This document shows, in pieces, positions 1-63,420 of a DNA stretch of 63,420 nucleotides. The notes beneath the pieces are model-generated. The model was not told the DNA's origin, ran no database searches, and saw nothing but the letters and a program-made list of their open reading frames with translations. The position numbers and the translations under genes are program-made. Position 1 is the first letter of the stretch, and each line of letters opens with the position of its first letter. This stretch comes from Candidatus Nitrosopelagicus sp. (GTDB lineage: Archaea; Thermoproteota; Nitrososphaeria; Nitrososphaerales; Nitrosopumilaceae), in NCBI GenBank assembly GCA_028242535.1, contig JAOJYB010000006.1:1-63420 (forward strand), in the 5' to 3' direction.

Positions 1-255
1 AACTTCTTTATTCAGAAATTCCTGTTTATTTTTTATATCTAATTCTGATTGAACTTTTGCCGCAGAAGATTCTTGAATTTGTTGTGCAGATTCTATCTGA
101 ATTTTTTCTGCTTCTACTACTTTTCGAGTTCTCTCTTCTTCACTAATGGTCGGCGCTTCTTTTTGCATGGATTTTATTTTTCCTGTGGCAGATAATCTTT
201 TTAGATAATCTTTTTCATATTCTGATAATTCGTCTACTTTGGATCTCTCATTCAC
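1..255 (-). CDS. Charged coiled-coil-like protein, cut by window edge
   Basis: The frame is open from a GTG at 255 to the window edge, giving 85 codons without a stop. The C-terminal part lies outside the window. The visible part is highly charged, rich in Glu, Lys and Gln and low in hydrophobic residues, as expected for a soluble helical or coiled-coil protein. It has no signal peptide or membrane segment. It follows the antiporter gene on the same strand by 63 bases, so co-transcription is possible. No family is recognised. The GTG start is the only reasonable initiation codon in frame; an internal ATG about 30 codons in is a weaker alternative. Confidence 0.55.
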   Translation of the reverse strand, partial: MNERSKVDELSEYEKDYLKRLSATGKIKSMQKEAPTISEEERTRKVVEAEKIQIESAQQIQESSAAKVQSELDIKNKQEFLNKEV

Positions 256-318
256 AATAATTTTTGATATTGGCTAAATTTAAATTAATTTTAGAAATTG
301 TTTGAAACTCACCTTTGG

Positions 319-1557
319 TTATTTTTTACTTTTGGATTCGTTTACATCCTTAGTGACTTCTCTTCTATAATCCATCTTAAGCCAAATCGGTGTAATGATT
401 GTGGTAACTGCAACCATTAACACAATTGTTGTATAAACATCTCCTGTTAAGACTCCTGAAGATAATCCAACACCTGCTACAATCAATCCAACCTCCCCTC
501 TGGAAATCATTCCTATTCCAACTCTCATTCCTGCAGCTTTATTCTTCAAAAACAATATTGCTGGAAGTCCACATCCAAATAATTTGGTTGCAATTGCAAT
601 TGCAATTACAACAGCACTTAACATCAATACGTCCAAGTTTACGGTTCGGAAATCAACTTGTGCACCAATTATCGCAAAAAATAAAGGCGCAAAAATTAAT
701 CCTATTCTGCTAATGAAATTCTCTATTTTCTCAAATACTTTTGTGGTTGAAAGAGCCATTCCTACCGCAAATGCTCCTACAATTGGAGATAATCCTAACA
801 TACCTGCAATTGCTGCAGCACCAAAAAATGATGCTGTGGCAATTCCTTCTACACTTCCGGATGCCTTCCAAATTCTAGGTGTGATAACTTTTGGAATTAT
901 AAAAATTGCTGCAATTAATATTGCTGCAAAGAATCCTAACACTTTAAGAATTGTAAATGTTACATCTAGCAAATCAATATTATCCACTGCTTCAGCGCCG
1001 CCAAATGATGTTACAACTGATAACACTGCAATTGCTAAAATGTCATCTACTACTGCGGCAGCAATGATCAGTCTCGCTTCTGGAGTTTTAATTTTGTTAA
1101 ATTCTTTCAATACTTGAATTGAAATTGCTATACTCGTTGCAGTAAGTGCAGTTGCAATCATCATTGCTTGTAATGCATCAAATCCAAATGCCTGAAATAC
1201 TAAAAGTCCTGCAAAGAATGGAACTACTACTCCTAATGTGCCGACTGTAAATGATGCTTTTCCACCGCGCAAAAATTCTTTTGGCGACATTTCTAATCCT
1301 GCCATGAATAAAATTACAATTGCACCAATTTCTCCAAGAGTTCTTATCTCTGGTCCAATCTGTAAAATTGATTCCCCTGTATCTGGATGTAGCAAAAATG
1401 CTCCTAATGCAAATGGTCCGATGATCATCCCTGCAAGTAATTCTCCTAATACGATTGGTAGTTTTATTCTGCTGAATAATTCGCCCATTAATTTTGCAGA
1501 AGCTAGTAAGATTCCTACTGCAATGATAATCTCTATGAAGTGTGCGTCAGCGCTCAT
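319..1557 (-). CDS. Cation:proton antiporter, CPA2 family
   Basis: The product of 412 aa is a polytopic membrane protein with about 12 hydrophobic segments, the usual size for the membrane domain of NapA/KefB-type exchangers. The family exchanges Na+ or K+ for H+ across the cytoplasmic membrane. The paired acidic residues typical of CPA2 carriers are present at Asp171-Asp172 (AVVDDILA), and the unwound-helix region before them (residues 136-146, TALTATSIAIS) is conserved. There is no C-terminal TrkA-N/RCK domain, so K+ gating of the KefC type is unlikely. A TATA-like element lies 25 bases upstream. The DD pair suggests electrogenic exchange; ion specificity cannot be read from sequence. Confidence 0.92.
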   Translation of the reverse strand: MSADAHFIEIIIAVGILLASAKLMGELFSRIKLPIVLGELLAGMIIGPFALGAFLLHPDTGESILQIGPEIRTLGEIGAIVILFMAGLEMSPKEFLRGGKASFTVGTLGVVVPFFAGLLVFQAFGFDALQAMMIATALTATSIAISIQVLKEFNKIKTPEARLIIAAAVVDDILAIAVLSVVTSFGGAEAVDNIDLLDVTFTILKVLGFFAAILIAAIFIIPKVITPRIWKASGSVEGIATASFFGAAAIAGMLGLSPIVGAFAVGMALSTTKVFEKIENFISRIGLIFAPLFFAIIGAQVDFRTVNLDVLMLSAVVIAIAIATKLFGCGLPAILFLKNKAAGMRVGIGMISRGEVGLIVAGVGLSSGVLTGDVYTTIVLMVAVTTIITPIWLKMDYRREVTKDVNESKSKK

Positions 1558-1581
1558 TATCCAATATTTTTAGGATTACGT

Positions 1582-1589
1582 CATATAAG
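1582..1589 (-). promoter_or_regulatory. TATA box of the antiporter gene
   Basis: Read on the minus strand, a CTTATATG element ends 25 bases before the ATG at 1557. This is the spacing expected for an archaeal TATA box driving a leaderless or nearly leaderless mRNA. No Shine-Dalgarno sequence is seen before the ATG. Confidence 0.45.
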
Positions 1590-1631
1590 CCAAATCTTGT
1601 AAAATTTTCTGAGATAACATGTTATTGATTC

Positions 1632-2660
1632 CTATGCAATTTTTAATTTATTAATAAAAACGCCCTTGTTTTTACTAATTCTGCCAATTTCATAAGATTT
1701 CATCTTATGTTTGTTGAAAATTTTATGAATATTTTTGATTTGATTTTCTGGCGAAATGATACAAAACCCAATTCCCATGTTGAATGTCTTATACATCTCT
1801 TCATTTTTCACTCCTGTATCCTCTATTAACTGCATTAATGCTGGAGTCTTTGGCATGTTATCTAAATGATATCCAATCTGCTTCAATCTCAATAATTTTG
1901 TAAATGAGCCTCCTGTGATGTGTGCCAATCCATTAATCTTACATTTCTTTAATGCCTCCAATACTGGCTTAACGTAAATTTCAGTTGGACGTAAAAGTGC
2001 ATTACCTAAATTTCCAATTCCTTTCATGTTATCTTTGACTGAATATTTTGTCAAAAGTGCTTTTCGTGCCAATGAATATCCATTTGAATGTAAACCTGAA
2101 CTTTGTATTCCGATAATCACATCATTTATTTTTATTTTATCTCCTAAAATCATCTCTTTTTTTGAAAGTATTCCCACAACCATTCCTGCAAGATCAAAAC
2201 CAAAACCTTTACCTGAAATCAAGTCTGGCATGATTGCAGTTTCTCCTCCTACAATTGGCATTGCTGCTTTCTTTGCACCTTTAACTAATCCTGTTACAAT
2301 CTGTTTGAAGATTTTCTGATCATTTTTATTTGCAGCTATATAATCTACAAATGAAATTGGTGTTGCACCTATGCAAATTATATCATTAACATTCATTGCA
2401 ATGCAATCTATTCCAATTGTATCATATCTTTTCAACATGTTTGAAATAATCACTTTTGTACCAACTCCATCTGTATGTGTTGCTAATAATTTCCCTCCAG
2501 GAATTTCTACAATCCCTGCATAATGACCAAAACCATGTTTCATTTTGGCCATCTTTTGTAGGTTATGTGTAGATTCTATTAATTTACCAATTACACGTTG
2601 ACTCTTTTTTATTTCTGAAATATCAACTCCTGCTTTTTTGTAAGTTATTACCATATCCAT
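1632..2660 (-). CDS. purM: Phosphoribosylformylglycinamidine cyclo-ligase (AIR synthetase)
   Basis: PurM performs the fifth step of purine synthesis, the ATP-dependent closure of FGAM to aminoimidazole ribotide, in the cytoplasm. The 342-aa product has the normal family length. It shows the hallmark segments: THTDGVGTKV near the N-terminus (ATP-binding glycine/threonine loop), VGGETAIMPD in the middle, and GLHSNGYSLAR followed by LAHITGGSF in the C-terminal AIRS half. The ATG lies 4 bases after the stop of the upstream PAC2 gene on the same strand, so the two probably form one transcript. No other purine genes are adjacent. Confidence 0.96.
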   Translation of the reverse strand: MDMVITYKKAGVDISEIKKSQRVIGKLIESTHNLQKMAKMKHGFGHYAGIVEIPGGKLLATHTDGVGTKVIISNMLKRYDTIGIDCIAMNVNDIICIGATPISFVDYIAANKNDQKIFKQIVTGLVKGAKKAAMPIVGGETAIMPDLISGKGFGFDLAGMVVGILSKKEMILGDKIKINDVIIGIQSSGLHSNGYSLARKALLTKYSVKDNMKGIGNLGNALLRPTEIYVKPVLEALKKCKINGLAHITGGSFTKLLRLKQIGYHLDNMPKTPALMQLIEDTGVKNEEMYKTFNMGIGFCIISPENQIKNIHKIFNKHKMKSYEIGRISKNKGVFINKLKIA

Positions 2661-2664
2661 TTAC

Positions 2665-3390
2665 CTACATGTACATATTTGAATCAATTTTTTTATGTTC
2701 GGAATATTTATCTGATAATTCTTTTAAATCCGCTCTCATCTGTTTTTTTTGTTTCTTTAAATTTTTGGTATTAATTTCAGTTTCATATACTCTATTTACG
2801 GCCTCAATAATTGTCGCTGCAGCCACCGGATCTGGAGTTGCTCCATTGGCTTTTACAAGTAATGTAATTCCTCGAATCTTCCTAATTAGACACTCATTTA
2901 GTATTCCTCCAGAAATTCCTGTAATGAAGCCTTGAGGAATCATTTTGATATCATTTTCTTCCATCACTCTACACAAGTCAACCTCTGCTGCAAAGAATGC
3001 TTTCCCATCATGTTTTTTATCTGCAACTCCATCTAGCACTATTATTTCATTTGAGCCTTTTTTCTCTGCCCAATCTAGAATTGCCATTGCAATATTGTAA
3101 ATCCCATCTTTACTGATTATTATCTCACAAATTATTGCACAAATACTTCCATCATTGTTTGAATAAATCCTAAATGGGTGTCTTAGTCTACCTTGCATGA
3201 ATACTGCTGATGGAGGTAAGTGTTTTGAACGGAGAAATCCAATTTCTTTCATGTCTAATTCGTTTATCATATGATCTATTGCTATAGTTCCAACTAATCC
3301 TGCACCAACAAATCCGACAAAAATTGTAGGATTTTTTAATTTATTTTTTCCTATTTCATAGATCTCTGCTTCAGGTATGTTTGATTGCAA
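2665..3390 (-). CDS. PAC2-family proteasome assembly chaperone-like protein
   Basis: The 241-aa product resembles the archaeal PAC2 / DUF75 family (PbaA/PbaB-like, ATP-independent chaperones related to eukaryotic proteasome assembly chaperones). Supporting segments are the N-terminal VGFVGAGLVGTIA, the central IIVLDGVAD, and the GFITGISGGILNEC turn followed by a nucleoside-phosphorylase-like fold. The C-terminus (about residue 205 on) is a charged Lys/Glu helix ending in a Met-rich tail. Initiation is at TTG 3390, as no ATG exists upstream in frame. It precedes purM by 4 bases. A direct role in proteasome assembly is inferred from the family. Confidence 0.82.
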   Translation of the reverse strand: MQSNIPEAEIYEIGKNKLKNPTIFVGFVGAGLVGTIAIDHMINELDMKEIGFLRSKHLPPSAVFMQGRLRHPFRIYSNNDGSICAIICEIIISKDGIYNIAMAILDWAEKKGSNEIIVLDGVADKKHDGKAFFAAEVDLCRVMEENDIKMIPQGFITGISGGILNECLIRKIRGITLLVKANGATPDPVAAATIIEAVNRVYETEINTKNLKKQKKQMRADLKELSDKYSEHKKIDSNMYM

Positions 3391-3441
3391 TGTTTTATTG
3401 ATTATGTTTTGTTTAATTACTTGTTCGCTTCATGAGGAAAT

Positions 3442-3525
3442 ATGTCTCGTGGTATGATTCGAATAATTATTTTTGGAACTGGTTCTATACTGTTTGTTTT
3501 ACTATATGCGTCACGAATACTCTGA
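3442..3525 (+). CDS. Possible 27-aa single-span membrane microprotein
   Basis: This small ORF starts with ATG at 3442, preceded 4 bases upstream by a GAGGAAA purine-rich stretch that could act as a ribosome binding site. It encodes 27 residues: a short basic N-terminus (MSRGMIR), one hydrophobic helix (IIIFGTGSILFVLLY) and a basic C-terminus, the layout of a small membrane protein. Its stop lies 2 bases from the end of the convergent winged-helix gene. There is no recognised family. A chance ORF remains possible, so confidence is low. Confidence 0.3.
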   Translation: MSRGMIRIIIFGTGSILFVLLYASRIL

Positions 3526-3526
3526 T

Positions 3527-3874
3527 CTAATTTTTCTGATTTATTGTAAACAACTCTATCATTACTCTTCCCTTATCTGTAATAGAATATATCACATTTG
3601 ATCCAACTCTTTCTTTTTCTATGAATTTGTATTCTACACAAAAATGTAGATAATTCAGAAAAGATCTCTTCATTCTTATTTTAGATTTTGAGTACAAGTC
3701 TGAAAATGTCATTGGGTTTGAATTTAATTGATATAATAATTTCAGTAGGGACAGAGTACTGAAATCCTTTGTTTTTGCTCTCACTGCGTCTAAAACTTGT
3801 TCATCTCGTTGAATTATGAATCCTCCAAATCGTTCTGCTACTTCCAACGGTACATACGTTAATCTTGCTCTCAT
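3527..3874 (-). CDS. Winged-helix DNA-binding regulator
   Basis: The 115-aa product has the helix content and terminal beta-wing of small archaeal MarR/ArnR-like winged-helix proteins. Residues about 40-75 form a helix-turn-helix (SLLKLLYQLNSNPMTFSDLY followed by a basic recognition helix with RMKRSF), and residues 85-108 end in the wing with VIYSITDKGRVMIE. No ligand-binding or membrane domain is attached. A perfect inverted repeat sits between its TATA box and its start codon, which suggests autoregulation. It is divergent from the Ca/Na exchanger gene, so that gene is a plausible second target; this is inference only. Confidence 0.75.
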   Translation of the reverse strand: MRARLTYVPLEVAERFGGFIIQRDEQVLDAVRAKTKDFSTLSLLKLLYQLNSNPMTFSDLYSKSKIRMKRSFLNYLHFCVEYKFIEKERVGSNVIYSITDKGRVMIELFTINQKN

Positions 3875-3881
3875 ACAGTAT

Positions 3882-3892
3882 AGTACCGTACT
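3882..3892. promoter_or_regulatory. Palindromic operator candidate upstream of the winged-helix gene
   Basis: The sequence AGTAC-C-GTACT is an inverted repeat of two perfect 5-base arms around one central base. It lies 8-18 bases upstream of the regulator start codon and immediately downstream of the candidate TATA box, where a bound dimer would block transcription. This position is typical of autorepressing archaeal winged-helix proteins. Confidence 0.45.
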
Positions 3893-3897
3893 TTACC

Positions 3898-3904
3898 ATA
3901 TTAA
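3898..3904 (-). promoter_or_regulatory. TATA box of the winged-helix gene
   Basis: On the minus strand the element TTAATAT lies 24-30 bases before the ATG at 3874. It is followed by the palindrome at 3882-3892. Together they make a compact promoter-operator unit. Confidence 0.4.
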
Positions 3905-4011
3905 GGTTGAGCCACGCATTGTTGAGCTATTTGATCAGTTTTACTGAACATGGAGATAACATCTGATACATTTTGGTTGTTTGTTGTGTGAATTTTTAGA
4001 AAAAGATGAAT

Positions 4012-4018
4012 TTTAAAC
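4012..4018 (+). promoter_or_regulatory. TATA box of the Ca/Na exchanger gene
   Basis: TTTAAAC is located 22-28 bases before the ATG at 4040, in a TTTTAAACC context also seen before the gene at 10540. This is the spacing of a leaderless archaeal promoter. Confidence 0.5.
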
Positions 4019-4039
4019 CTGTATTGGTCTATTCCAAAT

Positions 4040-5032
4040 ATGCTCATAGTAGAAATCACTCTTGCAATATTTGGTTTAATTCTATTATCTGCTGGTGGAT
4101 ACGCATTAGTTGCAGGTGGTGCAGCACTTGCAAAAAGACTTCAAATTAGTAGTATGGTAATTGGTTTGACGGTAGTTGCATATGGTACATCTACTCCTGA
4201 ACTTGCAGCAAGTTTGACTGCCGTATTTAGCTCTCATACTGATCTAATTCTGGGAAATATTATTGGTAGTAATATTAGTAATATTGGAATGGTGATTGGA
4301 ATTTCTGCAATTATTGCTACGGGTTTGGTGATAGATGGAAAAAAACGAAATGGACTTGGAATGAGGCGTCGTGTAGTAACTAGATGGCTACCAATTATGA
4401 TTTTTGTATCATTTTTAATACTCTTGCTCTCATTTGATGGTGAAATTTCACAATTTGATGGTGCTATCTTGGTAGCGGGATTAATTGTATTTACTATCTA
4501 TGTTGTAAAAACTGCAAAAAAACAGATTCTTGTTGGTGATGTCATAGAAGATGAGGATCCTTCTGGTGATATGGCTATTTCACGTTTTAAGGTCAATACA
4601 GTTCCTAGAGCGATATTTGTAGTTGTTGTTGGTGCTGTTTTGTTATTTGCAGGTGGAAATTTGACTGTTGGTGGTGCGGTAAACCTTGCAGAAGATTTAG
4701 GTATTTCTGAATTAGTAATCGGTGTTGTGATAGTTGCTATAGGAACTTCACTACCTGAATTAATCACTTCTGTGATTGCAATAAGAAAGAAGCAAATGGA
4801 TATTGGTATAGGAAATATTGTTGGCAGCAACATTTACAACATTCTTCTTATAGGTGGTATATCTGCAACATTAATTGGCATACCTGTTTCAACTGATGTC
4901 TTTTCTAATTATTATATTATGATTGCATTTAGTCTTGTTTTGTTCATTGGATTTAGAAAAGTCATTCCACGATTTGTAGGAATTGGTCTTGCAATTGCAT
5001 TTGCCGCATATCTGGTAAGTCTTTTAGTTTAA
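4040..5032 (+). CDS. Calcium/sodium antiporter (CaCA family, YrbG-like)
   Basis: The 330-aa membrane protein has about ten hydrophobic helices arranged as two homologous halves. Each half holds the alpha-repeat signature of the Ca2+/cation antiporter superfamily: GTSTPELAASL with GNIIGSNISNIGMV in the first, and GTSLPELITSV with GNIVGSNIYNILLI in the second. The Glu residues of the two PEL motifs are the ion ligands in this superfamily. The family usually exports Ca2+ in exchange for Na+. The product ends in a hydrophobic helix, and the stop codon TAA interlocks with the stop of the convergent cofH gene in a shared TTAA. Confidence 0.95.
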   Translation: MLIVEITLAIFGLILLSAGGYALVAGGAALAKRLQISSMVIGLTVVAYGTSTPELAASLTAVFSSHTDLILGNIIGSNISNIGMVIGISAIIATGLVIDGKKRNGLGMRRRVVTRWLPIMIFVSFLILLLSFDGEISQFDGAILVAGLIVFTIYVVKTAKKQILVGDVIEDEDPSGDMAISRFKVNTVPRAIFVVVVGAVLLFAGGNLTVGGAVNLAEDLGISELVIGVVIVAIGTSLPELITSVIAIRKKQMDIGIGNIVGSNIYNILLIGGISATLIGIPVSTDVFSNYYIMIAFSLVLFIGFRKVIPRFVGIGLAIAFAAYLVSLLV

Positions 5033-6303
5033 TTTTCTCTAGGATTTTGATATTGATACTTTTTTATTTTAATTAATTCAAAATAAGAACCAAATTTCTT
5101 TACATCATCAACTCCGTCTAACCCTTCTGATTCTGTAGGCTCTACTTCAAATTTCTTGATTTTTTGGTATGTGGTATCTCTTTCAGCCGGAATTCTTCCT
5201 ATACTTCTAATCAAATGTCGTATCTCTTTTGGTCTTAGAAGCTGGCCATATTCTGCACCTGCTGCAGTTGATATGCTCTCATTGACCAATGTTCCACCAA
5301 AATCATTTGCTCCCCAATTAAGAAGTAATTGTGAAAATTTTGGTCCCTCTTTTACCCATGACATTTGGATATTATCTATAACGTTATTCAGCATGATTCG
5401 TGAAATTGCATGAACTAGTAATGCATCATTTGAATTTGCACCTTTTTTGATACCTTCATGAAGTTGGTGTTTGTACATTGGTGCTTCTGAATAAATAAAA
5501 TTGAGTGGAACGAATTCTGTAAATCCTCCTGTCTCCTTTTGGATTTCCCGTATTGTATCTAGATGATTCACTCTGTGTTCGTTTGTTTCTAAATGACCAA
5601 ACATCATAGTTGAAGTGGATTTTATTCCCATTTTATGTGCAGTTTTTATCACATCGGTCCAATCTTTTACTGTAATTCTTCCAGGAGAAATTTTATCGCG
5701 TAGTTTTTGATTAAGTATCTCTGCTGCAGTTCCTGGAATTGTATCTACTCCTGCATCTTTTAATCTACTTAGATATTCTTTTGTTGAAACATTAGATCTA
5801 GTTGCACCATAAAGAATCTCTTCTGGAGAAAATCCATGTATGTGTATATCTGGAACTTCAATCTTGATTTCTCTACAAATATTCTCATATAATCCTGCAT
5901 CCATGTCTGGCGGAAGTCCTGCTTGAACACATACTTCTGTGGCTCCGTAGGTGTATGCCTCCTTTGCTCTTCTTGTAATTTCTTCAATAGGAAGCGTATA
6001 GCCTTCTTCTTCTCTAAAGTCTCTACTAAATGCACAAAAGCCACATTGTTTTATGCATACATTTGTAAAATTGATATTTCTGTTAACCACATAAGTTACT
6101 GTATCGCCTACCTTGTTTCTTCGTAAATAATCTGCAACTTTGCCAACAAGTTGAAAATCAATTCCTTTTGCATCAAATAGAACTAGTGCCTCTCTTGAGC
6201 TTATGTCTTTTCCAGAAATAGCTTTATTGAGAATTGCTACAATTACTGGATCTGCATATTGTAGAATACGTTCTACATCTTTATTTTCTAAATTCATTTC
6301 CAA
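5029..6303 (-). CDS. cofH: FO synthase subunit 2 (CofH), radical SAM
   Basis: CofH is the radical-SAM enzyme that joins tyrosine-derived 4-hydroxybenzyl to 5-amino-6-ribitylamino-uracil, the first committed step to the deazaflavin chromophore of coenzyme F420. The 424-aa product has the CxxxCxxC cluster ligand motif at Cys83, Cys87 and Cys90 (CIKQCGFC) within the expected N-terminal third. Downstream come the CofH-type segments EVCVQAGLPP and IHGFSPEEI. The ATG overlaps the 3' end of cofG by 10 bases, so the pair is translationally coupled. Together with CofG it replaces the fused FbiC/CofGH of actinobacteria. Confidence 0.96.
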   Translation of the reverse strand: MEMNLENKDVERILQYADPVIVAILNKAISGKDISSREALVLFDAKGIDFQLVGKVADYLRRNKVGDTVTYVVNRNINFTNVCIKQCGFCAFSRDFREEEGYTLPIEEITRRAKEAYTYGATEVCVQAGLPPDMDAGLYENICREIKIEVPDIHIHGFSPEEILYGATRSNVSTKEYLSRLKDAGVDTIPGTAAEILNQKLRDKISPGRITVKDWTDVIKTAHKMGIKSTSTMMFGHLETNEHRVNHLDTIREIQKETGGFTEFVPLNFIYSEAPMYKHQLHEGIKKGANSNDALLVHAISRIMLNNVIDNIQMSWVKEGPKFSQLLLNWGANDFGGTLVNESISTAAGAEYGQLLRPKEIRHLIRSIGRIPAERDTTYQKIKKFEVEPTESEGLDGVDDVKKFGSYFELIKIKKYQYQNPREN

Positions 6304-7457
6304 TAACTCTCTTTTACATAATTTTCTTCGTTAGCAATTAAAGATATTCTTTGTTTCAAGTCATTATTTAATCGTGAAATAAACTCTGGATATACTGGAA
6401 ATCGTGCTTTAAATGAAAAGCCAGAATCATTACATTTTTTTTCAACATTTTGAATATTTGGCCATGAAAACTCTGGATTCACATAATCTGATGTAATTGG
6501 TGAAATCCCGCCCCAATCATTAATCCCGACTGATAAAAATTCATGATAATTTTCTGGTGACAAATTAGGAGGAATCTGAATATTTGCATATGGCATTATA
6601 ATTCTGCATAATGCAACTACCGTCTTGAAATAATCTTCTTCTGGTGTTGAATGTTCAAACATTGATGTTTTTGGTTTTGGATGGAAATTCTGTAAAATAA
6701 TTTCTTGAATATTTCCATATTTATCATGGATTTCTTTGATATCTAAAATTGATTGAATACATTCTTCCATGTTTTCTCCAATCCCAATTAGTATTCCTGT
6801 TGTCATTGGAATTTTTAATTCACCAGAATTTTTTAAAATCTCTAGTCTGGCACTTGGGTCTTTACTTGGTGCATCTTCATGTGGCATTCCTTTCTCTCTC
6901 AATCTCGGACTGGAACTTTCAAGCATCACTCCCATACTCACGTTAGTTTTTTGTAACTCTCTCATTTCATTTTTAGTAAGATTTCCAGCATTAGTATGTG
7001 GAAAAATACCTTCATTTAATACAATTTCTGAACAATGAATCAAATATTCTGATGTAGATGAAAACCCTTCATTCTTTAACCATCTTTTTGCTTCAGGATA
7101 TTTCTGCTCAGGTCTTTCTCCTGTAACAAATAATGCTTCAGTACAATTGTATTTTTTTGCTAATATTGCTAATTCTTTGACCGTTTGTTTATTCATTAAT
7201 GATAACTTTGTATCATTAGGTTCTGCTTTGTATGTACAATATGAGCATGTATCTCTGCACAAGTTAATTATGTTGAAAAATGCTTTTTTTGAAAAGCTAA
7301 TTCTCTTTCCTTTTTTCTCATCTCTCAGATTTGATGCAACATCAAATATGATTTCTTTTGGTGCATTTTTTGCTAATTCTAAAATCTCTTCCTTTTTGAT
7401 ATCTCGGGATTCATTAATTCTATGAATTATTTCAAAATCAAATTGTAATTTACTCAA
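6294..7457 (-). CDS. cofG: FO synthase subunit 1 (CofG), radical SAM
   Basis: CofG completes FO (7,8-didemethyl-8-hydroxy-5-deazariboflavin) from the CofH product. The 387-aa protein shows the radical SAM motif at Cys67, Cys71 and Cys74 (CRDTCSYC). It also has the family segments ALFVTGERPEQKYP, GVMLESSSPRLREKG and ISVGINDWGGISPITSDYVNPE-like residues near the C-terminal third. It is the first gene of a two-gene minus-strand operon with cofH. The start at 7457 places the motif at the usual distance from the N-terminus. The side-chain genes cofD and cofC are 18 kb away. Confidence 0.96.
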   Translation of the reverse strand: MSKLQFDFEIIHRINESRDIKKEEILELAKNAPKEIIFDVASNLRDEKKGKRISFSKKAFFNIINLCRDTCSYCTYKAEPNDTKLSLMNKQTVKELAILAKKYNCTEALFVTGERPEQKYPEAKRWLKNEGFSSTSEYLIHCSEIVLNEGIFPHTNAGNLTKNEMRELQKTNVSMGVMLESSSPRLREKGMPHEDAPSKDPSARLEILKNSGELKIPMTTGILIGIGENMEECIQSILDIKEIHDKYGNIQEIILQNFHPKPKTSMFEHSTPEEDYFKTVVALCRIIMPYANIQIPPNLSPENYHEFLSVGINDWGGISPITSDYVNPEFSWPNIQNVEKKCNDSGFSFKARFPVYPEFISRLNNDLKQRISLIANEENYVKESYWK

Positions 7458-7499
7458 TGCTTAAAAATTCAGTACGACCTATTTAATTTTGTAGAATCT

Positions 7500-8630
7500 C
7501 TATCTAGGTCTCTCCTCAAGAACCATTGTTAATTCTAAAATTTCTCCATTCCTGTTTACTGAAAGAACCATCTCATCCCCAATTGACTTTTCCCTTTGTA
7601 AGTGAATCAAGATATCTGAAATTTTTCTGACAGTTTTTCCATCTATTGATAACACTATGTCTCCATCTACTGCTAATTCTCTCCCGTCAATCTCTTTTGT
7701 CTCTGTAACTCCAATCAATCCTGCTTGTTCTGCAGGACTTCCTTCAATTACTGAAATGACCAAAAACCCTTTTGAACTCTTTAACTCTCTAAAATCTGCA
7801 AGCTCTGGATCAACATCTGTTCCTGAAATTCCCATCCATGGATGTTTGAACTCTCCATCTTCAATAAGCACTGGCACAATCTTTTTCACAGTGTTTGATG
7901 GAACTGCAAAACCAATTCCTGAAAATTCCCCTGTGATTGATTGTATGGCTGTATTAATCCCTACAACTTCTCCTTTCATGTTGATTAGAGGACCTCCTGA
8001 ATTTCCAGGATTAATTGCAGCATCAGTTTGTATTACATCTGGAATTGAGTATCCTGATTCTTGTGGCAATAATCTGCCAATTTGACTCACAATTCCTGAT
8101 GTCATTGAACCTGATAATCCAAATGGATTTCCAATGGCTACAATTTTTTCTCCAACCTTTAATTTTGAGGAATCTCCTATTGTAATTGGTTGCAGATATG
8201 TATTAGATGGGCTGACTTTAACTACCGCAATATCCAAATCTGGATCTGTTCCTATCACATCCCCAATGTATGCTTCTCCATCTAGAAATGTCACTGTGAC
8301 TTTTTTTGCATCTTTAACAACATGTTGATTAGTGATTATGTAACCTTCTTCTGAATAAACAAACCCTGAACCCATTCCTCCATCTGATCCTCCTCTAAGA
8401 ACATTTACTTGTACTACACTCTCTTCAGATTTTTCAAAAATATCTACTAATGAATATTCATAACTTCTTTCTATTCCTACAGATTCACCAATTGTTTGTG
8501 TATGATTCTCATTTACTACAATTAATTCATTAGACTCACTATCATCAATAGTATTGAAAGATACAAAAACTGCAAAAATTATTGCTGCAGTTGCAATCAC
8601 TCCTCCAATAACAATTCCATTATTTGCCAT
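7500..8630 (-). CDS. Membrane-anchored HtrA/DegP-type serine protease
   Basis: The 376-aa product has one N-terminal hydrophobic segment (residues 6-25) that anchors the protease domain outside the cytoplasmic membrane. The trypsin-like triad can be seen as His103 (TNQHVV), Asp133 (DLDIAVVKV) and Ser211 (NPGNSGGPL). A single PDZ domain fills residues about 265-376 (SPAEQAGL, DIVLSIDGK). HtrA proteins degrade or refold misfolded extracytoplasmic proteins. It lies on the same strand as the glycosyltransferase gene upstream with a 54-base gap, so a surface-quality-control role beside envelope synthesis is plausible. Confidence 0.94.
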   Translation of the reverse strand: MANNGIVIGGVIATAAIIFAVFVSFNTIDDSESNELIVVNENHTQTIGESVGIERSYEYSLVDIFEKSEESVVQVNVLRGGSDGGMGSGFVYSEEGYIITNQHVVKDAKKVTVTFLDGEAYIGDVIGTDPDLDIAVVKVSPSNTYLQPITIGDSSKLKVGEKIVAIGNPFGLSGSMTSGIVSQIGRLLPQESGYSIPDVIQTDAAINPGNSGGPLINMKGEVVGINTAIQSITGEFSGIGFAVPSNTVKKIVPVLIEDGEFKHPWMGISGTDVDPELADFRELKSSKGFLVISVIEGSPAEQAGLIGVTETKEIDGRELAVDGDIVLSIDGKTVRKISDILIHLQREKSIGDEMVLSVNRNGEILELTMVLEERPR

Positions 8631-8684
8631 GTTCGATTCTGTTTTAGATAAACTATAACCCTTGCTCTTTGTTGCTGCACATCA

Positions 8685-9896
8685 TTACACTTTAAGATAA
8701 TTCTGAGAAAATTCCTTAACAGAATAATTTCGACCTCTCCATGATACTGCAGTAGACTTGTTTGCCTGTAAAATTCCTGCAAGAAAACCTAGTATCACAA
8801 TAATACTGCCAATAGGTGCAAAAATTGAATTTACTATATTGAGGTTCAAGCCCATTCTTGTTTCCATAACTGATGCTGAAAAAATCGTAATCGTAGAAAT
8901 AATTGCAGAAATTAGCAAAGTTGTAAATGATAAGGTTAACTCAAATGCAATTGCCGAATATACAAGTAATGGTATTGGCATAAACAAAATGAATAACACT
9001 GCAAAAAACACTCCTATGGCAGTTGAAGAGTTTTGATGATACAAAGGAACGATTAATCGTTTTAATCCATTCCACATCTCTTTTGAACTGCGAGAATATA
9101 GCGCCTCAATAAGATGTTCTCCTCTAACCATCTTCATTGCATACCCTGACTCTTTTGTGATCTTTCCTAATGCTCCATCCTCAATAATCTCTTGTTTGAC
9201 CTTTTCATGAGTTCCAATCTCTTCATAGACTTTGCGTTTAATCACAAAGAAGCTTCCAAAAAAATATCCAACTTTCTTTTTTGGATTATTCACATTTAAT
9301 GCAGAATACCTTGAATGCAAAAAAGTAGATAACATTGGCAAAGTAATCTTTGTTATCCTGTCTATACACAGAAGTCTTGGAATCACTGTCAGTGCATCAA
9401 GACTTTCTGATTGCAGATGAGATACTGCTAACGTGATTACATTTTTTTCAAATTTTGTATCTGCATCTGTAAATAGCATTATGTCTCCTGTGGCTTTCTT
9501 GAATCCTTCCATACATGCCCAATTCTTGCCCATCCAATTTTGTGGTTTTTTTCTTGCAGCAACATGGATTATTCTTGAATCTCTTTTTGAAAATTTCTTA
9601 ATTATGTCTCCTGTCTTGTCTTCTGATGAATCATCAATTGCTAAAATTTCAAAATTTTTGTAATCCTGAGCACTTAATGTTTCTAGACATCTTGAAATAA
9701 AATTTTCTTCATTTCTTGCTGGAAGAATCACAGACACTTTGGGATTTGAAGTACTCTTATTCTCAAATTTATCTAAAAATGGTGTTTTAGTAAATGATTG
9801 ATACATTGAGTGCATTAATGATAGCCATGCCAAAAAAACTCCTACTAAAATAACTGTAAAAATAAAATTAAAGACATCAATTATGATATCTACCAT
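8685..9896 (-). CDS. Membrane-associated family 2 glycosyltransferase
   Basis: The 403-aa product begins with a hydrophobic helix (residues 5-28), followed by a GT-A fold glycosyltransferase domain with VSVILPARNEE, AIDDSSEDKT and the metal-binding LFTDADTKF motif. At least three further hydrophobic helices follow in the C-terminal part. This layout is that of processive or lipid-linked GT2 enzymes acting at the cytoplasmic face of the membrane, for example in carotenoid or glycolipid glycosylation. The acceptor cannot be read from sequence. The start codon shares one base with the stop of the upstream SRPBCC gene, so the two are co-transcribed. Confidence 0.88.
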   Translation of the reverse strand: MVDIIIDVFNFIFTVILVGVFLAWLSLMHSMYQSFTKTPFLDKFENKSTSNPKVSVILPARNEENFISRCLETLSAQDYKNFEILAIDDSSEDKTGDIIKKFSKRDSRIIHVAARKKPQNWMGKNWACMEGFKKATGDIMLFTDADTKFEKNVITLAVSHLQSESLDALTVIPRLLCIDRITKITLPMLSTFLHSRYSALNVNNPKKKVGYFFGSFFVIKRKVYEEIGTHEKVKQEIIEDGALGKITKESGYAMKMVRGEHLIEALYSRSSKEMWNGLKRLIVPLYHQNSSTAIGVFFAVLFILFMPIPLLVYSAIAFELTLSFTTLLISAIISTITIFSASVMETRMGLNLNIVNSIFAPIGSIIVILGFLAGILQANKSTAVSWRGRNYSVKEFSQNYLKV

Positions 9897-10312
9897 TAAT
9901 TTTCCACTTCTTTTTTAATTGCTTGCAGCGCTTGCTCGGTCCCACTTTTTATGTGCTTTTTTATCATTCCAGTAAACATGCCCATCATCCCAGAAAATTT
10001 TACATCCCAAACTGCTTCTAGTTCAAATGAGTCATCAACATCTTTCAATGTGAGGACTTTCTCTCCCACTATCACTCCTTTTGTAAATACTGCTCTTATC
10101 ATCTCTTTTGGAACAATTGTAACTTCTTGCAAACATTTTTGATCACGAAATGCAATTGTTATCTCTCGTGATATGTGATTTTCATCTCTTGAAATGTTTC
10201 TAACCTCTTTAGTTCCTTTCCAAAATCTTGGTTCATTATCTATATCTGAAATTACATCCCAAATTTTTTTTTGAGTTGAATTGATCATCACAGATGTTTT
10301 GATTTCTGCCAT
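9896..10312 (-). CDS. SRPBCC (START-like / polyketide-cyclase-like) protein
   Basis: The product of 138 aa matches the SRPBCC helix-grip fold: an N-terminal strand TSVMINSTQKKIWDVISDI, a middle of alternating strands with FWKGTKEVR, and a long C-terminal helix after FSGMMGMFTGM. Members bind hydrophobic ligands or act as chaperones and cyclases. I place the start at ATG 10312 because the fold begins there; the frame stays open to an ATG at 10381, which would add a basic hydrophobic 23-residue leader not expected in the family. It is coupled to the downstream glycosyltransferase gene, which suggests a lipid-related role. Confidence 0.75.
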   Translation of the reverse strand: MAEIKTSVMINSTQKKIWDVISDIDNEPRFWKGTKEVRNISRDENHISREITIAFRDQKCLQEVTIVPKEMIRAVFTKGVIVGEKVLTLKDVDDSFELEAVWDVKFSGMMGMFTGMIKKHIKSGTEQALQAIKKEVEN

Positions 10313-10364
10313 ATCTTTCTTCAAATAAATGGAAAATATTAGCCTTATCAACCCTGTACTTATT

Positions 10365-10463
10365 TTACAAATTCTTCGCACAAATCGTACAAGCCACCCA
10401 TCTTTGTATTTTCACTTCTCCTTTAGGTACCTGATATTTTTCCATCATTTTGTTTGATTTCAT
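10365..10463 (-). CDS. Possible 32-aa zinc-knuckle-like microprotein
   Basis: This ORF of 33 codons starts with ATG at 10463 and has two further ATGs shortly after (10448, 10445). It ends with the segment RWVACTICAKNL, which contains a CxxC pair. It overlaps the optional upstream extension of the SRPBCC gene. The composition is protein-like and the ORF fills the otherwise empty divergent intergenic region. There is no known family, and a single CxxC could bind zinc only as a dimer. It may be a chance ORF. Confidence 0.25.
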   Translation of the reverse strand: MKSNKMMEKYQVPKGEVKIQRWVACTICAKNL

Positions 10464-10512
10464 TAATTAGATGTGAATTTTTGAAATTGTAAGTCTTGAA
10501 TTTAGAAATTAA

Positions 10513-10520
10513 TTTTAAAC
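10513..10520 (+). promoter_or_regulatory. TATA box of the tRNA-binding protein gene
   Basis: TTTTAAAC lies 20-27 bases before the ATG at 10540 and matches the element before the gene at 4040. No ribosome binding site is present, so a leaderless transcript is likely. Confidence 0.5.
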
Positions 10521-10539
10521 CGTCTATATTTGCAGTATT

Positions 10540-10866
10540 ATGGATAACATATCATACGATGATTTCTCTAAATTAGATCTACGTGTGGCAAAAATCATAT
10601 CTACAGAAAAAATTCCTGAAAAATCCAGAATTATCAAAGGGACCATCTCTTTGGGTGATGAAGAACGTGATGTAATAATTGGCGGGGCGCAATTTTATGA
10701 GCCGGAAGATCTAATTGGAAAAACAGTAATAGTGGTGGCCAACTTGGAGCCTAAAAAAATGGCAGGTATCGAATCAAATGCAATGTTACTAGCAGCTGAT
10801 ATTGATGATAAACCATTCTGGTTGACAGTTAATGAAGATGTCCCTGAAGGAACAAAGATCAAATAA
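10540..10866 (+). CDS. Stand-alone tRNA-binding (EMAPII/CsaA-like) domain protein
   Basis: The 108-aa product is a single OB-fold tRNA-binding domain as found at the C-terminus of methionyl-tRNA synthetase and in CsaA and Arc1p. Characteristic segments are FSKLDLRVAKI at the start, IIGGAQFY (strand around the RNA surface), IVVANLEPKKMAGIESNAMLLAA and the closing VPEGTKIK. In archaea such proteins are often annotated as methionine-tRNA ligase beta subunit, and they bind the elbow of tRNA. It stands alone between divergent and convergent neighbours, so its partner synthetase is elsewhere. Confidence 0.92.
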   Translation: MDNISYDDFSKLDLRVAKIISTEKIPEKSRIIKGTISLGDEERDVIIGGAQFYEPEDLIGKTVIVVANLEPKKMAGIESNAMLLAADIDDKPFWLTVNEDVPEGTKIK

Positions 10867-10870
10867 ACAT

Positions 10871-11431
10871 CTAATCGTAAACCATTAATTTTTTTTCTTC
10901 TAGTAGTGCATGTAAATTATTCACTGAGCGATATACGTCTGGTTCTTTCTTTGCACCAGTACATACAAGCTTACCTGAAGAAAATAACAAAATGACTGTT
11001 TTTGGATCAAGCATTCTATGAATTAAACCTGGAAATTGTTCAGGTTCGTACATGCTTCTTGGTAATGTTCTCGCTGCCTGCTCTAGATGAATCTTTCCAC
11101 CTAGGTTTATGGATGCAACAATATTTTGAATTGTCACCACTGCATTTTTTTTCACCGTGATATTCCCTTTCCTTAATTTTTCTACTACTGTCTTGACTGC
11201 ATTCTTTGACATCTGCTCTGATTTTGCTCCCGTACAAACCATCTTTCCTGAAGTAAAAATTAGTGTGGCAGTTTTTGGACTTTTTATTCTAAACACCAAA
11301 CCTGGAAATTGATCTGGGTGATATTCAACATCTGGAAATTTTTTTGTTATGTCATTAAGATCCATCTTTTGATCTACTGTAGCTGATGCCACCACATTTT
11401 CAATACTAACTATTGGTTTTGTTTGTGGCAT
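10871..11431 (-). CDS. tbp: TATA-box-binding protein (TBP)
   Basis: TBP nucleates archaeal transcription by binding TATA boxes with TFB. The 186-aa protein is the typical two-fold repeat: repeat 1 (about residues 8-92) with IENVVASATVDQ, FPGLVFRI, and LIFTSGKMVCTGAKSE; repeat 2 (about 98-180) with IQNIVASINLGG, FPGLIHRM and LLFSSGKLVCTGAKKE. The Phe residues in the FPGL loops intercalate in DNA. There is no N-terminal extension. The gene converges on the tRNA-binding protein gene with only 4 bases between the two stops and diverges from the DUF1512 gene. More than one TBP gene may exist in the genome. Confidence 0.97.
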   Translation of the reverse strand: MPQTKPIVSIENVVASATVDQKMDLNDITKKFPDVEYHPDQFPGLVFRIKSPKTATLIFTSGKMVCTGAKSEQMSKNAVKTVVEKLRKGNITVKKNAVVTIQNIVASINLGGKIHLEQAARTLPRSMYEPEQFPGLIHRMLDPKTVILLFSSGKLVCTGAKKEPDVYRSVNNLHALLEEKKLMVYD

Positions 11432-11533
11432 ACCAAATTATTAGAAATATCATTAATAAAATTACTCGTAAAACTACGTATACCCTATCCTGATTTGATG
11501 GATATGGTTAAATTACAAAATCAAAACAATTGA

Positions 11534-12661
11534 TTGTTGGGAATTTTGGATTTTAACTTTGATGAATTTTTGGCATGGGTTGGTGAAGATATGGATACCT
11601 TAATGATGCTTATTTGGATAATTCCTGTCATTGTTTTTGTTTTTTATGGGCAACGAATCCAATTACTAATTTCATCAAATGAAATCAAAAAAGATATTGA
11701 TAAATTAGAAGAATATACTGCATCAACCAAAAAAGATTTTCTAAATTATGTAAAAAATAATCTTACATCAAAAACAGATCCTTCAAAAAGATTGGATAGT
11801 TTCTTTGATTATTTTACAATCATGCCGGTCGATATGGATCCTAATGGAATAATCTCTAAAATTAACCATTTAGTTCGTTCCAGAGAAGATTTCATTCGTT
11901 TACAAATCAATGGAATGTTTTCTAATCTATCATCTGTGGAATTATCTAAACTTCAAAATCTATTAGAAATAGTTACTACTTTGCAATTGTTCTATAAACA
12001 TACACGTCATCTCTATCTTACTGCAAAAAAACAAAAGAATTTCCCATTAATTTTGCCTTTACAAATGATGATTCCTTTCATTATGGAAGAGGCGGTTGCA
12101 CTAAAAGATGCAATGCCTGCAATTAAGAAAGGTCAGCCAATTGGTGACAGTATTGGACCTATGATTGTTGGCCAAATGATGCTAGACACTACAAAAGAAT
12201 CAGCTGCATTTGAGACCGTATGGTCAAAAACTACTTTTGAAGATAGAGAATTATTTTTGTTAAAGGCTGAAGGTCCAAATGCAACCGTTGGTCGTCCTGG
12301 AGATGGATTTGAAAAGATCATTTCAAATAAAAAACCTGATCTTGTCATAATGATTGATGCATCACTAAAACTAGAGGGTGAGGATTCTGCATCGATAGCA
12401 AAAGGCTTTGGTGCTGCAATTGGTGGTATCGGTACTGAGAGATTCAAGATAGAAGAAATTGCAACAAAAAATCAAATTCCAATTTTAGCCCTTGTCATAA
12501 AACAATCAATTCATGAGGCAATTACTTTGATGACTCAAACAATTGCAGATAAAGCAAATACTGTAAGAGATGAGCTTCACCAAATGATTAGAGAAAATAC
12601 TACTTCTGGACAAACAATCTTGGTAATTGGTGTGGGAAACACAATTGGAGTATCACAATGA
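11534..12661 (+). CDS. DUF1512 family protein
   Basis: The 375-aa product matches the archaeal DUF1512 family. A single hydrophobic helix (residues about 22-43) near the N-terminus is followed by a charged helical region and a large C-terminal domain. That domain contains GPMIVGQMM, VGRPGDGFEKI, LVIMIDASLKLEGEDS, AIGGIGTERFKIE and a closing ILVIGVGNTIGV. The C-terminal pattern of short hydrophobic strands ending in Asp or Gly suggests a Rossmann-like fold. Function is unknown. Initiation is at TTG 11534, the first of two TTG codons in tandem. The stop TGA overlaps the ATG of a small zinc-ribbon gene (ATGA), indicating translational coupling. Confidence 0.85.
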   Translation: MLGILDFNFDEFLAWVGEDMDTLMMLIWIIPVIVFVFYGQRIQLLISSNEIKKDIDKLEEYTASTKKDFLNYVKNNLTSKTDPSKRLDSFFDYFTIMPVDMDPNGIISKINHLVRSREDFIRLQINGMFSNLSSVELSKLQNLLEIVTTLQLFYKHTRHLYLTAKKQKNFPLILPLQMMIPFIMEEAVALKDAMPAIKKGQPIGDSIGPMIVGQMMLDTTKESAAFETVWSKTTFEDRELFLLKAEGPNATVGRPGDGFEKIISNKKPDLVIMIDASLKLEGEDSASIAKGFGAAIGGIGTERFKIEEIATKNQIPILALVIKQSIHEAITLMTQTIADKANTVRDELHQMIRENTTSGQTILVIGVGNTIGVSQ

Positions 12662-12837
12662 GAAAATCAGACAACAAAATTACTACATGTTATACGTCTC
12701 TGGAATGTAATTCCTGTAAAATATTACAGAAACGAAAATTCACTGATGGGGATTTTGTATTTTCTTCTTCTGAAAATTGTTCTGACTGTGATGGAAAAAT
12801 GATGATCACAAAAATTTTCGGCGTAACTATGGATTAG
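12658..12837 (+). CDS. Small zinc-ribbon protein coupled to the DUF1512 gene
   Basis: The ORF starts in the ATGA overlap with the DUF1512 stop and encodes 59 aa. It contains two well-spaced Cys pairs, CNSC at residues 17-20 and CSDC at 41-44, plus a lone Cys11, the arrangement of a small zinc ribbon. Between the pairs lies a basic and aromatic stretch (KRKFTDGDFVF). Its last 11 bases overlap the 3' end of the convergent methionine aminopeptidase gene. The start overlap and the zinc-ribbon pattern support a real gene. It could assist the DUF1512 protein, but the function is unknown. Confidence 0.7.
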   Translation: MRKSDNKITTCYTSLECNSCKILQKRKFTDGDFVFSSSENCSDCDGKMMITKIFGVTMD

Positions 12838-13720
12838 TAGTAATTGTTACACCATTTTCATTTGGAATGAATGTATGCTCTGCCTGGGCAACTCTTTGAC
12901 CATTTCCTTCTACTAGTACTGGATATGCATGAACTGCCTTTTTCTTGATCAAAATTTCTAGTATACGTCTGGCATCTTTCTCCTCCCATTTCTCAAGTAA
13001 CCATCTTAATGCAAATGGCAACAAATTGAAATTACTCCATATGTAATCTAACATATCATCGGCTTCCTTATCTTTAGTTTTTTTCCTTGATGCTAAAGCA
13101 AAGATATTCTTCACTTTTCCCTCATGGACAAATCCCAAACCTTCTCCCGTTGTCACGAAAGGCTCACATGCAAATGCCTGCTCTTCTTGAAATGTAAATG
13201 AACCAATTGACCAAATATTTGGCACTGATCTTCCTGCATGAATTGTATATTGTTCTAAAGAATGTCCACTAAGATTTGCTATAGGCATTAATCCCAAGTC
13301 TTTGATTGTTTTTTCAATTCTTCTTCCAACATCACTTGACTTTACACCCGTTTTCATCATTGACATTGCATTGTTTAATGCAGATTCTGCACCTTGAACT
13401 AGTATGTCAAATTCTGGATTGTAACAAACTGTCACCGCAGTATCTGCTATGTATCCATCAATCTGTGCACCTAGATCAATTTTTACAAGATCGTTATCTG
13501 TAATTGTAATCTCATCGTTTGGTTCTGCCGTATAATGTGCTGCCACTTCATTAATACTAGTATTCACTGGAAATGCACATTTGGCACCTCTTTTTTTTAT
13601 CTCACTCTCTACATATTCACAAATTTCATATACTGTTTTTCCTACCCAGTCTGTCTTTCGAATATTTTCTCTAACTTCTCCTGCAATTTTCCCTGCTTTG
13701 ATATAATCATCAAATCCCAT
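12827..13720 (-). CDS. map: Methionine aminopeptidase, type II
   Basis: This cytoplasmic metallo-enzyme removes initiator Met from nascent proteins. The 297-aa product has the pita-bread fold and the five metal ligands: the Asp of VKIDLGAQIDG, the Asp of IADTAV, the His of LSGHSLEQY, the Glu of FACEPFV and the Glu of AQAEHTF. The insertion between the last two ligands (roughly residues 205-265, helical) marks it as the archaeal/eukaryotic type II enzyme. The start at 13720 gives the usual N-terminal helix with AGKIAGEVRENIRK. It converges on the small zinc-ribbon gene with an 11-base overlap. Confidence 0.95.
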   Translation of the reverse strand: MGFDDYIKAGKIAGEVRENIRKTDWVGKTVYEICEYVESEIKKRGAKCAFPVNTSINEVAAHYTAEPNDEITITDNDLVKIDLGAQIDGYIADTAVTVCYNPEFDILVQGAESALNNAMSMMKTGVKSSDVGRRIEKTIKDLGLMPIANLSGHSLEQYTIHAGRSVPNIWSIGSFTFQEEQAFACEPFVTTGEGLGFVHEGKVKNIFALASRKKTKDKEADDMLDYIWSNFNLLPFALRWLLEKWEEKDARRILEILIKKKAVHAYPVLVEGNGQRVAQAEHTFIPNENGVTITTNP

Positions 13721-13756
13721 GCACCATCTCTGATTAGCTCATTTAAAATCTATTGT

Positions 13757-13764
13757 CTTAAATT
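13757..13764 (+). promoter_or_regulatory. TATA box of the tRNA-Pro gene
   Basis: CTTAAATT lies 22-29 bases before the mature 5' end of the tRNA, as expected for an archaeal tRNA promoter. Confidence 0.4.
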
Positions 13765-13785
13765 GGGCTTTTGATTTTGTTCGCT

Positions 13786-13859
13786 GGGAGCGTGGTCTAG
13801 CTTGGTATGATTCTGCGTTTGGGACGCAGAGATCGCGTGTTCGAATCACGCCGCTCCCA
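13786..13859 (+). tRNA. tRNA-Pro (UGG)
   Basis: The 74-nt cloverleaf is complete. The acceptor stem pairs GGGAGCG with CGCTCCC, and the discriminator is A. The anticodon stem CTGCG/CGCAG encloses the loop TTTGGGA, so the anticodon is TGG and the tRNA reads Pro CCN codons. The T stem GCGTG/CACGC encloses TTCGAAT, and the D arm holds AGCTTGGTA. No intron interrupts the anticodon loop and CCA is not encoded. The gene lies in the intergenic region between the divergent MetAP gene and a small membrane protein gene. Confidence 0.97.
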
Positions 13860-13946
13860 TTTTAGATATTTATAGAAAGGATTGTCATGTTATTCGCTGA
13901 ACGATGAAGAAGAGTTAGAGTATGGACACTTGAATGAAATAATCTA

Positions 13947-14249
13947 TTGGCTCTGAGTTTGGCATTATCTTTTTATCAACACCAAAGAATACAAAATTAC
14001 TTGGCATTTCAAAGAAAAGATTTTTTATTAATCGCAGGAATATTATTTCTTTTGATTGGTCTGATGGGAGTTGGTCTTGCACCTATCTATTCTGTAATAA
14101 TCTCAATTACCATCTATGCTGGAATCAAAATCTTTATTGGCAGACGTAAGAAAATGATTGAGAAAGAAGTAGGGGAGGGTATTTGTGTTAAATGTGGTTC
14201 AAAAATTGAGAATCAAAAATGTCCAATTTGTGACAGAAAAAAATCTTGA
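13947..14249 (+). CDS. Small membrane protein with C-terminal zinc ribbon
   Basis: The 100-aa product has two closely spaced hydrophobic helices (residues about 26-44 and 46-64) followed by a basic stretch (GRRKKMIEKE). It ends in a C-terminal zinc ribbon with CVKCG at 80-84 and CPICD at 92-96. It therefore places a cytoplasmic zinc ribbon at the membrane. Many archaeal membrane-bound zinc-ribbon proteins share this design without assigned function. Initiation is at TTG 13947, the only start that includes both helices. It stands alone between the tRNA and the large surface protein gene. Confidence 0.65.
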   Translation: MALSLALSFYQHQRIQNYLAFQRKDFLLIAGILFLLIGLMGVGLAPIYSVIISITIYAGIKIFIGRRKKMIEKEVGEGICVKCGSKIENQKCPICDRKKS

Positions 14250-14393
14250 AATGTACAATTTCTACGAGCAGTTTATACTGATTTATGCCTAATTTACAGT
14301 ATTGAACTCAAAAAGATATAAGACTTTGACAAAGGGATCAACTTTTTCTCAATTTGATTCTATTATTGCTAAAAATAGGAATATGAATAGCAT

Positions 14394-17300
14394 ATGCATT
14401 TGAAAAATCCTCTCCTATTTGGCCTAATGGCTATTTTGTTGTTAGGTGGGACTGTAGCTCCCGCACTTTCACAAAGTTCTCCAGCTTCTAATTCAATAGT
14501 CATTAACGAAGTTGAAATTAATCCTATAAATGGTGCAGAATTTGTTGAACTATATAATACCACTTCTCAACCAATTGACATTAGTGGATGGTTATTAGCT
14601 CCCTCTACAACTTGGAAAACACTTGAAATTCAATCAAACACTATCATAGAACCTCAATCATTTTTAGCTTTTACACATCATAGTTCTTGGTTTAAAGACT
14701 TTGGAGATACTATTTCATTAACAAACACTTCTGGTGAGTTAATTGATGAAACTCCTTTACTAGCTGATCTTGATGATGATGGTAACACTTGGCAAAGAAA
14801 TACTGATGGTTTAGATACTGACTCTGCAACTGACTGGGAACTAAAACGCATGACTCCCAGAACTTCTAATGGAAAAATAATTGAAATTGAAGAGACAATA
14901 TTTTCTTTTTCAGGTCAAACTGATAAAACTGAATATGTTTTTGGTGATACTTTAACGATATCTGGAAATGTAAGTGAAAATTTATTCAAAAATGATGGTT
15001 TCTCATCCCCTGAAATAATCAACATCGACGTAGAAGGTCAAAATTATTTCAATAACATTGAGCTATACCCTGATCGTAATCTAAGCTTTTCAACAACATC
15101 AAGTATCCAAAATGTTTATGGATTTACCCTGGGTGACTATGATGTTGAAATATCTTACGGAGAAAATTCCATTCAAACATCATTTACAATTACTGATGAA
15201 CTAACTTCTTCAACTGAAACTGTTTCCGAAGACTTGGAACTCTCCACTGATAAGGAATCCTACATACCAGGTGAAACTGTTACACTTTTTGGAAATACTA
15301 ATTCGTTAATAGAATATGCTGGGTTGGTGTATACTGTAACTGATCCTAATGGTAAGCAAATCTTTGAAGGTACGATCTTTCAAAATCCTAATTTCTCTAT
15401 TGTTCATCAAGCTGGTGGAGGACAAATTTATCCATTTTCAACACAAATGTTCATGCAAACAGTTAATCCTGTTTATGGTACATACGAAATTCAAGGAACA
15501 TACAAATCACTAGACCCATACTCAGACAGTGCTGAAATTGATGCAAATACAACTTTTCAAGTAGTTCAAGATGTAAGGGATGAATCTATATTTTCATTAT
15601 CAACTGACAAGGAAATTTATTCTATAAGTGATACAATTTTTGTAACTGGAAGAAGTAATCAGATCTGGACAGAAAACATCGCTTTAGAAGTACAACAAAC
15701 TGGAGTTTTAACTCGTTCGACTGATCCACATAAAGGTCACTATGTTCACCCAGATCCATTTACTCTAAACGAAAGTGTGTACCTTAATGGCGATGGTACA
15801 TTTGAGTTTCAATTCAAAGTAGCAAACAGTGGAAATGTCACTGAAGATCTTTCTCGCTTTCTTGGTGATTATAGATTAACCGTATCAGAATACTTTGGAA
15901 ATGCACATGTTTCTTTTAAAATAGTTGATAATCCAGAATCTTTTGTTGATATTCGTACTCCATTGGGATTACAAATGGATAAACCTCAATATGTACTTGG
16001 AACTGCTTTCACTGTATCTGGAAAAGTTTTAGATTATGACCACAAGGATCCTCGTCTGAACAATGTAATTTTTACAATCTTTGATCCTACTGGAAACCAA
16101 TTGACTAACCAAATGGAGAGCCGTTATCTTGATGGCAACACACCAGGGCAAACCAGTAAATTAACCTTCACTGCAATTCCTGATGTTATAGGTAATTACC
16201 AAATTAGCGCCGTCTTGACTCCATTACAATTTGATCTTGGTAAATACACAATAACTGCAACTCACCCAGTTTTAAAAATAAGTGAGTCTGTTGAGTTTGA
16301 AGTTGTTTCTGCCCAATCAGAAATCTTACCACCTACTGAAACACAAGAACCATTAATTTTTGAAATATGTTCTAGTACAAGAGGCGATATCAGTGAAATT
16401 CTAAAAGATCTAAAACAAATTGGTAAGGGCGAAATACCTCCTTCCATGGAATCTGTTAATTGTGATGGTACTACTAATTTCAAAACTGGTGAAAAATTAG
16501 TCATTAGAGGACAAGTCATACCAAAACAAATAACATCTCTTGACCAATCCTCTGTAAAAACAAGTGGACAGACACAAGAAGGCTCTTCATATTCTACCAA
16601 TTATGCTCAAGCTCAATTCAATTATGTACAACTTGCAATCCCTTATCCTCAAACATTAATTATACAATCCGCAATGCAAACCGTCCCTGACGCTGATGAG
16701 GATTATCATGGCGGTGGAGGCTCTGGTTCGGCATCAACACAAGATCAGACGACGGGAACGTATGTTGGAACAGGCTCAAAAAGTGAAGCTAATGAACCTA
16801 GTAATCGAAACACAGGCTATAACGGCCAAATTGTTTACAAAGAAATTAAAAAGAATCTCATAGAAATGGACATGAAAGTTTATCCTGATAGTGAAGGAAA
16901 TTTCCATGGAGTGTTTGATCTTAGAGCTGGTATCTTTGTTGATGGAATCTATAAAATAAAGGCAGATTATTTTGGTTACAAACATGAACAGAACTTTTCA
17001 GTTATTGATAATTCTCTAAAAGGTGGACTGGCACCTGAAATAACTATTGATTTTGATAAAGATGAATATATTCCAGGTGAAACTGTCTCAATCTCTGGAA
17101 AAATCAGTAATGTGTATTACTATGATCCTGTATCTGTGATAATAGAAACTCCTGATGTATCACAAATTAATTGTTTAGTTGGGCAGCAATGTGGATTTGG
17201 AAATTCTGAGAAAAAGATTCGCGTAAATGAAGGTACTGAGGGTGCAACATTTTATATGAATTATAAAATTCCATCAGGAGATAGTTCTGTTGGAAAATAT

Positions 17301-17849
17301 AACGTGATTGCAGATACTCACTTTGGAGAAATCAAAAAATCATTCTTTGTACTATCTGAATCTGATGTAGTTGGTCAAATTTCACCTCCATCATCTGAGA
17401 TCACCCCAAAAACATCCAAAATAATTGAAAAATTCAATAGAATTGCAGACACTGAGATTCCAATAATTTTAAGTGAAAAATCATCTGAAGATTCAATTCT
17501 TGTTCCACGTGTAATACAAGGTTCATTATTTACTTCTGCTAGAGGTGAAGAATCTGATGTAAATCTACGAATAACAACAACTGCTGGTCAATGTATTATT
17601 GGACAAGGTTCAGACTGTCTTGTATCTGAATCTACCCGAAAACCTGGCGCAATTTACTCCATAGTCTCAATTGATGATGTAAATTATAAAATTCGATACA
17701 GTGGAGATGATGTGCGATTAGAGAAATTCTCAATACTTCCTGAAAATTCTAATTCAAAAATTGACATTGATGACTGGAATGTAGAAATCATAAAAGATGA
17801 GCAACCAACTAGATTCTATTACAAAGTGTCATACGTGGCATTAGAGTAA
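14394..17849 (+). CDS. Large exported lamin-tail-domain protein with Ig-like repeats
   Basis: The 1151-aa product begins with a signal peptide (residues 1-26: basic start, hydrophobic core, APALSQS cleavage region). A lamin-tail domain follows at about 31-150 (IVINEVEINP, EFVELYN, IDISGWLL). Five repeats of the pattern DKxxYxxGxTxxxSG start near residues 178, 284, 403, 528 and 887 and mark Ig-like/MG2-like beta-sandwich units. A Gly/Ser/Thr-rich low-complexity linker lies at about 760-800. There is no C-terminal membrane helix or PEFG-like tail, so it is either released or held by other surface proteins. A role as cell-surface or adhesion protein is inferred from architecture. No enzyme motif was found. 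Confidence 0.85.
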   Translation: MHLKNPLLFGLMAILLLGGTVAPALSQSSPASNSIVINEVEINPINGAEFVELYNTTSQPIDISGWLLAPSTTWKTLEIQSNTIIEPQSFLAFTHHSSWFKDFGDTISLTNTSGELIDETPLLADLDDDGNTWQRNTDGLDTDSATDWELKRMTPRTSNGKIIEIEETIFSFSGQTDKTEYVFGDTLTISGNVSENLFKNDGFSSPEIINIDVEGQNYFNNIELYPDRNLSFSTTSSIQNVYGFTLGDYDVEISYGENSIQTSFTITDELTSSTETVSEDLELSTDKESYIPGETVTLFGNTNSLIEYAGLVYTVTDPNGKQIFEGTIFQNPNFSIVHQAGGGQIYPFSTQMFMQTVNPVYGTYEIQGTYKSLDPYSDSAEIDANTTFQVVQDVRDESIFSLSTDKEIYSISDTIFVTGRSNQIWTENIALEVQQTGVLTRSTDPHKGHYVHPDPFTLNESVYLNGDGTFEFQFKVANSGNVTEDLSRFLGDYRLTVSEYFGNAHVSFKIVDNPESFVDIRTPLGLQMDKPQYVLGTAFTVSGKVLDYDHKDPRLNNVIFTIFDPTGNQLTNQMESRYLDGNTPGQTSKLTFTAIPDVIGNYQISAVLTPLQFDLGKYTITATHPVLKISESVEFEVVSAQSEILPPTETQEPLIFEICSSTRGDISEILKDLKQIGKGEIPPSMESVNCDGTTNFKTGEKLVIRGQVIPKQITSLDQSSVKTSGQTQEGSSYSTNYAQAQFNYVQLAIPYPQTLIIQSAMQTVPDADEDYHGGGGSGSASTQDQTTGTYVGTGSKSEANEPSNRNTGYNGQIVYKEIKKNLIEMDMKVYPDSEGNFHGVFDLRAGIFVDGIYKIKADYFGYKHEQNFSVIDNSLKGGLAPEITIDFDKDEYIPGETVSISGKISNVYYYDPVSVIIETPDVSQINCLVGQQCGFGNSEKKIRVNEGTEGATFYMNYKIPSGDSSVGKYNVIADTHFGEIKKSFFVLSESDVVGQISPPSSEITPKTSKIIEKFNRIADTEIPIILSEKSSEDSILVPRVIQGSLFTSARGEESDVNLRITTTAGQCIIGQGSDCLVSESTRKPGAIYSIVSIDDVNYKIRYSGDDVRLEKFSILPENSNSKIDIDDWNVEIIKDEQPTRFYYKVSYVALE

Positions 17850-17880
17850 AACACAAAACCTTCTCACAAAAACTCATAAT

Positions 17881-18378
17881 ATGAAAATTAATCTCTTAAT
17901 GTTTTATCAGGATGATCCAAAAAAATGCACTGCCGCCAAACTAATAAAATTCGGCCTGGCAAAGAAAATCACAAAACCCCAATCAAAAACTGTTCTTCTA
18001 CACCCATACTCAAAAAAAACATTACTAAATCATGAAAAATCTCTTTTTACTTCAATTACTGGGGTTGATTGTTCGTGGGCTTTGGCTGAACAAGTTTTTC
18101 AAAAAGATTTTGTTGGTGTCTCTAGAAAACTACCGCCACTTTTAGCTGGAAATCCAGTAAATTATTCAAAAATTAACAAATTAACCACTGTTGAGGCAAT
18201 CGCAGGAGCTGCATTCATCTTGGGTGATGAGTCATTATCCAAAAACCTTCTTGAAAAATTCAATTGGGGTCACACATTCTTCGAATTAAATGAAAATCTC
18301 TTACATGATTATCAAAAAGCAACCTCTGATGAACAAGTGATTGAGATTATACATGAATATGGCTATGAATATAATTAA
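17881..18378 (+). CDS. tsr3: rRNA aminocarboxypropyltransferase (Tsr3 family, DUF367)
   Basis: Tsr3 transfers the 3-amino-3-carboxypropyl group of SAM to a hypermodified uridine of small-subunit rRNA. The 165-aa product matches the compact archaeal form. It starts with a short strand ending in DDPKKCTAAKL and continues with LLHPYSKKTLL, the characteristic TGVDCSWALAEQ motif (residues 60-71), RKLPPLLAGNPVNYSK and LTTVEAIAGAAFILG. These segments form the SAM-binding SPOUT-like knot. The RLI/Fer4-type N-terminal domain seen in some homologues is absent. The gene follows the surface protein gene by 31 bases and precedes a methyltransferase by 19 bases. Confidence 0.93.
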   Translation: MKINLLMFYQDDPKKCTAAKLIKFGLAKKITKPQSKTVLLHPYSKKTLLNHEKSLFTSITGVDCSWALAEQVFQKDFVGVSRKLPPLLAGNPVNYSKINKLTTVEAIAGAAFILGDESLSKNLLEKFNWGHTFFELNENLLHDYQKATSDEQVIEIIHEYGYEYN

Positions 18379-18397
18379 GTAAAATTCATCTCTTGAA

Positions 18398-19021
18398 ATG
18401 GATAAAACTGCAAAATTATTTGATGTATGGGCTAACACTGGTCGTTCTGAAGACATGGAAAAAGGTCATGGAACAACTGTAAATCAATTCCTAGATAAAT
18501 TATCTCTTAAAGAAAATTTCACATTTCTTGACATTGGATGTGGAAATGGCTGGGTAGTTAGGAAAATATCTCAAAAATCATCCTGCATTAAAGCTGTTGG
18601 AATTGATAAAAGTAAAATGATGATCAAAAATGCAAAATCAAAAACTCTCTCAGAAAAAGAAAACTATTTTGTAACTGATCTTGAAACTTGGCATACAAAA
18701 GAAAAATTCGATGTAATCTTTTCTATGGAATCATTATACTATTCTGTACCAATGGAATTTGCACTGGCAAAGGTCTTCAAATTACTTAAAAAAAATGGTG
18801 TATTTTATTGTGGAACTGATTTTTACAGTGATAATCATCTAACTACTAGATGGGTTAAAGATATGAATGTCCCAATGGATTTACGTTCAGAAAAAGAATG
18901 GAAACAAATGTTTAGAAATGTTGGATTTGTTACCCGCTCAAAACATGTTATCGACCAGAAAAATAAATCCAAATGGAAACGTGAATTTGGAACGTTATTT
19001 GTTATTGGCAAAAAGGCTTAA
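18398..19021 (+). CDS. SAM-dependent methyltransferase, class I
   Basis: The 207-aa product has a Rossmann-type methyltransferase fold with motif I FLDIGCGNGWVVRKI (residues about 44-58). The acidic end of strand 2 is in GIDKSKMM and motif IV-like residues are in FDVIFSMESLYY. A C-terminal beta hairpin lies around CGTDFYSDN. The substrate is not evident; the SMESLYY segment resembles small-molecule methyltransferases. It follows tsr3 on the same strand with a 19-base gap, so a link to rRNA or tRNA modification is possible but unproven. Its last 27 bases overlap the convergent solute-binding protein gene. Confidence 0.85.
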   Translation: MDKTAKLFDVWANTGRSEDMEKGHGTTVNQFLDKLSLKENFTFLDIGCGNGWVVRKISQKSSCIKAVGIDKSKMMIKNAKSKTLSEKENYFVTDLETWHTKEKFDVIFSMESLYYSVPMEFALAKVFKLLKKNGVFYCGTDFYSDNHLTTRWVKDMNVPMDLRSEKEWKQMFRNVGFVTRSKHVIDQKNKSKWKREFGTLFVIGKKA

Positions 19022-21463
19022 TTTTTTAATAATTATAATCAAAATTCCAATTAAAACTGGAATGATAAGTAATGCATACCAATAATCTGTTTGTGATTCA
19101 TTCACAATCTCAATTATGTCTGAATCTGGAATATTCTTATTCTCTGAAATCACTATGAAACTTTTTGAATATTCATATGGTTTTAAAACATCATTTGACG
19201 CTGCAAAAATTTTGATAGTATTAACTCCTTCAATAATTTTTGACTTTCCATCTAAATTGATACTTGCATTATTGTTTTCTGTTGGTTCAATTCCATCCAG
19301 AATTATCTTGCCTTCTGAATTTACTACGAAATAATGAATCTCTGAAGAATTCTCTGTTGAAACATGAATCTCTTCATCAGAACCTAAAACATATGGTTGT
19401 GCAAACTCAACTGAGTTAATTGATGGAAATTTTACATCCTCAAACTCTTTCCATTTGCCTTGTTCAAAGAGATAATTTCCATAATCAAATGATTTAATGA
19501 CAATCATTCTTGATTCAGGCGAATATCTATCTAGATAAAATGGACCATTACTAATCACTGCATGATTATTCTCATTAATCCATTTTTGACTTGAATCATA
19601 TCTGATATTCTGAAAATTTTTCTGTAGATTAAATTGTACTAGAGAATCTGGGACCACCTCATTTTCTTTAAAATTATTCAATTGCATTTTAACTTGGTTT
19701 GCATCATTTGGAATGATCAATGATATCCAATTGATATTTTTTGTAATAGACTCTGTACGTGAAAATGAACTCTTCCCATCAACTACAATCTGTTCCATTG
19801 CTGCAATTATTTCCCATGGCATACTGCTCCACACACTTCCCCAAGACGCAATTTCTCCAGAATCAAAATGCCAAAAATCAGTATAAACCTCAATTGTATT
19901 CTCGTCAATTATGCGAATGCCCTTTAACGTATTCAAAACCTGAGATGCTTGTGGAGAAAAATCAGAATCATATGTCTTGTCATTTTCTGTTCTTTCTGAA
20001 CCCCATTCTGATATGAAATACATTGAATAAATTATGTCATTCATATTCATCTCAGGACCATGATGCCACTGGTTGAATTTCAAATCATAAATGATCTTAC
20101 TTTTTGCAGAAATTCCTGTTCCAATTTCTTCCCACTTCTTTAAATCTGAATTCCATTTGATTGCATCATCTGGAACTTGAACTGATGAGTTAATCCCGTT
20201 AGTTTCTACCTCCCACGTTGCTCTAATTGGAATTATCTTCCCAGAAAATGGGTGTCCTGTTAAAATTGGGTCTGAAATTGAGAGCCAAATTTGATTACTG
20301 TATGTGTCTCCTAATCCGCCTATTGGGTTCCATGCTGCTTGATAAATCTGCTTTACTCCTACATCTAATGTTCCCGAATCTGTCCTGACATTAATTGGTG
20401 TGAATCTACTTGGAACTCCTGCACCTAGTGCATTAATTATTCCTTCAACACCATCATTTACAACATATTGATCAATTTTACTTGCAAGAAATATTCTAAC
20501 TGATTCATTTACTCCTTCTCTTGTTGCGTCTTTGATTAATTCTGTTCTCTCATTTTGATCATTAAATTCCCCAGAGTAAATCTTCTGAGTTAATTCATCT
20601 AATTTGTCATTTTCATAATTCCAGTTAGATGGATTATTGTTTCCTGGCATACTTGAAAACCATGGAGAATACATCTGGGCAAGAGCCACCGAGTCATATC
20701 TGGTAAATCCTGAGCTTCCCCATCCTTCTGTATACAAACTCCATTTTTGTTCAACTGGGTCTGATCCATAAACAACAACATATGCTTTATTCAAATCTCC
20801 AAATTCTTTTTTCACAGTAAATCCAATTTCTTCTAATTCTGATGATAGTACTTCTCCAATTGCTTTTCTAACTGGATCATCACTTCTTATAAAAAATGTA
20901 ATTTCTATTGGCTCATTTTCATAATACCATATTCCATCAATTTTTTCTGCTCCTTTTACACTTAATTCTTCAAAAATTACTTTCTCTGCAAATGATGGAT
21001 TATATCTAAATTGAAAAGTTTCAATGACATCTAAAATTCTCAAATATTCTGCAGAAAAACTTCCATAATTTGAAAACATAGGAGTTCCATATCCTCCTAG
21101 TAACTCATTTACAATCAAATCTCTATCTACAAGGAAATTTACAGCATATCGCACCTTTTGAATTGAGAATGGGTTGAACGGTCCTTCATCAGTCGGATTC
21201 AACAATATGCTATAATATCCTCCTGTTGACTCGTACACTTTTAGTCCATCTTTAGAATCTGAATCTTCTAGCCTATCTGAAGAAATTCTGTAATAATACA
21301 TATCCAAATTTCCATTTCTTACCTCTTCTAAGGCAGTATTTTCATCAAGATATTGTATGAATTTTATCTCATCAACATACGTTCCTTTTTGAGCAAATGC
21401 TGGAGGAATTATAGTTATAAAAACAAAAATAAGAATTATTATAAAAATTTTCAACTGTTTCAA
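18995..21463 (-). CDS. Membrane-anchored family 5 extracellular solute-binding protein
   Basis: The 822-aa product starts with a signal peptide (residues 1-24, ending PPAFAQ). It continues with a family 5 (dipeptide/oligopeptide/nickel) solute-binding fold: KVRYAVNFLVDRDLIVNELLGG, YNPSFAEKV, the IRATWEV region, LKGIRIIDENTIEVYTDFW and SNGPFYLDRY. After a final Ig-like segment, a C-terminal hydrophobic helix (about 797-815) anchors it in the membrane. It is longer than bacterial OppA-type proteins (about 550 aa). No permease or ATPase gene lies nearby, so the transporter partner is either elsewhere or absent. Peptides are the likely ligands of the family. Confidence 0.88.
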   Translation of the reverse strand: MKQLKIFIIILIFVFITIIPPAFAQKGTYVDEIKFIQYLDENTALEEVRNGNLDMYYYRISSDRLEDSDSKDGLKVYESTGGYYSILLNPTDEGPFNPFSIQKVRYAVNFLVDRDLIVNELLGGYGTPMFSNYGSFSAEYLRILDVIETFQFRYNPSFAEKVIFEELSVKGAEKIDGIWYYENEPIEITFFIRSDDPVRKAIGEVLSSELEEIGFTVKKEFGDLNKAYVVVYGSDPVEQKWSLYTEGWGSSGFTRYDSVALAQMYSPWFSSMPGNNNPSNWNYENDKLDELTQKIYSGEFNDQNERTELIKDATREGVNESVRIFLASKIDQYVVNDGVEGIINALGAGVPSRFTPINVRTDSGTLDVGVKQIYQAAWNPIGGLGDTYSNQIWLSISDPILTGHPFSGKIIPIRATWEVETNGINSSVQVPDDAIKWNSDLKKWEEIGTGISAKSKIIYDLKFNQWHHGPEMNMNDIIYSMYFISEWGSERTENDKTYDSDFSPQASQVLNTLKGIRIIDENTIEVYTDFWHFDSGEIASWGSVWSSMPWEIIAAMEQIVVDGKSSFSRTESITKNINWISLIIPNDANQVKMQLNNFKENEVVPDSLVQFNLQKNFQNIRYDSSQKWINENNHAVISNGPFYLDRYSPESRMIVIKSFDYGNYLFEQGKWKEFEDVKFPSINSVEFAQPYVLGSDEEIHVSTENSSEIHYFVVNSEGKIILDGIEPTENNNASINLDGKSKIIEGVNTIKIFAASNDVLKPYEYSKSFIVISENKNIPDSDIIEIVNESQTDYWYALLIIPVLIGILIIIIKKLSLFANNK

Positions 21464-21526
21464 CTAATGCTTCACCTTGGATAAATTTTAGCATTTTAAT
21501 ACAATTGTAATTGATCTGAATCAGAC

Positions 21527-22156
21527 ATGAATCCAAAATTGGTTGTAAAGGGAATTAATGGTATACTTGAAGGTGGAGTAAGTCTTACTGATTTTTCTAT
21601 AGTTAGCGAATTAGATGAAATTAGCGCAAAAGAACTATTGTATACCCTAGTCCAAAATGGCATTGGTACGTGGAATGATGATTTGGTAGATTTTGATATT
21701 CCTAATGATAGACTTCAAACTGCATTATTTGCTATCAATCTTGGTGCAACTATTGAAGACGTATCTGAATACCTTACTTGGAGAGACTTTGAATCACTCA
21801 CTGGATTAATTCTTGAAGAAAAGGATTTTGATGTAACCAAAAATCTTATCATGACAAAGCCTAGAATGGAGATTGACGTAGTTGGAAAAAAAATGGACAT
21901 TGCATTATTGATAGATTGTAAACATTGGAAAAACGTGAGCAAATCAGCATTAGATGAAATTGTAAAAAAACAAATTGAACGTGTAAAGAGGTATGTAGCT
22001 GATGAAAGTATGTCTGCACTTCCTGTCATAGTTACACTTCATCAAGAAGAGATTCAATTTGTTGACAATGTGCCGATTGTACCTATTATGAAATTACCAT
22101 CATTTCTAGATGAATTTGTAGGAAATCTTGATTCTCTTATGTCTATAGAAAAATAG
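21527..22156 (+). CDS. PD-(D/E)xK nuclease-like protein
   Basis: The 209-aa product has an N-terminal helical domain (residues 1-75, winged-helix-like with LTDFSIVSELDEISAKELL) and a C-terminal restriction-endonuclease-like domain. The core motif can be read as WRDFESLTGLILEEKDF (helix with Glu), then MEIDVVGKK with Asp117 and LLIDCKHW where Asp and Lys form the DxK. These are the catalytic residues of Mrr/HJR-type nucleases. No methyltransferase or specificity gene is adjacent, so a housekeeping DNA repair or recombination role is more likely than restriction. It overlaps the convergent DUF2070 gene by 14 bases. Confidence 0.75.
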   Translation: MNPKLVVKGINGILEGGVSLTDFSIVSELDEISAKELLYTLVQNGIGTWNDDLVDFDIPNDRLQTALFAINLGATIEDVSEYLTWRDFESLTGLILEEKDFDVTKNLIMTKPRMEIDVVGKKMDIALLIDCKHWKNVSKSALDEIVKKQIERVKRYVADESMSALPVIVTLHQEEIQFVDNVPIVPIMKLPSFLDEFVGNLDSLMSIEK

Positions 22157-23885
22157 CGGCCAAAAACAATCCTGCATCTGCTATTAGACAATATTTTGTA
22201 ATATTCATTGTCTTATCCATAATTTTTGAATAATCTGAAAATATTGTTGGTCCCATGACTTTGACATTTGTTTGGTGTTCTAATACTTCGAATTCTCCTT
22301 CTTTAATTTTTGATTCAGCTTTTTGTGCTAAATCAAAATACCAATTTGACAATTCTGGTGGTTTTGACAATACTCCTAATTGATGATATCCATTTCTATT
22401 CCTTGCACCACTTGCTGTATAATGTGTATCTGATGTACAAACTTCAATTAATTCATATCCATTATTTTCAAAATGTTTGACAATTGTTTCTCTTACTCCA
22501 TTTTCCATGTTGTTGGCATCTGCCCATCCTAAGAAGTATTTTTTATTATTTATTTCTAAACATAAGACTGCAATTCCTCCTCCTGCAATATCATTCTCGA
22601 TCAATTCCATATCCTCTGAATTTGCAAAACCAAACTTGAATGGGTGACTCTGTTTAGTCTTTAATGTATCAAGTGTGGATTTTGCGGCCAAAAGCAAATC
22701 ATCAGAATCTTCTTTTGAAATCTCTTTTCCCATGGCGTTATGTGTGTCTACTATCAAAACTTGCTCAAAATTCCTATTCTCTGCAAATTGTTCAATCTCA
22801 CTTCTAACATTTGGTGGTAAATCTTCCATTCCGTGAGGTGATAACGATAAAAATAACAACGCAGTTCTATCAAATAATAATCCTCCAGCTCTAGCCTTGT
22901 TTATTGTAACTGCTACCGGTTCTGTACATACTGCTCCGCCTTGTTGAACTTTACTTTCTTGTAGGCTGTTTAGATAATTTTGGACCTCTTTTTGTGTAGG
23001 TAAATTAAGATCATGATTTGAAATACTATGCATAACCATAGCTGTGGAATCCATTTTCTTGTAAATCAAGTCTGTAATGTTACTTCCACCTATAGGATGA
23101 AATGGACCTGGATGTATGTCTGGGAGTACCATTCTGAAATCATCTTTTTTATCTGATGATTGAAATCTCAATTGAGATGTTGATACTGTTGATTCTGTTG
23201 CACTTTGTTCAATAATTCTCTCTAATGGCTCTGGATCTTTTCTAGACATTGATGTAACATAAGCTTGAATTAATTCATGAGTACTCTTCAATCCAGGTCT
23301 TCCTGCCTTGTCCGTAAGATAAGCCCATGTTGTTGCTAATCCTAAAAATATTGCCCCAAAAAATAATGCCATTGGATTTGTAAGTGAACTAATCCACATC
23401 TCTGGTGGAATTAAAACCAGATACATTGCTACTGGTTGAATAAACGCAACTGCCCATGCTTTTTTTACACTTGCTCCTAAAATAGTTGTAAATATTCCAA
23501 TTCTAAAACTTGCAAATACGATCATTCCCATAGTCACATAAAACAAATCTAACCCATCTTTTTCAAATAGTCCCATTGCACCAAATCCTATTAATGTACT
23601 GACAAAGAATAATCCATTTCCAAATAATGAAACATGTAGTGATTTAGAATATTCTTTATGTTTAGAAAACAAAATATCTAAAAACTGTGTTCCAATTAAT
23701 GCTGCTATTACTGCTATTGTTGGAAGTAGTAAATCAGTTGATCCTAAGTATGTCGCAGAAACAAATGCTCCAATCAACCCTGCAATCACAATTGATATTG
23801 CTAGTGAAATATAATGTGATGATGGATTTATCAGTGATAGTGAATATTTATCATGTATTTTACTAACATCATCTTTTTCAGGCAT
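22143..23885 (-). CDS. DUF2070 family membrane protein
   Basis: The 580-aa product is typical of the archaeal DUF2070 family. About seven hydrophobic helices occupy the first 190 residues, a large soluble domain spans about 200-555, and a last hydrophobic helix lies at the very C-terminus. The soluble domain carries PDIHPGPFHPIGGSN, VVMHSISNHDLNLP-like residues, VDTHNAMG and CTSDTHYTASG. Its conserved His and Asp residues look like metal ligands and suggest a hydrolase. Function is unknown. The start lies 6 bases after the stop of the Sec61-beta gene, so it is co-transcribed with a translocon subunit. Confidence 0.88.
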   Translation of the reverse strand: MPEKDDVSKIHDKYSLSLINPSSHYISLAISIVIAGLIGAFVSATYLGSTDLLLPTIAVIAALIGTQFLDILFSKHKEYSKSLHVSLFGNGLFFVSTLIGFGAMGLFEKDGLDLFYVTMGMIVFASFRIGIFTTILGASVKKAWAVAFIQPVAMYLVLIPPEMWISSLTNPMALFFGAIFLGLATTWAYLTDKAGRPGLKSTHELIQAYVTSMSRKDPEPLERIIEQSATESTVSTSQLRFQSSDKKDDFRMVLPDIHPGPFHPIGGSNITDLIYKKMDSTAMVMHSISNHDLNLPTQKEVQNYLNSLQESKVQQGGAVCTEPVAVTINKARAGGLLFDRTALLFLSLSPHGMEDLPPNVRSEIEQFAENRNFEQVLIVDTHNAMGKEISKEDSDDLLLAAKSTLDTLKTKQSHPFKFGFANSEDMELIENDIAGGGIAVLCLEINNKKYFLGWADANNMENGVRETIVKHFENNGYELIEVCTSDTHYTASGARNRNGYHQLGVLSKPPELSNWYFDLAQKAESKIKEGEFEVLEHQTNVKVMGPTIFSDYSKIMDKTMNITKYCLIADAGLFLAAIFL

Positions 23886-23891
23886 TTGTGA

Positions 23892-24059
23892 TCAAGGAAT
23901 CAATAGTATGTCAAGTAACCATGAAGCTACGATTAGACTAATTGGAACTGCGAGGACAATTCTTGGGTCTACTTTAACGCCTTTTGTCTCATCCTCAAAA
24001 AATCTTAAAAGACCTGCACTGGATGCTGGTAGTGCTGCATTTGTTTTCTTATCTGCCAT
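23892..24059 (-). CDS. Preprotein translocase subunit Sec61-beta (SecG)
   Basis: This 55-aa gene encodes the small tail-anchored subunit of the archaeal SecYE-beta translocon. The N-terminal half is polar (MADKKTNAALPASSAGLLRF), then comes the conserved ETKGVKVDPRIVLAVPI segment, and the C-terminal half is one transmembrane helix (about residues 35-53). The family signature around SSAGLxRFF and DPRIVL supports the call. The ATG is at 24059; the stop TGA is followed after 6 bases by the DUF2070 start. The two form a minus-strand operon with the zinc-ribbon gene 37 bases upstream. Confidence 0.93.
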   Translation of the reverse strand: MADKKTNAALPASSAGLLRFFEDETKGVKVDPRIVLAVPISLIVASWLLDILLIP

Positions 24060-24096
24060 AACTCAAACCAAGAAATTACGAATAAAAAGTTTTTGA

Positions 24097-24417
24097 CTAC
24101 TTTTTCAACTTGGAAATAGTATCAATCAGTAAATTGATCGATTTTAGTATGATTTGTTGTTTTTCAGGATCTTTTTCCTTTGATAATTCATTAGTCATAC
24201 TCTGTAATTTCTCCTCTAATTTTTTCACAGGAGTATCACTTTCAACTTCTTGACTCTGTTTTTCAATTTCTTTATCCGGAGATTTTCCACAACTAACACA
24301 TAATGCATCGCCATCTTTCATCACTCTAACCCCTTTACAATAGGGGCATGGTTCACTAAGTAATGTGGCACCGCTTAACAACATTTCTATCGCCTTTTTT
24401 CTAATATTCTCTGACAT
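24097..24417 (-). CDS. Sjogren's syndrome/scleroderma autoantigen 1-like zinc-ribbon protein
   Basis: The 106-aa product starts with a helix containing IRKKAIEMLLSGATLL and then a zinc ribbon with CPYC at residues 19-22 and CVSC at 37-40. This is the arrangement of the autoantigen p27 (SSSCA1) domain, which is widespread in archaea. The remaining residues form a Lys/Glu-rich helical tail ending in a basic segment. The molecular role is unknown; the zinc ribbon may bind nucleic acid or protein. It is the first gene of a minus-strand group with Sec61-beta and DUF2070 and diverges from aIF1. Confidence 0.85.
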   Translation of the reverse strand: MSENIRKKAIEMLLSGATLLSEPCPYCKGVRVMKDGDALCVSCGKSPDKEIEKQSQEVESDTPVKKLEEKLQSMTNELSKEKDPEKQQIILKSINLLIDTISKLKK

Positions 24418-24501
24418 GTTTTTACTTACAATACAACCTAAAAAATTGTTATTTTATCTACTAAGGCTTAATAATATGATAATCCAAAGCTTTTCGAACT
24501 A

Positions 24502-24810
24502 ATGGCGGTAATTTGTAATACTTGTGGTCTTCCTGATGATTTATGCGCTTGTGGTGATTTAGATAAAGATAGTTCTCAAATAATTATTCGTTTAGAGACT
24601 AGAAGATTCAAGAAAAAAGGAACAATGATTGAAGGACTAGATCCTAAAATTAACAACTTGGAAAGTGTCGCAAAAGAACTCAAAGGAAAATATGCTTGTG
24701 GGGGAACTGCAAAAGAAGGATATATTTTCTTACAAGGTGACCATCGAGACACAATTAAAGAGGCACTTGTTAAATTAGGATTTTCTGAAGAAAAAATAGA
24801 ACTTCATTAG
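24502..24810 (+). CDS. Translation initiation factor aIF1 (SUI1)
   Basis: aIF1 keeps start-codon selection accurate on the small ribosomal subunit. The 102-aa product has a short N-terminal zinc-like knuckle (CNTCGLPDDLCAC) and the SUI1 domain. The domain shows IIIRLETRRFKKKGTMIEGL, AKELKGKYACGGTAKEGYIFLQGDHRDTI-type residues and a final LGFSEEKIELH. The basic loop KKKGT and the GGT turn are the ribosome-contact residues in the family. A TTAATAATA element ends about 26 bases upstream of the ATG. The CAAX protease gene starts 7 bases after its stop. Confidence 0.95.
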   Translation: MAVICNTCGLPDDLCACGDLDKDSSQIIIRLETRRFKKKGTMIEGLDPKINNLESVAKELKGKYACGGTAKEGYIFLQGDHRDTIKEALVKLGFSEEKIELH

Positions 24811-24817
24811 AATCATC

Positions 24818-25807
24818 GTGGCTCGTTTAGAAAATATTTTACATGCAGTGGGAATTCCATTCTCAGCTCTAACCTCTGTGATCTTTGGTCTGATGATTGT
24901 ATCATTTCCATTAGGTGCATATGCAATTTTTAATTCAGATGTTGGAGATGATATTGATTATAGTTTTCCACTAGAAAAATTTAATATTTTCATTGCCGGT
25001 GTAAATATTCAACTTCCTATGGAATATGAAATAGGTGATGTCTTTGTAATTTTTTGGGCAATTTTTATCATATTGTTTGTCATCACATTTCTAGGTCCTA
25101 AAAAAAATTTCATAAAAACAATTGGAGATGTTTTATCTAATGAAAAAAACTCCCTCACTGATAATTACATGCTTAACATTATCAAATGGTTCTCAATACT
25201 TGTTTTAATCTCTGCAGTAATCACTATCATCCAAGAAAATTTTGGAATTATAACTGAACCGCCTGACACTGCAAATGATTTGATATTATTCCTACAAATT
25301 TCTACTGCTCCGATTACTGAAGAAATTGGGTTTCGTTTAGTCCTAATTGGAATTCCTTTATTCCTAATTTATTCACACAAATCATCAATAAAATTTTTCT
25401 TTAAATCACTATGGACGCCACATTCAACTCTTCACATATATGAAAATAAAAAAGTCATTGGAATAATTGTTATTGTTGGCATCTTCTTTGGTGTGGCACA
25501 TGTGATATCCGGTGAACCTTGGACTACAGGAAAAATTCTACAAGCCTCAGTTGGAGGAATTATTCTTGGTTGGGTCTATTTTAGATATGGTCTAGCTGCT
25601 GCAATAATACTTCATTGGGCTACGAACTATTTCATTTATTCATATCTGTTCTTAATATCTGAAATTAATGGAATCTCTGTACAAAACGCATCATCACATT
25701 CTATGATTGGAACATTTGAAACAATCTTAATTATTTCGGGCATAATCTCGGCTACAATGATACTCTTGAATTATAAAAACTCTCATAAACCTATAGTTCA
25801 GGAATAA
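24818..25807 (+). CDS. CPBP-family intramembrane metalloprotease
   Basis: The 329-aa product has about eight hydrophobic helices. The Abi/CAAX-protease signature is complete: EEIGFR starting near residue 168 (paired Glu and Arg), FGVAH near 224 (His ligand) and HWATNY near 266 (HxxxN). These residues form the metal site within the membrane bilayer, as in Rce1. The substrate is unknown. Archaeal members may process membrane proteins or lipoproteins. Initiation is at GTG 24818, and it follows the aIF1 gene by 7 bases. It shares no base with the convergent cofC gene, which ends at 25808. Confidence 0.92.
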   Translation: MARLENILHAVGIPFSALTSVIFGLMIVSFPLGAYAIFNSDVGDDIDYSFPLEKFNIFIAGVNIQLPMEYEIGDVFVIFWAIFIILFVITFLGPKKNFIKTIGDVLSNEKNSLTDNYMLNIIKWFSILVLISAVITIIQENFGIITEPPDTANDLILFLQISTAPITEEIGFRLVLIGIPLFLIYSHKSSIKFFFKSLWTPHSTLHIYENKKVIGIIVIVGIFFGVAHVISGEPWTTGKILQASVGGIILGWVYFRYGLAAAIILHWATNYFIYSYLFLISEINGISVQNASSHSMIGTFETILIISGIISATMILLNYKNSHKPIVQE

Positions 25808-26437
25808 CTACTCGATAATCCTCTGAATTTTCTTACAAAATTCTGGCTTAATGTTTTGTTTTAGTACAAAATCCAAGTCTTCCATACTGTCTATGTCAAG
25901 CATCAATCTGTAAATTAAACCAATTGAAATCTTGATATCGTCATTTTTTGCAGATTCAATCTGAAAACTAAAACTTCCTTCGTCATATCTAGGTGTCATA
26001 GAGTTTATTGGTGTTCTAAGTAGTGCATTTGTTCCATCAAAGTGTCTTGAAGGTACTATCAATACTGATTTCTCTGAGGAAAATTGTAACAAATTTTCAA
26101 GATCTTCTGGATAAAAAAATGGAACGTCTAATGGCAGAACTATAGAATGAGTGAATTCATTTTCTAAAAGATACTCTTCTACAAGTCCTACTGCATTATT
26201 TACACTAGTTTCATCTTTATCTGAAATTTTTTCACAATCATATTTTTTGATAATGTCTGATACTCCATCTTCATCTGTTACAACAATTGTCTTATCAATT
26301 ATTTTTGTTTCTGAAATTGTCTTTATGACTTCTTCAAGTAACAATCTACACAGTTCTTTTGTTTTTTCTTTTGATAGATGCAATCTGGTTTTAGATCTAT
26401 GAAATGTCTTAACCGGGATTATTACTGATGTTTTCAA
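25808..26437 (-). CDS. cofC: 2-phospho-L-lactate guanylyltransferase (CofC)
   Basis: CofC activates a three-carbon phosphate (2-phospholactate or PEP, by lineage) with GTP to make the precursor used by CofD in F420 synthesis. The 209-aa product shows the nucleotidyltransferase fold with IIPVKTFHRSKTRLHLSKE at the N-terminus. It also has VVTDEDGVSD, the metal-binding LPLDVPFFYPED and VPSRHFDGTNALLRTP. The ATG immediately follows the cofD stop, so the two genes form one transcript. Convergent with the CAAX protease gene. Whether it uses phospholactate or PEP cannot be told from sequence. Confidence 0.95.
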   Translation of the reverse strand: MKTSVIIPVKTFHRSKTRLHLSKEKTKELCRLLLEEVIKTISETKIIDKTIVVTDEDGVSDIIKKYDCEKISDKDETSVNNAVGLVEEYLLENEFTHSIVLPLDVPFFYPEDLENLLQFSSEKSVLIVPSRHFDGTNALLRTPINSMTPRYDEGSFSFQIESAKNDDIKISIGLIYRLMLDIDSMEDLDFVLKQNIKPEFCKKIQRIIE

Positions 26438-27358
26438 CTATAATTTTAATTGTTTTAAAATGAATCCTGCAAGTGCTCCTTCGGCAGCTTTATTTTGCAT
26501 TTTTATTTTTGTATCTAACACTTGTATGTCTAAGCCTTGAATTTTTGGTGCCAGTGCTTTATCTTTTGTATCTATAATCATTTTTGAACATACATCTGCA
26601 TAAAATTGTGCTAGTCCGAACACTGAAACTTCAATTCCAGCAGCTTCCATATACTTGTCTGCTGGTCCACTAAATGATTTATTTCCAATTAATGGTGAAA
26701 CAGCTACCACTTTCTTTTTATTTTTAGTCAATTCTTTTCTCACTCCTTTAATTCCCATCATTGGTCCAATACTTGTCAATGGATTTCCTGGAGCAATTAC
26801 CACTAATTCTGCATCTTGAATTGCACTAATGGCATCTGGATTTGGTCTTGCTTTATCTGCACCAACATATTCAATTCCCTCTATTGTTCCTCTACCTCTA
26901 TGCTTCACCCAAAATTCTTGTAAATGCAAATCCTCTCCATTTGATTTAATCCTAGTTTCAAGTGTGTTATCTGTGATTGGAATAACTTTTGATTCTACTG
27001 CAAATTTTTCACACATCCACTGTGTAATGTCTGAAAGATTTTTTCCATTTTTTAACATGTTAGTTCTAATCAAATGTGTTGCAGCATCTCTATCTCCTAC
27101 TCTAAACCATGTATCTTCTCCAAAAACTTCCATTTGTCTTAGAAAATTATTAGTATCTTTTTTTACTCCCCATCCTTTGTCTTCATCTAAAATTCCTGAT
27201 AAACCATAAATTATTGTATCAATGTCAGGACAGACGTACATTCCATATAACCAGTAATTATCTCCTACATTGCTGATTACAGTTACTTCTTGATCATGAG
27301 ATGCAAAGCCTCTGACCATCTTTATCGAACCCGTACCTCCTGCCAATATTGTTATCAT
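26438..27358 (-). CDS. cofD: 2-phospho-L-lactate transferase (CofD)
   Basis: CofD transfers the phospholactyl-type moiety from the guanylylated donor to FO, giving F420-0 (or its dehydro form). The 306-aa product has the family segments ILAGGTGSIKMVRG at the N-terminus, NVGDNYWLYGMYVCPDID, a WFRVGDRDAATH segment at about 85-100 and VIAPGNPLTSIGPM with AVSPLIGNKSFSGPA. It is the first gene of a two-gene operon with cofC. The FO-forming cofG and cofH are about 18 kb away on the same strand. CofE is not in the window. Confidence 0.96.
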   Translation of the reverse strand: MITILAGGTGSIKMVRGFASHDQEVTVISNVGDNYWLYGMYVCPDIDTIIYGLSGILDEDKGWGVKKDTNNFLRQMEVFGEDTWFRVGDRDAATHLIRTNMLKNGKNLSDITQWMCEKFAVESKVIPITDNTLETRIKSNGEDLHLQEFWVKHRGRGTIEGIEYVGADKARPNPDAISAIQDAELVVIAPGNPLTSIGPMMGIKGVRKELTKNKKKVVAVSPLIGNKSFSGPADKYMEAAGIEVSVFGLAQFYADVCSKMIIDTKDKALAPKIQGLDIQVLDTKIKMQNKAAEGALAGFILKQLKL

Positions 27359-27440
27359 AAATTATTATACCGAAGTCTCCAAACGCTGACTACATATTAC
27401 TTCTTCCAAATGATCGCAAAAATCAATCTTCAAAGTTAGA

Positions 27441-27447
27441 TTTATTA
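27441..27447 (+). promoter_or_regulatory. TATA box of the exported membrane protein gene
   Basis: TTTATTA sits 23-29 bases before the GTG start at 27470, the spacing of a leaderless archaeal promoter. Confidence 0.45.
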
Positions 27448-27469
27448 TTAAGAGCAAAAAAATCGCTAC

Positions 27470-28759
27470 GTGTCTCGTGCAGGAATTCTAATAGCCTCTC
27501 TAACTGTAATTATGATTGCATCAACAGTTGCTCCTGCCTTTGCAGCACAAATGGAATTTAGAACTTGGGTTGAACCTAATTCCGTTGATGAATTAGAGAT
27601 AAAATTTCAAAGAACGATAATTATCAATTATGATGAAGGTGGAATGCTTGCTGATGAACTTAGAGGTCAGAAAATTGCTAAAACCTTCTCTCTTACTTCT
27701 GATGATCCAGGGGTAATCGAATTACGTGACAGAATCAATTATCAATTATCCCAATTTGACAGCTCTGCTACTATTACTGATGTCCAAATTGACTATGATA
27801 CTAAACTAACCGGTCGTGGACTAAACACATCGGTTGACTACAAAATAATCCTTACAATGCAAATTACAAATCACGTGCTTCGTGAGTCGTCCTCTGGAAG
27901 CTCTGGAATAGTTGATATGAGTTGGAGAGGTCTAATGGTTCCGGGTGAAGTAACTGTAAACGCTAAAGGTATTCCTCACGAAATTAACTTACCAATCTCA
28001 TTCATTTCTGATGTAGCACCTGGACTGTATAATGCAATTCGAGGTAGTGAAGCTGAAACATTATTGAATAGTCCAATTATTGATGCCAGTGGAATTAAAA
28101 ACCAACCATTAGGTAATTGGCATTTCTTATTCGATCCAACAGGAATCAATGTAGATGCTGCACAATTTGGATTATCTGAAGAATTGGCAGGAGTTGTTTG
28201 GTCATCATTTACTATGGGTGAGAGTAGCTTTAGAGAAGGTATTCAAACAGAAAAAGAACATGAAGCAACATTTACCACTGACAAAACTTATGATTTAAGA
28301 ACTATCGAATCTGCAGATTCAGCAAACATTTTCTTTGCAGGCTTTGCAAACATTGATGTTTTGGATAACCAAGAAGTTGTCGGCGTTTTTCCAGAAGCTC
28401 CTGAAGGTTATGCGACAACATCTACTGGAGAATTTCCTGTAATGATTATTTACGGTATGGCTGGATTTGCAGGTATGGCTGGAATTGCAATCTTCTTAGT
28501 CAGTGAAAAGAAACGTAAAAAGGATATAGCCGCAGGAAATATCCAAACAGGTATTGATCCTTCACAATTAGTTGGTGCTGATACAAGTACTGGTTCTGGT
28601 GGTTACAAAACTAACCGCGGTGAAGCACATCTAAAATCTGATGATTATGCACAGACTAGAAGTGTATATGACAATACACAAATTGAAGAAAAGAAAGATG
28701 ATGACACAACAAGTGCATCTAGTAAAGGTTCCATGCCAAAAGGTTGGAAACCAGAATAA
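27470..28759 (+). CDS. Thaumarchaeal exported membrane protein of unknown function
   Basis: The 429-aa product starts at GTG 27470 and has a signal peptide (residues 1-25, ending APAFAAQ). An extracytoplasmic domain of about 300 residues is rich in beta strands. A hydrophobic helix at about 325-345 is preceded by STGEFPVMI and followed by a basic stop-transfer (SEKKRKKD). The last 80 residues are a polar cytoplasmic tail rich in Ser, Asp and Lys. I recognise no enzyme motif. The EFP residues before the helix resemble an archaeosortase-type tail, but the long cytoplasmic tail argues against sorting. It runs directly into RNase P RNA on the opposite strand. Confidence 0.8.
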   Translation: MSRAGILIASLTVIMIASTVAPAFAAQMEFRTWVEPNSVDELEIKFQRTIIINYDEGGMLADELRGQKIAKTFSLTSDDPGVIELRDRINYQLSQFDSSATITDVQIDYDTKLTGRGLNTSVDYKIILTMQITNHVLRESSSGSSGIVDMSWRGLMVPGEVTVNAKGIPHEINLPISFISDVAPGLYNAIRGSEAETLLNSPIIDASGIKNQPLGNWHFLFDPTGINVDAAQFGLSEELAGVVWSSFTMGESSFREGIQTEKEHEATFTTDKTYDLRTIESADSANIFFAGFANIDVLDNQEVVGVFPEAPEGYATTSTGEFPVMIIYGMAGFAGMAGIAIFLVSEKKRKKDIAAGNIQTGIDPSQLVGADTSTGSGGYKTNRGEAHLKSDDYAQTRSVYDNTQIEEKKDDDTTSASSKGSMPKGWKPE

Positions 28760-28760
28760 T

Positions 28761-29048
28761 AGTGCGTGCTGGCCGTAACCCTCTTTCTGTTTTACACATT
28801 ATTTCGCTTTGCAGCCTACCTGAACCAGATGCAGAATTCTATAGTTCTGTTTGGCTTTGCTCCTTGTGGGTCAGATTTCTCATTCTCTTATCTCGGAAAT
28901 CTCAGATTTTATCCTCATCGTACACTCCAAGAGAGATTTTTTTCTGCTCTGTTGCCAACCATCTCTGATTGCCCATCTCCGGACCACAATTTCTGCAAGG
29001 AGAGAGGAGTTTCCTCTGTCGTAACAGCACTGTGCACCAGCTCGCACT
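28761..29048 (-). ncRNA. rnpB: RNase P RNA
   Basis: The catalytic RNA of tRNA 5' maturation is read on the minus strand from 29048 to 28761 (288 nt). The ends form helix P1: AGTGCG-A-GCTGG at the 5' end pairs with CCAGC-A-CGCACT at the 3' end. The universally conserved P4 core is present. The 5' strand AGAGGAAACTCCTCTC corresponds to GAGGAAAGUCC, and the 3' strand ACAGAAAGAGGGTTA corresponds to ACAGAAxxxGGCUUA; CCTCT pairs with AGAGG as P4. Long ORFs across this region on both strands are spurious. The 3' end lies 1 base from the stop of the convergent protein gene. Confidence 0.85.
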
Positions 29049-29137
29049 TGTAACTTTGGAAAATTACTCTCAGTTATTTCAAGTTTTTGGAAGTGGTTAC
29101 ACATTACTTATTTATGCTCTTATTAGAAAAAATTGGC

Positions 29138-29956
29138 ATGAAACGAATAGGATTACTTGGCTGTGGCTCGATTGGTAGTCAAATTGCAATAGCGATAGAT
29201 ACTGGAAAAATCCCTGCACAATTAACTCACATTTATGATGTGGATAAGAAAAAATCAGAATTACTTGTTAGTAAATTACAACAAAAACCTGAAATTGTTG
29301 AAAATGCACACTTACTATCTTCAAATCCATTAGATCTTGTAGTTGAGGCTGCATCACAAGACGCAGTAAATGATAATGCCTTGAGCATTTTACAGAACAG
29401 AAAAGACTTGCTCATTATGAGCAGCGGTGCTCTTTTAGATGAATCCGTTTTTGAGATAATTTCTGATGCTTGTAAGGAATTCAAGAAAACAGTTTATCTT
29501 CCATCTGGTGCAATTTCTGGAATTGATGCACTAAAATCTGTGAAAAATGAATTAGATTCTGTGGTTTTAATCACTACAAAGCACCCTGACTCCTTAAGAG
29601 GTGCACCATTTTTCGAACAATTCAAACAAAATCTTGATGAAATCAAAGAGCCATCCACAATATTTGAAGGCACTGCAAGTGAGGCTGTAAGATTATTTCC
29701 AAAAAATGTTAACGTATCTGCTCTTTTGAGTTTAGTTGGACTAGGTAGCCATGAAACAATTGTAAAAATTGTTGTTGATCCTAATACTACAAAAAATACA
29801 CATGTAATTACCTCTAGTGGAAAATTTGGTAAACTAACAACAACCATCGAAAATGTACCTGACGAAAACAATCCTAGGACTAGTAGACTTGCAATCTTAT
29901 CTGCAATAGAAACAATTCGGTCAATATGCACCGATGAAATAAAAATTGGTACTTGA
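29138..29956 (+). CDS. nadX: L-aspartate dehydrogenase (NadX)
   Basis: NadX oxidises L-aspartate to iminoaspartate with NAD(P), the first step of NAD synthesis, and replaces the FAD-dependent NadB. The 272-aa product begins with the Rossmann motif RIGLLGCGSIGSQIA. It also has VVEAASQDAV, LIMSSGALLDE, LPSGAISGIDALKS and the catalytic-domain segment STIFEGTASEAVRLFPKNVNVSA. I choose ATG 29138 because the Rossmann strand starts there; the open frame reaches a TTG at 29087, adding 17 residues absent from the family. It is followed by nadA on the same strand after 89 bases. Confidence 0.93.
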   Translation: MKRIGLLGCGSIGSQIAIAIDTGKIPAQLTHIYDVDKKKSELLVSKLQQKPEIVENAHLLSSNPLDLVVEAASQDAVNDNALSILQNRKDLLIMSSGALLDESVFEIISDACKEFKKTVYLPSGAISGIDALKSVKNELDSVVLITTKHPDSLRGAPFFEQFKQNLDEIKEPSTIFEGTASEAVRLFPKNVNVSALLSLVGLGSHETIVKIVVDPNTTKNTHVITSSGKFGKLTTTIENVPDENNPRTSRLAILSAIETIRSICTDEIKIGT

Positions 29957-30045
29957 TATGGCAAAAATTACCGCAAAAATGAATTTCTAAGTATTTTCTA
30001 GTAAAAAAATAAGACTTTAAATGATTAATGTGATGAGGTTTTCGG

Positions 30046-30981
30046 ATGTTAAAAGATAAGATTGAAGACTTGAAAAAAGAAAAGGATGTAGTTATACTTG
30101 CACATAATTATCAAATACCTGAAGTCCAAGATGTGGCTGATTTTGTAGGTGATTCCTTGGGTCTTGCACGTCAAGCTGCAAAAACTCCTCACAAGATAAT
30201 CTTATTTTGTGGTGTTCATTTTATGGCTGAAACTGCTGCCATAATCAGTCCTGAGAAAAAAGTTCTCATTCCAGATATTGCTGCAGGTTGCTCTCTATCT
30301 GATTCTATAAATCTTGAGCAACTAAAGCAATGGAAAAAAGAACATCCAAATGCAATTACAATTGGTTATGTAAATACTACTGCTGAAATAAAATCCGAAT
30401 TAGATTATTGTTGTACCTCATCAAATGCTGTAAACGTTGTGAAAGCTATTCCTGACGATAAAGAAATTTTATTCTTACCAGATATGTTTTTGGGCTCTTA
30501 TGTGGCAAAGATGACTGGTAGAAAAAACATGTTAATCTGGGCAGGAGAATGTCATGTACATGCTGGAATTACTCCTGAAGATGTAAAAGAAAAACTAAAT
30601 TCACTCACTCACGCAGAATTTCTAATCCATCCTGAGTGTAGTTGCACTACTCCTATGATGTATGACGTTGCAAATGGTAGTTACAACTCAAACCAAGTTC
30701 AAATACTATCGACTGAAGGAATGATGAATCATGTCAAAAACTCAAAGTCTAATGAATTTGTCATCGCAACAGAAACTGGCATTTTGTATCGAATGAAACA
30801 ACAAAATCCTACCAAAAAATTCATTCCTGCATCAGAAAATGCAGAATGTGAATATATGAAAATGATCACACTAGACAAAGTTTACAATTCTCTATTAAAC
30901 GAGACAACTGTTATTGATGTACCAAAAGAAATTGCTGATAAAGCAAGACTTGCAATTGAAAGAATGCTTGAAATAAGTTAA
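30046..30981 (+). CDS. nadA: Quinolinate synthase (NadA)
   Basis: NadA is an iron-sulphur enzyme that condenses iminoaspartate with dihydroxyacetone phosphate to quinolinate. The 311-aa product matches the archaeal short form. The three 4Fe-4S ligands are visible as the Cys of LDYCCTSSNA, that of HPECSCTTPM and that of SENAECEYM. The substrate-binding segments AHNYQIPEVQDVADFVGDS and FCGVHFMAETA are also present. It follows nadX in the same direction. Its stop TAA interlocks with the stop of the convergent nadC gene in a shared TTAA. Confidence 0.96.
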   Translation: MLKDKIEDLKKEKDVVILAHNYQIPEVQDVADFVGDSLGLARQAAKTPHKIILFCGVHFMAETAAIISPEKKVLIPDIAAGCSLSDSINLEQLKQWKKEHPNAITIGYVNTTAEIKSELDYCCTSSNAVNVVKAIPDDKEILFLPDMFLGSYVAKMTGRKNMLIWAGECHVHAGITPEDVKEKLNSLTHAEFLIHPECSCTTPMMYDVANGSYNSNQVQILSTEGMMNHVKNSKSNEFVIATETGILYRMKQQNPTKKFIPASENAECEYMKMITLDKVYNSLLNETTVIDVPKEIADKARLAIERMLEIS

Positions 30982-31805
30982 GAAATTTCCAAGCTTAAAT
31001 CTATACCCTCTACTGAATTTGTGACACTTCCAACAGAAATCATATCTACGTTTGTCTTTGCATATTTTGCTATATTTTTTGAATTTATTCTCCCTGATGC
31101 TTCTAGAATGATTTTGTTTCTTAATCTTAGTTCAGTTAATTTCTTAATTGTTTTTTTAATTCTGTCTGGAGAAAAATTATCGAGCATTATTATGTCTGCA
31201 CCTAATTTTGCACACAAGATTGCATCTTTTTGTGTTTCAACCTCAATTTCGATTTTACCTCCTGTCTTTTTTGCTTTCTCCAAAATGCCTTCAATGGAAT
31301 TTCCTACTGCCAAATGATTGTCTTTTATCATAATCATCTCATTGAGAGTCATTCTGTGTTTTTCACCGCCGCCAATTTTAACTGCTTCTTTATCAAAGAA
31401 TCTTAAACCCGGGGCTGTTTTTCTTGTGGCAAAAACTTTCGATTTTGAACCTGCTGATTTAATCTGTTTTTTAAGATTGTTTGTCTGTGTTGCAATCCCA
31501 CACATTCTTGAAAGAAGATTAAGTACGGTTCTTTCACATGTCAAAATATCTGCTGCGTTACCATTTATTTCCAAAATTGTTTGATTTGCTTTTGCCACTT
31601 TTCCATCTTTTTTTAAAATTTGCGTTCTACATTTCTTTAATGAAAAAATATATTTTGCAAATTTTGTACCTGCAACAACTGTTTCTTCTCTTGTAATTAT
31701 TTTTGCACGAATTCTTTTCTTTTGTAATAATTTACTTGTAATGTCCTCATTTCCGATATCTTCCTCTAAAAATCGTTTTAATTCTCTTTTTGGAGAATAT
31801 ATCAA
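30978..31805 (-). CDS. nadC: Nicotinate-nucleotide pyrophosphorylase (NadC)
   Basis: NadC converts quinolinate and PRPP to nicotinate mononucleotide with loss of CO2, completing the route NadX-NadA-NadC inside this window. The 275-aa product has the family features EEDIGNEDITS near the N-terminus, ATRKTAPGLR (residues about 130-140, substrate-binding Arg and Lys), IMIKDNHL, KIEIEVET and IMLDNFSP plus EASGRIN and DMISVGSVTNS at the C-terminal barrel strands. It is the third gene of a minus-strand group after Rpo7 and Spt4, starting 1 base after the Spt4 stop. Confidence 0.96.
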   Translation of the reverse strand: MIYSPKRELKRFLEEDIGNEDITSKLLQKKRIRAKIITREETVVAGTKFAKYIFSLKKCRTQILKKDGKVAKANQTILEINGNAADILTCERTVLNLLSRMCGIATQTNNLKKQIKSAGSKSKVFATRKTAPGLRFFDKEAVKIGGGEKHRMTLNEMIMIKDNHLAVGNSIEGILEKAKKTGGKIEIEVETQKDAILCAKLGADIIMLDNFSPDRIKKTIKKLTELRLRNKIILEASGRINSKNIAKYAKTNVDMISVGSVTNSVEGIDLSLEIS

Positions 31806-31806
31806 A

Positions 31807-31995
31807 TTAAGTTACCTTTAATGCGTATTTGCCTGGTTTATTAATTCCAAGTGTACTAGCAATCTTTGAACCTGATGGCTTTACAACTAACACTATGCCA
31901 TTCCAATCTGGTGAAAGGTCAGTTGATTTACAAACTGGACATACCTTTGCAACTGTCACACATCTACATTCCCTACATGCTAATTCTTTTACCAA
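31807..31995 (-). CDS. spt4: Transcription elongation factor Spt4 (RpoE'')
   Basis: Spt4 pairs with Spt5 on the clamp of RNA polymerase to raise processivity. The 62-aa product is a zinc protein with the ligands CREC at residues 7-10 and CPVC at 19-22, followed by SPDWNGIVLVVKPSGSKIA, the beta-sheet part that contacts the Spt5 NGN domain, and a GKYALKVT end. The size is typical for archaeal Spt4. It begins directly after the Rpo7 stop with no gap and ends 1 base before nadC. Confidence 0.94.
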   Translation of the reverse strand: MVKELACRECRCVTVAKVCPVCKSTDLSPDWNGIVLVVKPSGSKIASTLGINKPGKYALKVT

Positions 31996-32589
31996 CTACT
32001 TTTCCTCAACTGCAATCTCTTTAACATCAGTTTCTTCACCATTAGCTTTCTTAATTTCTTCTTGAATCCATTCTTCTGTTCCTAAGAATGGTTGTCTGCA
32101 TGTAATTCCGATTTTTCCCATTGTGGCTGCTTTACCTAACGATACTGCAGTAATTCTAGTTCTTATCATAGAACCAACTTTTAATGTTCTTCCACTTTGA
32201 TTTGCAATTATCATTCCAGATGCTACATCACTTTTCAAATAATCATCCATTACTTGCGACAAGTGTAACAATGCATCAGTTGGTCCAATTCTTACAAATG
32301 CACCAAAGTCTGTAATGTCCACAATCTCTCCTTGAACAATTTCCTGTAATTTTGGATAAAATGTTAATGCTTGAAATTCAACTCTATGGAATGTGCCGCC
32401 GTCTCCTGGAATCATCTTTCCCATTGGCTCAACTTTTGCATCCATCACCATTATGATGTATCCTAATTCTTGATTTATCATACTCTCATATTTTGACTTT
32501 AGAATACTCTCTGCGGCTTTTTTTAATGTGCTACCAAATAGGCTAGGTGGAATTCTTACAATATCTACTAGAGTTGAAACCGAAAACAA
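31996..32589 (-). CDS. rpo7: DNA-directed RNA polymerase subunit Rpo7 (E')
   Basis: Rpo7 forms with Rpo4 the stalk of archaeal RNA polymerase and binds the nascent RNA. The product has an N-terminal tip domain (STLVDIVRIPPSLFG) and a C-terminal S1 domain (GEIVDITDFGAFVRIGPTDALLHLSQVMDDY). I select TTG 32589 (197 aa). The family starts about 12 residues before the RIPP segment, and a TATA-like element lies 23-29 bases upstream of this codon. The frame remains open to ATG 32661, which would add 24 basic residues. Operon with spt4 and nadC. Confidence 0.88.
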   Translation of the reverse strand: MFSVSTLVDIVRIPPSLFGSTLKKAAESILKSKYESMINQELGYIIMVMDAKVEPMGKMIPGDGGTFHRVEFQALTFYPKLQEIVQGEIVDITDFGAFVRIGPTDALLHLSQVMDDYLKSDVASGMIIANQSGRTLKVGSMIRTRITAVSLGKAATMGKIGITCRQPFLGTEEWIQEEIKKANGEETDVKEIAVEEK

Positions 32590-32611
32590 TTGCAATTTTT
32601 TGATGGAATTT

Positions 32612-32618
32612 TTATTTA
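32612..32618 (-). promoter_or_regulatory. TATA box candidate for the rpo7-spt4-nadC operon
   Basis: On the minus strand TAAATAA lies 23-29 bases before TTG 32589. It would fall inside the coding region if translation began at ATG 32661, so it favours the shorter Rpo7. Confidence 0.4.
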
Positions 32619-32728
32619 TGAACCTTTGGGTTTTTTTAGCATTTTTTCCAAAAAATTTCATTTTTTCTAGTCATCTTGTACCTCAAATTAGTACTTGCAT
32701 GTAATTAGTTCAGACTAAGTAAATCACA

Positions 32729-32738
32729 TTTTAAATAA
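32729..32738 (+). promoter_or_regulatory. TATA box of the Mrp ATPase gene
   Basis: TTTTAAATAA is centred about 27 bases before the ATG at 32760. No Shine-Dalgarno sequence is seen, so a leaderless transcript is expected. Confidence 0.5.
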
Positions 32739-32759
32739 TCTCAAAGAGTACTCTGCACA

Positions 32760-33857
32760 ATGGTTGGTGTAGATCAAGTCTTAGAAAAACTTGCAACAGT
32801 AATTGATCCTGATTTGAAAAAGGATATAGTTTCAATGGGAATGATCAAGGATTTGGAACTAAACTCTGGTGATCTTAAATTCACTTTGGAATTAACTACT
32901 CCTGCTTGTCCATTTAATGATGAAATTGAGGCTGATGTAAGAAAAGCTATTGATGACATTAGTGGTATTGAAAATTTTGATATGAAAGTTACTGCAAAGG
33001 TAATGGAAGGTCGTTCACTTGATGCAGATGAAGCGATGGCGACCGTCAAAAATGTAATTGGTGTTGCTAGTGGAAAAGGTGGTGTTGGAAAATCTACTGT
33101 CTCATTAAATCTTGCAATTGCATTATCTCAAACTGGTGCAAAAGTTGGTTTACTTGATGCTGATATCTATGGACCGAGCATTCCACTAATGTTGGGAATG
33201 AAAGATGGTGCGATGGAAGTTGAAGATAACAAATTACAACCTGCAACTTTTAATGATCTTAAAGTTGTATCCTTTGGATTCTTTGCAGAACAAGAACATC
33301 AGGCTGCAATTTATCGTGGACCTATAATCTCTGGAATTTTAAAACAATTCTTAGTTGATACAAACTGGTCAGATCTTGATTACTTGATAGTAGATCTTCC
33401 TCCAGGTACAGGTGATATTCCTCTGACATTAGCACAAACAATCCCCATTACTGGAATTTTAGTTGTAACAACCCCTCAAGATGTTGCAAGTAATGTTGCA
33501 GTAAAAGCAATTGGAATGTTTGACAAACTTAATGTTCCAATACTTGGTGTTGTAGAGAACATGAGTTATTTCTCATGTCCTGATTGTTCAAACAAACATT
33601 ACATCTTTGGTAATGGTGGTGCAAAAAAAATTAGTGAAAAACATAACATTCCATTCCTTGGAGAAGTTCCTCTAAATTCTGGAATAATGGAAGGTTCTGA
33701 TTTAGGAAAACCTGTTATGATGACTGATGCTAAATCTCCTAGTGCTAATGCATTTAGAAGTGCTGCAAAAAATGTTGCAGCACAATGTAGTATTGTTGCA
33801 GCAAAACTACAAGAAGAGATGCAAGCTGAAACTCAACCTGAACCAACTACAAATTAA
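32760..33857 (+). CDS. Mrp/NBP35-type ATP-binding iron-sulphur carrier
   Basis: Mrp/Nbp35 proteins bind and transfer Fe-S clusters. The 365-aa product has an N-terminal MIP18/DUF59 domain (residues about 5-85, with LTTPACPFNDEIE) and a ParA/MinD-type P-loop domain with GVASGKGGVGKSTVS at about 100-114. A Walker B-like DLPPGTGDI and the cluster-ligand pair CPDC near residue 274 (SYFSCPDCSNK) follow. The C-terminus is polar and Gln/Glu rich. The next gene starts 4 bases after its stop, so they share a transcript. Confidence 0.94.
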   Translation: MVGVDQVLEKLATVIDPDLKKDIVSMGMIKDLELNSGDLKFTLELTTPACPFNDEIEADVRKAIDDISGIENFDMKVTAKVMEGRSLDADEAMATVKNVIGVASGKGGVGKSTVSLNLAIALSQTGAKVGLLDADIYGPSIPLMLGMKDGAMEVEDNKLQPATFNDLKVVSFGFFAEQEHQAAIYRGPIISGILKQFLVDTNWSDLDYLIVDLPPGTGDIPLTLAQTIPITGILVVTTPQDVASNVAVKAIGMFDKLNVPILGVVENMSYFSCPDCSNKHYIFGNGGAKKISEKHNIPFLGEVPLNSGIMEGSDLGKPVMMTDAKSPSANAFRSAAKNVAAQCSIVAAKLQEEMQAETQPEPTTN

Positions 33858-33861
33858 TCTC

Positions 33862-34359
33862 TTGTTCTTACCCGAAAATCTTCGCAATGAATTAAAAACG
33901 CCTCTAGGAAAACTCATTCTTGATTCATCACCTGAAAAAGAAAATTACATTAGAAGTGTATATTCTGAAAAAGTTGTAATCACTGTTGGAGATGCAACAT
34001 CTGAATTGCTAATAGGAATGGGATTAACTCCATTACTACACATAATTGATGGGCAAGAAAAACGTATGAAGCGCTCTCCTCCATTAGCAGATTCAATTAA
34101 TACTGAATTAACTGTGAAAAATAATCCTGGAGAAATTAGCCTTGAGAGTTTCAATCTTTTAAAAACTATCTTTGAGGAAACCCCTCCTATTAGACTAGTA
34201 GTTGATGGTGAAGAGGACTTGTTAGTATTACCTGTATGTCTATTTGCCCCTGAAAATTCTGTAGTAATGTACGGTCAACCCAATGAAGGGCTGGTAATAG
34301 CTGAAATTACTGATGAAGTAAGAGCGAAGATTCAAAAAATAGTAAATCAAATGAAATAA
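33862..34359 (+). CDS. GTP-dependent dephospho-CoA kinase (DUF359)
   Basis: This family phosphorylates dephospho-CoA with GTP, the last step of archaeal coenzyme A synthesis. The product of 165 aa contains the family segments LPENLRNELKTPLGKLI, VITVGDATSELLIGMGLTPLLHIIDGQEKR, ITVKNNPGEIS-like residues, VVDGEEDLLVLPVCLFAPENSVVMYGQP and a closing GLVIAEI. I choose TTG 33862 because the conserved domain begins there; the frame is open into the mrp gene (ATG 33727), but that stretch is the shadow of mrp. The gap to mrp is 4 bases. Confidence 0.92.
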   Translation: MFLPENLRNELKTPLGKLILDSSPEKENYIRSVYSEKVVITVGDATSELLIGMGLTPLLHIIDGQEKRMKRSPPLADSINTELTVKNNPGEISLESFNLLKTIFEETPPIRLVVDGEEDLLVLPVCLFAPENSVVMYGQPNEGLVIAEITDEVRAKIQKIVNQMK

Positions 34360-34414
34360 GGGATGATGAGACGGTGGCTGTATGATTTATGATTACAACA
34401 CTAAACTCTGACCA
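34360..34414 (+). ncRNA. C/D-box sRNA candidate
   Basis: This 55-base intergenic element has all four boxes at archaeal spacing. Box C is ATGATGA (34363-34369), D' is ATGA (34382-34385), C' is ATGATTA (34389-34395) and D is CTGA (34408-34411). The C-D' and C'-D spacers are both exactly 12 nt and would be the two guides for 2'-O-methylation. The D'-C' loop is 3 nt. It begins right at the stop of the dephospho-CoA kinase gene, so it may be cut from that mRNA. Targets were not determined. Confidence 0.6.
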
Positions 34415-34446
34415 TCTTTTACAATTTACCAAGTAACATTTGACAT

Positions 34447-34860
34447 TTGCCAATAAAGGACAAAATTTCAAAAATAACTATGAAGTTAGATGATGAACTT
34501 CGATTAGTAATATTGGAGAAAATAGGAATATACTCAAAAAGATTCTCAATTGATGAGCCACAGGTATTTCTTACAAATAAGGAGGTGTTGGCAGCTCCAA
34601 AGGAAATAACTGAAGGTCGCAGAACTACTGCTTACAAGTATTATGGAGTGTCATACTTGGAACAAAATTCAATTTTCATAAATGTAAAAAGAATCCCTGA
34701 CGACAAGACTTTGGAAAATACAATTGTTCATGAACTGATCCACCAGCGTTTTCCATATCTGAGTCATGGTAAACGATTCAACAAATTAGTCCGTCAGGGG
34801 TTGCGTGGAAAGGCATTTGATCCATATCAGAAAAGAAAATCTTCTAAATTCTCTTGTTGA
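34447..34860 (+). CDS. SprT/WLM-like zinc metalloprotein
   Basis: The 137-aa product contains the zinc protease motif HELIH (residues 98-102) with a third His ligand in LSHGKRF about nine residues on, the arrangement of minimal SprT/Wss1-like (gluzincin) domains. Before it lie RTTAYKYYGVSYLEQNSIF and FINVKRIPDD, two core strands and a loop. The C-terminus is basic (QKRKSSKFSC). Eukaryotic SprT-type proteases cleave DNA-protein crosslinks; a repair role here is inference only. Initiation is at TTG 34447; ATG 34480 would remove 11 residues. Confidence 0.75.
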   Translation: MPIKDKISKITMKLDDELRLVILEKIGIYSKRFSIDEPQVFLTNKEVLAAPKEITEGRRTTAYKYYGVSYLEQNSIFINVKRIPDDKTLENTIVHELIHQRFPYLSHGKRFNKLVRQGLRGKAFDPYQKRKSSKFSC

Positions 34861-34896
34861 TTTATATTCTCAAAACATTCGTTTTTCAAATATAAG

Positions 34897-36957
34897 ATGG
34901 CCATTCAAGATACATTTCCTTTACCTTTAGAGGTCATTTTACCTGTTATCGCAGCAATTGCTTCATTTACAGTTGCTGGAATATACACTGCTTGGGTTGC
35001 AAAACAAAAACCTGGTACAAAAGAAATGCTTGAAATCTCAGAAGCTGTAAGACAAGGAGCCGCAGCATTTTTGAGACGTGAAATGAGAATTATTATTCCA
35101 ATAGCTATTGGATTATCTGTTATTATTGGATTTTTTATTGGTGCATCAAACGGAATTGCATTTGCAGTTGGTGCAACACTTTCTGCAGTTGCAGGATTTA
35201 TTTCACTAAAAGTTACTGTAAAAGCTGCTGTTAGAGCAGCTAACGCAACAGGTTCGGGTTTGGGTAAAACATTTGCAATTGCCTTTAGAGGTGGTGCAAC
35301 TGTTGGTCTAGCAGTTCCTGCCATGGCACTAGTTGCAACAGCACTCCTGTACATGGTATTCCCAAACCCAATTACTATTGCTGGTGTTGGTATCGGTGCA
35401 AGTTTGATAGCATTATTCATTAGAATTGGCGGTGGAATATTTACAAAGGCTGCTGATATGGGTGCAGACTTAGTAGGAAAAGTAGAGGCGAACATTCCTG
35501 AGGATGATCCACGAAATCCTGCTACAATTGCTGATAATGTAGGTGATAATGTAGGCGATGCAGCAGGTATGGGTTCTGATGTTTACGAATCTTACATTGT
35601 AACAATTTTGGCATCATTATTAATCGCAGCATTAATTGGATCACCTGAAAACTTTGCATATCCTATCTTAATTGGTGCATCTGGATTAATCGCATCAATC
35701 ATCGGTACTGCTACAATTGGTACAAAACAAATCACGGATGTCATGAAACCGCTGAATATTTCATTTTACGTAACAGCTGCAATTGCAATTGCACTAAACT
35801 TTGCATTCACATACATAATTCTAGGTACTACTCCTATCGCATACGCCTTGTTTGGCTCTACTGTTATTGGTGTACTTCTAGTTCCAGTTATACAAAAAAT
35901 TACAGATTACTACACAAGCTCAAAATCAAAACCTGTTATAGAAATTTCTGAATCTGCAAAGTGGGGATATGCTTCACTTACACTCATGGGAATTATCAAA
36001 GGACTACAATCAACTGGACCATTTATGATTGCATTAGTTACAGCAATAATCATATCATTTGCTATCTGTTCTGCAGCCGCACCTGAAGGCTCTGACCCAT
36101 TACTTTATGGAATATTTGGTACTTCATTAACTGCAATGGCAATGCTAAGTCTAGCAGGAATCGTTCTTGCTATTGACGCATTTGGACCAATTGCAGATAA
36201 TGCAGGTGGTATTGTAGAAATGACTGAGATGGGTGCAGAAAATCGTAAAATTACTGATGAAATTGATGCAGTTGGAAATACTACAAAGGCTGTAACTAAA
36301 GGATTTGCGATTGCAAGTGCTGCATTAGCTGCATTGGCAATGATTCAAGCATTCCAATTTGAAGCAACACACTATTTTAGCGACATGGTAATTGATTATA
36401 GTTTATCGAATCCTTCAGTAATAGTAGGTCTTTTAGTTGGTGGATTAATTCCATTCATCATCACTGGTCAACTAATCAGTGGGGTAGAAAGAGCTGCAAA
36501 GAAAATGGTGGATGAAGTAAGAAGACAATTCAAGAATGATTCTGGAATTTTAGAGGGAACATCAAAGCCAGATTATGCAAAATGTGTTGATGTTGCTACC
36601 GTCGCATCATTAGGCGAACTATGGAAATCTGCATCAATTGCAGTAGCCGCACCAATTATTGTAGGAATCTTATTAGGTCCTTCTGCAGTTGCAGGTCTCT
36701 TGATGGGAGCTGTTGTAACTGGAATTTATCTTGCATACCACTTGGCAAACACTGGTGGTGCATGGGATAACGCAAAGAAACTCATTGAAATGAGAGGTGA
36801 GAAAGGTACTGAAGAACACAAAGTCGCAGTTGTAGGTGATATTATTGGTGATCCTTACAAAGATACAGCCGGTCCTGCACTAAACACTGTGATCAAACTC
36901 TTAAACACAATTGCAATCGTATTCGTACCTGTCTTCTTTGCAATTATTGTATTATAG
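34897..36957 (+). CDS. hppA: Membrane H+-translocating pyrophosphatase, K+-independent type
   Basis: The enzyme hydrolyses pyrophosphate and pumps protons across the membrane. The 686-aa product has about 15-16 hydrophobic helices and the substrate site DNVGDNVGDAAGMGSDVYESY (acidic residues near 210-230), DAFGPIADNAGGI and a C-terminal GDIIGDPYKDTAGPALN motif. At residue 463, in the segment GNTTKAVTKG, Lys replaces the Ala found in K+-requiring forms, and Lys there is the established marker of K+-independent H+ pumps. The start at 34897 leaves a short N-terminus before the first helix. It fits a respiration chain that saves energy from biosynthetic pyrophosphate. Confidence 0.96.
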   Translation: MAIQDTFPLPLEVILPVIAAIASFTVAGIYTAWVAKQKPGTKEMLEISEAVRQGAAAFLRREMRIIIPIAIGLSVIIGFFIGASNGIAFAVGATLSAVAGFISLKVTVKAAVRAANATGSGLGKTFAIAFRGGATVGLAVPAMALVATALLYMVFPNPITIAGVGIGASLIALFIRIGGGIFTKAADMGADLVGKVEANIPEDDPRNPATIADNVGDNVGDAAGMGSDVYESYIVTILASLLIAALIGSPENFAYPILIGASGLIASIIGTATIGTKQITDVMKPLNISFYVTAAIAIALNFAFTYIILGTTPIAYALFGSTVIGVLLVPVIQKITDYYTSSKSKPVIEISESAKWGYASLTLMGIIKGLQSTGPFMIALVTAIIISFAICSAAAPEGSDPLLYGIFGTSLTAMAMLSLAGIVLAIDAFGPIADNAGGIVEMTEMGAENRKITDEIDAVGNTTKAVTKGFAIASAALAALAMIQAFQFEATHYFSDMVIDYSLSNPSVIVGLLVGGLIPFIITGQLISGVERAAKKMVDEVRRQFKNDSGILEGTSKPDYAKCVDVATVASLGELWKSASIAVAAPIIVGILLGPSAVAGLLMGAVVTGIYLAYHLANTGGAWDNAKKLIEMRGEKGTEEHKVAVVGDIIGDPYKDTAGPALNTVIKLLNTIAIVFVPVFFAIIVL

Positions 36958-36961
36958 ATAA

Positions 36962-36984
36962 TTTAGAAAAATAAAATAAAAAAA
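36962..36984 (-). terminator. T-rich terminator of the DUF2024 gene
   Basis: On the minus strand the 23 bases after the DUF2024 stop consist of T-runs (CTTTTTTTATTTTATTTTT) without a hairpin, the form of an archaeal poly-T terminator. The plus-strand pyrophosphatase gene has no T-run in this gap. Confidence 0.4.
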
Positions 36985-36994
36985 GATTATAGAA

Positions 36995-37255
36995 TTAACA
37001 GCCTTCCATCTTTTGGATGAAATAGCCTTTTTCTTTAATCTCAGTTTCTACTGGTTCTGGGGCACCTTGTGTGTGACAGAATTGGCATTCCTCTCCTGTT
37101 ACAGTTGCGCCGTCTTCACCAACAGTTGCTAGCCATTCTTTTGCAAATGCAATTGCTTGATCATGATCTTGCTTATCGGTGATAACATCGAAATGCATGG
37201 TATGACCATCTTTGGCTTTAACATAAGTGTCGTAGACGTGTATGTCCATGTTCAT
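36995..37255 (-). CDS. DUF2024 family protein
   Basis: The 86-aa product matches the DUF2024 family in the segment DIHVYDTYVKAKDGHTMHFDV (residues 4-24) and in the C-terminal Cys motif ECQFCHTQGAPEPVE with CxxC and His. The protein is small, soluble and probably a beta-alpha fold with a metal site; its function is unknown. The start may be Met3 (37249), which places DIHVYDTYV at the N-terminus as in homologues. It stands between the pyrophosphatase gene (convergent) and the JAMM protease gene (same strand, 24-base gap). Confidence 0.85.
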   Translation of the reverse strand: MNMDIHVYDTYVKAKDGHTMHFDVITDKQDHDQAIAFAKEWLATVGEDGATVTGEECQFCHTQGAPEPVETEIKEKGYFIQKMEGC

Positions 37256-37279
37256 GATGCAAAATTAGTTCTATTTAAT

Positions 37280-37690
37280 TTATGACTCTGTTATTGGGAT
37301 TTGTTTCACGTTCTCATTTTCTAAAACGAAGCAATTCATCTCTCCTGTTATGCCTGAATAAATTATCCATGGGAATGGATTAACTCTCATGAATTTCTTG
37401 TCTGTTTCTGAAGGTCGTGCTTCTGATTCTGGGTGTGAATGAAAAATACAAACTATCTCCATGTTTATTTCCTTTGATATTTGATCTACTTCAAATTCCT
37501 TATCTGGTGAAATTGTAAATGTAACTTTAGACTTTGAAATATTTTCAGTTAAGAATACTTTGTTTACAGTCCAGTTTTCATCACTTTCATCTCCAACTAG
37601 AATTGCACAAGATTCGTATGGCTTTTCTGCTTCTGCATACTTTGCCAATTTTTGCTTATCTATTTCTGATAAAATTATGGATTTCTTCAC
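37280..37690 (-). CDS. JAMM/MPN-domain metalloprotease (Rpn11-like)
   Basis: The 136-aa product has the JAMM zinc site: HSHP followed by ESEARPSETD (HxHx9-10SxxD), with a conserved Glu in KPYESCAILVG. Archaeal JAMM proteins remove ubiquitin-like SAMP modifiers from proteins. I choose the GTG at 37690 because the fold starts at KKSIILSEIDK and because this codon lies 5 bases after the stop of the cupredoxin gene; the frame itself is open to 37753. Coupling with the cupredoxin gene is likely by proximity. The substrate is unknown. Confidence 0.85.
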   Translation of the reverse strand: MKKSIILSEIDKQKLAKYAEAEKPYESCAILVGDESDENWTVNKVFLTENISKSKVTFTISPDKEFEVDQISKEINMEIVCIFHSHPESEARPSETDKKFMRVNPFPWIIYSGITGEMNCFVLENENVKQIPITES

Positions 37691-37695
37691 TATTG

Positions 37696-38499
37696 TTATT
37701 CTACAGACTCTTCTATAATTATTGTTGAGACCATCCATGGGTGCACAATACACATGTATTCATATGTTCCAAGATCCAATTTGTTAGTATCCAATTTGTA
37801 AGAGTCTCCTGCATTTAATAATCCTGTATCAAATGTTTCACCAAAATCAACTGAACTTGTTGCAGTATGTGATACTGCATCATCATTCATCCATTCAATA
37901 ATGTGACCTTTTGAAACTTTTGCTTCATCTGGTTCATAGTCTGGAGCACCTTGTTCTGCTGAGTTTGCTAAAATTGAAATTGTAAACATTGGTCCTTCTG
38001 GAATGGCCTTTACCATCTCTTCTATTTCTTCTACTTCACTAGATATTAGATATGGATTTGGTTCTTGAAAACCAAATGTTATGTAAAGTCCAATTCCTGC
38101 ACCAAACGCAAGAATAAAAATCACTCCAACTGGTTTTGCATATGTTGGTACTTTCATTGCCAAGTATGAAATTACAATTGCTGGAATTGCAATCATAATT
38201 AATAACCCTACAAATGTTGGTAACGTTGAATTTTCTGTCATGGTTGTTGCAAATGTACCAAATCCTAGAGAAATTGAAATGATTGTTAATGCTGTTGCTT
38301 TGGCTCGATTCGATGTTGAAATTCCTCCTTCCAAAAGACCTGCGGTGATAATTATTAATCCAAACATGAAAAGTAATCCAGTTAATGCATGCATTCCATC
38401 AACGAATGTGTGGGCAATTCCAGAATATGATGTAACTAAGCCTGCAAGTCCGATTGCAGTAAGTCCTCCGCCTGGCATAATTAGATCCCAATTACTCAA
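37696..38499 (-). CDS. Polytopic membrane protein with C-terminal cupredoxin domain
   Basis: The 267-aa product has about five hydrophobic helices in residues 1-148 and a plastocyanin-like domain at about 170-265. The type-1 copper ligands are visible: His in DAVSHTATS, then Cys, His and Met in YMCIVHPWM. The cupredoxin lies outside the membrane and likely shuttles electrons in the copper-rich respiratory chain of ammonia oxidisers. A direct partner cannot be named. It diverges from ctaB, the heme O synthase gene, and is followed by the JAMM protease gene. Confidence 0.9.
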   Translation of the reverse strand: MSNWDLIMPGGGLTAIGLAGLVTSYSGIAHTFVDGMHALTGLLFMFGLIIITAGLLEGGISTSNRAKATALTIISISLGFGTFATTMTENSTLPTFVGLLIMIAIPAIVISYLAMKVPTYAKPVGVIFILAFGAGIGLYITFGFQEPNPYLISSEVEEIEEMVKAIPEGPMFTISILANSAEQGAPDYEPDEAKVSKGHIIEWMNDDAVSHTATSSVDFGETFDTGLLNAGDSYKLDTNKLDLGTYEYMCIVHPWMVSTIIIEESVE

Positions 38500-38590
38500 T
38501 TCTGCTTTGATGCTTTCAGAGTATTATTTTATCCTTATGTAACAAAGTAGATCGTCTATTAGAAGGGAATAAATTCGATAAATCAAAAAT

Positions 38591-39472
38591 GTGTGTATAT
38601 TGGGAATAAAAGAAATAATTGAAATCTCAAAACCAAGAATTGTCATTCTTCTCGTAATTACTGCGGTAACCTCCATGTATGCTGCAAGCAAATTGATTGG
38701 ACCTGAATTGGATACTTGGGGATTAATTCATATCATTATTGCTGGTGGTTTGGCATCAGCTGGTTCGAGCGCATTGAATCACTACTATGACCGTGATATT
38801 GATCCATTGATGACACGAACAAGTACTAGACCAATTCCTTCTGGAAGAATTAAACCAAATTCTGTTTTGATTTATGGTTTGACAGTAAGTGTAATTTCTG
38901 TAGTGTATGGTGCATTGGCATTAAATTTTGTTTCAGCATTTTTTATCGCGCTTGGAATATTTTTCTATGTAATAATTTATACCGCATGGCTTAAGCGATT
39001 AAATTCATCAAATATTGTAATTGGTGGCTTTGCTGGAAGTGCAGCATCGATGGCTGGTTGGTCTGCTGCAACAGGTTCTATGGATGTTTTGGGATTTTTG
39101 ATTGGATTTCTTGTTTTTGTATGGACACCTTCCCATTTCTGGTGTCTTGCAATGAAAATGAAAGATGAATATTCTGCAGCCAAAGTTCCAATGCTTCCAG
39201 TTTTAATTGGAATGGAAAAAACATCAAAATATATTCTAATTAATACTCTAATCTTACTTCCTTATTCATTAATGCTTTATGCGTTTGGATTGGGTCTTGT
39301 TTATACTGTAATTGCAGCTGCATCTGGTGCACTTATGCTTGTTTATCATTACAAACTAACAAAATTACCTACTTCCGAATTTGCATGGAAAGCATACAAA
39401 GTTACTGCTCCTTATCTGACAATAATTTTCTTGGCTGTTGCATTAGATGCAGCTTTTCACTTTAGATTTTAA
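38591..39472 (+). CDS. ctaB: Protoheme IX farnesyltransferase (heme O synthase)
   Basis: CtaB attaches a farnesyl group to protoheme IX for heme-copper oxidases. The 293-aa UbiA-family membrane protein has about nine helices and the two Asp-rich motifs: NHYYDRDIDPLMTRT and the second around LAMKMKDEYSAAKVPMLP. SKPRIVILLVIT near the N-terminus is also conserved. The start is GTG 38591; TTG 38600 is an alternative that lies at better distance from a GAATAAATT element. It diverges from the cupredoxin gene, consistent with a joint role in terminal oxidase function. Confidence 0.94.
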   Translation: MCILGIKEIIEISKPRIVILLVITAVTSMYAASKLIGPELDTWGLIHIIIAGGLASAGSSALNHYYDRDIDPLMTRTSTRPIPSGRIKPNSVLIYGLTVSVISVVYGALALNFVSAFFIALGIFFYVIIYTAWLKRLNSSNIVIGGFAGSAASMAGWSAATGSMDVLGFLIGFLVFVWTPSHFWCLAMKMKDEYSAAKVPMLPVLIGMEKTSKYILINTLILLPYSLMLYAFGLGLVYTVIAAASGALMLVYHYKLTKLPTSEFAWKAYKVTAPYLTIIFLAVALDAAFHFRF

Positions 39473-39478
39473 TTTTTT

Positions 39479-39769
39479 TTATGAACTAGGAAAACTAGCT
39501 TCATAGTCTTTTTCTTCTGCTTCTTTTATCTGTTCTTCATACTTATCTTCTTCAATTTTTTTAGTTACGGCTTCAATTCGTTTACTATCTTTTGTTACCC
39601 ATGATACAGAAATTAATCCCATTATCTCTAAATCTAACAAGACTTTGTTGAATTTACTTTCAGTAATTACTGTACCATCTTTTACAAGTAATTTTTGAAG
39701 TTCTTTATCAGTAAAGTTTTCCTTTTGCTTGATTATCTCTAATACATGATTTCTTATTGGAATTACCAT
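39479..39769 (-). CDS. Small winged-helix-like protein downstream of Cdc48
   Basis: The 96-aa product has a helical N-terminal half with the pattern VLEIIKQKENFTDKELQKLL and SKFNKVLLDLEIMGLISVSW, consistent with a winged-helix fold. The tail is very acidic and Lys/Glu-rich (EEDKYEEQIKEAEEKDYE). It follows the Cdc48 gene by 7 bases and probably shares its transcript. The function is unknown; it could be a DNA- or protein-binding partner of the segregase. Confidence 0.6.
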   Translation of the reverse strand: MVIPIRNHVLEIIKQKENFTDKELQKLLVKDGTVITESKFNKVLLDLEIMGLISVSWVTKDSKRIEAVTKKIEEDKYEEQIKEAEEKDYEASFPSS

Positions 39770-39776
39770 ATCAAAT

Positions 39777-41951
39777 CTAACCGTAAAACGTTTTGTCAGC
39801 CTCTCGTGGAATTATGCTTGATGCACCTTCTTTAATCTTCTCATACCATGTTTCTACTTCTTTTGTAATTGATGGTCTTACGTTTTTCAATCCTGCAGCA
39901 AAATCCTTACTTGAAATTTCTTTAGCGTTATTTTGCATTGCTTCGACTGCAGCCTCTCTACACAATGATGCTAAATCTGCACCTGAGTAATTTTGTGTCG
40001 CAACTGAAATTTCATCCAAATCCACATCTTTGGATAATGGCATATTGTCTGTTAATATTTTGATAATTTCTAAACGACCTTTCTCGTCTGGTGGATTAAC
40101 AAACACATTCAAGTCTAATCTTCCTGTTCGTAGCATTGAATTGTCAATTAAATCTGGTCTATTGGTTATTCCAATGATTACAACTCTTGATGTTGTTCCT
40201 TCTTCCATTTCTGTTAACATTTGGCTAAGTATATTTTCTCCAATTCCTCCTCCTCCTTCTTCATTTTTCATTTTTGCCAATGAATCTAACTCATCAAAAA
40301 TTATTACACATGGTGATGCTGCTTTTGCTTTTCTAAAAATCTCTCTAAGAGCTTTTTCTGACTCACCTACCCATTTTGATAATATTTCTGGTCCTCGTAC
40401 AAGAATCATGTTTCCTCCACTTTCAGTAGCTAACGCTCTTGCCAAAATGGTCTTTCCGCATCCGGGTGGACCATATAGCAATGCACCTCTTGGTGGTTTT
40501 ATTCCCATTTTACTAAATTTATCAGGATTATTCATTGCAACTATTAAATTATCTTGAAGAGTACGTTTTGATTCTTCCAATCCGCCAACGTCTTCCCAGA
40601 ACACCTTTGAGCGTTCAACATAGAACTCTCTCATTGCTGTAGGAATCACTTCGTGCATTGCATCGTAAAAATCTATTATCTTCACTTCCATTGATTGGAG
40701 AATTTTTGCAGGAATTTTTTCTGTTTCCAAATCAATTTCTGGTAAATATCTTCTAATTGATCTTATTGCTGCTTCTCTACACAATGATTTCATATCTGCA
40801 CCTGTATAACCATGTAATTCTGATGCAAGACTTTTCAAATCCACATCATCTCCAATTGGCATTCCTCTTGTGTGGATTTGCATAACCTCTAATCGTCCAT
40901 CTGCATTAGGAACTGAAATTTCCATTTCTCTGTCAAATCTTCCTGGTCTTCTTAATGCAGGATCAACACTATCTGGTCTGTTCGTTGCACCCAATACCAC
41001 AACATTTCCTCTATCTGTTAACCCATCCATTAATGCAAGTAATTGAGCTACAACTCTTTTTTCAACATCCCCGTATGCCTCTTCTCTCTTTGGAGCAATT
41101 GCATCAATTTCATCTATGAAAATCATGCTTGGTGAATTTTCTTTTGCTTCCTTGAAAATATCTCGAAGTTTTGCTTCTGTTTCACCATAATATTTGTTCA
41201 TGATTTCTGGACCATTGATTGAATACATTGTTGCTTCAGATTCACTTGCTAAAACTTTGGCAAGTAATGTTTTACCACATCCTGGTGGTCCATACAATAG
41301 GATTCCACTATGGGGTTCAATTCCTAGTCTTACAAATAGCTCAGGATGTCGTAATGGCAATTCTACTATTTCTCGCATTACCTTAATTTCTTCTTGCAGC
41401 CCTCCAACTTCTTCATATGTGATTCTTGATTTCTTATCTTCAGATACTTCTGATAAAATTGTAAGGTTTGTAGTACGTTCAATACGCACTACACCTTTAG
41501 GAGAAATTTTATCAATCTTAAAGTCCATTGCATTTCCAAGAATCATAACAGAAATCTCATCACTATGACTTAATGGCAAACCTTTCAATCTGTTTTTTAC
41601 AAAATCAGTAAATTCTTTATCAACCGTAACTCGATCTACTACTGGCATTAGAGTAACTGCTTTGGCAGGTTTTATCATAATTTTCTTAATCTCAACGACA
41701 TCACTTAGTGCAACTCCTAAATTTTTTCTTGTCTGACCATCAATTCTTATAGTATCTGGATATTTTTCATCCTCATCAGTTGGCCATACAATTGCACATG
41801 TTGATTTTTTTGAATCAATCTGAATTACATCTCCTGGTGTAACTTGAAGATAATCCATTGCATCTGGACCAATTCGTGCTCTCTTTTTCCCAATATCTCT
41901 TTGTTTTGCTTCTCCCACTCTCATTTGTAGTGGGTCGACATTTCGTGTCAA
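39777..41951 (-). CDS. cdc48: Cdc48/VCP-type AAA+ ATPase
   Basis: Cdc48 unfolds or extracts proteins from complexes in the cytoplasm, often for the proteasome. The 724-aa product has the N domain (residues about 1-185, double-psi barrel plus 4-strand part), then two AAA modules. Both Walker A motifs read GPPGCGKT, near residues 220 and 492. The Walker B motifs are [11 protein letters not shown] and [10 protein letters not shown], and both modules have Arg fingers ([10 protein letters not shown] and MLRTGRLD). The C-terminus lacks a hydrophobic HbYX motif and ends in KTFYG. It is in a run with EF1-beta upstream and the winged-helix protein downstream. Confidence 0.97.
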
Positions 41952-41959
41952 CTAATCTC

Positions 41960-42241
41960 CTATTTCATATCCACTGACATGCGGCTCATATTAAGCACTT
42001 CAAATTCACTGACACCTTCGACAGATTTAACGGAATTTTCTAAAGAATCCATCTGTCCTTCGGCGTCATCTAATGTGAATTCTGCTTTGATAAATTCTAA
42101 TCCAAAGGCTAATGGCTCTTTTGTATATCTACGCATCTCTATATCGTTTTTTAGATTCGATTTTATTTCTTCAACTAATTTGTCCAAATCAATTTCTGTT
42201 CCTGTAGGAAGTATCTTTACGATTAAAAGTAGTTTTGCCAA
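41960..42241 (-). CDS. Elongation factor 1-beta (aEF1B)
   Basis: aEF1-beta exchanges GDP for GTP on aEF1A during translation elongation. The 93-aa product has the alpha-beta plait with [18 protein letters not shown] at the N-terminus, [27 protein letters not shown] in the middle and the C-terminal [18 protein letters not shown], all typical for the archaeal family. It is 3 bases downstream of a zinc-finger gene and 8 bases upstream of Cdc48. Confidence 0.95.
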
Positions 42242-42244
42242 TTT

Positions 42245-42436
42245 CTAAGGTCCTGAAAAGCCACATGAATTGCATGAATATGCAGCTGCGGCTTCTCTAC
42301 AACTTCCACATCTCCAGATTAATTCAGCATTACACTCTGGACAGTTAAATTTAACATTCTTGTCCCCTGGCATGATATGTCTATTACATCCATTACATAT
42401 CGGTAGTGAAATACTTGAAGACATATTGAAATCCAC
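42245..42436 (-). CDS. Small zinc-finger protein (HVO_2753-like)
   Basis: The product of up to 63 aa has four Cys pairs: CNGC, CPEC, CGSC and CNSC, enough for two zinc sites in a rubredoxin-like double zinc ribbon. It ends in SCNSCGFSGP, the family-type C-terminus. Such proteins are widespread in archaea and sit next to aEF1-beta in many genomes. The likely start is Met5 (42424), close to the first CNGC. Function is unknown; a ribosome-linked role is suggested by the neighbour. Confidence 0.88.
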   Translation of the reverse strand: MDFNMSSSISLPICNGCNRHIMPGDKNVKFNCPECNAELIWRCGSCREAAAAYSCNSCGFSGP

Positions 42437-42467
42437 TCTGTTAGGAATTTATATCTTCCTTGGAATC

Positions 42468-43610
42468 TTAGGCTTTATTTTGAACAAGTCTCTTAATTTC
42501 TCCTCCAATCAATGCTTGCATTGTATTGAAAGAACCCTTCATACCTAGTAATCTAAGAATTGAACTTGTATGAAAATCAAAATCTTCTTTGTTTGAAATA
42601 TCTTCTTCAATCTCCGGTGTAATGGAATTAAATAATTTGTTTACTGTATTGTTATCCAATCTGGCGAGTATTTTTCTTGCAAGATTTTGTTTCTCAAATT
42701 CTTTTCCAAATTTCTTTCTCCATTGTTTCTCATAATTTATCAATAATGATGAATTACCCGTTTTCAATGCTTCTGAAATTGCTTTGCCAGCCATAATTCC
42801 TGCCATTCCACATGAAAAAATACCTCCGGCTGTTGTAGGTTTTGCTTGTCCTGCTGCATCACCTACAATTAGTGTATCATCTTCCACAAAATTCTTTATT
42901 GGTCCTTTTATCCAGATGGGTGCAAATATTTTTCTAATTGTTGAAAAATCACCTTTAGATTTTAGAAATTCGTCTATTCTGGCTTCAGTATTAATCCCTT
43001 TACCTGATACCCCAATTTTTCCTACTCCTTCTCCAGATGGAATAACCCATGCAAAAAATTCTGGATACTTCTCTTGATCAAAATATAGTTCTACCTGACC
43101 TTTCTTAATCCAGTCTGCATACACTTCATATTGTGCTGTTAGTAAAATTCCATCTCTGTCTTTATTGACTAATCTTGAAACTCCTCTACAATCTATAAAG
43201 AATTTACATTCTATGTCTCCATTTGATGTTTTTACTCCATTACTATTCTTCTTTAGAAAACTAGTCTTTACAGAAATTTTAGCACCGTTATCTCTTGCTT
43301 GTCTTGATGCCTGTTTATCTAATTCCCTTCTGTTTATAACAACTATTTGTTGTTTTTTTGAATTTATACTAATTTCTTTTCCTTCTGGAGAGAAGATCTT
43401 TGCACATTCTATTTCACTATCAAATGTTTTTGGTGATGGCTCTATACCTAATTCTTTTAATGCATTTTTACTAACTAATCCTCCACAATGTTCTGGACTT
43501 CCAACCTCAAACCCTTCTTCTAAAACCAAAACTGAATGACCATTTTTTGCAATCTCTCTAGCCGCTAGAAGTCCTGAAATACTTCCTCCTGCAACAACTG
43601 CATCATACAT
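42468..43610 (-). CDS. Geranylgeranyl reductase family FAD-dependent protein
   Basis: These flavoproteins saturate the isoprenoid chains of archaeal membrane lipids or related compounds. The 380-aa product has the FAD motif VVAGGSISGLLAAREIAKNG at the N-terminus, LVLEEGFEVG after the second strand, GDIECKFFIDCRG, WVIPSGEGVGKIGVSG and the second FAD contact DDTLIVGDAAGQAKPTTAGGI. The size fits the family (about 380-400 aa). It is the first gene of the minus-strand run that leads to the zinc-finger protein, aEF1-beta and Cdc48, and it diverges from pth2. Confidence 0.92.
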   Translation of the reverse strand: MYDAVVAGGSISGLLAAREIAKNGHSVLVLEEGFEVGSPEHCGGLVSKNALKELGIEPSPKTFDSEIECAKIFSPEGKEISINSKKQQIVVINRRELDKQASRQARDNGAKISVKTSFLKKNSNGVKTSNGDIECKFFIDCRGVSRLVNKDRDGILLTAQYEVYADWIKKGQVELYFDQEKYPEFFAWVIPSGEGVGKIGVSGKGINTEARIDEFLKSKGDFSTIRKIFAPIWIKGPIKNFVEDDTLIVGDAAGQAKPTTAGGIFSCGMAGIMAGKAISEALKTGNSSLLINYEKQWRKKFGKEFEKQNLARKILARLDNNTVNKLFNSITPEIEEDISNKEDFDFHTSSILRLLGMKGSFNTMQALIGGEIKRLVQNKA

Positions 43611-43677
43611 GCATATCTAGAAACTTTTTTGGTATTTGAATTGTAACGTTTATCATCAACTTGAATAATTATTTTGT

Positions 43678-44031
43678 ATGGGTGATATCAAACAAGTTAT
43701 TGCAGTTCGAACTGATCTTGGAATGGGAAAAGGTAAAATTGCAGCACAAGTAGGTCATGCATGTGTTCTAGGCGCAGAACATGTTCGAAAATCTCATCCT
43801 GAGTGGTTCCAGATTTGGTGGGTAGGACAAGAAAAAGTTGTTGTCAAAGTTGCAGGTATAAAAGAATTAGACGAAGTCAAAATGGGTGCAATAGAACTAG
43901 GTCTTCCATGGTCCGAAGTTACAGATGCAGGCCATACGCAAATTGCACCTGGAACAACAACTTGTATATCTGTTGGACCTGCTCCTGAAAACTTGATAGA
44001 CAAAGTTACTGGAGATTTATCATTACTCTAA
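43678..44031 (+). CDS. pth2: Peptidyl-tRNA hydrolase (archaeal Pth2)
   Basis: Pth2 frees tRNA from stalled peptidyl-tRNA. The 117-aa product has the complete archaeal-type domain: VIAVRTDLGMGKGKIAAQVGHAC at the N-terminus, WWVGQEKVVVKV, and the closing LPWSEVTDAGHTQIAPGTTT and SVGPAPENLIDKVTG. The catalytic region with Lys and Asp residues at GKGK and DAGHTQ is conserved. The start ATG at 43678 is directly after TTTTGT. It diverges from the geranylgeranyl reductase gene and is 35 bases ahead of the beta-propeller gene. Confidence 0.96.
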   Translation: MGDIKQVIAVRTDLGMGKGKIAAQVGHACVLGAEHVRKSHPEWFQIWWVGQEKVVVKVAGIKELDEVKMGAIELGLPWSEVTDAGHTQIAPGTTTCISVGPAPENLIDKVTGDLSLL

Positions 44032-44036
44032 GAATG

Positions 44037-44045
44037 AGATATAAC
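44037..44045 (+). promoter_or_regulatory. TATA box of the beta-propeller gene
   Basis: AGATATAAC lies 22-30 bases before the ATG at 44067, separate from the end of pth2. Confidence 0.4.
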
Positions 44046-44066
44046 AAGCTCTAAGTTTAAAAAATT

Positions 44067-45677
44067 ATGAAGCAAAAAACAAAAGGAATACTTGCATTCG
44101 CATTTTTGGGTGGTATTCTATTAACATCTACAATATTGTTTGCACTTCCACCACCACCAGCAACAATGACTCCAGAAGAACTCGCTATGGAGGAACAGGG
44201 ATTTACAATTACAAAAACTCCTATGGATAATTTTCCTGATGATCAACGTGATACTTTTTGTGGAATCGGTGATCCAAAGTCTACATCATATGTAACAGAA
44301 TTTGAGATTCCAACCGTATGTACTCAGCCACTTGCAATCAAAGTTGCTCCTGATGGAAATGTTTGGTTCGTTGAATCAAATGTTGGACAAATCGCAAAAT
44401 TTGATCCTATATCTGAACAATTCACTGAATTTGAAAATGCCATATGGCCTGAAGGTTCAAGAACAATGTCTTGGGGCATGGATTATTCATCAGATGGTGC
44501 TATGTGGTATACTGATGGAAGTTTTGATACTATTTGGCGTTTTGACACAATCAATGAAGAATATACTCCAATACAATATCCTGTTTCTGAGGAAGGCTCG
44601 TTACCCCAAAAACTTGCTATTAGTGGTTCAAATATTATAGTAAATGATTTTACTGGACATAAAATTACCTTCTTCGATTTATCACAAAACACTGATGAAA
44701 TCACATACTCTAGTATTGTAGCACCAATTCCAAATTCATTTACAGGTGATTTTGCAGTTGACTCAGAAAATAATTTATGGTATACTAACTGGGTTCCAGA
44801 ACTTACTGGACTGCTATTAAAATTTAACATTGAAAAATACAAACAAGACTCATATCTGGCAAGTACTGGAATGGACATCTCTCTCGAAAATTATTTTGAG
44901 GTCTATGATTTCCCACAGGATCTTAATACTGCGAATGGATTGTCTATAGATGAAAATGATAATGTCTGGATTTTAGATACTTCTAGTAGTTTCTTTTTCA
45001 AATTTGATCCTACTGATCAAGAATTTACAAAATTTGTCACTTCGGTTCCTCAAAAATCCACCTTCGGAAATGCAACTGGAATAATAAAATCTCCAATTTC
45101 TAGACCTTACTGGTCTCAAACAGACATGAATGGAAACCTCTTCTTTAATGAACAAACCTCAAATCAACTTGCAGTTTTTGATATTGTTAATGAACAACTT
45201 GTAGAATACATGGTTCCATCTAAGAATCCTAATTGGGCTGACTGTCAAGATAAGTCTAATTCCAATTGTGGTGTTGCACAAATTTTTGGTTTTGATGTCA
45301 CTGATGATAGCATTTGGTTTACTGAATGGGCAGAAAATAAAATTGGCGTTATTGACACCAAAAAACCTCTTCCATTTTCAGTAAAAACTGATACTAATTC
45401 AATCACTCTTAAAAAAGGTGAAACTAAAACTGTCTTTCTGAGTGTAACTTATTTATCAAATGTAACAGACATTAATTTCAATTCTGCTCACACTGCATCC
45501 ACCGCTACTAAATCATCTGATCTTATAGTCTCACATACTCTAAATGACCCAACTGAAATCATTGTATCTGTATCGGCAAGTGAAATTGCATTATCTGGAG
45601 ATTACAAATTACTCTTAGGAGTTTTCAATTCAGAAGTAAATGTTTCAAAATACATTAATGTCACCATTGAACCGTGA
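44067..45677 (+). CDS. Exported Vgb/NHL-like six-bladed beta-propeller protein
   Basis: The 536-aa product has a signal peptide (residues 1-30) and a beta-propeller with six similar blades in the virginiamycin B lyase style: DGNVWFVESNVGQIAKFDP, DGAMWYTDGSFDTIWRFDT, NNLWYTNWVPEL, DNVWILDTSSSFFFKFDP, GNLFFNEQTSNQLAVFD and DSIWFTEWAENKIGVID. A beta-sandwich C-terminal domain (about 445-536) follows. The DxxxxxW pattern is typical, but the lyase catalytic His pair is not evident, so an antibiotic-lyase role should not be assumed. A surface binding or carrier role is inference. Its stop overlaps truD by 4 bases (GTGA). Confidence 0.82.
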   Translation: MKQKTKGILAFAFLGGILLTSTILFALPPPPATMTPEELAMEEQGFTITKTPMDNFPDDQRDTFCGIGDPKSTSYVTEFEIPTVCTQPLAIKVAPDGNVWFVESNVGQIAKFDPISEQFTEFENAIWPEGSRTMSWGMDYSSDGAMWYTDGSFDTIWRFDTINEEYTPIQYPVSEEGSLPQKLAISGSNIIVNDFTGHKITFFDLSQNTDEITYSSIVAPIPNSFTGDFAVDSENNLWYTNWVPELTGLLLKFNIEKYKQDSYLASTGMDISLENYFEVYDFPQDLNTANGLSIDENDNVWILDTSSSFFFKFDPTDQEFTKFVTSVPQKSTFGNATGIIKSPISRPYWSQTDMNGNLFFNEQTSNQLAVFDIVNEQLVEYMVPSKNPNWADCQDKSNSNCGVAQIFGFDVTDDSIWFTEWAENKIGVIDTKKPLPFSVKTDTNSITLKKGETKTVFLSVTYLSNVTDINFNSAHTASTATKSSDLIVSHTLNDPTEIIVSVSASEIALSGDYKLLLGVFNSEVNVSKYINVTIEP

Positions 45678-46870
45678 TTCCACAAATTGATAAAGAGATT
45701 GGAATCTCTGTTTACACTACTGAATCTTCCTCTGTACACGGAAAAATCAAACAAAATGAAAATGATTTCTTGGTAAAGGAAGTTCTATCTGAAAAAGCCA
45801 TTGATTCATTTGATAATTTAGATGGACATGCTGTTTACTTATTAAAAAAATCTGGGATCGATACCAATCATGCACTAATTGACATTGAGGAAAGATATGG
45901 ACTTGTTTTAAAGGCTCTTGGCTTGAAAGATGCTCATGCACAAACAGAACAATACGTATACACATACAAAAAATTAGATTCACTAGCAGAAATTGAAGGA
46001 AAAAAATATTCTGCTAAAAGAATTGGGTTTGTGAAAAAACCAATATCAAAAAAAGATATGCTAGGAAATATTTTTGAAATTAAAGTATCAGATTTGAATG
46101 AACCATTGCCGTCATTTACTGATGATGAAAAAATTCTCAATTTTTTTGGCTATCAAAGATTTGGCTCAAAACGACCAATAACACATCTAGTTGGTAAATC
46201 AATCATCAAAGGCAATTATGAAGAGGCTCTTGATTATCTACTAAATTTTTCATCAAAATATGATTCAGAAAAAAATAATCAATTCAGAAAATTAATCTCT
46301 GAACGTAAATCTGAATCTGAAATAATTGAATTACTTCCATATTCAATGGACATTGAAAGAAATCTACTAAAACAACTCTCAAAAAATTTAGATCCTAAAA
46401 ATGCGATTCGTTCAATTCCTTTATCATTACGTCGATTTTACATTCAAGCGTATCAGTCATTTTTGTTCAATAAAACATTGAGTCTTGCATATGAATTTGA
46501 AGAAGAACTATTTCTTTCAACAGTGGATGATGTTTGTTTTGATAAAAATTCCATACTTGGTAAGTTTGAAAATGATCCAAACCAAAGACTTGCTATCCCC
46601 TTAATTGGTCACTCCTATTACAAAAAATCTAGATTTGATTATTACATCAAAAAAATCCTTGATGATGAATTACTCACCCCAAAAGATTTCTTCATAAAAG
46701 ATTTTCAAGAAATCTCTGTTGATGGAGGATTTCGTAATGCATCGATTAATTATCTTAATCTCAACATTAATGAAAATTTAATAAAATTTCAACTATCGCG
46801 TGGTTCATATGCTACAATTGTTCTAAGAGAAATTCTAAAACCTGAGAATCCTTTAGATTGTGGCTTTTAA
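45674..46870 (+). CDS. truD: tRNA pseudouridine synthase D
   Basis: TruD converts U13 of tRNA to pseudouridine. The 398-aa product has the family core with the catalytic Asp in ALGLKDAHAQTEQYV near residue 78, GKIKQNENDFLVKEVL at the N-terminus and FFGYQRFGSKRPITHLVGK in the TRUD insertion domain. The rest includes FYIQAYQSFLFNK and GGFRNASI near the C-terminus. Initiation at GTG 45674 overlaps the stop of the propeller gene. The two products are not functionally related as far as known. Confidence 0.95.
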   Translation: MIPQIDKEIGISVYTTESSSVHGKIKQNENDFLVKEVLSEKAIDSFDNLDGHAVYLLKKSGIDTNHALIDIEERYGLVLKALGLKDAHAQTEQYVYTYKKLDSLAEIEGKKYSAKRIGFVKKPISKKDMLGNIFEIKVSDLNEPLPSFTDDEKILNFFGYQRFGSKRPITHLVGKSIIKGNYEEALDYLLNFSSKYDSEKNNQFRKLISERKSESEIIELLPYSMDIERNLLKQLSKNLDPKNAIRSIPLSLRRFYIQAYQSFLFNKTLSLAYEFEEELFLSTVDDVCFDKNSILGKFENDPNQRLAIPLIGHSYYKKSRFDYYIKKILDDELLTPKDFFIKDFQEISVDGGFRNASINYLNLNINENLIKFQLSRGSYATIVLREILKPENPLDCGF

Positions 46871-46911
46871 AATTCTGAAAGCTTTTTTTATTGTTTATCA
46901 TGAATTAGTAT

Positions 46912-47370
46912 ATGGAGAAAGCAACTTTTGCTGCAGGATGCTTTTGGCACGTTGAAGAAGTATTTTCTAAAACAAATGGCGTAAAATCAACGGCTGTAGG
47001 TTACACTGGTGGTCATACTGATAATCCTACATACGAAGATGTCTGTACCGATAAAACAGGTCATGCTGAAGCTATACAAGTTGAGTTTGATCCTGCTGAG
47101 ATTTCATATTCTGATTTAGTAAAGGTATTTTTTGAAAACCATAATCCAACTACTCCCAATAGACAAGGTCCTGATATTGGCATTCAATACCGTTCTGCAA
47201 TATTTTGTCATGATGCTGAACAAGAAAATACTGCAAAAGAAGTTAAAGAAAAATTAAACCCTTTTGCACAAAAGACATTTGGCAGTGACATTGTAACTGA
47301 GATAAAATCATCTTCAAAATTTTATCGTGCTGAAGAATATCATCAAAAATATTTTCAAAAAAATTCTTAA
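46912..47370 (+). CDS. msrA: Peptide-methionine (S)-S-oxide reductase
   Basis: MsrA reduces methionine-S-sulfoxide in proteins. The 152-aa product has the catalytic AAGCFWHVEEVF with Cys9, the VGYTGGHTDNPTYEDVCT segment, HAEAIQVEFDP, QGPDIGIQYRSAIF and a short C-terminus without extra resolving Cys residues. The start ATG follows a TTTTTTTATT TATA-like element by about 20 bases. It converges with a small membrane protein gene, sharing the stop in TTAA. It fits the oxidative stress expected for a marine aerobe. Confidence 0.95.
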   Translation: MEKATFAAGCFWHVEEVFSKTNGVKSTAVGYTGGHTDNPTYEDVCTDKTGHAEAIQVEFDPAEISYSDLVKVFFENHNPTTPNRQGPDIGIQYRSAIFCHDAEQENTAKEVKEKLNPFAQKTFGSDIVTEIKSSSKFYRAEEYHQKYFQKNS

Positions 47371-47573
47371 GTTATTTTCTTCTTTTCAATAATATATCCA
47401 ATTAAGATTAAGACCACTCCTATCATACTGATAAATATCCCATAATCACTCCATTCTTCATTTTCATACATGAATGATGTTTCAGGTCCTACCATGCCTT
47501 GTCCTTGAAAACTGAATATTATTCCAAATATTATAAGAATTATTCCTGGAATTACAATTGATAATGACTTCAC
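47367..47573 (-). CDS. Small two-helix membrane protein
   Basis: The 68-aa product has two hydrophobic helices (residues about 5-24 and 45-62), separated by a short polar loop with FMYENEEWSD, and a Lys-rich C-terminus. No family is recognised. It has the size and spacing of small thaumarchaeal membrane proteins often found next to redox genes. Its stop is interlocked with that of msrA (TTAA). Confidence 0.55.
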   Translation of the reverse strand: MKSLSIVIPGIILIIFGIIFSFQGQGMVGPETSFMYENEEWSDYGIFISMIGVVLILIGYIIEKKKIT

Positions 47574-47642
47574 TATCTAATGCCTTTTCAATTAAAATAA
47601 AAATGCGATGTTTCATACACATTCTCATTTGTTAGGAAGAAA

Positions 47643-48407
47643 TTGAAAAGAATTGATTCGTTAGGTAAATCAATTTTTACTCTGTTTTTTATCCAAATTC
47701 CAAAAGAATTTTTTATGTATAGTTGGAATAGCTCTGATGAAAATGTACCAAAATTATTCAAATATTCAAATTTGATTGTTTTCGGAAGTGCTGCAGGAAT
47801 TGCATTGTTGATGGCATTTTTACTAAATACATATTATGCTGAATTAATTCTTGAACATCCATACATTATCAATATCTTATTTATTCCTGCATTTGGAATT
47901 GGATTTTTATATGGTTTAAGAATCTCTGAAAGGGCATTACAGCCATCTGAAACTAGAAGTGCACTAAAACGGAAAATTATGAAATTATTTCTTTTCTTTT
48001 TAGTGATTGGTGGTCTATTTAGCTCTGTAAATTTTGCATTACACGGTGGTGCAATGATGCCTGATTTGACTATGATGGATGATGGAATAATTCCTTGGGT
48101 TACTGATATGGTTACTGCAAACGGTGGTGCAACATTTTTGATTGTATCAAGTATTATAATTATGGCTGCAGCTACGAGACGAATTGTTGGATTAAATGGT
48201 GGGGTGATAGGAAAAATTATTACATTCTGTGGAACATTTGTTTTCTTTTCAATGATCAGTATGAGTTTAACACAAACTGATCCTTCTAACTCTCAAATCT
48301 ATCTATACACTTGTTATCATGCTGGAATTATCGGTGGTGCAATGTATCAAATGAATCGGTTAACATCTAATCTTAACACTTGGGAAAACTACATGAATGA
48401 ACAGTAA
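47643..48407 (+). CDS. Six-helix membrane protein of unknown function
   Basis: The 254-aa product has about six hydrophobic helices with short loops; the first 30 residues are amphipathic (SLGKSIFTLFFIQIPKEFF). Loop residues include NFALHGGAMMPDLTMMDDG (Met/Asp rich, possibly exposed) and SMSLTQTDPSNSQIYLYTCYHAGII. No known family motif is seen. Initiation is at TTG 47643, which includes the first helix. It is convergent with the second cupredoxin gene with their stops adjacent, so a redox-membrane link is possible but unproven. Confidence 0.65.
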   Translation: MKRIDSLGKSIFTLFFIQIPKEFFMYSWNSSDENVPKLFKYSNLIVFGSAAGIALLMAFLLNTYYAELILEHPYIINILFIPAFGIGFLYGLRISERALQPSETRSALKRKIMKLFLFFLVIGGLFSSVNFALHGGAMMPDLTMMDDGIIPWVTDMVTANGGATFLIVSSIIIMAAATRRIVGLNGGVIGKIITFCGTFVFFSMISMSLTQTDPSNSQIYLYTCYHAGIIGGAMYQMNRLTSNLNTWENYMNEQ

Positions 48408-49019
48408 TCATTCTACTGTTACAGTTCCAACCATCCAAGGATGAACAAGACAATAATATGCGAATTCACCTTTGTCTGAAAATTCATATTCAAATGTGGC
48501 TCCAGCCATAATCATTCCTGAATCAAAAGCTCCATCTGGTCCTCCATCTGGTGTTCCACTTGTTGCAAGATGTGCCGCATTATCAGTATTCTCCCAAATC
48601 ACTGTAGTGCCAGTTGAAACTGTTAGTGCTGCAGGAATATAACATTCATTTGTTTCTTCACATCCTGGTGCACCTGATCCACTTGGAATTGAAACAATTT
48701 CTGCAGATACTTGTGGTGTTTCCATCACTGATTCTTCCATAATCATAGATTCTTCTTCTTCTGTTCCTTCTAATGTCATTCTAGGAATCTCATATAATGT
48801 ATTTCCAGGTTTATCAAACATCTCACATCCATCCTGCATGTAATTTCCTGCTTTACACATTTCGAAGAATGCAGTCTTGTCTCTTTGCATTGAATCGGCA
48901 AAAAGAACATCTGGTCCAATTGCAAGCTGAACTAGTCCAATTGCTGCTAGAGATGCAGCAACTAGTATCATCGAATATCCAACTTTTCTATAATGATGTG
49001 GATTCTGCATTTCTGACAT
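48408..49019 (-). CDS. Membrane-anchored cupredoxin
   Basis: The 203-aa product has one hydrophobic helix (about residues 13-33) and an external domain. The type-1 copper site is clear: His in NAAHLATS and Cys, His and Met in YYCLVHPWM, spaced as in plastocyanins. The linker (residues 55-110) is rich in Glu and Met. It shares the CxVHPWM copper loop with the polytopic cupredoxin at 37696 but differs in anchor. Its role is likely electron shuttling on the outer face of the membrane. It diverges from the gene at 49075. Confidence 0.92.
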   Translation of the reverse strand: MSEMQNPHHYRKVGYSMILVAASLAAIGLVQLAIGPDVLFADSMQRDKTAFFEMCKAGNYMQDGCEMFDKPGNTLYEIPRMTLEGTEEEESMIMEESVMETPQVSAEIVSIPSGSGAPGCEETNECYIPAALTVSTGTTVIWENTDNAAHLATSGTPDGGPDGAFDSGMIMAGATFEYEFSDKGEFAYYCLVHPWMVGTVTVE

Positions 49020-49044
49020 TTACTTTGAGGCAAAATTAGGCAAA

Positions 49045-49051
49045 TTTAAAA
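49045..49051 (+). promoter_or_regulatory. TATA box of the gene at 49075
   Basis: TTTAAAA lies 24-30 bases before GTG 49075 in the divergent spacer with the cupredoxin gene. Confidence 0.45.
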
Positions 49052-49074
49052 CTTGAGACTTCTTAATTTTGTAA

Positions 49075-49398
49075 GTGACAATTCAAATTCTCCATTATGA
49101 ATTTCTTGGACCAATTAAGATCTCTGAATGGGGTCCTCCTATGGATAAAGTCGTCTACATAATATTTGGTCGTAATAAATCAGGTTTTATTCCGCTTTAC
49201 GTAGATGAATCTGACAAAACTGATCAGAATGATTTTTTTACACAAAATGATAATTTCAAGTGCTGGGTTCAACATGCAGGTAATGAAGACCTACTTTATC
49301 TCTCAATTCTACCTCTATGGGAATCTGAAGAACGAGAAAGAAAAAGAATTGTAGACAAAATCATCTTAAAGTATCATCCATTATGCCAAATTGAATAA
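49075..49398 (+). CDS. Hypothetical protein, nuclease-fold-like size
   Basis: The 107-aa product starts at GTG 49075 and contains the sequence PIKISEWGPPMDKVVYIIF, then FIPLYVDESDKTDQNDFF and CWVQHAGNEDLLYLSILPL. It closes with a charged helix ERERKRIVDKII. The order strand-strand-helix with a YVDES segment is reminiscent of small GIY-YIG-type folds, but the catalytic Tyr and Arg pair cannot be confirmed. No signal peptide or membrane segment. It is a stand-alone gene with its own TATA box. The function is unknown. Confidence 0.55.
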   Translation: MTIQILHYEFLGPIKISEWGPPMDKVVYIIFGRNKSGFIPLYVDESDKTDQNDFFTQNDNFKCWVQHAGNEDLLYLSILPLWESEERERKRIVDKIILKYHPLCQIE

Positions 49399-49635
49399 TT
49401 ATTTGGAATTAATCTTATCTTTAACATCAAATAATTGTATTGTAAGAAGATCAATTGCTTTTTTCAAGTGATCAAATTCATTAATTGAATGAATTTGTCC
49501 TTCAGTTAATTTTCTTAGAATCTTAACATTAGCTTTTGCTTCTTCACCCTTTGCATTAATTTCCAAAGCATTGATCTTTGCTAAAATATTCTCCAAATCT
49601 TTAATCATTTCTTCTTTTGGTGCATGTTTATCCAT
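49399..49635 (-). CDS. Small coiled-coil protein
   Basis: The 78-aa product is almost entirely helical and charged, with heptad-like patterns (MIKDLENILAKINALEINAK and LKKAIDLLTIQLFDVKDKI). It has no Cys, no membrane helix and no signal. It is convergent with the gene at 49075, with adjacent stops. No family is recognised; it could act as a small structural or regulatory partner. Confidence 0.5.
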   Translation of the reverse strand: MDKHAPKEEMIKDLENILAKINALEINAKGEEAKANVKILRKLTEGQIHSINEFDHLKKAIDLLTIQLFDVKDKINSK

Positions 49636-49665
49636 GAATCTAAGACCTTTTTTTACTATATATGG

Positions 49666-49818
49666 CTAGAGTTGTTCATCATCAATCTCTTCAAATGCGT
49701 CTAAAAATTGATTGCATGTACAATCTGGGATCTGACATGAACCTCTTCTTAACATTGACTCTGTTGAATTAGTGGTCTTATGAATCTCATCGGTATGATG
49801 ACAACGTCTACAAATCAT
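49666..49818 (-). CDS. 50-aa Cys/His-rich small protein
   Basis: The product has MICRRCHHTDE at the N-terminus (CxxCHH) and SCQIPDCTCNQF in the middle, so Cys3, Cys6, His7/8, Cys28, Cys33 and Cys35 can form one or two zinc or Fe-S sites. The C-terminus is acidic (AFEEIDDEQL). The ORF starts at ATG 49818 and lies between the alcohol dehydrogenase and the coiled-coil gene, all on one strand. The Cys spacing is too regular for chance. Function unknown. Confidence 0.6.
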   Translation of the reverse strand: MICRRCHHTDEIHKTTNSTESMLRRGSCQIPDCTCNQFLDAFEEIDDEQL

Positions 49819-49842
49819 GATTGTAAAAAAATTATTGGTAAT

Positions 49843-50880
49843 TTAAGGAATTAGAACTGCACGTGCCTCGATATCTGAATTCTTTAATTTCTCTAATACT
49901 TCATTTGCCTCTTCTAGTGGGAATGTCTCTGTAACAACACTGAAATCGTTTTTCTGTGCAATTTCAATTACTTTTTCCATGTCTTTCATGGAGCCAATCA
50001 ATGTTCCTCTTACTGTCTTTTCTTCAAATGCCAAGAAATTTGGAATCTTTCCTACTGTGGCAATAACTATGGTTCCTCCTTTTTTTACTGATTTTATGGC
50101 TGTGTCTGTGACTAAATCTGACGGTGCAAAAACAATTGCTGCATCAAACATGCCATATTCATTTTTAACATTATTCAGAAATTCATCTTGAGATTCTGTA
50201 AACTGAAATACTTTTTGTGCACCAAGTTTTTCTGCAACATCGAGATGTTTCTTCTTTCTTGATACTCCTGTAACTTCACATCCTTCAACTTTAGCAAACT
50301 GTATTGCCATATGTCCCACTCCTCCAATTCCAAAAATTGCAATCTTTTTATTTTTTTGGGGTTCGGCTGCTTTCACTGCTTTGTATGCCGTAATTCCTGG
50401 ACAAAATAATGGTGCTGCATATTCTGCTGACATACTATCTGGAACTCTGGTAATAAAATTCTCAGATGCATTAATGTATTCTGTATACCCTCCACGTAAC
50501 GTCTCACCTGTTATCTCATTTGTTTCACAAAGGTATTCTTTACCATCGTTACAATATGTGCAATCCATACAGGATTTCAATAATGGTGTAATTCCAACTC
50601 TATCCCCCACCTTGAACTTTGTAACATCATCTCCAACCTCAACAATTTTTCCAACTACTTCGTGCCCTGGTACTGTTGGAAGTGTTGGAGGAATTCCAAT
50701 TTCTTGCCAGTCTCCTTCTATTCCATGTAATTGGGAATGGCATACTCCACATGCTTCAATCTTGATTAACACTTCATCTGAATTACTAATCGAATGTCTT
50801 TCAATATTTGTTAATTGTAATGGTTTTTCTTCAATCTTTTTACATTCAGAAAGAACCATCGCACGCATTATTTCCACCAT
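49843..50880 (-). CDS. Zinc-dependent alcohol dehydrogenase
   Basis: The 345-aa product is a medium-chain dehydrogenase with the catalytic zinc ligands in ACGVCHSQLHG (Cys) and PGHEVVGKI (His/Glu). The structural zinc ligands are in CMDCTYCNDGKEYLC (four Cys), and the NAD(P) fold is FGIGGVGHMAIQFAKVEG. Substrates may be primary or secondary alcohols or aldehydes; the exact one cannot be read. The start could also be Met5 (50868). The gene lies upstream of the small Cys-rich protein, in the same direction with a 24-base gap. Confidence 0.93.
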   Translation of the reverse strand: MVEIMRAMVLSECKKIEEKPLQLTNIERHSISNSDEVLIKIEACGVCHSQLHGIEGDWQEIGIPPTLPTVPGHEVVGKIVEVGDDVTKFKVGDRVGITPLLKSCMDCTYCNDGKEYLCETNEITGETLRGGYTEYINASENFITRVPDSMSAEYAAPLFCPGITAYKAVKAAEPQKNKKIAIFGIGGVGHMAIQFAKVEGCEVTGVSRKKKHLDVAEKLGAQKVFQFTESQDEFLNNVKNEYGMFDAAIVFAPSDLVTDTAIKSVKKGGTIVIATVGKIPNFLAFEEKTVRGTLIGSMKDMEKVIEIAQKNDFSVVTETFPLEEANEVLEKLKNSDIEARAVLIP

Positions 50881-50924
50881 ATTTTCATCTAATTTAGCGT
50901 ACTATTATTTTTTAGTAAGATGTT

Positions 50925-51170
50925 ATGAGAATGATTATGACTGAAATCTTAAAAAAAGATGATTTTAGACGTGTAGAACTATTGAATTTAATTACAAAAA
51001 AGGGATATTTGAAAAATCTTAGTCTTGATCAGCTTATACTTTTAGAAAAGTTACTAAAAAAGAAAGATTACAGTCATGAAAAAAAAGCAGATAAATCAAA
51101 GCAAAAGCTCCTTAAGCAAATTAATATAGAAATTTACAAGCGTCATGATACGGCAATCTGGAAAATCTAG
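50925..51170 (+). CDS. Small basic helical protein
   Basis: The 81-aa product is rich in Lys and Leu (LITKKGYLKNLSLDQLILLEKLLKK-type pattern) and likely forms two or three helices. Met3 or the MTEILKK Met (residue 5, at 50937) are possible starts. No metal site or membrane helix. It is divergent from the alcohol dehydrogenase and 35 bases ahead of the DUF255 gene. Function unknown; the positive charge could suggest nucleic-acid binding. Confidence 0.45.
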   Translation: MRMIMTEILKKDDFRRVELLNLITKKGYLKNLSLDQLILLEKLLKKKDYSHEKKADKSKQKLLKQINIEIYKRHDTAIWKI

Positions 51171-51205
51171 ATTACATACAAATAATCATACCTTGAATTA
51201 TTATT

Positions 51206-53230
51206 GTGTCAAATAATCTATCCAAAGAAACAAGTCCATATCTTTTACAACATAAAGATAATCCTGTTGAATGGTCTTCCTGGAACGACGAATCATTAAA
51301 AAAGGCAAAAGACGAAAACAAGCCTATTTTCTTATCCATTGGGTACAGTTCCTGTCATTGGTGTCATGTTATGGCTCATGAGTCATTTGAAAATGATGAT
51401 GTGGCAAAAATTATGAATGAAAATTTTGTTAACATCAAAGTAGATAGAGAAGAAAGACCTGATCTTGATGATATTTACCAAAAAATTTGTCAAATGTCAA
51501 CCGGTCAAGGTGGTTGGCCATTAAGCGTATTTTTGACACCGGATCAAAAGCCTTTCTATGTTGGAACGTACTTTCCCGTACTTGATTCGTATGGCCGGCC
51601 TGGTTTTGGTAGTTTATGTAGGCAGCTTGCACAAGCTTGGAAAGAAAAACCAAAAGATGTTGGTAATTCTGCAGAACAATTCATGACAAATCTCACTAAT
51701 CTGGAAAAAGTTTCCGAAGGTGGAATAATTGAAAAATCTATTCTAGATGAAGCAGCAGTTAATCTACTGCAAGTTGCCGATACAAATTTTGGCGGTTTTG
51801 GACAAGCACCAAAATTTCCAAATGCAGCGAATATTTCTTTTATGTTTAGATACTCAAAACTTTCAGGAATTAGTAAATTTCAAGACTTTGCACTGATGAC
51901 ATTAAAGAAAATGGCCAAAGGTGGAATCTTCGATCAAATTGGAGGTGGATTTCATAGATATTCCACTGATGCACGATGGCTTGTACCACATTTTGAAAAA
52001 ATGCTGTATGATAATGCTCTTCTACCTCCTGTATACGCTGAAGCGTATCAAATTACCAAAGATCCTTTTTATCTTGATGTCGTTACAAAAACACTTGATT
52101 ATGTTATGCGTGAAATGACCTCTTCATCTGGGTTATTCTATTCCGCACAAGATGCAGATACTAATGGAGATGAAGGTCAAACATATGTTTGGAAAAAACG
52201 TGAAATTGAAAATATCATAGGCGATGATTCTGAACTCTTTTGTATCTATTATGATGTTACAGATGGAGGAAATTTTGAGGGAAATACAATTTTGGCAAAT
52301 AATATTAACATCTCATCTCTTGCATTCAAATTTAACAAAACTGAAGATAAAATTACAGAACTTTTGAAGCGCTCATCAAAAAAATTACTTGATGTGCGAA
52401 ATGAACGTGATCAGCCTGGAATTGATGATAAGATAATCACATCATGGAATTCTATGATGATATCTGCATTTGTCAAAGGTTATAGAATTTCTGGAAATGA
52501 GAAATATCTTCAAGTTGCAACCAACGCGGCCAAATATTTTTCAGAACAATTCTCAAAGCATGGATTTATTCATAGAACTTTCAAAAATGACACTCCAAAA
52601 CTCAATGGATATCTAGATGACTATGCATATCTTGTAAATTCTCTAGTTGATGTTTTTGAGATAACTTCTGACCCATATTTCTTAGAGATGGCTCAAAAAA
52701 TTGCGAATTACATGATCGAGCATTTCTGGAATGTTACTGGAAAATCATTTTATTTTACATCTGATACTCATGAATCACTAATAATTCGCCCAAAAAATTA
52801 TTATGATTTATCTGTACCCTCAGGAAATTCTGTTGCGTCAAATGCACTATTAAAATTACATCATCTAACACACAATGAAACATTCCTCAAAATATCGAAG
52901 CAAATACTAGAATCAAATGGAACCTCTGCGGCAGAAAATCCATTTGCTTTTGGATACTTGTTAAATGTAATGAATCTGTATCTAAACTCTCCAACAGAAA
53001 TTACGATAATTAATTCTGAAAATTCCAACATTGTTGATTTCTTGTTTAAAAAATTTATTCCCGAAGGATTCATCATCTCAATTAATGATGAAAAAAATCT
53101 GAAATTATTATCAAAATATCCATTCTTTGAGGGAAAAGATTTTTCAAATAATACCAAAGTTACAATTTGTAAAAATTTCACATGCTCTATGCCACTATCT
53201 AAATTATCTGAAATAGAAGAAAATCTCTAA
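51206..53230 (+). CDS. DUF255 thioredoxin-domain protein (YyaL/SPATA20-like)
   Basis: The 674-aa product starts at GTG 51206 with the DUF255 thioredoxin-like domain. It holds [19 protein letters not shown] and the redox motif [14 protein letters not shown] with CHWC at about residues 50-53, then [14 protein letters not shown] and [15 protein letters not shown]. From about residue 200 a six-hairpin-like alpha/alpha barrel follows ([46 protein letters not shown]). The family has no firm function; redox or glycoside epimerase-type activity is suspected. It sits near MsrA and DsbA-like genes. Confidence 0.93.
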
Positions 53231-53547
53231 ATCTTTCTTATATCTATTTTTAATATTTCTCCAACTTGTGGTCGTCCAAATCTCTCATATCTGTTTTTTG
53301 GCATCGTAATTGAGATATTCGTTTGTGCATAACTCTTCATTTTGATAGTTGGTTGTGCTTGAAGCATTGCTTCTAGTAATGGCATGACCTGTTCTTTTGT
53401 ATCTTGATCGAGTTTCTTTGAAACATTCTCCATTATCAATTGTTTTTGTGACACAGGTTCTGTCTGCACATCTTCTGCTAATGTTATTTGAACTGCATGC
53501 CCATTATCAACAATCTGTTGAATTTTATATCCAATTTCATCTGACAT
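53227..53547 (-). CDS. Conserved-looking hypothetical protein
   Basis: The 106-aa product is soluble, with helix-rich segments ([27 protein letters not shown]) and a strand-rich C-terminus ([29 protein letters not shown]). No Cys, signal or membrane helix. No family is recognised. The gene interlocks with the DUF255 stop (CTAA). The 53-55.8 kb region is a run of small minus-strand genes of this kind. Confidence 0.6.
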
Positions 53548-53581
53548 GCTTGACTAGATTTACGTTTAGATTTATTCCTAC

Positions 53582-53869
53582 CTATAGGTTATTCTTTTCA
53601 TCAAGTGCACTAGTAATCTTCTCAATATTGTCTCTTATGAAATCATGAAATTCCTGGATATCATCTAATTTTACTTCTAATTGTTGATTTGAATATGTCT
53701 GTAAGAATGTTGAATAAATGGTTCCGACAATCACTCCAAATGCTATTTCCCTTTTGGATTTAGAAAATTCTCCATATTCGCTTGCAAACTGATTGTACGA
53801 ATCAGCTTGGTCAATATAGTATTGGAGTAAATCTTCTAAAAATTTTTTATTCTCATCTGAAATTACCAT
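53582..53869 (-). CDS. Small helical protein of unknown function
   Basis: I place the start at ATG 53869 (MVISDENKKF) because the upstream five residues are non-conserved looking; the frame begins at ATG 53884. The product of 95 aa is helical with aromatic residues (FLEDLLQYYIDQADSYNQF) and one moderately hydrophobic stretch (EIAFGVIVGTIYSTFLQTY). It resembles a four-helix bundle protein but matches no family I know. It lies between two other small genes on the same strand. Confidence 0.55.
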   Translation of the reverse strand: MVISDENKKFLEDLLQYYIDQADSYNQFASEYGEFSKSKREIAFGVIVGTIYSTFLQTYSNQQLEVKLDDIQEFHDFIRDNIEKITSALDEKNNL

Positions 53870-53901
53870 TTTACATTCTTCCAATTATGTCTGTATAAGA
53901 A

Positions 53902-54666
53902 TTATTGTCGAACAAGAATCTTTGAACATCTGGATATGGCATTTGTTATCCTTTCAGGGTTTCTGGAAAAAATCACATATGATGAAACCGAAATAATTAG
54001 TAAAGCCCCTGACCCTAATGGAAATTCTGGAACAGCTGCATATTCATCTGATTCTGCCACAATTGTATAATTTACTACTTCCATTGACTGACTCTTCTCA
54101 TAAATTGGGATGACAAAGTGGCTTTCTTCACCAGATCTCAAAAAATCTGGCTGTGTTTGAATTTTTGAAATTGTTAACACATTTCCATCTCTGTCATATA
54201 ATGTCGCAATCACATTAATCATGTTTGCAGTAATGTCTCCATTATTTTCCATGGTTCCTGAAATTACCACATTATTCAATTGGTCTCTTGTTAATTCTGA
54301 TGATACTATCTCAATTACTTGACTTTTTGGGGCTGCAAGATTGTACTCAAACTTCAAGTCATAAACTAAATTTCTATCTAAAATCTTTTCACTAGTTATG
54401 ATATCAAAACCTCCTTTCATTCCAGGCATTAGAACATTTGACATCATTTTACCATCAAATTTGTTTATCTCCTTTCCATTTCCATCAGTTAGTACAGCTA
54501 AAATCTTTATTTGATTTAATGGGGACTTTGAATTGTTTTGAATTTCTCCTACAATGTGTAGCAAACCATCATTTCCAATGTACGTCTGATCATTTTGAAC
54601 CAGTATTTCACCAAATGCTGGTTGTATCATAAATAATAATGGAATTAGAAACAATAATTTTTTCAT
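53902..54666 (-). CDS. Exported protein with PEFPLG-type C-terminal sorting-like tail
   Basis: The 254-aa product has a signal peptide (residues 1-19, ending QPAFGE), two beta-sandwich FxLYD-like units (about 25-110 with LHIVGEIQNNSKSPL; 125-205 with VVISGTMENNGDITANMINV) and the tail VPEFPLGSG at 212-220. A hydrophobic helix and a basic end (SRNPERITN) follow. This tripartite tail is the pattern of PEF-CTERM-type proteins processed by archaeosortases. The archaeosortase gene at 61055 is in the same window. Fate (cleaved and lipid-anchored or simple membrane anchor) is inference. Confidence 0.75.
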   Translation of the reverse strand: MKKLLFLIPLLFMIQPAFGEILVQNDQTYIGNDGLLHIVGEIQNNSKSPLNQIKILAVLTDGNGKEINKFDGKMMSNVLMPGMKGGFDIITSEKILDRNLVYDLKFEYNLAAPKSQVIEIVSSELTRDQLNNVVISGTMENNGDITANMINVIATLYDRDGNVLTISKIQTQPDFLRSGEESHFVIPIYEKSQSMEVVNYTIVAESDEYAAVPEFPLGSGALLIISVSSYVIFSRNPERITNAISRCSKILVRQ

Positions 54667-54699
54667 ATTAACACTTTCTGTTTTTAAACTCTTAAAGAT

Positions 54700-55209
54700 T
54701 TACTGTTCTATTCCTGCCTTTGCATCATTAAATGACTTTAATCCTGCCTGTTCTGCCTCAAATGACAACTGTGTATATTCCTGAGATCTTACTTGCTCTA
54801 AATCATCTCCATTCTTAATCCAGTTTAGTCTATGTTCATGTGACTCGATCTGATATTCTAATGAGAGTTTTAAGAGCTTCACAGACCTTGAAAATGCATC
54901 TGGTGGCTGTAACTCATCATATTTGTCTAATAACTTGTTAAATTCGTTAAGATGTGAATTTCCTATTCTGATCATCTCATCATCAGAAATGGCTCCCTCA
55001 TTCCATCTTGCTATATTGGAAATAAATCTCCCTTGTTCATTTTGAACTTCTTCTTGTAGTGACTGAATTTCATTTCCAAATGCATATCCTCGGATTTTTG
55101 CCTGATCATCTGCATAAAAGTAGAAGACGGTAATTCCAACTAATACTAGTGCAATTGAAATTGTTAAAAATTTACTTGTGTTTTTCTTCTTTTTTTGTTT
55201 TTTTCTCAA
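54700..55209 (-). CDS. Membrane-anchored helical protein
   Basis: The 169-aa product begins with a very basic N-terminus (RKKQKKKKNTSK), one hydrophobic helix at about 14-32, then a long helical domain facing outside (QSLQEEVQNEQGRF, EFNKLLDKYDELQPPDAF, LEYQIESHEHRLNWIKNG). It is a type II membrane protein. No family is recognised. Its stop is 33 bases ahead of the PEFPLG-protein gene start on the same strand. Confidence 0.6.
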   Translation of the reverse strand: MRKKQKKKKNTSKFLTISIALVLVGITVFYFYADDQAKIRGYAFGNEIQSLQEEVQNEQGRFISNIARWNEGAISDDEMIRIGNSHLNEFNKLLDKYDELQPPDAFSRSVKLLKLSLEYQIESHEHRLNWIKNGDDLEQVRSQEYTQLSFEAEQAGLKSFNDAKAGIEQ

Positions 55210-55211
55210 AA

Positions 55212-55502
55212 TTAATCGATATATTTTCCTGTTTCATCTGTTTTTAGTTCTATATTGAGTTCTGTTCCACTGATAAAAGATTCCCCTCGAACAGTTCTAA
55301 TTCTTGCAATAACTAATTCATGTGGCCAAATCTCTACAACAATTTGTCCCACTTCAGGATTATCTGGAGCATCCACTATCTGAATATCTTCTTTTTTTAC
55401 TCCATAATCTTGTAATTTCTTTATGCTATGTTCAACTAGAGGCTCTGGATCATTATGACTTAGTGCCCATACTATTCCAGAATATTCAATTTGTGGCAAC
55501 AT
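55212..55502 (-). CDS. Small soluble protein of unknown function
   Basis: The 96-aa product shows strand-helix patterns with GIVWALSHNDPEPLVEHSIKK, EIWPHELVIARI and a terminal IELKTDETGKYID. There is no signal or Cys. It has a balanced composition typical of a folded alpha/beta domain. It is 2 bases upstream of the membrane-anchored protein gene and probably coupled to it. Function unknown. Confidence 0.55.
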   Translation of the reverse strand: MLPQIEYSGIVWALSHNDPEPLVEHSIKKLQDYGVKKEDIQIVDAPDNPEVGQIVVEIWPHELVIARIRTVRGESFISGTELNIELKTDETGKYID

Positions 55503-55529
55503 AATTTCACTTTCTTTTTTGTATAAGTG

Positions 55530-55766
55530 TCATTCGCCTTTAATTACATTTAGTGTCATTGTGCTTACTACTCTAGACAGCTGTCTAATTTTCAATGAAA
55601 CTGTTTTTTCAAAATCTTCTTGTGTCTCTGCATGAATTTCAGCTATGATGTCGTATGCACCAAACGTAACATATGCATTTTTTATTTCATTTACCTGTTT
55701 TAATTCTTCTAAAATATACTCTTCAGCACCCAAATCACAATTTAATAAAACAAATCCGATATGCAT
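55530..55766 (-). CDS. Lrp/AsnC-type ligand-binding (RAM) domain protein
   Basis: The 78-aa product is a stand-alone RAM domain (alpha-beta sandwich): GFVLLNCDLGAEEYILEELKQ, then VTFGAYDIIAEIHAETQEDFEKTV and IRQLSRVVSTMTLNVI. There is no DNA-binding helix-turn-helix, so it probably binds amino acids or forms oligomers with full-length Lrp proteins. Such solo RAM proteins are common in thaumarchaea. It sits 45 bases after the RNA helicase gene on the same strand. Confidence 0.9.
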   Translation of the reverse strand: MHIGFVLLNCDLGAEEYILEELKQVNEIKNAYVTFGAYDIIAEIHAETQEDFEKTVSLKIRQLSRVVSTMTLNVIKGE

Positions 55767-55811
55767 TTTTTCTTACACTCTTCTAATCAATCCTTGTCTT
55801 TAAGTGTTAAA

Positions 55812-57167
55812 TTACCATTTCTTGTTGGTATCGCGGTTTTGTCTTCTGTATGCTGGACGTGCACTACCTCTTCTCTTGTATTGATCTCTTGCAGGTCCAT
55901 CTCTACTATGCCCGCCACCATAACTTGATCTTCCACCGCCACCATAACTTGATCTTCCACCGCCACCATAACTTGGTCTACGTCCGTATCCTGAACGCAT
56001 TGGTTGTGCAATACGTCGTCCAACGTTTCGCTTTAGTGGATCTGGAATGTGAACTTCGATTCCCAACTTTTTATTCAAGTCAGTCAAATCTGATTTAATT
56101 TGTTTTTTAATAAATTTCCAATCTCCAATTGATGAATATGATACGAGTGTGATTGCTTTTCCTTTTGCTCCTGCTCTTGCTGTACGTCCAATTCTATGGA
56201 AATAAACCATATCTTGATTTGGAACATCATAGTTTACCACTAATCCTACTCTTGGAACATCTATTCCTCTTGCTGCAACATCTGTTGCGACCAATATGTC
56301 TGCTTGATTTTTTCTAAATTTCATCATTGAATATTCACGTTTATTTTGTGACATGTCTCCTTCTATTGCAACTACTTTGTATCTGGATTTTGTTAAATCT
56401 CTTGCAACATTTCTGGTTCGAATTTTTGTTGAACAAAATACTATGACCTGACCTTTGTTTTGATTAATGAAATCTGTTAGATACTTGTGTTTTTCTCTAT
56501 CTTTGATTACTAAAAATGCCTGATCAATACCTTCTCCACTTAAATCATCTGAATCAATTAGAATATTTTTTGCATTGTTTAGATACTTCTCTGAAAGTCT
56601 AAGAATTTCAGGTGGCATTGTTGCTGACCATAATGATGTAATTCTATTTCCTGGAACCTTTTGTAAAACATATTCTATATCTTCTATGAATCCCATGTCC
56701 AGCATTACATCTGCTTCATCTAATACGACATGTTTGATATTATCAGTTCTTATCGAACCATTATCCAAATGATCAATCAATCTTCCAGGTGTTGCAACTA
56801 CAATCTCTGGTTTTCTACGTAGTGCATCTAATTGAATTCCAATTCCTTGTCCTCCATAAACAGTTACTACTTTAATTTTAGTATATTTCCCAACTTTCTT
56901 TATCTCTTCGGTAATTTGCATGGCCAATTCTCTTGTTGGAGCTATGACTAATCCCTGAATTCCTCCTCCATGGATGATGTTTTGTAGCATTGGAATTCCA
57001 AATGCAGCAGTTTTTCCTGTTCCTGTATGTGCTTGACCAATTACATCATTTCCTTGTAAAAGTTCTGGTATTGATTGTGTTTGAATTGGAAAAGGTGTAG
57101 TAAAACCGAGCTCCCTGATGGATCTCATTATGTCTTCATTTATTTTTAATTCGTCAAATGTGTTCAT
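55812..57167 (-). CDS. DEAD-box RNA helicase with RGG/Gly-rich tail
   Basis: The 451-aa product has the complete DEAD-box set: Q motif (FPIQTQSIPELL), motif I AHTGTGKTA, Ia APTRELA, motif II DEAD (VLDEADVMLDMG), motif III SAT, motif V ARGIDVPRV and motif VI HRIGRTARAG. From about residue 385 the tail is made of Arg/Gly/Ser/Tyr repeats (GGGGRSSYGGGG) typical for RNA binding and phase separation. The repeat is visible in DNA as near-identical 24-base units at 55916-55980. It likely remodels RNA, for example cold-adaptive or ribosome-related. Confidence 0.96.
   Translation of the reverse strand: MNTFDELKINEDIMRSIRELGFTTPFPIQTQSIPELLQGNDVIGQAHTGTGKTAAFGIPMLQNIIHGGGIQGLVIAPTRELAMQITEEIKKVGKYTKIKVVTVYGGQGIGIQLDALRRKPEIVVATPGRLIDHLDNGSIRTDNIKHVVLDEADVMLDMGFIEDIEYVLQKVPGNRITSLWSATMPPEILRLSEKYLNNAKNILIDSDDLSGEGIDQAFLVIKDREKHKYLTDFINQNKGQVIVFCSTKIRTRNVARDLTKSRYKVVAIEGDMSQNKREYSMMKFRKNQADILVATDVAARGIDVPRVGLVVNYDVPNQDMVYFHRIGRTARAGAKGKAITLVSYSSIGDWKFIKKQIKSDLTDLNKKLGIEVHIPDPLKRNVGRRIAQPMRSGYGRRPSYGGGGRSSYGGGGRSSYGGGHSRDGPARDQYKRRGSARPAYRRQNRDTNKKW
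55916..55980 (-). repeat. Tandem 24-base repeat coding for the Gly-rich helicase tail
   Basis: Three nearly identical units on the minus strand encode RSSYGGGG-type motifs. The repetition explains a spurious ORF in the other frame. It is a coding repeat, not a mobile element. Confidence 0.7.
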
Positions 57168-57315
57168 TTTTTTTCTGTCTAAAGCAATGACAGAGAAAGC
57201 GAACCTAATCCATCATTATTTCTATTTTTACTCGATTCGATCGTCTAATAAACCCATGCTTAGAATTAATTGATTCCTATGGTGAATAGTGTATTTGTAA
57301 AATTTTGTAAAATTG

Positions 57316-57323
57316 TTTATAAC
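57316..57323 (+). promoter_or_regulatory. TATA box of the 41-aa gene
   Basis: TTTATAAC lies 22-29 bases before ATG 57345. This supports the shorter start inside a longer open frame. Confidence 0.45.
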
Positions 57324-57344
57324 CCATTTTTGCTTAACAGATTC

Positions 57345-57470
57345 ATGGATGAGAAAAAGCAAAATGAACTGGACAAACAAGTTGAGGCTGAAAATTCTGA
57401 TGTTTCATGCAGTTCATGTCCTATTGATTCTGTTGCCCAAAAAATTATGAGTCTTTTTAGGCGTAAATAA
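57345..57470 (+). CDS. 41-aa protein with CSSC motif
   Basis: The frame is open from TTG/ATG codons at 57270, but a TATA box lies 22-29 bases before ATG 57345, so I choose this start. The product has an acidic, polar N-terminal half (MDEKKQNELDKQVEAENSD) and the segment VSCSSCPIDSVAQKIMSLFRRK with a CxxC pair followed by a short amphipathic helix and a basic end. The CSSCP motif could be redox-active or metal binding. It stands 54 bases ahead of the DsbA-like gene. Confidence 0.55.
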   Translation: MDEKKQNELDKQVEAENSDVSCSSCPIDSVAQKIMSLFRRK

Positions 57471-57524
57471 TGCCTCTTTAGATACAATGCAAGGTTTTTT
57501 AATTAAATTTTTGTGCTAAACTTT

Positions 57525-58196
57525 ATGGCAAACCCAAAGAAAATTGCAGTTGGTGTAGTTGCTGTAATTTTAGTTGCTGCAGTAACAATTTCATTCTCAT
57601 CTTACATGTCTGATTTTGATAATGTTCAACGTTCATCACAGGATGAGGGTAAAACAATAACGTTAAGCGATATACCTGTATTAGGTTCTCAAACTGCAAC
57701 TGTTACAATTATAGAGATTGGTGATTATCAATGTCCTGCATGTAAACTTTGGTTTGATAATACACGTCAAGATATAATTGAAAATTACATTGAGACTGGA
57801 AAAGCAAATTTGGTTTTCATAGATATGCCGTTTATAGGGGCTGATTCTATTTCTGCTGCAGAGGCAACTTATTGTGCAAATGATCAGGGAATGTATTGGG
57901 AATATCATGCTTCATTATATCAACTTCAACAACATGAGAATGATGGATGGGCAAATATTGATCGACTAACTGCAATTGCATTTAATCTTGGACTAGAAAC
58001 TGAACAATTTAGTGAATGTATGAACTCAAAAAAATATTTTTCTCAAATTAGTTTTACCAAACAAAAAGCTAGTACTGATTTTGAGGCAAATAGCACTCCT
58101 ACATTTATTATTGTTAATACATCTGGAACTGCTGAACGTATTGTTGGTCCACATCCATATTCTACATTTGAAAAAGCTTTAGATTCATTACTCTAA
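57525..58196 (+). CDS. DsbA/thioredoxin-fold extracytoplasmic thiol oxidoreductase
   Basis: The 223-aa product has an N-terminal hydrophobic anchor (residues about 5-25) and a DsbA-type fold with the active site GDYQCPACKLWF, CPAC at about residues 67-70. It also has LVFIDMPFIGADSISAAEATYCA and the cis-Pro region NSTPTFIIV (about 190). Such proteins form or reshuffle disulphides in exported proteins. I choose ATG 57525 over GTG 57513 because a TTAATTAAAT element lies about 25 bases upstream. It is followed after 1 base by a Cys-rich membrane protein that may be its partner. Confidence 0.9.
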   Translation: MANPKKIAVGVVAVILVAAVTISFSSYMSDFDNVQRSSQDEGKTITLSDIPVLGSQTATVTIIEIGDYQCPACKLWFDNTRQDIIENYIETGKANLVFIDMPFIGADSISAAEATYCANDQGMYWEYHASLYQLQQHENDGWANIDRLTAIAFNLGLETEQFSECMNSKKYFSQISFTKQKASTDFEANSTPTFIIVNTSGTAERIVGPHPYSTFEKALDSLL

Positions 58197-58197
58197 A

Positions 58198-58674
58198 TTG
58201 AACAATACTTTTGGAACTGTCTACTCAAATCCTTCTTACATTCTAATTGCAATTGGAATATTTTTCCTATTATTTTTTCCACTAATTACAATTTCAGAAT
58301 TTCTTTTTTTTGAACCATTTATAGCATTCTCAATCTATCCTGAAACAATTCTTAGTTTCTTACTCATTGTAATTCTGTCATTTTTTTCAGCATTGGCAGT
58401 ATCTATGAATATCTACCGTGTAAAACTAATCAAAAAAACTAAAAAAATCGGTTCTAGCATTATTGGAACTATTATCGGAGCATCAGCTGGCGCTTGTTCA
58501 TGTGGTCCGATAGCATTTTCAATTATTACTACATTTGGAACTGCTGGAAGTATTGCAAGCTCATTTCTAAGCGTCTATGAAATCCCCATAAGATTGACAT
58601 CAATTGGAATTCTTGGAATAGTGATCTTTGTTACTACAAAGTCTCTTTCACGTGAGTGTAAAATAAATCCCTAA
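58198..58674 (+). CDS. Membrane protein with CSCGP motif, linked to DsbA-like gene
   Basis: The 158-aa product has about four hydrophobic helices. At about residues 94-103 it reads SAGACSCGPIAF, a tight pair of Cys residues within or next to a membrane helix. A helix with FGTAGSIASSFL and a short C-terminal Cys-containing end follow. The Cys pair near the membrane suggests electron exchange with the DsbA-like protein as DsbB or VKOR do, but the rest does not resemble either family. Initiation at TTG 58198 is 1 base after the DsbA stop. Confidence 0.65.
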   Translation: MNNTFGTVYSNPSYILIAIGIFFLLFFPLITISEFLFFEPFIAFSIYPETILSFLLIVILSFFSALAVSMNIYRVKLIKKTKKIGSSIIGTIIGASAGACSCGPIAFSIITTFGTAGSIASSFLSVYEIPIRLTSIGILGIVIFVTTKSLSRECKINP

Positions 58675-58729
58675 TCTAGTTCAATTTTGTTAATGTAAAA
58701 AGACAATTTTTTACAACCCACTAAATTTA

Positions 58730-58740
58730 CTTTAAAAATT
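58730..58740 (+). promoter_or_regulatory. TATA box of the 26-aa microprotein gene
   Basis: CTTTAAAAATT lies 14-24 bases before ATG 58754. It follows the end of the membrane protein gene and precedes no other plus-strand gene, so it must serve the microprotein or a short RNA. Confidence 0.4.
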
Positions 58741-58753
58741 GTAATTGATTAAC

Positions 58754-58834
58754 ATGTCACGATTCTTCATTCCAACTCGACCATCCAAACGAGCATATGA
58801 TGCTGATGAATTAGATGAGACAGACAATCAATAA
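58754..58834 (+). CDS. 26-aa microprotein
   Basis: The ORF encodes MSRFFIPTRPSKRAYDADEL and a short DETDNQ end. A basic aromatic half is followed by an acidic half, without Cys. It has a TATA box 14-24 bases upstream and ends in TAATAG (double stop). This is the only ORF in the 173-base gap, and its position with its own promoter suggests a real small protein. No family is known. Confidence 0.4.
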   Translation: MSRFFIPTRPSKRAYDADELDETDNQ

Positions 58835-58847
58835 TAGAAACCTCTCT

Positions 58848-59768
58848 CTATATTTTCAAAAATGAATTAGTTGGTACCTCAAAACCTGTAAATATTTCTG
58901 AGTGCAAAATTTTTGCCAAAACCTCAATACCTGTCACTACTCTAATACTTGGTTTACTGAAAAATGAATTTGCATCTACTGCAAAAACTCTTTTTTCTCT
59001 AACTGCTCTTAATTTGTTCCATCTTGAATTATCTTTAAGATATTTCTCATACTCTGAAACTGTTCTTTGAACATTAAAACCACATGGCATTAAAATCAGT
59101 ACGTCAGGATCTGCATTTTCAATCTCTGTAATATCCATTTTTCTTGAATGTTCGCCAATTTTTGTTATCATGTTAATTCCTCCTGAGTATTCAATCATTT
59201 CTGGAACCCAATGACCTGCCGTAAAAAATGGTTTTATCCATTCTATTCCTAAAACTTTTGGCCTATTTGAAATCGGTACTTTTTTTATTTTATTAATTCG
59301 TATATTTAGTGAATTAACAATCTCTTTTCCTCTTTCCACCTCATCAATTTTCTCTGCAATATCCTTAACGCATTTTAAAATTTCTTGTATGTTATGAGGA
59401 CTCATAGAATAAATTTCTGGTTTTTCTTCAAGAATATCCATTGCATTTTTTACTTGGTTAGTATATGCTGAACATACCTCACAAATTTCTTGCGAAATTA
59501 TTAGATCTGGTTTTGCATTAGAAACATTTTCTGTTATTAGTTTGTAAATATCTTCTCCTCTTTCTGAAAGTTCACAAATTTTATCATCAATTTCTTTACT
59601 TGACATTTTCTCTGGCTCAAAAATACTTTCTATGACTCTTGGTTTATTTGATGCATCACTTGGATAATTACACTCGTGAGTTACACCAAATAACCTCTCT
59701 TGTGCACCTAATTCATAAATCAATTCTGTTGCACTTGGTAAAAATGAAACAATTCTTTTTACCTTCAT
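58848..59768 (-). CDS. BtuF-like cobalamin-binding protein without signal peptide
   Basis: The 306-aa product matches the class III periplasmic-binding fold of cobalamin/siderophore binding proteins: RIVSFLPSATELIYELGAQERLFGVTHECNYP at the N-terminus, PDLIISQEICEVCSAY in the middle, DPDVLILMPCGF and VFAVDANSFFSKPSIRV. No signal peptide or lipobox is present, so it is either cytoplasmic or exported by another route. No ABC permease genes are near. In cobalamin-dependent thaumarchaea such a protein may serve in corrinoid handling. The ligand is inferred from the family. Confidence 0.85.
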   Translation of the reverse strand: MKVKRIVSFLPSATELIYELGAQERLFGVTHECNYPSDASNKPRVIESIFEPEKMSSKEIDDKICELSERGEDIYKLITENVSNAKPDLIISQEICEVCSAYTNQVKNAMDILEEKPEIYSMSPHNIQEILKCVKDIAEKIDEVERGKEIVNSLNIRINKIKKVPISNRPKVLGIEWIKPFFTAGHWVPEMIEYSGGINMITKIGEHSRKMDITEIENADPDVLILMPCGFNVQRTVSEYEKYLKDNSRWNKLRAVREKRVFAVDANSFFSKPSIRVVTGIEVLAKILHSEIFTGFEVPTNSFLKI

Positions 59769-59858
59769 CTGAAATTATTTAATTTCTAGTTCTCTTTAAC
59801 TTTGTGTCAATTTTTTACTAGGTGAATTATTTATTATTCATACATTTCATAGAATTTC

Positions 59859-61016
59859 ATGTCTAGTTCGGGCTCAGATATTCGAAAGGGAATTGAACAA
59901 AACTGGCATGAATATTTATCGAAATACGCTAATCTCTTTTCCTCAAATGAAATACATGGTTCTAGTCCTCCTTCTGTTTTTGTGGGCTCATATGGATATC
60001 CGAAAGTCGGTATTGGTCCTATGTTGCCTCCTATTCATGGTGATACTTCACTTTTGGATGCACCTGAAAGATGGCTTGGAAAAAGTCTTGAAGAAATTGT
60101 AAATTACCGACTAAATCTTGTACGCGGAATACAAAAAACAGGAATCGAAGAAACTAGTGGACGTTTTATTGAGAGTCTTCATGAATTGGCGATGTCATCT
60201 GGCACTATTGATTCTGAAATAAAATTTCTAAAAAATCCTGCACCACTTCCTTCTATAGATGGTCAAAATCCTCCTTTTGGTCCAATTGGTGAAATCAAAA
60301 GTGCAAAATTTTCTCCAAATTCATCAATCAAACCAATAGAAAATGCATACTATGACACTGATCTAAAATCTGAAGATGCAGTAATGAAACTTTACAATTC
60401 TGGAATTGAAATATCAAAAATCCAAAAATGTTTCAGCATTGGAATGTTTGGCAAAAATAGAAAATTGGTACCAACAAAATGGAGTATCACTGCAACAGAT
60501 CAAATAATCTCTAATAATTTAATGCATGATATACTTGAATTTGATATTATTGACCGATACAATATTTTCCACTTTGATCATCTTGGAAATTTATTTTCAA
60601 TTGTATTATTTCCTCATAGATGGCTTTTTGAAATGCAAGAAGCATGGCATGATAAAAATTCTATTGGATTTGGAAGTGATCATGAAACTGCTAAATGTAT
60701 CAATTATTCACCATCAATTGCAGGTGCATACTTTGCAGGAAAATTGGCAGTGACAGAATACTTACAAAAAATCAAAAAACAATCTGGTGTTATGATATTT
60801 AGAGAAATTCAACCCGAATATGCAGTTCCTGTTGGGGTTTGGCAGGTACGTGAGGGAATTCGAGAAGCAATGAAAAAACATCCTCAAGAAGCCAATTCAC
60901 TAAATGAGGCAATTGATCTTGCAACAAAACGAATGAGTATTAGTAAAAATGAATGGCTTGTTCATGGTAATATGCTAAAACTTGTAGAGCAAACTAGCAT
61001 GTCTGATTTTTTCTAA
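59859..61016 (+). CDS. Nre-family DNA repair protein with PIP box
   Basis: Nre proteins act in archaeal DNA repair, and NreA was linked to PCNA in halophiles. The 385-aa product has the family segments VFVGSYGYPKVGIGPMLPP, LLDAPERWLGKSLEEIV, KRKLVPTKWSITATD-like residues (FGKNRKLVPTKWSITATDQ), HRWLFEMQEAW and REIQPEYAVPVGVWQVREGIR. The last eight residues QTSMSDFF are a PCNA-interacting motif (QxxMxxFF). The zinc-finger N-terminus seen in some homologues is absent here. Two genes downstream ends a DNA polymerase with the same kind of motif. Confidence 0.92.
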   Translation: MSSSGSDIRKGIEQNWHEYLSKYANLFSSNEIHGSSPPSVFVGSYGYPKVGIGPMLPPIHGDTSLLDAPERWLGKSLEEIVNYRLNLVRGIQKTGIEETSGRFIESLHELAMSSGTIDSEIKFLKNPAPLPSIDGQNPPFGPIGEIKSAKFSPNSSIKPIENAYYDTDLKSEDAVMKLYNSGIEISKIQKCFSIGMFGKNRKLVPTKWSITATDQIISNNLMHDILEFDIIDRYNIFHFDHLGNLFSIVLFPHRWLFEMQEAWHDKNSIGFGSDHETAKCINYSPSIAGAYFAGKLAVTEYLQKIKKQSGVMIFREIQPEYAVPVGVWQVREGIREAMKKHPQEANSLNEAIDLATKRMSISKNEWLVHGNMLKLVEQTSMSDFF

Positions 61017-61054
61017 TATTTGCATATTTATTGAGAGTCTCAAAAAGATACTCA

Positions 61055-61993
61055 ATGGAAAACAAAAGTGTGATTATAGCAATTCTTCTTGTTTTATCTC
61101 CAATCCTCTTTACAATGGCTATATATCCAGATAGCTTCAGTCTAAGCTGGAATCAGGGTCGAGGCGGATTCCTTTTTGCAGCAGCATTCATTGCAGCTGA
61201 ATTAATTGGATTAAAATTTGTAATTCCAAAAAAGCGTTTTTTCTATTGTCTCCCGTTAATAGGACTCACTGTGACATACTTTGTATCTCTTCAATTTGGT
61301 GTTAGAGATTACATTATGAGTTTAGTTGATGTTTTTGGAGTTTTAGAATATTCATGGGAATGGCTATTTGATTTCACAGTAATGGCAATATTTGTTACTG
61401 CATCCCTTGCAATTTTGTTTGGACGAAAATGGATCAGGATTGGACCTGCTGGTCCCATCTTCTTAGCTGGAAATGCAATAATCTTGGCATTAGACTCTTT
61501 CTTTCCTTATGATACACTTGGACCATTACAATACATAGTGCCTTACTTTGTTCAAGCAAATGTTTGGGTCATAACTGCACTTGATCTTGGTGTTGCAACT
61601 GCACGTGATAATCTAATGTTCCTTAATGGTGATTTTGGTCCATTTGCATTACAAGTCTTTTGGCCCTCTGCTGGAGTTCATAGCATAATCATCTATTCAC
61701 TTGTCATGATGGCATTTCTCATAAAAATGAGAATTCCACGAAACCGAAAAATCATATATTTTATTTTAGGAATTCTTGGAACCATATTTGTAAATTTGAT
61801 TAGAATCTTTTCGTTATCTGTTTACGCATTAAAAGTGACTACAGATCCTGAAGCATGGGAAGAATTTCATTCTGTAGCAGGTGAAATAATGTTTCTTCCG
61901 TGGCTATTCGTCTTTTTACTGATTGTAACAGTAATTGAAACAAAACGACTCAAGAGAATAGAATCAGAAAAAACATCTAAAAATAATTTGTAA
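61055..61993 (+). CDS. Archaeosortase (thaumarchaeal type) with Ser in place of catalytic Cys
   Basis: The 312-aa product has about eight hydrophobic helices. It contains the exosortase/archaeosortase catalytic triad region: WPSAGVHSI at residues 203-211, NLIRIF with Arg250, and EEFHSVAGE with His272. In the bacterial and euryarchaeal enzymes the first residue is Cys; here Ser205 takes that place. The family cleaves PEF-type C-terminal tails and attaches the protein to the surface. I choose ATG 61055 over TTG 61031 because an ATATTTATTG TATA-like element lies about 25-30 bases upstream. It overlaps dinB at its 3' end by 17 bases. Confidence 0.85.
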   Translation: MENKSVIIAILLVLSPILFTMAIYPDSFSLSWNQGRGGFLFAAAFIAAELIGLKFVIPKKRFFYCLPLIGLTVTYFVSLQFGVRDYIMSLVDVFGVLEYSWEWLFDFTVMAIFVTASLAILFGRKWIRIGPAGPIFLAGNAIILALDSFFPYDTLGPLQYIVPYFVQANVWVITALDLGVATARDNLMFLNGDFGPFALQVFWPSAGVHSIIIYSLVMMAFLIKMRIPRNRKIIYFILGILGTIFVNLIRIFSLSVYALKVTTDPEAWEEFHSVAGEIMFLPWLFVFLLIVTVIETKRLKRIESEKTSKNNL

Positions 61994-63068
61994 TGTTACT
62001 TTGACCCTCTACATCTGAAAACTCTGAAATTCTAACTCCAATTCTTCTAATCAACATTTCTTGCTCTACCAATGCTTCTTCTAGTAGTTGATTAACAACT
62101 TTTTTTAATTCCATAATATTATTTCCTGGATTTCTTAACATTCTTGATTTAGTCTTTGTGGATAAATCTTCATTTACAAACTGAATTCCAATTGAGCGAT
62201 ACATTTTGTTATTTTCAATTGCAATTCTATTCACTTGCACACATAATTCTTCTATATTCTCACGTAGAAATTCAAGTTCTTTAGAATTTTTCTTTAATGT
62301 AGTAATCTTACTAAACTGAATTGTAGGTGCTCTTGGTTTAACTACTTCTACATCAGTACCTCTTGCGGAATTGAAAATATATCCTCCAGTTTTTCTTCCA
62401 AACATTTTGTTTAAATCAAAAACATCAATTTCTCTTAGATCATCTATCGTATTCACACCAATTTGAGCAAAAACATCTTCTGTTTTTTTACCTATACCTG
62501 GAATTTCTCTTATTTTTAATGGTGACAAAAACTCATAAACTTGTTCTGGTTTTACAATTGTTATTCCATCTGGTTTTTTATAATCTGAGGCAATCTTTGA
62601 AAGTAGTTTGTTCGGTGTGATTCCTATAGAACATGTGAGTTTCAGATTGTTTCTTATCTCATTTTTTAATTGCTGTGCTAAATGTTCTGCATTATGAAAG
62701 TCACTCTCAGTTTTTTTTGTAACATCAAGATATGCTTCATCTTTACCAACATATTCAAATACATCAGCATATTTTTCAATTATTCCCATTGCCTTTGATG
62801 ATACTTCTGAATAATAATCAAAATCAGCTGGCAAAAACACTGAATCTTGTTCTTTTAATTTATTTTTTGCAAGCATAATTGGTATTCCTGATCTCACACC
62901 AAAATTTCTTGCATTATAATTTGCAGTAGCTATGGCTCCGCTGTCTCCTCCCCTATCCGAAAATATACAAACTGCAACACATTTTCCTTTTATTTTTGAA
63001 TCTCTAATCTCTTCACACTGTGCATAAAAATAGTCAAAATCAACATGAAATACAATTCTTTTTTCCAT
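61977..63068 (-). CDS. dinB: DNA polymerase IV (Y-family) with C-terminal PIP box
   Basis: DinB/Dpo4 copies past DNA lesions. The 363-aa product has the catalytic acidic residues in HVDFDYFYAQCEE (metal ligand Asp, with Tyr as steric gate) and GKDEAYLDVT. The helix-hairpin-helix thumb is IPGIGKKTEDVFAQIGVNTIDDL, and the little finger domain ends at about 350. The last eight residues QSNITNYF form a PIP box (QxxIxxYF) for PCNA binding. The size equals Sulfolobus Dpo4 (about 352 aa). It converges on the archaeosortase gene with a 17-base overlap. Confidence 0.96.
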   Translation of the reverse strand: MEKRIVFHVDFDYFYAQCEEIRDSKIKGKCVAVCIFSDRGGDSGAIATANYNARNFGVRSGIPIMLAKNKLKEQDSVFLPADFDYYSEVSSKAMGIIEKYADVFEYVGKDEAYLDVTKKTESDFHNAEHLAQQLKNEIRNNLKLTCSIGITPNKLLSKIASDYKKPDGITIVKPEQVYEFLSPLKIREIPGIGKKTEDVFAQIGVNTIDDLREIDVFDLNKMFGRKTGGYIFNSARGTDVEVVKPRAPTIQFSKITTLKKNSKELEFLRENIEELCVQVNRIAIENNKMYRSIGIQFVNEDLSTKTKSRMLRNPGNNIMELKKVVNQLLEEALVEQEMLIRRIGVRISEFSDVEGQSNITNYF

Positions 63069-63140
63069 ATTGTATTTTAAAACTCAATTCTTATTACAAT
63101 TACGTAATTTTATATCTGATTCGGAATCATTCATCTAGTA

Positions 63141-63389
63141 ATGGATTCAGCAATTGAAGTAAATGATGAAGGTGTGAAGATAAATCCTGAAATTATGGAA
63201 AATGAAAAATTCTATCACTGTATTTTCAACGATAAAGTAATTTTGGTTTTTAAGGATCACCAGGAATTTTTAAACTGTTTTGAAATTGAAGAAAAGGAAA
63301 TAGTAGAAAAAATTAAATCGTCAAATGACGTGGACGTTAATTCCATACTTGAATCTTATATAGAAAAAGAGAAGCTTAAAAAACAATAA
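63141..63389 (+). CDS. Small acidic protein of unknown function
   Basis: The 82-aa product is acidic with a strand-rich core (FYHCIFNDKVILVFKD), an acidic helix (FLNCFEIEEKEIVEKIKSS) and a basic end (KEKLKKQ). Two Cys residues are separated by 26 residues and do not form a classical zinc site. A TTTTATATC element lies about 30 bases upstream. No family is recognised. Divergent from dinB. Confidence 0.6.
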   Translation: MDSAIEVNDEGVKINPEIMENEKFYHCIFNDKVILVFKDHQEFLNCFEIEEKEIVEKIKSSNDVDVNSILESYIEKEKLKKQ

Positions 63390-63420
63390 ACTTGTCTTAC
63401 TGTATTAATGAGTTCAAATT

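Follow-up and report, generated by a model that had tools for sequence, protein, structure and literature searches.

A box C/D sRNA candidate beside a dephospho-CoA kinase gene in Candidatus Nitrosopelagicus, with a predicted target in the 530 loop of 16S rRNA

The stretch of Candidatus Nitrosopelagicus DNA analysed here (63,420 nucleotides, hereafter the window), from a marine member of the Nitrosopumilaceae, carries on its forward strand, at 33862–34359, a gene for a DUF359 protein of the GTP-dependent dephospho-CoA kinase type (PF04019, E 6e-34), for which we infer a TTG start. The GTP-dependent dephospho-CoA kinases make up the DUF359 family. On the other side of the element lies a SprT-like gene, assigned on the basis of a weak Pfam match that falls below the cut-off. 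A sequence-only reading had proposed that a C/D-box sRNA begins close to the kinase stop codon and this is borne out: the TAA occupies 34357–34359 and the sRNA gene, read directly from the sequence, extends from 34360 to 34413 on the same strand (about 54 nt). Elsewhere, the window also holds an archaeal RNase P RNA gene (28764–29045, minus strand, 173.9 bits) and one tRNA gene (13786–13859, plus strand).

The element has the order GGG-ATGATGA-GACGGTGGCTGT-ATGA-TTT-ATGATTA-CAACACTAAACT-CTGA-CC, with each of the boxes, spacers and the loop of the sequence-only reading lying where it had been placed. The two ends are joined by a terminal stem, GG(G)/CC(C), that is short and displays little covariation in the alignment of relatives: the 5′ arm (GGG, 34360–34362) corresponds to a GGG(G)N preceding box C in nearly all relatives and the 3′ arm (CC, 34412–34413) to a CC(C) following box D, again in nearly all. 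Thermodynamic folding of the element alone is weak (z −1.5). Box C (ATGATGA, 34363–34369) has the form RTGATGA in relatives, its TGATGA being invariant across 33 diverse sequences, as is box D (CTGA, 34408–34411). Between them lie the 12-nt D′ guide (34370–34381), box D′ (ATGA, 34382–34385; its first base is non-canonical and the box is invariant in the alignment of relatives), a 3-nt D′–C′ loop (TTT, 34386–34388), box C′ (ATGATTA, 34389–34395; RTGAT[TG][ATG] in most relatives and degenerate in some Nitrososphaeraceae) and the 12-nt D guide (34396–34407). The loop is 3 nt in most relatives and up to 16 nt in Nitrososphaeraceae. In four loci of that family (L208, L225, L232 and L243) the D′–C′ region is much longer or degenerate (loop of at most 16 nt) and the D′ guide is still fully complementary to the 530 loop. 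The "exact 12/12" spacing claimed for the element holds in this genome but not as a general rule: nearly all relatives have a D′ spacer of 12 nt, whereas their D spacers are anywhere between 11 and 17 nt long. The sole match in the window to our profile of the element, R1, which includes the window copy, is at 34358–34413 (57.6 bits, E 5e-17).

Conservation in related genomes had been suggested as a check on the boxes, and both the boxes and the D′ guide prove to be kept across genomes. BLAST matched the surrounding 111-base region in 25 of 31 congeners, and for many of the more distant ones the match breaks off exactly where the element finishes (query position 84, window 34413); at two Candidatus Nitrosopelagicus loci (L176, L242) the sRNA is nearly identical. 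The 16-mer RTGATGAGACGGTGGC, with one mismatch at most, was found in 219 of 250 family genomes and in 20 of 22 genera, with only a handful of matches for the reversed control. The 16-mer was missing from 31 family genomes; in 23 of these no kinase gene was detected either, and many of the 23 are incomplete assemblies. Of the other eight genomes, in which the kinase gene is present, seven clearly have the sRNA, with guide changes restricted to the outer positions 1 and 10–13; in the eighth, a contig end intervenes. A profile built from 33 diverse copies gave matches in 279 of 400 class genomes, falling in families f1, f2, f3 and f5 of the order, with few and weak matches outside the order and none among the genomes listed for families f4 and f6. 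In a scan of 84,980 species with a sequence pattern, matches came from Nitrosopumilus, Nitrosarchaeum, Nitrosotenuis, Cenarchaeum, Nitrosocaldus, Nitrososphaera and Nitrosocosmicus, as well as from related metagenome-assembled genomes. The scan's single bacterial match (L218) proved on rechecking to have no full box C.

The gene neighbourhood is conserved too. In almost every locus the sRNA begins 0–30 nt 3′ of the kinase gene, and the SprT-like gene is often next. Exceptions are L184, L185 and L217, where the distance to the kinase gene is about 200–800 nt, and L286, where it is about 150 nt; since copies persist at these distances, the sRNA can be kept without direct contact with the kinase gene. 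The suggestion that the sRNA is processed from the kinase transcript is plausible, given the order-wide adjacency and the fact that most archaeal C/D sRNAs have no promoter of their own (PMC7994747), and the transcript of this conserved neighbour is the likely host.

What, then, might the D′ guide recognise? In this genome, neither rRNA nor tRNA yielded a sequence perfectly complementary to the guide core, and in five relatives of at least 99% completeness (G001, G042, G055, G082 and G135) every occurrence of the perfect 9-mer complement, CAGCCACCG, is simply the antisense strand of the sRNA. With a perfect target ruled out, G:U pairs had to be allowed. A search on those terms, covering 16S, 23S, tRNAs, SRP RNA, 5S and RNase P RNA, gave as best partner the 530 loop (helix 18) of 16S rRNA, 5′-UCAGCCGCCGCG-3′, at position 452 of the organism's own 16S. 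Guide positions 2–10, counted from D′, form eight Watson–Crick pairs and one U:G with this site, and 10 of 1000 shuffled guides (1.0%) equal the real score over those positions. Taken alone, the shuffle result in this genome is moderate evidence for the target. The site is identical in 15 16S copies from this and 13 other genomes. A 23S site, GCAGCUAUCC, pairs over 8 bp with two G:U pairs and a mismatch, and is weaker than the 530 loop; no better partner than the 530 loop was found among tRNAs (two genomes), SRP RNA, 5S or RNase P RNA.

The case becomes strong when relatives are considered, because the variation of the guide mirrors the pairing and because the Nitrososphaeraceae guide, CGCGGTGGCTGA, forms a 12/12 duplex with the 530 loop in the 16S of the same genome (locus L330), a result equalled by none of 1000 shuffles. 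Across 140 loci, guide positions 2–9 are invariant and position 10 is constant in 137, whilst positions 1, 11 and 12, which are unpaired in this genome, vary. Much of this set was collected with patterns containing the guide core, so the invariance is in part a product of that selection; the congener search and the seven kinase-located copies are unbiased in this respect. In genus g22 (L287, L288 and L289; genomes of about 0.8 Mb), guide position 10 is A and one 16S pair is lost, with the 16S site unaltered in both genomes read (L332, L333).

By the +5 rule, according to which the methylated nucleotide is the partner of guide position 5 counted from D′, the predicted 2′-O-methylation site is C522 (E. 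coli numbering; position 456 of the organism's own 16S), which forms a Watson–Crick pair with G5 of the guide. The number 522 is counted from the 515F primer site. C522 is close to the decoding nucleotide G530, helix 18 being part of the decoding centre. Several observations count against this explanation, however. Guide position 7 is always U, facing G524, although C would pair perfectly there and is never seen; the duplex formed here spans just 9 bp, one of the pairs being U:G; the three g22 genomes have lost the position 10 pair; and box D′ is ATGA rather than CTGA.

The D guide is a different matter. It differs between genera and varies from 11 to 17 nt in length, and a search of 16S, 23S, tRNA, SRP RNA, 5S and RNase P RNA for a target of the version in this genome (CAACACTAAACT) gave nothing convincing. 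Nor did the D guides of many relatives share a clear rRNA site: the best mean score was 12.2 against about 10.4 for shuffles, with several sites near-equal. Given this variability and the lack of any single clear rRNA site, the D guide is probably an orphan, of which many are known among archaeal sRNAs (PMC7994747), and the element behaves like an sRNA with a single guide. The expectation that the guides would be complementary to stable RNAs thus holds for the D′ guide, with 9/9 core pairs to the 530 loop here and 12/12 in Nitrososphaeraceae, but not for the D guide.

Words such as ATGA and TGAT are frequent in this genome, and box-like motifs might come together by chance in AT-rich intergenic DNA. 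The strict 12/3/12 layout, however, has a single occurrence in the 63-kb window, both strands counted, and none in 200 dinucleotide shuffles, and a looser one (D′ spacer 10–13, loop 1–8, D spacer 10–14) also occurs once, against 0.005 per shuffled window in 200 dinucleotide shuffles. Order-wide conservation already refutes a chance assembly, and we give it next to no weight. A functional alternative is that the element has no rRNA target and acts in cis: as a k-turn in the kinase 3′ UTR, it would be bound by L7Ae and so control the mRNA that carries it. Its position 0–30 nt past the kinase gene in almost all genomes would suit such a role, and L7Ae control of archaeal mRNAs has been proposed (PMC5539422). 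Boxes C and D would suffice for that purpose, yet it is the D′ guide core, matching rRNA, that is the most constrained part, and the element survives at the four loci where it lies about 150 nt or 200–800 nt from the gene. We therefore regard a purely cis-acting k-turn as very improbable.

An alternative that retains a genuine C/D sRNA is that the D′ guide is aimed at helix 34 of 16S rRNA (5′-AUGGCCGUCGCC-3′, own position 987), either instead of or besides the 530 loop. Here, 11 of 12 positions are pairable in this genome. In Nitrosocaldus all 12 are, and its helix 34 outscores the 530 loop over 12 positions; U7 faces a G at helix 34 just as it does at the 530 loop; and it has been proposed that some archaeal guides serve two targets (PMC4644070). 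Set against this, the duplex includes four G:U pairs where published predictions allow two (PMC4644070), and the changes in the Nitrososphaeraceae guide lose pairs with helix 34 (positions 1 and 12) yet complete the duplex with the 530 loop. We consider a helix 34 target unlikely. One guide serving both helices would account for the fixed U7, but the four G:U pairs at helix 34 leave this as only a possibility.

Returning to the reading of the element as a C/D sRNA with a helix 18 target, the resemblance to characterised archaeal sets (Sulfolobus, Pyrococcus, Pyrobaculum and Nanoarchaeum) extends to length (about 54 nt), the presence of C, D′, C′ and D boxes, a 12-nt D′ guide, a 3-nt D′–C′ loop, a position at most 25 nt from a coding gene and a target in helix 18. 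As expected of the class, C and D lie near the ends, C′ and D′ are internal, the guide is of ~12 nt and a terminal stem is present; rRNA complementarity with a target nucleotide 5 nt from the box is seen for the D′ guide (C522) and not for the D guide. The C/D-box sRNA identification made from the sequence alone is therefore supported, by boxes kept in relatives and a D′ guide complementary to 16S. Among Rfam families, sR20 (RF01140; 28.2 bits, E 4e-4, gathering threshold 44) and sR36 (RF01124; 18.8 bits, gathering threshold 55) gave matches below threshold that align end to end with exactly the stretch of the present element, and sR20 shares its AUGA at D′ and AUGAUU at C′. As the guides differ, these are matches of the boxes only. 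Helix 18 is a hotspot in archaea, with 23 predicted 2′-O-methylations at 13 positions in five of seven species, although the mesophile M. maripaludis has no predicted helix 18 sites (PMC4644070). Tte sR114, Iho sR21, Pca sR28 and Sac sR115 also have D′ guides for helix 18 but target E. coli A535 (G515 via the D guide) rather than C522 (PMC4644070). The present sRNA differs further from the archaeal sets in its ATGA at D′ and its unconserved D guide. Archaeal C/D sRNAs are described as poorly conserved and mostly co-transcribed with neighbouring genes (PMC7994747), whereas this one is kept order-wide together with its neighbourhood and guide, mesophiles included. In anatomy and gene context the element fits the archaeal C/D sRNAs, and it departs from them in age and constancy.

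Comparative sequence evidence makes it very probable that the element is an archaeal box C/D sRNA with a D′ guide directing 2′-O-methylation of C522 in 16S rRNA. In this model, the sRNA would be cut out of the kinase transcript and L7Ae would bind the k-turn formed by C/D and the k-loop formed by C′/D′, followed by assembly of Nop5 and fibrillarin. Positions 2–10 of the D′ guide would then pair with 5′-CAGCCGCCG-3′ of nascent 16S rRNA, allowing fibrillarin to 2′-O-methylate C522, the nucleotide opposite guide position 5. The D side, its guide being unconserved, would mainly serve to complete the particle.

It is the order-wide conservation that is noteworthy here, with the sRNA little altered among ammonia-oxidising archaea and their closest kin, the sRNA class itself being already known. 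Archaeal C/D sRNAs are usually regarded as fast-changing and as needed mainly by thermophiles, and ammonia-oxidising archaea, which are among the most abundant microbes on Earth, are mostly mesophiles. Guide, target and gene neighbourhood have nonetheless persisted through the diversification of the ammonia-oxidising archaea, an indication that one methyl group in the decoding centre has a role under selection, and C522 is a named nucleotide that can be tested in cultured strains. We found no earlier description of this sRNA, or of C/D sRNAs from this group, in the main text of the open-access papers searched. A fuller reading, which we put forward tentatively and lean slightly against, is that the sRNA, hitherto unreported and syntenic throughout the order, ranks with the most conserved C/D sRNAs of archaea and directs methylation of C522 in ammonia-oxidising archaea, with a strictly kept U:G (possibly reflecting a guide shared between helix 18 and helix 34, each in the decoding centre) and a second guide free to decay.

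Two congeners contain a further, incomplete copy elsewhere in the genome. L028 (G002:C26, about position 1500) and L029 (G011:C23, about 1506) are second, partial copies of the 5′ half of the sRNA, comprising box C and all or part of the D′ guide followed by a different 3′ half with no clear C′ box. These may be duplicated sRNAs or remnants. Additional near-copies were seen in G043, G054 and G103 in the 16-mer search.
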